Of a stretch of DNA of 20,159 bases, positions 1 through 20,159 are shown in pieces. Location: IMG/VR virus record IMGVR_UViG_3300009420_000126, positions 1 through 20,159 of that record. One strand, written 5' to 3'. The notes under the pieces were generated by a model. The model was not told where the DNA came from. It saw only the letters and a program-made list of their open reading frames with translations, and did not search any database. Every line of letters begins with the position of its first letter. Position 1 is the first letter of the stretch. This DNA comes from a virus. Position numbers and translations under genes: made by a program.

Positions 1-255
1 GCAGGAACAAATTTTTCTGTTGAAGCTAAGACAGATATAGAAATTAAAAATTCAAGTGTTAATATTAAAATGGATGCGGGGGGGCTTATTTCTATGGGGA
101 ACAAGGCTTCCAATATACATACTTTATTAAAAAAATTATCAATGTCATTACAAAATATGACTCATCCAACTCCTGCTGGTCCAAGTGGTCCAGCATCGAA
201 TATGAGTGAAATTATGCAATTTGATGCAGAAATAGATAAGGTGTTTCAAGCATGA
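1..255 (+). CDS. Baseplate spike / tail lysozyme protein, C-terminal end (gp5- or gpV-like), partial
   Basis: The reading frame is open from base 1 and ends at TGA 253-255, so only the last 84 residues are visible and the start lies upstream. The first ~30 residues alternate short beta strands (SVEAKTDIEIKNSSVNIKMD, then GGLISMG). This is the pattern of the triple-stranded beta-helix that ends contractile-tail spike proteins such as T4 gp5 and P2 gpV. It is followed by a helical stretch (HTLLKKLSMSLQNM) and a THPTPAGPSGPAS linker, a type of tail often seen in phage spike proteins. Position directly before baseplate genes fits the hub spike that pierces the outer membrane. Any OB-fold or lysozyme domain would be outside the window, so gp5 with lysozyme cannot be separated from a gpV-type spike without enzyme. 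A run of seven G at 78-84 stands out in this AT-rich DNA. Confidence 0.6.
   Translation, partial: AGTNFSVEAKTDIEIKNSSVNIKMDAGGLISMGNKASNIHTLLKKLSMSLQNMTHPTPAGPSGPASNMSEIMQFDAEIDKVFQA
78..84 (+). repeat. G7 homopolymer in spike gene
   Basis: Seven consecutive G encode the Ala-Gly-Gly part of the C-terminal spike in otherwise AT-rich DNA. Gaining one base would read on for about 45 codons in a new frame; losing one would stop after about 15 codons. Confidence 0.9.
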
Positions 256-422
256 ATAAAAAAGAAGAAGTTGTTTTAGAACAAAAACCAATAGTTAACA
301 AAAATATGGTAGAACTTTTAGGCAAAGTTAAAGATTTTAATAATGATTACATATCATTTTTAAAAATTCAACTAGATACTGCTAAAGCACAACAATTAAA
401 AGAAATGGAAAATAATGGCTGA
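252..422 (+). CDS. Small hypothetical protein, 56 aa, between spike and large structural gene
   Basis: This short frame starts at ATG 252, overlapping the spike stop by four bases (ATGA), and ends at TGA 420-422, eight bases inside the next gene. An AAGG at 238-241 could serve as ribosome binding site, about 10 bases upstream. The product begins MNKKEEVVLEQKP and is charged, Lys/Glu/Gln-rich and probably helical (LLGKVKDFNNDYISFLKIQL, ending LKEMENNG). It has no signal peptide or membrane segment. Both overlaps are typical of translationally coupled genes, and without it 160 bases would be left uncovered in an otherwise gap-free cluster, which is why I call it real. The family is not recognised; a small helical accessory or assembly protein of the hub is only a guess from position. 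Confidence 0.65.
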   Translation: MNKKEEVVLEQKPIVNKNMVELLGKVKDFNNDYISFLKIQLDTAKAQQLKEMENNG

Positions 423-3400
423 AGCTGTCCCAACAAAAGAAAGTACAGATCCTGGGACTTCTCAAACAGGAGATGATGTTTATTTAAAACAAATGGAGGG
501 TTCTCCGTTCGGTGGATCTGCAGGTGATGCGATGAATGCATTTTTAGAAGGATTAAGTGCATTTGGTGCTGAATTTTCAAGAGTTTCAGACACGTTAATT
601 CAGTTTTTTCAAGCAACAAAATTATTTTTACAGGCTTTTAAAAATCCTCTTGTTGCGGCTTTAATTGAGACTATTGATGCTTTGATAGAAGCACTTGAAG
701 AAATGGATGCTTTAGGATTTGGTAGTGTTAGTGTTTGGCCCTGGAAAGATGGAACATATCCTCAACCATTGAACACGGATAAATTAGATGAAGCAGTACT
801 TGGTCTTGTTGCCGCCATGTCGGGACTTGATGCAACGGCAGTTGGTTATAGTGAACGTGGTACCTTTGTAAAAACAAAAAATGGAGAGTCTCTACTTACT
901 CCTGGTCAAGAATTGCTTACCATCGAGAGGGGACGTCCTGTTCTGACAAAAACCGCAGTTTATGATACGTTGATGGGTATTCGTAATTTTTTTCATCCAG
1001 AATTATGGAAAGGTTCTTCTGTTTTTTATACTGATACTGCCGCGGATGCCGCCAAACGCCAAGCAGGATGGCATCCTGGAATGGGTATAACTCAAGAGTC
1101 TCTTGGTCAATCATTGACTGGACAAATTGTTGAAGGAGCGAAAGATGCGCTTTTTACATCAATTGATGTTACACAGAAAAATCTATTAGTTAAAGAATTA
1201 ACCCCTGAAGATTGCGTAAATAAAATAATAGATTCTTTATCGGGGTCTAGTCCAGATGGTAATAAACCAACAGGTTCTGGTCCCTATAAAGCATTTATGA
1301 TTATGTTCACTCTTCCAACAATTAATGATGTAATTCAAATTGTACAATCATTTGCGGATTATTTTGGTTCTGTTATAGGCGATGAATTGTTTCCTGTCTT
1401 ACTCAATCCTTCGAATAAATTAGATGATACAAAAAAGACTATTTCGTTAGGAGAACCTCTTCATAATTCAGTACTTAAAGATACCAGGACCTGGTCAGCT
1501 ATTAATGGTTGGGAAGAGTCTGGGGAAGCAGAGTATCAGCAGAGTCAGGCTTTGGCGACATCAGAATGGTTTTATGAGCTTGGTGATTTTAAGCCAAGAA
1601 CAGGTCTTAAAGATGGAACATATAAAAATGGGGTACATGAAAGCGATAAGAAATTTAAAATACCCATGTTTAAACCAGGTCAAAAAATCGTTCAAGAGGG
1701 GGGAATATTAGGAGTTAGTAGTTTTTCCGCTGAAGTTATTGAACATCTTCCAATAGTTGTTCTAAATGGCATGGTTATACAAAATAGTGTTAAAGTAAAA
1801 AGTGTCAGAGGCGAACTTCAAAGAACAAATCATAAACCCCTTAATTCGGCCACATCACCAATTGTCCGAGCAATTTCAAAAGAATATGTTCCTAAAGAAG
1901 AATATGCAATTTTTAGAACAGATACATTAGAAAAACCAATTCCAAAATCAACTGGTACATTTTTTGGAACAATTAGAGAAGGCAGTACTACCATATCAGA
2001 AATCATACCCACGGGTACATGGGGGAATGAAATTAGAACTGAATGTGAATCGGCCGGTAGTTTTATAAAAGGACTTAACATCTTACTGGGAGGCGGCAAT
2101 AGTCAACTTGTCATAAACTCTTATATGAGGTTTATACGAGAACTTAAAAAAGGAGCGATAATTGATCATCAATATTTGCAACCATTTGATCTATCCGATA
2201 GAAATTTAAAAGGTTATGATGCAAGTTTGGGTGTAGATAAGAAATTTGAATTTAATTATGGTAAATTATTAGATGTGTTTCCGTCAATAGGTGTACAATG
2301 GCATGTTGCTAACATTAAAGTTGATGGGGTGCCTATAGAAAGCATGGACGACTTAACAAAAGAAAAACTTTTTACTTATCCCAACCCTAATGTCAATCCT
2401 CAAGCATCACCGAAACCTACTGGAATGAAGTCTCTTGAGATTGAATTGGGATTTTTAAATTTTGACGGAACATATACAACAGATTTGGGAAATTTCATTG
2501 ATGTTAAAAAAGCAATATCTCCACCAGACGGTGTAGTATATTCTTGGAAAACGAAAATACCTTCTGGAAAAGCTGGTGTTGATGGTCCTCCCAATCAACC
2601 GTTTCAATTGTTAGCATCTAGTAAAAATCTTTCACCTAATTGGAAATATATAAGAGTTTCGGATTTATTTCCAGCATATGGTGCAACCATAGACCAAGCA
2701 ATCGGTATGGTAAAAGGATTCAAAAAACAAGTTGAATCTATAGCTAAATCAATAGATGCATACATAGCATTTTTAGAAAGACAGATAGTAGCAATACAAA
2801 GATTGAATGATCAAATTCAACAATTGATCGCATTTTTCTCTAAGGGATTAAATGCGGCAGGTCTTTATTCGGCACAATTTAGTGGAGATGGAATTGGTGA
2901 TTTTAAAAAGAAATTGTCGAACATAAAAGCAATACAAACTGCAAAAAATAAAGTACATGAAATAAGTCTGGAAACAGTTGAATCAGAAACCGTAATACAA
3001 GATCCTTTTACTGGATTAGATAAAAAAGTAAAAAGAAAAGTTTTAAGACCAAGTATACAAGAACAAGAAATAGAGCCTGATGGCATTCCTAAGGCATTAA
3101 GTGAACTTGATAATTTAAAATATTCTGGTGCTATTGTGTTTTTTGCTCAAGGTCCTGACATATCAAAATTTGATAAATTCATGGATAGCTTTGGTGCATT
3201 GGAAACTCTTGGAAAAGGATTTCTTGCAAATTTATTTGATAAAGATGATAGCATTGCTCAAAAAATAGTACCATATGTATATGAGATACAAGGACAAGAT
3301 AAAGACGGTAATTGGATAGAAATAGAGAGATTATCGAAATTAGATGATGATGGAACTATAAGAATTAAATTTACAAATGATGCTAATGAATTAAGTAAAG

Positions 3401-3843
3401 CTGATCGCAATGCAATTAATACCCAGATGGAGAGAACTGTAGAATTTTCACCAAAAATTCAAATGGGAAATCTTCTTTTTTCAGGAACACCTACAAAAAA
3501 TGATGCAATTGCATTGTATCAAGGAACTTTTGGTGCCAATGAGGGAATAACTCGTTCCAGCTTTTCTGCTGATACTACTTTTTATCAATTTTCACAACAG
3601 CCGAAAACTAGTTTTGAGGCAAGTTCTCCGGCTGATGAAAATGGTATATTTGAGAAAGAATTTTTTAATATAGATTTAAAAACTAAAGATCCAATGCCAA
3701 GAACAAGCACGACAAACCTCTATAAAGTTGTAGTTCAAACGAGTATTATAAGTCTTGAAGGACAATCAATAAAAGAAAGAAAAAATCTTAATATTGGATT
3801 TGATATAAACCCTGTAACTGTAGAATCTGGAGAATTGATATAA
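415..3843 (+). CDS. Large virion structural protein of unknown function, 1142 aa
   Basis: The start ATG 415 lies eight bases inside the preceding small gene, with only a weak GGAA at 407-410 upstream; the stop TAA shares its last base with the next ATG (TAATG). Residues ~35-100 are mainly hydrophobic or amphipathic helices (QFFQATKLFLQAFKN, ALIETIDALIEALEEMDALG), then VSVWPWKDG. Residues ~755-815 form a long helical, probably coiled-coil stretch (IDAYIAFLERQIVAIQRL) leading to GLYSAQFSGDGIGDF. Residues ~900-935 contain YSGAIVFFAQGPDISKF. The C-terminal ~200 residues look beta-rich (VPYVYEIQGQDKDGNWIEIE) and Ig/fibronectin-like. There is no signal peptide. Place between the spike and wedge genes argues for a baseplate or tail component. 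Some marine T4-like phages carry large unnamed or VrlC-annotated proteins near here; I cannot test that match. No catalytic motif is seen. Confidence 0.8.
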   Translation: MAEAVPTKESTDPGTSQTGDDVYLKQMEGSPFGGSAGDAMNAFLEGLSAFGAEFSRVSDTLIQFFQATKLFLQAFKNPLVAALIETIDALIEALEEMDALGFGSVSVWPWKDGTYPQPLNTDKLDEAVLGLVAAMSGLDATAVGYSERGTFVKTKNGESLLTPGQELLTIERGRPVLTKTAVYDTLMGIRNFFHPELWKGSSVFYTDTAADAAKRQAGWHPGMGITQESLGQSLTGQIVEGAKDALFTSIDVTQKNLLVKELTPEDCVNKIIDSLSGSSPDGNKPTGSGPYKAFMIMFTLPTINDVIQIVQSFADYFGSVIGDELFPVLLNPSNKLDDTKKTISLGEPLHNSVLKDTRTWSAINGWEESGEAEYQQSQALATSEWFYELGDFKPRTGLKDGTYKNGVHESDKKFKIPMFKPGQKIVQEGGILGVSSFSAEVIEHLPIVVLNGMVIQNSVKVKSVRGELQRTNHKPLNSATSPIVRAISKEYVPKEEYAIFRTDTLEKPIPKSTGTFFGTIREGSTTISEIIPTGTWGNEIRTECESAGSFIKGLNILLGGGNSQLVINSYMRFIRELKKGAIIDHQYLQPFDLSDRNLKGYDASLGVDKKFEFNYGKLLDVFPSIGVQWHVANIKVDGVPIESMDDLTKEKLFTYPNPNVNPQASPKPTGMKSLEIELGFLNFDGTYTTDLGNFIDVKKAISPPDGVVYSWKTKIPSGKAGVDGPPNQPFQLLASSKNLSPNWKYIRVSDLFPAYGATIDQAIGMVKGFKKQVESIAKSIDAYIAFLERQIVAIQRLNDQIQQLIAFFSKGLNAAGLYSAQFSGDGIGDFKKKLSNIKAIQTAKNKVHEISLETVESETVIQDPFTGLDKKVKRKVLRPSIQEQEIEPDGIPKALSELDNLKYSGAIVFFAQGPDISKFDKFMDSFGALETLGKGFLANLFDKDDSIAQKIVPYVYEIQGQDKDGNWIEIERLSKLDDDGTIRIKFTNDANELSKADRNAINTQMERTVEFSPKIQMGNLLFSGTPTKNDAIALYQGTFGANEGITRSSFSADTTFYQFSQQPKTSFEASSPADENGIFEKEFFNIDLKTKDPMPRTSTTNLYKVVVQTSIISLEGQSIKERKNLNIGFDINPVTVESGELI
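3829..3833 (+). promoter_or_regulatory. Shine-Dalgarno site for the Ig-repeat gene
   Basis: GGAGA lies nine bases before ATG 3843, inside the end of the preceding gene. It supports the one-base-overlap start at TAATG and independent initiation rather than pure reinitiation. Confidence 0.6.
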
Positions 3844-6800
3844 TGGCTAATAATGCAATTTCTAGAACAGGAACCTTTACATCAAGTGGAAGTGCTGGCG
3901 CTTCGGGAACATATTATTATAATCACGGTGAAGATTGGCAAAATGCAGGATCATCTGGTCATATGGGAACAGATCATTATTCTAATGATGATTTAAAAAA
4001 TGGTTCTATTTTTACTGATATTGATAGTAAAATTTCTATAAAATTTTCACAAGATGTTGATAAAAATTCTGTCAAGACCTTCAATAAAGATACTAAATTG
4101 CCTGTTGCTCTTCAAAATCAAAAAGGAACTATTGGTCTAACACATGTTGTTTATGGCCACGAATCAACAGCATCCATTACTGATGGTAATAATCTACAAG
4201 CCTTAAAATTGACTTCTTTACCAGACTCCGCGTGGAATTCCATCACAATTGATAAATTTGTAGAAATGTCTTCTATTGCAGAAACATCTGATGATCAAAC
4301 GTATGCCCTTACACCAAAAGCAAATCTTTCGTCTAACACAACTTATTTTTTAAAAATAGATACTGATAATTTACTTGATGTATCTGGAACAAAAATTAGT
4401 TATAGTACAGAGAGGGGTTTTGTTACTGATAATACAAAAAGTTTTGTGACTACAAATGATTATTATGAGGGATTTTCGATGCAAATTGAACCTGCCTCGT
4501 TACTTTTATCCGAAAAAAGCCCTGATCTCGATACAGCATCCCATCCAAAGTTTGAGAGTGAAGATACTATGAGTTTATATCGGACAGGTGAAACAACAGC
4601 TTCTGGAGCAACTGCTTTAAAAATTAGATCTATAGATGGAACGAAATTAACATATCAATTAGAGCCTGATTCGTATAGGATGAATGTCTCTTATACTGCT
4701 ACAAATCCTATAGTTGTTTCTAGTACAACTCATGATTTAATTGATGATGATAAAATAGAAGTTTATGATGTAGTAAGCGGAAATGTAGTTAATACAGGAG
4801 AATATACAATAACAAAAATTACAGCAGATACATTTTCTATTCCTGTGGATGGCACAGGAAGTAGTGCTGGTGGATTGAATTATTATAGAAATGTGAATAA
4901 AGACGATTTATTGGTATGGTCTGAAACAGATGGGTTGTCCACTCCGACCACCTATACTATAAGAAAAAAAGTATTATCTGTTCCTCATAAGAAAACCAAT
5001 AATTTGTCTAGTGGTTCATTGAATAATACTTTTTCTACAATTAAAGATAGTACAACAGTTGCTTCAACCGCAAAAGGAAAACTAATAAAATCCAGTGGTT
5101 CAACTATATCATATGTTCCTGTTGATACGAATGGTAAAATCTCAACTGATGTTTTTGTTAATAATTCTATAGTTGATGTTTCAACTTCTACTAATGATAT
5201 TAGATTTCACATAAAGGCGAATACCTCTCCTGATCATAATGTACATCCCTTTCATTCTTCTGCACCAAAAGTAAATTCTACTTTTCCTGGAGACGGTGAA
5301 TCGGTTGCAAGAAAATTGAAAGTTACACAAATTACAAGAAAAGGAACTATTGCTCTTGTATCTACAAATCATTATCACAACTTATCTACTGGAAGTCTCA
5401 TAAAAATTGTTGATTCTACTCAAGCGATTTATAATAAGACAATATCAGTATTACTTGTTCCAACATCAAATACTTTTCAGTATGATTTAGGTTCAGATGT
5501 TCCTGAAACTACTCAAAGTCCTGCTCCTGGAAATCCTAAACTTCAAATTAGCTATGATAGTGGTGTCACTTATGCAGAAAGATATAATGCTATATTCGTA
5601 AATTTTAGTCAATCTATGAATACAAGCAGTATTACGGTTGCAAACAATACTCATTTAATTTCAGCAAATGGATCAACAGGGGATTTTGTAACTTCTACTT
5701 CATTTGCATATCAACAAGATTCTGCTTCAAGTACAATACAATTATCAGATTCTGGTTTTGTGTATCTTGTAAATTGTGTTTCTGTGACAGCAAGTGCGGG
5801 TAATTCTGTATTTGCAGTTGTTCCTGAAATTCTTGAACCGAGACATCGATACAAAATAAAAGCAAAAACAGATATCCAAGATTTGGGACAAACATCCAGT
5901 ATCTATGAATATACAACAACTATAGGAATTACTACTGGAGTATCTGTTATAGATCCAACAACTGGTCAAGAAACAGTTTTCTCCAAAGATGAAGAACCGC
6001 CAGAAATTAGAAAAATATCTTTTACAAGTGCAGGAACTGATGGTGTTGCAGGAATGGTTTTAGAAAGTAATACTGTATCTGAAATAACTTCTCCCGATGA
6101 TTATCAAGCAGTTGATATTGATCTTGATGCTGAATCTATATTAGTTCAATTTTCTGAAGCCATGAATATAGATACAATATCAACTGCAACAACAAGTACA
6201 GTACCTACAGGCACAGTACAACTGTCTTCTGATAATTACGATACTGTTGTTCAAATGTCTACGATTCCAGTTGTAACATCAACTGATAATGAGAATGATA
6301 CTTTTAAGTTTACCCCCATAGCAAACTTATCTGCAAATAGCATTTATACATTAAAGGTTGCTAAAGGTGTATCTGATGCTTCACCAGAACGAAATCAAAT
6401 GTTAACAGCAAATGTTAGTTCTGCAAAAGTTCTTACAGTAAATGCAATTCCTGCAGATACAGAAAATTATTATGTTCCAGGGGAAACTATATCAGGAGTT
6501 AGACAGTTACAGATTATTGCGAATACAGGAACACCTGCTATAGGATTAACTGCTGGAGATACCTTTTTAGGACTAACATCAAAAGGTAAAGGGAGGGTTT
6601 TAGATTTTACTGAAGATTCAGGAGCAATACAAACCCTTAGATATACAGAATTGCCTGGTGAAGATGGGGCCATTATACCCCTTACTCCTGGAGAAGTGTG
6701 TAAAGTATTTGCTGGTCCCGATTTTACAATTGATAGGTATGGAATTACGACTCCTCCAGAAGGAAACGTTATTTCTTTTACTACAGGAACCAGAAAACTA

Positions 6801-8066
6801 GTTTATAGAAAGACCACTCCAGATGATGAATTTGTATCTGCAAATTCTAGTGCAGAAAGAATTGTAGGAAGAACATCGAATGGGTATACTTTTGCAAGTA
6901 GTTCAGGTAGTGAAGGAATAGTAGGACCAGGACTAAAAACTGCAACAACTGGAATTGTAGCAAATGTGTTTTTTAGTAAGAATTCGGTTTTAGTGTCTCC
7001 TATAGATGGAAATCAAACAGGTATTGATGAGAATTCAAATCTTACTGTTACATTTAATCAAACAATGAATGTTGAAAGCATTGATTTTAATAGCGCAGAT
7101 TCTCTGGTTAGAACATCTTATAATGTTTTACTTTCTTATGATAGTAATTTTCAAAATACAATACCATTGAGTCCAACTTTTTCTAGTTCAAATAATGATA
7201 CTGTATTTGAATTTCAACCAGCAATATTGTCAAATACAAATTTACAGTTAACACAGAGTAAAAATCTATATGCTAGGGTAACAGATACAGCAAAAAATAA
7301 AGGTGATATGAATCTGGCCAGTAATTTTGCTCCTTCGAATTATGCTAATACTGTTACAGATGTTGATTTTAAAGCAATAAATGCTTCTGTTTTTACACCA
7401 GACGGACAAGAAATAGAATTGGGAACAGGAACTTCTGTATCTATGCCAAATCAATCTTCAAGAATAGCAAGAGGAACTCCTGTTATTATACATTTTAATG
7501 AAGTTCCTAGTTTGTCAACTTTTGCTTTGGATGCAGAAATAGAGTTAGGGACTGTTTCAGATTTTTCTTCAGGAACAATTGCTCTCGGTGACGGCTCTCT
7601 TACAACATGTGGTACATATGGAACACAAATAAAGATTCAGCTTGGAGTGACCCGCTATGGTCTAACTACATTTTCTGGATCTGGATTAAATGATGCAACG
7701 TATAGTGGAGTTTATGAGGGAAATAGTGCAGGTGATATTTATCGAGTGCAAATATTCTCGACACCAGGCGGTGCAGATGTATTTATGTGGCAAGCCAAAG
7801 CTGTTCCTGACACCAACTGGGTTGAGCAAATCTCCATAACCGGAGGAGTACAATACTTAGCGGATGGTATATCGATTAAATTTGATTCAACCACTGGACA
7901 TACTATTGGGGATTATTGGGACATAACGACAAATGACAATTCCACTAGATTAGACACATCTACTCAATATTATGTGAGAGTTGGAGCTACTGTAGGAGGA
8001 ACAAATGAAGGCGGAAAAGCATTGACGACAACTGTAACATATTTTAATTCATTTACAACTGCATAG
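3843..8066 (+). CDS. Virion protein with SbsA-type (Big_5) Ig-like repeats, 1407 aa
   Basis: The gene starts on the last base of the previous stop and ends at TAG 8064-8066. At least five segments carry the start of bacterial SbsA-type Ig domains, a hydrophobic strand followed by an F-S/N-x-x-M/V-D/N pattern: ISIKFSQDVDKNSV (~64-77), IFVNFSQSMNTSSI (~580), ILVQFSEAMNIDTI (~765), LTVTFNQTMNVESI (~1066) and a weaker VIIHFNEVPSLSTF (~1213). Several are paired downstream with LS-x-N-T/S-x-Y-x-L-K-V/I strands (NLSSNTTYFLKI, NLSANSIYTLKV), the closing part of the same fold. Two further modules (~280-350 and ~492-566) resemble an H-x-L-x-x-G-x-x-I beta unit found in other genes here. Composition is Ser/Thr/Asn-rich with no signal peptide or transmembrane segment. 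Ig-like repeats in phage virions usually act as spacers or weak surface-binding domains; whether this is baseplate periphery, fibre or whisker is not visible. Confidence 0.8.
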   Translation: MANNAISRTGTFTSSGSAGASGTYYYNHGEDWQNAGSSGHMGTDHYSNDDLKNGSIFTDIDSKISIKFSQDVDKNSVKTFNKDTKLPVALQNQKGTIGLTHVVYGHESTASITDGNNLQALKLTSLPDSAWNSITIDKFVEMSSIAETSDDQTYALTPKANLSSNTTYFLKIDTDNLLDVSGTKISYSTERGFVTDNTKSFVTTNDYYEGFSMQIEPASLLLSEKSPDLDTASHPKFESEDTMSLYRTGETTASGATALKIRSIDGTKLTYQLEPDSYRMNVSYTATNPIVVSSTTHDLIDDDKIEVYDVVSGNVVNTGEYTITKITADTFSIPVDGTGSSAGGLNYYRNVNKDDLLVWSETDGLSTPTTYTIRKKVLSVPHKKTNNLSSGSLNNTFSTIKDSTTVASTAKGKLIKSSGSTISYVPVDTNGKISTDVFVNNSIVDVSTSTNDIRFHIKANTSPDHNVHPFHSSAPKVNSTFPGDGESVARKLKVTQITRKGTIALVSTNHYHNLSTGSLIKIVDSTQAIYNKTISVLLVPTSNTFQYDLGSDVPETTQSPAPGNPKLQISYDSGVTYAERYNAIFVNFSQSMNTSSITVANNTHLISANGSTGDFVTSTSFAYQQDSASSTIQLSDSGFVYLVNCVSVTASAGNSVFAVVPEILEPRHRYKIKAKTDIQDLGQTSSIYEYTTTIGITTGVSVIDPTTGQETVFSKDEEPPEIRKISFTSAGTDGVAGMVLESNTVSEITSPDDYQAVDIDLDAESILVQFSEAMNIDTISTATTSTVPTGTVQLSSDNYDTVVQMSTIPVVTSTDNENDTFKFTPIANLSANSIYTLKVAKGVSDASPERNQMLTANVSSAKVLTVNAIPADTENYYVPGETISGVRQLQIIANTGTPAIGLTAGDTFLGLTSKGKGRVLDFTEDSGAIQTLRYTELPGEDGAIIPLTPGEVCKVFAGPDFTIDRYGITTPPEGNVISFTTGTRKLVYRKTTPDDEFVSANSSAERIVGRTSNGYTFASSSGSEGIVGPGLKTATTGIVANVFFSKNSVLVSPIDGNQTGIDENSNLTVTFNQTMNVESIDFNSADSLVRTSYNVLLSYDSNFQNTIPLSPTFSSSNNDTVFEFQPAILSNTNLQLTQSKNLYARVTDTAKNKGDMNLASNFAPSNYANTVTDVDFKAINASVFTPDGQEIELGTGTSVSMPNQSSRIARGTPVIIHFNEVPSLSTFALDAEIELGTVSDFSSGTIALGDGSLTTCGTYGTQIKIQLGVTRYGLTTFSGSGLNDATYSGVYEGNSAGDIYRVQIFSTPGGADVFMWQAKAVPDTNWVEQISITGGVQYLADGISIKFDSTTGHTIGDYWDITTNDNSTRLDTSTQYYVRVGATVGGTNEGGKALTTTVTYFNSFTTA

Positions 8067-8070
8067 GAGA
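8065..8070 (+). promoter_or_regulatory. Strong Shine-Dalgarno site for the 78-aa gene
   Basis: AGGAGA overlaps the last two bases of the preceding TAG stop and ends four bases before ATG 8075. It is one of the clearest ribosome binding sites in the window and fixes the start of the small gene. Confidence 0.7.
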
Positions 8071-8074
8071 TATT

Positions 8075-8311
8075 ATGCCACTAGAAATTGAAACATTAAA
8101 AACTAATATAAAGGCCGCATTTAAACTTGGATCTGCGGCTGGATCAGAAGAGAAAGTTGCTGAATTAATAGCCACTGCAATACACACTTATGTAATTGCC
8201 GCAGATGTTACTACTCCAGTAACTACTGTTGTTACAGGAACTTTTGCTGGTACTGGATCAGGTCCTATTGCTGGTTCTGGATCGGCAATATGTAAGGGAA
8301 GACTTTCATAG
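8075..8311 (+). CDS. Small virion-associated protein of unknown function, 78 aa
   Basis: The start follows the previous stop by eight bases, behind a strong AGGAGA. The N-terminal half is predicted helical (ETLKTNIKAAFKLGSAAG, EEKVAELIATAIHTYVIAAD); the second half is a Thr/Val and Gly/Ser-rich tail (VTTPVTTVVTGTFAGTGSG) ending KGRLS. This layout, a helix containing an A-I-x-x-Y pattern followed by a VT/G-rich tail, recalls small unnamed proteins encoded beside baseplate genes in other contractile-tailed phages. I cannot assign a family name. It sits directly before gp25, so a minor baseplate role is plausible. No membrane segment or enzyme motif is seen. Confidence 0.75.
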   Translation: MPLEIETLKTNIKAAFKLGSAAGSEEKVAELIATAIHTYVIAADVTTPVTTVVTGTFAGTGSGPIAGSGSAICKGRLS

Positions 8312-8321
8312 GGAAATTAGA

Positions 8322-8333
8322 CTAAATAAACAT
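8322..8333 (+). promoter_or_regulatory. Possible T4-type late promoter element directly before gp25
   Basis: The 22-base gap 8312-8333 contains CTAAATAA at 8322-8329, one base off the late-promoter consensus TATAAATA used by T4-like phages. It ends four bases before ATG 8334. The stretch TAAATAAACATATGGCTA recurs with one change before the gp8 gene. No Shine-Dalgarno sequence lies at a normal distance; the nearest purine run, GGGAAA at 8311-8316, is 17 bases away. If it works as a late promoter the transcript would begin at or next to the start codon and be leaderless; otherwise it may be an A-rich translation enhancer. Confidence 0.45.
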
Positions 8334-8819
8334 ATGGCTACAAATTCAACACAAGAAGATTACACTTTTCCAGATTCTGAATTTTATCAAAGTTTCTCGG
8401 AAAAAGATGCACAACGGCATGCAATATCTCTAATGCATCAGCCCAAAGATTTAAGTATTCAATTTTTGAGCAATCCTAATACAGGAGATATTGCCTTAAA
8501 AACGGGAAGCAATGCAGTAAAAAGTGCTTTAAGGCAATTAATTTTAACTAAAAAGTTTGAAAGACCGTTTCAACCTGGTGTTGGTTCAAATATATCGGAC
8601 TTATTATTTGAACCAAATGACATAATTACTGAACAATTAATTGAAGATGAGATTAGAACTGTAGTTGCAAATTTTGAACCAAGAGCGAATATATTAAATG
8701 TAGTCGTTGATAGTGAAAGAAACGGTGCGGGTTATCGAATTAAGATAATTTTTTCAGTAGTAAATGAGACTGAGCCGGTTACATTTACTACATTTTTAGA
8801 AACAACAAGAGGTACTTAA
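8334..8819 (+). CDS. 25: Baseplate wedge protein gp25 (GPW/gp25 family), 161 aa
   Basis: gp25 is a small wedge subunit that joins the sheath-contacting part of the T4 baseplate. The conserved core is clear: DLSIQFLSNPNTGDI (~39-53), then GSNAVKSALRQLI, then ERPFQPGVGSNISDLLFE (~76-93), matching the family pattern of R-P-F-x-P-x-x-G-x-x-(I/L)-x-D-x-L-F-E, followed by VVANFEPRANILNV (~110-123) and strand IKIIFSVV. T4 gp25 is 132 residues; this one has an extra ~30 hydrophilic residues at the N-terminus. I chose ATG 8334 because it removes overlap with the small gene upstream and follows the TAAATA element; an in-frame ATG at 8433 would give a T4-sized 128-residue protein. A farther in-frame ATG at 8229 lies within the upstream gene and is unlikely. 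The stop abuts gp6. Confidence 0.93.
   Translation: MATNSTQEDYTFPDSEFYQSFSEKDAQRHAISLMHQPKDLSIQFLSNPNTGDIALKTGSNAVKSALRQLILTKKFERPFQPGVGSNISDLLFEPNDIITEQLIEDEIRTVVANFEPRANILNVVVDSERNGAGYRIKIIFSVVNETEPVTFTTFLETTRGT
8807..8812 (+). promoter_or_regulatory. Shine-Dalgarno site for gp6
   Basis: AAGAGG lies seven bases before ATG 8820, inside the last codons of gp25. It supports the start immediately after the gp25 stop (TAAATGG). Confidence 0.6.
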
Positions 8820-10685
8820 ATGGCGGAAGCTAGTAAATTAAGAGTTTCAGAATTAGATTTTGATCAAATAAAAAATAATTTTAAAAGTTTTCTTAAAGAA
8901 CAAGATGTCTTTAGAGATTATAATTTAGAAGGTTCTACCATTTCTCATTTATTAGATATTTTAGCATATAATACTCATTATAATGCTTTTTATTTGAATA
9001 TGGTCGCAAATGAAATGTTTATTGATTCTGCCACTACTAGAAATGCCATGATATCTTTGTCTAAATTGTTAGGATATGTTCCAAAATCAAGAACAGGTGC
9101 AAAAGCAAATGTAAATATATCAATAACTCCTAATGATGCTCCTGCAAATATTACTATAGCAAAAAATACAAAATTTAGTTCTGCTATAGACGGTATTAAT
9201 TATACTTTTGTTGCGGACCAATCATATTCGACAACTGCAAATTCTGATAATGCAACTGTTACTGTTCAAAATGTTTCATTGATTGAAGGAGATCCCTTAA
9301 CTTTTAGCTATACTGCCAATACGAAAGATTCTTCACAAAAATTTACGGTTCCTAATAGAGGAGTTGATCATTCAACAATTACAGTTTCTATTAAAGAAAA
9401 TTCTTCTATTACAGAAATATCGCCTTATACTCAGGCAACTGATTTGCTTGAAGTTAGTTCAACATCAAATGTGTTTTTTATAGAAGAAGGTACAGATTTT
9501 TTAACAGAAATAAAATTTGGAGATGGAGTTTTAGGAAGAAAATTAAAAAATGGTAACATTGTTATTATTGATTATAATATTTGTTCTGGTGTTTTAGGAA
9601 ATGGTGCAAATAATTTTGCAGTTGCAACAACTGCTGGAGGATATTCAACAGTTACACTTGTAACTAATGATAAAGCAGAAGGAGGTTCAGATGAAGAATC
9701 TATTAATTCTATAAGATTTAATGCTCCTAGACATTATAATACACAAAATCGAGCAGTAACAACAGATGATTATAAAAGAATAGTATTAAGAGATTATCCT
9801 TTAGCAGAATCAATAGTTGTATATGGAGGAGAAGAGGCAGATCCTCCAGAATATGGAAAAGTTTTTATAGGTATAAAACCTAAATCGGGACTTTATTTAA
9901 CAGACTCAGTAAAAACAAATATTAAAGACAATATTCTTAAAAAATATAATGTTGCATCTATAACACCTGAATTTGTTGATATCGATTATGTTTATGTTTT
10001 ATTGTCATCAACTGTTAATTTTGATTCACGAAAAACGGTAAAAACTTCACAAGCATTAAGAAGCAGTATTATAAGTTCTATTAATACATATGTTGCCGAA
10101 GACCTTTACAAATTTGAACAAACATTTAGATTGTCAAAGTTACAAACAAAAATTGATAATACAGATTCTTCTATTTTAGGTGATGATAGTGCTATTAGAT
10201 TGAAAAAAACAATTGAACCAGTATTAAATACGAAATTATCATATATTTTAAAATTCAATAATGCGATTAGTCATCCCCATTCGGGTCATGCCGCTACCTT
10301 GTCTTCTACTGTATTTTCTATATTGGATGAACAAAATACTTTAAGAGAAAATTGTAAAATAAAAGATCATAATGGTTTGTTAAAAATTTATAGAACAGAT
10401 AATGAAGGAGTCGAATTTTCCGTTAGAGATAAAATTGGCACTATTGATTATATAACCGGAAGAGTAGTATTAAATTCTTTTGATCCTTCTTCATATGCCG
10501 GTACTGAGATTAGCATAACAATTATACCTGTTTTAGGTGATGTTTTATCTTTGAGAGAACAATTAATAACAATTGAAGAAAAAGATATTAATTTGAAAAT
10601 GAATGATACTTCTATAGTTAATAAACAAACTCAAATCACAACAACAGAAACTACAACATCTCAAACAACGGCAGTAAATTATTAA
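8820..10685 (+). CDS. 6: Baseplate wedge protein gp6, 621 aa
   Basis: gp6 forms the continuous inner ring that links the wedges of the T4 baseplate; T4 gp6 is 660 residues, close to this length. The N-terminus is diagnostic: LRVSELDFDQIKNNFKSFLK (~7-26), then GSTISHLLDILAYNTHYNAF and AFYLNMVANEMFIDSATTR, then LSKLLGYVPKSRTGA. Mid-protein, NAPRHYNTQNRAVTTDDYK (~301-319) is the baseplate J-like signature where a P-x-x-x-x-x-Q-x-R-A-V-T-x-x-D-Y block is conserved, followed by YPLAESIVVYGGEE and YGKVFIGIKPKSG. The C-terminal part (DKIGTIDYITGRVVLNSF) fits the rest of the family, ending in a Thr-rich tail. It starts at the base after the gp25 stop, so the two wedge genes are almost certainly cotranscribed and probably coupled. 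Confidence 0.95.
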   Translation: MAEASKLRVSELDFDQIKNNFKSFLKEQDVFRDYNLEGSTISHLLDILAYNTHYNAFYLNMVANEMFIDSATTRNAMISLSKLLGYVPKSRTGAKANVNISITPNDAPANITIAKNTKFSSAIDGINYTFVADQSYSTTANSDNATVTVQNVSLIEGDPLTFSYTANTKDSSQKFTVPNRGVDHSTITVSIKENSSITEISPYTQATDLLEVSSTSNVFFIEEGTDFLTEIKFGDGVLGRKLKNGNIVIIDYNICSGVLGNGANNFAVATTAGGYSTVTLVTNDKAEGGSDEESINSIRFNAPRHYNTQNRAVTTDDYKRIVLRDYPLAESIVVYGGEEADPPEYGKVFIGIKPKSGLYLTDSVKTNIKDNILKKYNVASITPEFVDIDYVYVLLSSTVNFDSRKTVKTSQALRSSIISSINTYVAEDLYKFEQTFRLSKLQTKIDNTDSSILGDDSAIRLKKTIEPVLNTKLSYILKFNNAISHPHSGHAATLSSTVFSILDEQNTLRENCKIKDHNGLLKIYRTDNEGVEFSVRDKIGTIDYITGRVVLNSFDPSSYAGTEISITIIPVLGDVLSLREQLITIEEKDINLKMNDTSIVNKQTQITTTETTTSQTTAVNY

Positions 10686-10686
10686 T

Positions 10687-13600
10687 ATGTCAGAATACGA
10701 TTTCTTAAAAGACGAAAATAATATAAAATTAGTAGGTAAAATATCAAATTTAATTGATAGTCAATTACCTGATTTTGTTAAAGATGAAGGAACAAATTTT
10801 TCTGAATTTTTAAAATTTTATTATAAGTGGATGGAATCACATGAATTAACTATTTCAACTGTGGTTCAAGATGAATTTCATTTTATTTTAGAAAGTGAAC
10901 AGGGGAATTTTGTTTTAGAAACAACTGATGATTTATTAGTTGAGGGGGGGAGAACCGATTTAAGTGCTTATGACTTAAACGAAACAATAACGGGTTTAAG
11001 TTCGGGTGCGACTGGAACGGTTGATAGAAATACAAATACAGCATCAAGTAAAATTTATGTAACTGGAGTAACAAAAACAGATTTTGAAGTAGGCGAAATA
11101 ATAAAAGGCACAAATAATCGTACACTTGGTACTGTAGTTAATTTTCAAAAAAATCCCCTTTTTGCATCAAGAACATTATTAAAATCAAGGGATATCGATA
11201 GTACTACATCATCTATGCTGGATCATTTTACTAAAGAATTTTTAGTAAATATTCCAATGACTTTAAGTGCAGATAAGTCGCTTTTAATAAAACATATATC
11301 AGATATTTACAGAGCAAAAGGAACAAGTTCTTCATATGATTTTTTATTTAAATCATTGTATGATATACAAAATCTTATTTTTTATACTCCAAAAATAGAT
11401 TTACTTAAACTTTCTTCGGGGAATTGGCAACAAGATCAATCTATCAGAGTTATTACTTCAGATTCTGTAGCATCATTTGAAAGCCATTCTATTAAAGGGA
11501 TGCAATCAGGTGCAACTGGAATTGTAAATCGTATTGAAAAATTTGCGGCTGGAGTTTTTAATGTAACAGAACTATTTTTAACAAATATTATTGGAACATT
11601 TATTGTAGGTGAATCCGTTTCTTCAAATGATGTTGATGGGGTATTTGGTAATGGTATTTCACAGGGATTGTTATCCGATGTTGTTATTTCTTCAGCAGGT
11701 TCTAACTATAAAATAGATGATAAACTTACGTTTACTGGTGGAGGCGGTGTTGAAGCAAAAGCAAAAGTAACAAGTGTTGGTCAAGGCACATTAACTGATT
11801 TTACTGTATTTGATGGAGGGGACGGATATGTTGAAAATAAATCGTTAGATGTAAATAATTTTGCTACATTTGGGACTGGGTTTACTGGAAAAATTAAAGA
11901 TGTAATTGATTCTTTTACGTTTTCGAAAAATGAAGATATAATAGGAAATTATAGTGCAACTGTATTCAACGACTTAGCATATGAATTGAGTGGAGATGTG
12001 ACAGCAAATAGTGAGGACAGATTAATTGATACATTAGGATTTTCTAAACTAGATGCAGGATCTATTGGTTCTATACAAACAACTGGATCTGGCTCTGGTT
12101 ATGAGGCAATTCCTCAAATCTCAGTTGAAGAGATAACAACTGGAGATTTTGTTGAATCATCTATTCAAATTTTGAACTTAAATGCAGACCCCGATGGACT
12201 TGCTACAACAAATGCGATTACAGGCTTTTTTGATGCAGGAGAAAAGATTACTTCAAATAATGGAAATAAAATAGGAACATTTTTTGGTGATGTGTTCACA
12301 TCATACGAAAGTGAGATTAAAAATCCTACTAGAATAAGAGTAAAGACTATAAAATTTTTAGATGAAAATGTAACTCAAAAAATTCCAATTGCACAAAGAA
12401 ATGATCTGCTTGTAAATAATTCTACTTATTTGGCAGTCTCAAATCCATCAGTATATCATTTACAATTTGTTACTGGTGGTTCTGCTTCTGTTAATACGAT
12501 AAAATATAGACGAGGAATTGATGCAAGAGAACTTTTTAATAGTTCAAACAATACTTCAGCATGTGATTGGTATCCCACTTCTACTGGCGTAACTGTGACT
12601 GGTGGTTATCAAACATTAAGTTTTGGTATTACATCACTTACTAGAACCAGCACAACTGCAACTGCAACCACATATGGAAAACACGGATTAGAAGATGGGC
12701 AAATAGTTGCTATAACAGGAGCAAGTCCTGCTGGTTACAATGGAACTGCAACAATTACGGTAGCAAGTACAACTTCTTTTTCATATACCGTAGGGGGTTC
12801 CCTTACAACTCCTGCTACAGGAACTATATTATATAATGAAGATATTTCTGTAAAATTTACATTACCTTTTGGGCATACTACTGATGATGAATATGCTTTT
12901 TCCACTATTGATTTTGTTTCAAATGAAGTTATTACTGGCGCTAATTCGGCCGCTTTTGCAACTGTAAATACTGGTGTTGCTTTTTCTGCTGGAGGCGAGT
13001 TGGGAAATAATGCATCTATAGGGGTTTCTGCCGCAGATGTTGGTACTGGCTCTATTAAATCAATTGAAATTCAAGATCCAGGAGTTGGATTTACTTCTGC
13101 TCCTGTGATAACATTGCCTGGTCTCGGATCAGAAAACGCAAATTTAATAGCAAAAATTAGTGCAATGAGGGTTGAGACAGGACTATATCTTGATGAAAAC
13201 GGACAACCCAGTTCCAATAAAAAACTTATTGATAGTGATTTTTATCAAGATTATTCTTATTCTTTAATTGCAAATAAACAACTCAATGAATATCAAGAGG
13301 TTGTTTTTAACTTATTACACCCTACAGGAACAAAACTTTTTGGAGAATTTACGCCCGATGCTGTTGAATTGAATGTTGGATTTGATAGTAAATTACAATT
13401 TGAAGGAGGAGATTCTGCAATAAAAGAAGATGATGCTGATGATATATTGTTAGAAGATTTTTCCGATCCAAGACATAATGTAATATTTAATAACAATCAA
13501 AATCTATCTTCAGGATCCGTTTCCTTAACAGGTAATTCTAATATATTACAAGGAGTATCTACAAATTTTAGATTAACATATTCTGAAGGAGATCATGTAA

Positions 13601-14910
13601 TAATTGACAATGAACAATCTTTTGAAGTTTCTTATGGTGAATTGAGATTAGAAAATTATTTAGCAGGTACAATAGCATCATCCTCATCAAATGTTATTTC
13701 TATTATAGGTTTAGGTGATACTTATCCTAAGACTTCAACTGTACCAAATGATTTTAGTGCTAGTGCTAATTTTGTTGCAAATACTGTAGTTACACAAATG
13801 AATGCTACGACAAACGAAAAAGTAACTGGTGTTGTTCTTAGACATGAATTGGATGATTCAAATAATAATATATTAATTTTGCATTCATGTAATGGTCAGT
13901 TTGATGTTTCAAGTAATGCAAATTCTATAATCGGAAACACCTCAGTAATTAATATAAACACATATAATATGATTTTAGAGGGCGGCCATCAAACTATTTA
14001 CGATGAGCTTGGCAGGATAAGTGGCTCTGCAGATTTGACAGGAGATTTAGCATTAGAAGAAGGATATGGATTAGTTTTAGCGTTAGAAGATAGTATATAT
14101 CAAAATAATGAATCAGTTACAACTGCGGAATTTCAATATGTAAAATCAAATGTAATATTTGGAATTGCAACAGATTTTCAAGAAGATTTTAGAATAAATG
14201 ATAGAATTAAAACAATATCAACTTCACAAAATACAAAAATTATTGAAGTAATTAATTCGACATGTTTGATAGGAAATACTGCAATAAGTACGGATACTTC
14301 TTTTAATATGATTTTAGAGAATAGTTCAGAAGGGTATCCAGGAAGTTTTATTATGGAAGATAATGATAACTTTATTCAGAATATGGTTGATCCCAGTTCA
14401 TCCAAGTTTGATAATGATGATATACAGTTTTATAATTTGCTTGAATCAACAGTAAGAGGAACAACTAATGTAAATGGTATACTGTCAGGAAATACTAATT
14501 TAGTGGGAACGAGTTCTTTTTTTGGTGAAGATTTATTAGTAAATGATGTTATTACATTATCTTCTGATCCGCTACTTAAAGCAAAAATTTTATCAATAAC
14601 TGATCAAACCTTAAACTTAAATATAGCAATAGGTAATGGATCAACTGGTCAAACTATAACTTCACATACATTAAGAAATTTTGATTTAGAAAGAAATGCA
14701 ACTACTATATCTTTATCAAATCCTTATGATGGTTCAAACAATTTCATGAACATATCAATCAGTTCAATAGCGACAGGATTGTTGCTTCTTGAAGATGGAA
14801 TAGGTACTGCTAATGCAGGATATCTTGGAAATACATCAACCGAAGGCAGTTTTAAATTTGAAACACTATCATCATTTGATAATCAAACACCTAAATATAT
14901 ACAAACATAA
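10687..14910 (+). CDS. 7: gp7-like baseplate wedge / large virion structural protein, 1407 aa
   Basis: The start lies one base after the gp6 stop; no good Shine-Dalgarno is seen. The N-terminal ~230 residues carry a pattern known from large marine T4-like baseplate proteins: DSQLPDFVKDEGTNFSEFLK (~24-43) and FYYKWME, RDIDSTTSSMLDHFTKEF (~168-185), then LIKHISDIYRAKGTSSSYDF (~200-219) and LFKSLYD, then FYTPKIDLLKLSSGNW. The rest is a mosaic of beta-rich modules: GLSSGATGTVDR-type units, SSAGSNYKIDDKLTFTGGGG-type units (~335), an H-G-L-x-x-G-Q-x-V unit (~647-718), three GTxF/GxxxxF...ND-x-I units in the last third, and scattered acidic ILLED-like elements. T4 gp7 is 1032 residues. The gene lies between gp6 and gp8, gp7's place in T4; orthology is inferred from order and the N-terminus. 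A G7 run lies at 10944-10950. Confidence 0.72.
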   Translation: MSEYDFLKDENNIKLVGKISNLIDSQLPDFVKDEGTNFSEFLKFYYKWMESHELTISTVVQDEFHFILESEQGNFVLETTDDLLVEGGRTDLSAYDLNETITGLSSGATGTVDRNTNTASSKIYVTGVTKTDFEVGEIIKGTNNRTLGTVVNFQKNPLFASRTLLKSRDIDSTTSSMLDHFTKEFLVNIPMTLSADKSLLIKHISDIYRAKGTSSSYDFLFKSLYDIQNLIFYTPKIDLLKLSSGNWQQDQSIRVITSDSVASFESHSIKGMQSGATGIVNRIEKFAAGVFNVTELFLTNIIGTFIVGESVSSNDVDGVFGNGISQGLLSDVVISSAGSNYKIDDKLTFTGGGGVEAKAKVTSVGQGTLTDFTVFDGGDGYVENKSLDVNNFATFGTGFTGKIKDVIDSFTFSKNEDIIGNYSATVFNDLAYELSGDVTANSEDRLIDTLGFSKLDAGSIGSIQTTGSGSGYEAIPQISVEEITTGDFVESSIQILNLNADPDGLATTNAITGFFDAGEKITSNNGNKIGTFFGDVFTSYESEIKNPTRIRVKTIKFLDENVTQKIPIAQRNDLLVNNSTYLAVSNPSVYHLQFVTGGSASVNTIKYRRGIDARELFNSSNNTSACDWYPTSTGVTVTGGYQTLSFGITSLTRTSTTATATTYGKHGLEDGQIVAITGASPAGYNGTATITVASTTSFSYTVGGSLTTPATGTILYNEDISVKFTLPFGHTTDDEYAFSTIDFVSNEVITGANSAAFATVNTGVAFSAGGELGNNASIGVSAADVGTGSIKSIEIQDPGVGFTSAPVITLPGLGSENANLIAKISAMRVETGLYLDENGQPSSNKKLIDSDFYQDYSYSLIANKQLNEYQEVVFNLLHPTGTKLFGEFTPDAVELNVGFDSKLQFEGGDSAIKEDDADDILLEDFSDPRHNVIFNNNQNLSSGSVSLTGNSNILQGVSTNFRLTYSEGDHVIIDNEQSFEVSYGELRLENYLAGTIASSSSNVISIIGLGDTYPKTSTVPNDFSASANFVANTVVTQMNATTNEKVTGVVLRHELDDSNNNILILHSCNGQFDVSSNANSIIGNTSVININTYNMILEGGHQTIYDELGRISGSADLTGDLALEEGYGLVLALEDSIYQNNESVTTAEFQYVKSNVIFGIATDFQEDFRINDRIKTISTSQNTKIIEVINSTCLIGNTAISTDTSFNMILENSSEGYPGSFIMEDNDNFIQNMVDPSSSKFDNDDIQFYNLLESTVRGTTNVNGILSGNTNLVGTSSFFGEDLLVNDVITLSSDPLLKAKILSITDQTLNLNIAIGNGSTGQTITSHTLRNFDLERNATTISLSNPYDGSNNFMNISISSIATGLLLLEDGIGTANAGYLGNTSTEGSFKFETLSSFDNQTPKYIQT
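10944..10950 (+). repeat. G7 homopolymer in gp7-like gene
   Basis: Seven consecutive G encode part of Glu-Gly-Gly-Arg near residue 87. A one-base gain or loss meets a stop within about ten codons, giving a ~95-residue fragment in place of the 1407-residue protein. Confidence 0.9.
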
Positions 14911-14924
14911 AAATTTTTTATTGG

Positions 14925-14933
14925 CATAAATAA
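14925..14933 (+). promoter_or_regulatory. Possible T4-type late promoter before gp8
   Basis: The 27-base gap 14911-14937 contains CATAAATAA at 14925-14933, matching the NATAAATA late-promoter motif of marine T4-like phages. It ends four bases before ATG 14938, in the widest intergenic gap of the window. No usable Shine-Dalgarno is present. The stretch TAAATAAAGATATGGCTA nearly repeats the one before gp25. Initiation at the usual distance would give an essentially leaderless gp8 message. Confidence 0.55.
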
Positions 14934-14937
14934 AGAT

Positions 14938-16719
14938 ATGGCTAAATTAGTAACGACAAAATTTAAAATACACAATGCAGAACAATTCATTGAATCTCTT
15001 GAAGAAACTTCAGCAACAAATTTATATTTGTTTATAGGAAAAGTTCAAGAATGGGATGATGAAGATGCTCCACCTGCTCCTAACGAAGCTGTAGCAAATA
15101 CTTTATATAGCTATTGGGATCAGATAATTGCCGCAAAAAAAGTTACTCCTGCAGATGTTAAACATGTTATTACAAGAACTAACTGGGAATCAAATACTGC
15201 ATATACTGCTTATATTCATACAAATCCAGATCAGTTGTCAAATAGTTTTTATGTTACTACAGAAGATTTAAATGTATATAAATGTTTACAAAATAATTTA
15301 TCAAATGGTACTTCAACTATTCAGCCAACTGGTTCAGGTACAGCAGTTATTGAGATTGCTGATGGATATAAGTGGAAGTACATGTATACGGTTACATCTC
15401 AAGATACTTTAAAATTTGTAACATCTGAATATATTCCTGTACAAAAAAGCGTAGATTCTAGGCAAATTGCAGTTGAAGATGCTACTATAGATGGACAAAT
15501 AGATATTATTAATAAAACTGCAAATGGAGATTTTAAAGCTGAATTTACTGCAGGTCCAAAAAATTCTGTTGGTGATGATCAAGATTTTATTACTGGTGAG
15601 ATTGTGTATGGTCAAACATCGAATCAATATGGAACTATTGTTAGTTTTGTTTCTGCGGCAAATAGTTTAACTTATGGCTCTAGTACAGGAAATACAAAAT
15701 TCGTCAGTGGTGAAGTTATTTTAGGACAAACATCTAATTCAAGAGCAACAATTTCTACAGAATCCGTATCAACATATAAATTTGATACTGGATTTTTTGC
15801 AAGTGTATCTAATTCTACTGTAATGCAATTATCATCGGGTGCAAATACTAGTGCAGATGATTTATATGTAAATTCAACTGTTTTTGTTGTAAATAATGCG
15901 GGGCAGGGCGAACAAACTACGATCACCCAATATGATGCATTGCTTCAGAGAATAACTGTTTCTCCTGCTTTTACGGTTACACCGAATACGGTTTCTGGTT
16001 ATGAAGTAACTCCATCAATTACTATAAATGGAGATGGATCTGGTTTTAAGGGAAGAGCAAGAGGAAATGCTACCCATGGAGTAACAGAAATAGTTGTATC
16101 AGCACAAGGATCAAACTTCACGGTAGCTGAATCGTCCATTATTGCTAACACAACTCACGGAACAGGGGCAACTTCTACAGTTATTATTGGACCAGTTGGA
16201 GGACACGGAAAGAATGCTATTGAGGAATTGGGAGGAAATAGGGTTTTGGTTGATACTCGTATTTCTGGAAATGAATCGGGAAAATTTACAACATCTAATG
16301 ACTTTAGACAAGTGGGTTTATTGAGAGATCCCCTACAATCTGCAAATAATCTTGCATTTTTTACAGATTCGTTAACCGATCAATCTACAACTTTAAAGGT
16401 GGGATCTGTTGCAGGATCTTTTCAACCAGATGAAAAAGTTTATACAGGAACATCTTTAGAAAATAGTACTGCTAATGGTGTTGTTGTTGATTTTCTAAAT
16501 AATAATACATTAAGAATAAATGAAGTAAAAGGTAGTTTTGTGGATAGTACTGTTGTGACTGGTGCAAATACAAGCTCGACCGGAACAATCTCTGCAAATG
16601 GTATCAGTCAACCAGGAATGAAACCTTATAGTGGAGATATACTTTATATTGAAAATAGAGCCAAAATTACTAGACTACAGAATCAAGTAGAAGATTTTAA
16701 GATTGTATTGGAGTTTTAA
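14938..16719 (+). CDS. 8: Baseplate wedge protein gp8-like, 593 aa, with inserted beta modules
   Basis: In T4, gp8 is a 334-residue wedge subunit acting as a dimer on gp7. Here the N-terminus reads VTTKFKIHNAEQFIESLEE, then LYLFIGKVQEW, and ~70-105 has ADVKHVITRTNWESNTAYTA, followed by NSFYVTTEDLNVYKCL. The block DGYKWKYMYTVTSQDTLKF (~142-160) and SEYIPV is a strong gp8 signature. A second conserved block, GPVGGHGKNAIEELGG (~419-434) with NDFRQVGLLRDPL after it, returns to the family pattern. Between and after these lie units not expected in T4 gp8: TGEIVYGQTSNQYGTIVSF, SGEVILGQTSNSRATIS and ITINGDGSGFKGRA-type repeats, which explain the extra ~260 residues. The gene follows a late-promoter-like element. 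The assignment is firm for the N-terminal third, good overall. Confidence 0.82.
   Translation: MAKLVTTKFKIHNAEQFIESLEETSATNLYLFIGKVQEWDDEDAPPAPNEAVANTLYSYWDQIIAAKKVTPADVKHVITRTNWESNTAYTAYIHTNPDQLSNSFYVTTEDLNVYKCLQNNLSNGTSTIQPTGSGTAVIEIADGYKWKYMYTVTSQDTLKFVTSEYIPVQKSVDSRQIAVEDATIDGQIDIINKTANGDFKAEFTAGPKNSVGDDQDFITGEIVYGQTSNQYGTIVSFVSAANSLTYGSSTGNTKFVSGEVILGQTSNSRATISTESVSTYKFDTGFFASVSNSTVMQLSSGANTSADDLYVNSTVFVVNNAGQGEQTTITQYDALLQRITVSPAFTVTPNTVSGYEVTPSITINGDGSGFKGRARGNATHGVTEIVVSAQGSNFTVAESSIIANTTHGTGATSTVIIGPVGGHGKNAIEELGGNRVLVDTRISGNESGKFTTSNDFRQVGLLRDPLQSANNLAFFTDSLTDQSTTLKVGSVAGSFQPDEKVYTGTSLENSTANGVVVDFLNNNTLRINEVKGSFVDSTVVTGANTSSTGTISANGISQPGMKPYSGDILYIENRAKITRLQNQVEDFKIVLEF
16710..16713 (+). 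promoter_or_regulatory. Shine-Dalgarno site for the DUF4815-type gene
   Basis: GGAG lies nine bases before ATG 16723, within the last codons of the gp8-like gene. It decides the start at MPKLTQDFN, three bases after the previous stop. Confidence 0.5.
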
Positions 16720-16722
16720 CGG

Positions 16723-19700
16723 ATGCCTAAATTAACACAAGATTTTAACATATCGCCATATTATGATGATTTCAATGAAGAGAATAATTTTCATAAAGTC
16801 CTATATCGACCCGGATATTCGGTTCAGGCGAGAGAATTAAATCAAATACAATCTATTCTTCAAAATCAATTAGAAAAAACAGGAGACACTCTTTATCAAG
16901 ACGGTTCTAGAGTTTTGGGTGCAGAATTAGTCTTAAATAATAAGATTAGTTCTTTACAATTAAAACCAACATATTCAGATGTCGCAATCGTTTCATCTCT
17001 ATTTAATGGAAGAACAGTTCAAGGTCAAACATCTGGAGCAAAAGCAGAAGTTGTAACATCTCAAAAATTTTCGACCACATCTCTAGACACTTTGATGGTT
17101 AATTATATTGATGATACTAAATTTTTAGATGATGAAACAATTAATACGATTGATGCAGGAACAACAATTTTTGCGACCGTGGCAGGAGAAGCGGACGGAC
17201 TAACTGGATCAACTACAGCCACATCTTTGGCTTCAGGTGTCGGTTCTGTAGTTAGTGTCAATGAAGGACTATTCTATCTTGGTGGTTATTTTTTACATGT
17301 TTCTCCTCAAAGTATTATTTTAGATACTAAAAACATTAATCCTTCTACAAGAATAGGTTTATCAATTACAGAATCTATTGTTACAAGTATTGAAGATTCT
17401 TCACTTTTAGATAATGCAATAGGAACTCCTAATTATACTGCTCCTGGAGCAAATAGATATAAAGTTGATTTGACATTATCAACAAAGCCCTATTTTGAAG
17501 TTGGTAAAACAATAGCTTCATCGGGTGTTACATTTGCTATTAATACAAAAGATAACAGATCAGGAACAGTAAGTATAACAACAACGACTGATCATAATTT
17601 ATCTGTTGGTGATGTCATAGTCGTATCGGGCACCACTGAATCAGAATATAACGGAAAATTTACAGTTTCAGTCATCGGATCTACTACAGAATTTAATTAT
17701 TTAATACAAGGCAGTCCTTCAACACCTGCATCTGGAACACCTGAATATCTAACAGGAATCGTAGATCCAATTGCCAGAAGTTCGGATACTGATTTTATTG
17801 AATTGTTAAGATTGGAAAATGGTGAAAAGATTGAAGAAATAAAATTTCCTATTCTGGGAAATGTTGAAAAGATTCTAGCAAGAAGAACATTTGATGCTTC
17901 TGGTGATTTTACAGTTAGACCATTTTTGCTTGATGTTATTGATCATAAAATAGGAGGAACTGCAGGCGATAGAACATCAGCAAACACAAGTGCAACTGTT
18001 ACAGCTAACGGTGCAAATTTTATAGCAGATGTTAATGTTGGTGATACTATATTCTTTTCTAGTAACACATCAAAAACTGCTGAAGTTACATCTATAGGAA
18101 ATACTACGGCTCTTACATTAACAACTGGAACCGCCTTGGGTGATGGAAGTACTAATCAAAGAATAGGTGTTTCTACAAAAATAACTGCAGAATTAAGTCC
18201 AGGAAAAGCATACATAAAAGGTTTTGAACATGAAACTTTATTTCCTACATATTTGAATTTAAATAAAGCGAGAGATACAGAATCAGTTACCGCAGAAAAA
18301 CAAGGAGTTGAATTTGGACCATATGCAGTTGTAACAGATGTTATTTCTAATACTGCTTTTACTTTGGGTGTAAATAGTGCATCTATTAATTCATCATCTG
18401 GAGGTACGGGTGCCGACTTAATGGATTTACATATAGTTAAGTGGCCATCAACAACTCAACTACATGGAACAGTAACCGAAGCTAATAAAATTACATATAC
18501 AGCAAATACTTTAAGTATAAAGTTTGTTGGAGTTGATAATACAAGTGCCGCATCAATAGCAAATACAAAAATAGGAACAGTACGATTAAGACAACTTGAT
18601 TTTAAAGCAGGAAGATCATCTACTGTAAATTCAGAATATGGTGGTGGTGCTGATGCAAATGGTACTTATCATGTAAAATTTCCTGCAATATATGATGCTC
18701 ATTTATTTGATTTTAGATTTAATAAAGTAGAAGGAACAGTAGCCTCTGCTATTACTGCTAATAATACACTTATTAATTTAGTAGAGTCTGGAGCCGCTTC
18801 TTTTCCAACAGTCAATTGCTTATATGGATCATCTATAACTGTTAATACTTCATATTTGGGAGTAAATACCTCTGATACAAGAAAAATTATTTCATGGTCG
18901 GGCGCAAATACTGGTACAACTCCGATGGGTTATGATATAGATGCAGATGCAACCCTTGAATCCTCGAACTATACTGCACTATTAGAATCTGCTTTGACAC
19001 AACCAACTCAAGCCACTTCTACTTATTCTATAAATTTTGGAGTTAAAGATATTAGTTCTATTATTTCAACGGCATCCGGTACCGATTTTGATAAAGCCAT
19101 GAATATTGATATTAGTGGTAGAAGTGATGTAACTGATACTGGAAATACTGTTCTATACGATAATACCGAAGATCAAAGATCATTACTGTTTCCTTTTCAA
19201 AACAAAACACTTGCAAGTTTGTCAAAAGCAAATTATAAATTTAAAAGAGGATTTACAGCATTGCTTAGTGGTACTGGCACTACAACTCTCTCGGCTCCGA
19301 ACTCTGATGAATTGTTTTATCCAGCAACTGGTGCAGGAGCCATTTCTGCATCTACTATAGATGCAAACTATTTGGTTTTTTGTAATGAAGCAGGAGTAGG
19401 CACAAGTCAAGGAGATTATCTAGAATTCAGTAATACTTCGGGTTCCAGTATAGCAGATGGTAGATCGATGACATTGAATGCTACTGGGGATCAAGTAGAT
19501 ATTGTAACATCTGGAAACACTACGATTCCTGCGGCTTCTTATGCAGGCAAAAACATATATGTTTATGCTACAATGTTGTATAAAGCGACTGATGGAGCGA
19601 ATACATCGAATGGTGGACTCGGGAAAAAAACTTTAGTTACAGGAAATACTACAGTTGCTAATGTGGTAACAGCTTCATCAAATACGATTCAAGCAGATTC

Positions 19701-20159
19701 TGGTCAAATTCATTTGGGAATTGACATGAATACTGAACCTGGTATTACTAATAGTTTAAAAATATCAGATATTAAAAAGTTAGTTGGGATTGTAAGTTCT
19801 TTATCTGATACGAAAGAAGTTACAAATGCTATGATACTTGAGGCTATGTCTAATACTGCAAATGCTCATAATATAACTAGTAGCTTTATATTTGATAACG
19901 GTCAAAGAGACAATTATTATGACTATGGAACTATAACTTTAAAAACCGGAGAACTAAAACCAACTGGTCAAGTAGTAGCAATAGTTGATTATTATAATCA
20001 TACGGGGCGGGGTCCATTTATAGTTGATTCTTATACTTTTTCTGGTTCTGGTAATACATCATATGATGATATTCCTACATATACAAGTCCAACAACTGGT
20101 ACAAAAGTTGAACTAAGAGATATGATCGATTTTAGACCTAAAAGATTGGGTTTTGAAAC
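16723..20159 (+). CDS. DUF4815-type virion structural protein, partial (3' end outside window)
   Basis: The frame is open from ATG 16723 to the window edge, 1145 residues without a stop, so the C-terminus is missing. The start MPKLTQDFNISPYYDDFNEE continues with NFHKVLYRPGYSVQARELNQ (~23-42) and IQSILQNQLEKTGDTLYQDG. This is the YYDDF...F-x-x-V/I-L-(Y/F)-R-P-G-x-x-V-Q-A-R-E-L...Q pattern of DUF4815 proteins in marine T4-like phages. Near the visible end, FIFDNGQRDNYYDYGTITL (~1058-1076) and TGTKVELRDMIDFRPKR (~1125-1141) match a conserved late block of these proteins. In between are an H-N-L-x-x-G-D-V-I-V-V-x-G beta module (~270-346) and a G-x-x-F...VGDTIFF module (~413-480). The protein is probably a baseplate or fibre-linked component; its exact role is unknown. 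Confidence 0.85.
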   Translation, partial: MPKLTQDFNISPYYDDFNEENNFHKVLYRPGYSVQARELNQIQSILQNQLEKTGDTLYQDGSRVLGAELVLNNKISSLQLKPTYSDVAIVSSLFNGRTVQGQTSGAKAEVVTSQKFSTTSLDTLMVNYIDDTKFLDDETINTIDAGTTIFATVAGEADGLTGSTTATSLASGVGSVVSVNEGLFYLGGYFLHVSPQSIILDTKNINPSTRIGLSITESIVTSIEDSSLLDNAIGTPNYTAPGANRYKVDLTLSTKPYFEVGKTIASSGVTFAINTKDNRSGTVSITTTTDHNLSVGDVIVVSGTTESEYNGKFTVSVIGSTTEFNYLIQGSPSTPASGTPEYLTGIVDPIARSSDTDFIELLRLENGEKIEEIKFPILGNVEKILARRTFDASGDFTVRPFLLDVIDHKIGGTAGDRTSANTSATVTANGANFIADVNVGDTIFFSSNTSKTAEVTSIGNTTALTLTTGTALGDGSTNQRIGVSTKITAELSPGKAYIKGFEHETLFPTYLNLNKARDTESVTAEKQGVEFGPYAVVTDVISNTAFTLGVNSASINSSSGGTGADLMDLHIVKWPSTTQLHGTVTEANKITYTANTLSIKFVGVDNTSAASIANTKIGTVRLRQLDFKAGRSSTVNSEYGGGADANGTYHVKFPAIYDAHLFDFRFNKVEGTVASAITANNTLINLVESGAASFPTVNCLYGSSITVNTSYLGVNTSDTRKIISWSGANTGTTPMGYDIDADATLESSNYTALLESALTQPTQATSTYSINFGVKDISSIISTASGTDFDKAMNIDISGRSDVTDTGNTVLYDNTEDQRSLLFPFQNKTLASLSKANYKFKRGFTALLSGTGTTTLSAPNSDELFYPATGAGAISASTIDANYLVFCNEAGVGTSQGDYLEFSNTSGSSIADGRSMTLNATGDQVDIVTSGNTTIPAASYAGKNIYVYATMLYKATDGANTSNGGLGKKTLVTGNTTVANVVTASSNTIQADSGQIHLGIDMNTEPGITNSLKISDIKKLVGIVSSLSDTKEVTNAMILEAMSNTANAHNITSSFIFDNGQRDNYYDYGTITLKTGELKPTGQVVAIVDYYNHTGRGPFIVDSYTFSGSGNTSYDDIPTYTSPTTGTKVELRDMIDFRPKRLGFE

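Follow-up and report, generated by a model that had tools for sequence, protein, structure and literature searches.

Two of the T4-type baseplate wedge genes carried by the window (the whole 20,159-base stretch of a virus record analyzed here), gp25 and gp8, are preceded by nearly the same sequence, TAAATAAA(C/G)ATATGGCTA, at positions 8323-8340 and 14927-14944, and the question raised by this locus is whether such an element at a start codon directs transcription, directs translation or reflects chance. The comparisons described below point to a late promoter that, in a group of marine T4-like phages, lies 5 bases before the ATG of a recurring set of genes, such that the predicted mRNA would begin at the AUG and would be translated without a Shine-Dalgarno (SD) sequence, a reading that we consider likely. 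The relevant features of the window are:

8321..8328, + strand: late-promoter octamer ACTAAATA before gp25 (-13 to -6 when counted from the A of the ATG as +1)
8329..8333, + strand: spacer AACAT, 5 bases from octamer to ATG of gp25
8334..8819, + strand: gp25 baseplate wedge gene (PF04965, E 2.1e-12; phrog_261, E 7e-41), predicted leaderless, without SD
8820-10685: gp6, a wedge gene of the window
10687-14910: another wedge protein
14925..14932, + strand: late-promoter octamer CATAAATA before gp8 (-13 to -6)
14933..14937, + strand: spacer AAGAT, 5 bases from octamer to ATG of gp8
14938..16719, + strand: gp8 baseplate wedge gene (phrog_438, E 1e-100; PF09215, E 1.4e-17), predicted leaderless, without SD

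Both genes start with ATG. The gaps before gp25 and gp8, following the upstream stops, are 22 and 27 bases, respectively, and are indeed the only two long ones, as an earlier note on this DNA had claimed; the stretch 256-414 is occupied by a 56-codon ORF. This ORF (252-422) overlaps its neighbors at both ends, the first ORF at its stop (ATGA) and the following gene at its start. Two very large proteins are encoded ahead of gp25, at 3843-8066 and 415-3843 of the window (1407 and 1142 amino acids); one contains a bacterial Ig-like domain (PF13205) and the other has no Pfam or PHROG match.

The 18-base element is present at both genes in the form originally described: the gp25 copy, TAAATAAACATATGGCTA, and the gp8 copy, TAAATAAAGATATGGCTA, differ at 1 of the 18 bases, and their octamers have two mismatches (gp25) and one mismatch (gp8) to the T4 late consensus TATAAATA. 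The two sites are the sole matches to the 18-base pattern in the window when up to 3 mismatches are allowed (shuffled sequences yield 0.19 matches on average, and 3 of 100 reach two), a figure with some circularity in it, the pattern having been derived from the sites themselves; it was set aside as evidence, the real test being the comparison with relatives. Bare TAAATA is not special in the window (28 sites on both strands, 26 of them within genes), and TATAAATA with at most one mismatch is not above chance (67 sites observed vs 80 expected); given that neither count is in excess, the motif alone cannot locate these promoters. The distinguishing feature is the geometry, that is, octamer, 5 bases, ATG. 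A reading of the two sites as stop-start junctions was also rejected; the upstream stops, at 8311 and 14910, are separated from the hexamer by 11 and 16 bases. The inclusion of codon-3 bases in the element does not hold: codons 2-3 differ in relatives (ATGCCTA, ATGACTA, ATGGGTT), so that GGCTA falls outside it. The 18-base identity is that of a putative promoter, its spacer, the ATG and a common Ala codon, and the true unit is the octamer with 5 bases and ATG.

To quantify the geometry, we denote by d the number of bases from the end of TAAATA to the ATG of a called gene. In the deduplicated IMG/VR loci (L003-L195), the ATG is found at d=3, 4, 5, 6 and 7 in 3, 10, 76, 2 and 6 cases, respectively; five permuted A/T-rich hexamers average 1.6 cases at d=5 and show no peak. 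The start codons at d=5 are nearly restricted to ATG (76 ATG, 0 GTG and 1 TTG). By resemblance, the 88 cases at d=4-6 include 49 gp25, 24 gp8, 7 gp2-like, 4 gp4-like and 2 PAAR-like genes along with 2 singletons; because gp25 and gp8 make up so much of this set, the loci are not independent. Within gp25 and gp8, the state of the geometry changes only a few times, and pair tests that took the tree into account gave no significant association of the geometry with SD, with 3 usable pairs each (in the gp25 test, 71 of 73 rows were used after removal of L178 and L167 as wrong starts). A scan of the collection for TATAAATA-N5-ATGGCTACA detected at least 120 stretches, compared with 57 for an N6 and 19 for an N8 spacer; among the matches listed, T4-late families account for 65 of 84 distinct stretches with N5, 12 of 41 with N6 and 3 of 12 with N8. 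Scans with ATGGCT gave at least 120 rows at both d=5 and d=8, so the make-up alone was compared: T4-late families comprise 63 of 119 distinct matches listed at d=5 and 10 of 111 at d=8. Approximate counts of the leaderless geometry by family are 36/73 for gp25, 13/27 for gp2, 24/97 for gp8, 0/124 for gp6 and 0/14 for gp18, obtained with a procedure that is biased toward the leaderless class, an ATG at d=4-6 being preferred up to 60 bases from the expected start, and that missed gp48 of HTVC008M. Two small genes, each divergent from the tail sheath gene, start 4-5 bases after an octamer, namely an HNH endonuclease gene in contig G001 (locus L196, 14248-14670) and an uncharacterized gene for a 99 amino acid protein in Melnitz (121041, minus strand).

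Relatives of the window were collected by gp8, gp25 and gp6. TAAATA, exactly five bases and ATG are retained in 30 of 30 gp8 loci (at least 51% identity, start included); the full TATAAATA is present in many gp8 loci and in relatives such as L005 and L014; and the gp25 spacer is 5 bases long in all 14 of the closest gp25 loci (L082-L095). Alignments of the upstream regions, with near-copies left out, comprised 21 gp8 sequences (the window and 20 relatives) and 8 gp25 sequences (the window and 7 relatives). In the gp8 alignment, ATAAATA at -12 to -6 is identical in 21 of 21 sequences, the base at -1 is likewise the same in all 21, and that at -2 in 95% of them. The average frequency of the commonest base is 0.94 in the gp8 octamer vs 0.61 at -60 to -14 (21 sequences), and 1.00 at -13 to -6 of gp25 vs 0.67 at -60 to -14 (8 sequences). 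A conserved -35 element is absent from the gp8 and gp25 upstream regions, where a lone gp8 column, at -34, reaches 0.95. As in T4-type late promoters, TATAAATA or a close variant precedes virion genes. Comparison with related phages, which the earlier note had proposed as a check, came out in favor of the element: the core and the spacing are conserved, the flanks diverge, and the geometry clusters at the starts of genes.

Genomes of named phages and contigs were compared using mechanical gene calls and, for the Pelagibacter phage HTVC008M, additionally the annotated starts; plainly wrong starts in the gene-by-gene table (e.g. gp5 and OC gp4) were not used. HTVC008M has 11 genes at d=5 by the mechanical calls, and by annotation 12 of its 198 CDS are at d=5, with one at 4 and one at 6, where about 0.5 would be expected per distance. 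Seven of these 12 carry a virion annotation; the remaining five (an oxygenase, CsgF, a cyclase, a hypothetical and a regulator) do not, so that for them 'late' is an assumption. Mosig has 6 genes at d=5, each of the contigs of the window's clade (G001-G006) 2 to 4, OC one, and Melnitz, which infects OM43, three, one being gp2 and another a cyclase whose annotation resembles that of the d=5 cyclase of HTVC008M; 2 of 5 pattern sites in Melnitz open no annotated gene, and one such ATG opens 8 codons only. Four d=5 genes of G007, none of them promoter-like, were not counted as support. The arrangement is absent from T4 (no called genes at d=4-6, 30 of 43 between 12 and 29), Syn9 (none at d=3-19, 18 of 30 between 20 and 28) and S-CAM1 (none at d=4-17 by the mechanical calls). 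In other named phages, raw matches to the pattern are few and their numbers mostly resemble the control (6 vs 6 in P-SSM2, 2 vs 2 in KVP40), with 4 vs 0 in RB49. In the comparison by mechanical gene calls, two of the control hexamers, ATAAAT and AAATAT, share bases with the motif itself, and high ATAAAT counts were disregarded for that reason. There are exceptions: Mosig gp25 is at d=8, and gp25 of G006 has no TAAATA. The gp8 promoter of HTVC008M leaves a leader (d=18, with SD), unlike that of gp25 in the same phage, and Mosig gp8 is leadered as well. In Vibrio phage K367 g2 (L709, 301-364), the homology of gp25 begins 63 bases before the annotated start, near a GTG that follows the upstream stop, such that the annotated start looks too late; TAAATA was not seen there.

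HTVC008M gp2 (18916, minus strand) and gp4 (18943, plus strand) diverge from a gap of 26 bases between the two ATGs (L281, 18914-18945); this gap consists of two abutting octamers, each with its own 5-base spacer (5 + 8 + 8 + 5). Because the pair is divergent, termination-reinitiation is unavailable to it. Three more divergent pairs (L325, L330 and L394) all come from loci that were fetched by the d=5 pattern.

The T4 late octamer is described as occupying -13 to -6 (PMC1524935), so that d=5 would place +1 at the A of the ATG. The base composition downstream of the octamer, in promoters with a leader and an SD, is consistent with this position. A occupies the sixth position in 65% of the 57 IMG/VR promoters, 75% of 16 from HTVC008M and Mosig, and 67% of 21 from T4 (p=0.003, 0.02 and 0.05, respectively, against an assumed background of 45%); at the seventh position it reaches 65%, 69% and 48% in these sets, and only half of the 4 Syn9 cases have it at the sixth. 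Given the A-rich seventh base and Syn9, the A signal supports +1 at this position but cannot fix a single base. The octamer in HTVC008M and Mosig is followed by G in 62% and then by T in 69% of the leadered promoters, and by G in 64% and then by T in 79% of the leaderless ones; with the octamer and the GT in common, the predicted leaderless class looks like the same promoter shifted to the start codon. HTVC008M is annotated with a late sigma factor, a putative late promoter factor and a processivity factor, and relatives of gp55 were identified in Mosig, Syn9, G008, OC and T4, and not found in G001-G006, which are fragments, or in G007. The Mosig match to gp55 (20731-21246, minus strand) was reported with two internal stops.

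No SD-like word is present at normal spacing before gp25 (8334) or gp8 (14938), just as had been noted. Among eight starts examined in the window, such words were found at 3843, 8075, 8820 and 16723, and none at 415, 8334, 10687 or 14938; the statement that most other long genes have an SD thus stands as a fair description (4 of 6 other starts) and not as a strong contrast. Across the deduplicated loci, SD-like words accompany 6 of 88 starts at d=4-6 vs 96 of 165 at d=12-60, and in HTVC008M 2 of 14 in the near-start class vs 13 of 16 in the leadered class; this absence is partly forced because the octamer fills most of the SD zone, and it is common anyway (70 of 155 HTVC008M CDS without TAAATA). 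Among 56 distinct gp8 upstream regions, 22 are at d=5, with an SD in none, and the other 34 include 21 with TAAATA 15-74 bases upstream and 13 without it within 80 bases, with an SD in 28 of the 34; these counts are not independent events, and the lack of an SD is in part dictated by the position of the promoter. In the clade contigs, SD sequences are found at gp20, the tail-tube-like gene and most gp6, and gp25, gp8 and gp2 are mostly at d=4-5 without SD; gp18, detected in three of the six contigs, has its late promoter 39-43 bases upstream along with an SD. The same genes tend to fall into the leaderless class, although not invariably.

The geometry of the predicted promoter is established by sequence comparison, and from it we infer with considerable confidence that the mRNAs are leaderless. 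Under the proposed scenario, the gp25 and gp8 sites would be T4-type, gp55-dependent late promoters that direct initiation at the A of the AUG; once late transcription is on, the gp25 and gp8 mRNAs would lack a 5' leader and would be translated through direct recognition of the 5'-terminal AUG. The set that recurs at start-codon promoters in marine T4-like phages would include gp2, gp4, gp25, a tail-tube-like gene and, in the clade of the window, gp8, and ordinary late promoters with a leader and an SD would coexist in the same genomes. The suggestion of a T4-late-like core with +1 at about the AUG, made from the window alone, is thus supported by comparison across many genes and several phages, including the exact spacing and the predicted leaderless consequence.

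Other interpretations have to be weighed against this one. In one of them, the A/T-rich block spanning -13 to -6 would be a translation element within longer mRNAs, i.e. an SD substitute or an unstructured or S1-binding stretch, and no promoter at all; the genes lack an SD, the block occupies its position, and many of the genes lie 8-35 bases downstream of a gene on the same strand. The exactness of the spacing, the absence of a d=5 peak for the permuted A/T-rich hexamers, the identity of the octamer and GT extension with those of leadered SD promoters in HTVC008M and Mosig, and the divergence of gp2 and gp4 from only 26 bases all count against it; this alternative, which the earlier note had left open, is disfavored and appears to us quite improbable. 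A different possibility is that the promoters are real and initiate at least one base from the A of the AUG, giving a very short leader or a start within the codon, with most of the protein made from read-through mRNA by termination-reinitiation. The cases at d=4 (10) and d=6 (2), the 57 stretches of the N6 scan, the d=8 spacing of Mosig gp25 and HTVC008M gp13, the A-rich seventh base, and the distances of 22 and 27 bases that separate gp25 and gp8 from an upstream stop are all compatible with this reading; the excess of d=5 far above the neighboring distances, the near-restriction to ATG and the divergent gene pair, which is barred from reinitiation, are not, and we regard it as unlikely. That the two similar start regions arose by chance or shared descent and have no special function seems extremely unlikely: the loci are related and the state changes are few within gp25 and gp8, but 12 differently annotated HTVC008M genes share the same distance, the arrangement occurs in unlike gene families of unlike phages, and the core is fixed where the flanks diverge.

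The start-codon late promoter is a new arrangement of known promoter parts. In the T4 late promoter as described, a box of 8 bp lies roughly one turn of the helix ahead of the start site, and no -35 element is conserved (PMC2988020). The promoters analyzed here resemble those of T4, which depend on gp55 with gp33 and gp45, in the octamer, the preference for A at the +1 position, the association with virion genes and the lack of a -35 element, and differ from those of T4 and Syn9 in the distance to the ATG. The late motif NATAAATA has been reported for the cyanomyoviruses S-PM2 and Syn9 (PMC2984593), and a method to search for cyanophage late motifs has been published (PMC3037559); these phages share with ours the virus family (Kyanoviridae) and the motif, but Syn9 and S-CAM1 have none at a start codon. 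Late promoters of the T4-like Ma-LMM01 are reported to resemble host SigA sites instead (PMC5780444). According to a survey of pelagimyophages, prediction of late promoters was unsuccessful (PMC7029224); in the Melnitz paper, 15 late promoters were predicted, and the available portion of its text does not discuss their distance to the starts (PMC9004378); and a recent pelagiphage transcriptome paper mentions neither HTVC008M nor promoters (PMC12753301). Among the papers listed in searches of the open-licence literature, none describes leaderless late mRNAs for T4-like phages. Phage transcripts are often leaderless according to the AR9 paper (PMC5312081), and in the alphaproteobacterium Sinorhizobium meliloti 171 leaderless mRNAs, all starting with AUG, have been mapped (PMC3616915), which makes translation of such mRNAs in an alphaproteobacterial host plausible. 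The alphaproteobacterial transcripts share with those discussed here the AUG, the lack of an SD and the spacing that would make +1 the A of the AUG, but they are mapped, whereas ours are predicted and belong to phage genes with a phage-type promoter.

The mRNA of the lambda cI gene, an isolated regulator, is a single leaderless phage mRNA with a 5'-terminal AUG. The present case differs in that a recurring gene set is predicted to be leaderless across a lineage. Such a set might constitute one of two late mRNA classes produced from one promoter type, with gp2, gp4, gp25, the tail-tube-like gene and, in the clade of the window, gp8 leaderless, and the bulk proteins gp18, gp20 and gp23 translated via an SD; some of the bulk-protein genes with an SD have the promoter 25-43 bases upstream. 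The ratio between the two classes could then be tuned late in infection through the ribosome, perhaps by a phage-encoded bS21, an idea that we put forward tentatively and consider rather doubtful. Phage bS21 has been argued to select phage transcripts late in infection by Bacteroidetes phages (PMC9723584). Start-codon promoters and an S21 gene occur together in four genomes:

HTVC008M, 91237-91392: S21 gene
Mosig, 9983-10132, - strand: S21 gene
Melnitz, 35461-35619: S21 gene
G011, 110259-110417, - strand: S21 gene

S21 was not found in 12 named phages (T4, Syn9, P-SSM2, OC, S-CAM1, C48C1, BUCT-ZZ01, K367 g2, phiM12, DLP6, KVP40 and RB49), among which the gene-by-gene test of the geometry covered T4, Syn9, OC and S-CAM1, nor in the fragments of the window's clade (G001-G006). 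Against the link, G007 and G010 have a start-codon-promoter gene and no S21, and the phages that encode S21 may simply be related; the link is a lead only.

If the proposed reading is correct, virion proteins and other late proteins of marine phages of SAR11 and OM43 bacteria would be made from leaderless mRNAs across an entire lineage. The arrangement would economize on intergenic DNA and might also determine, with no SD involved, how much of the minor virion parts is made. It would also provide a model of the late promoter for phages in which earlier prediction was reported as unsuccessful (PMC7029224), and the rule of octamer, five bases and ATG may help to place gene starts.
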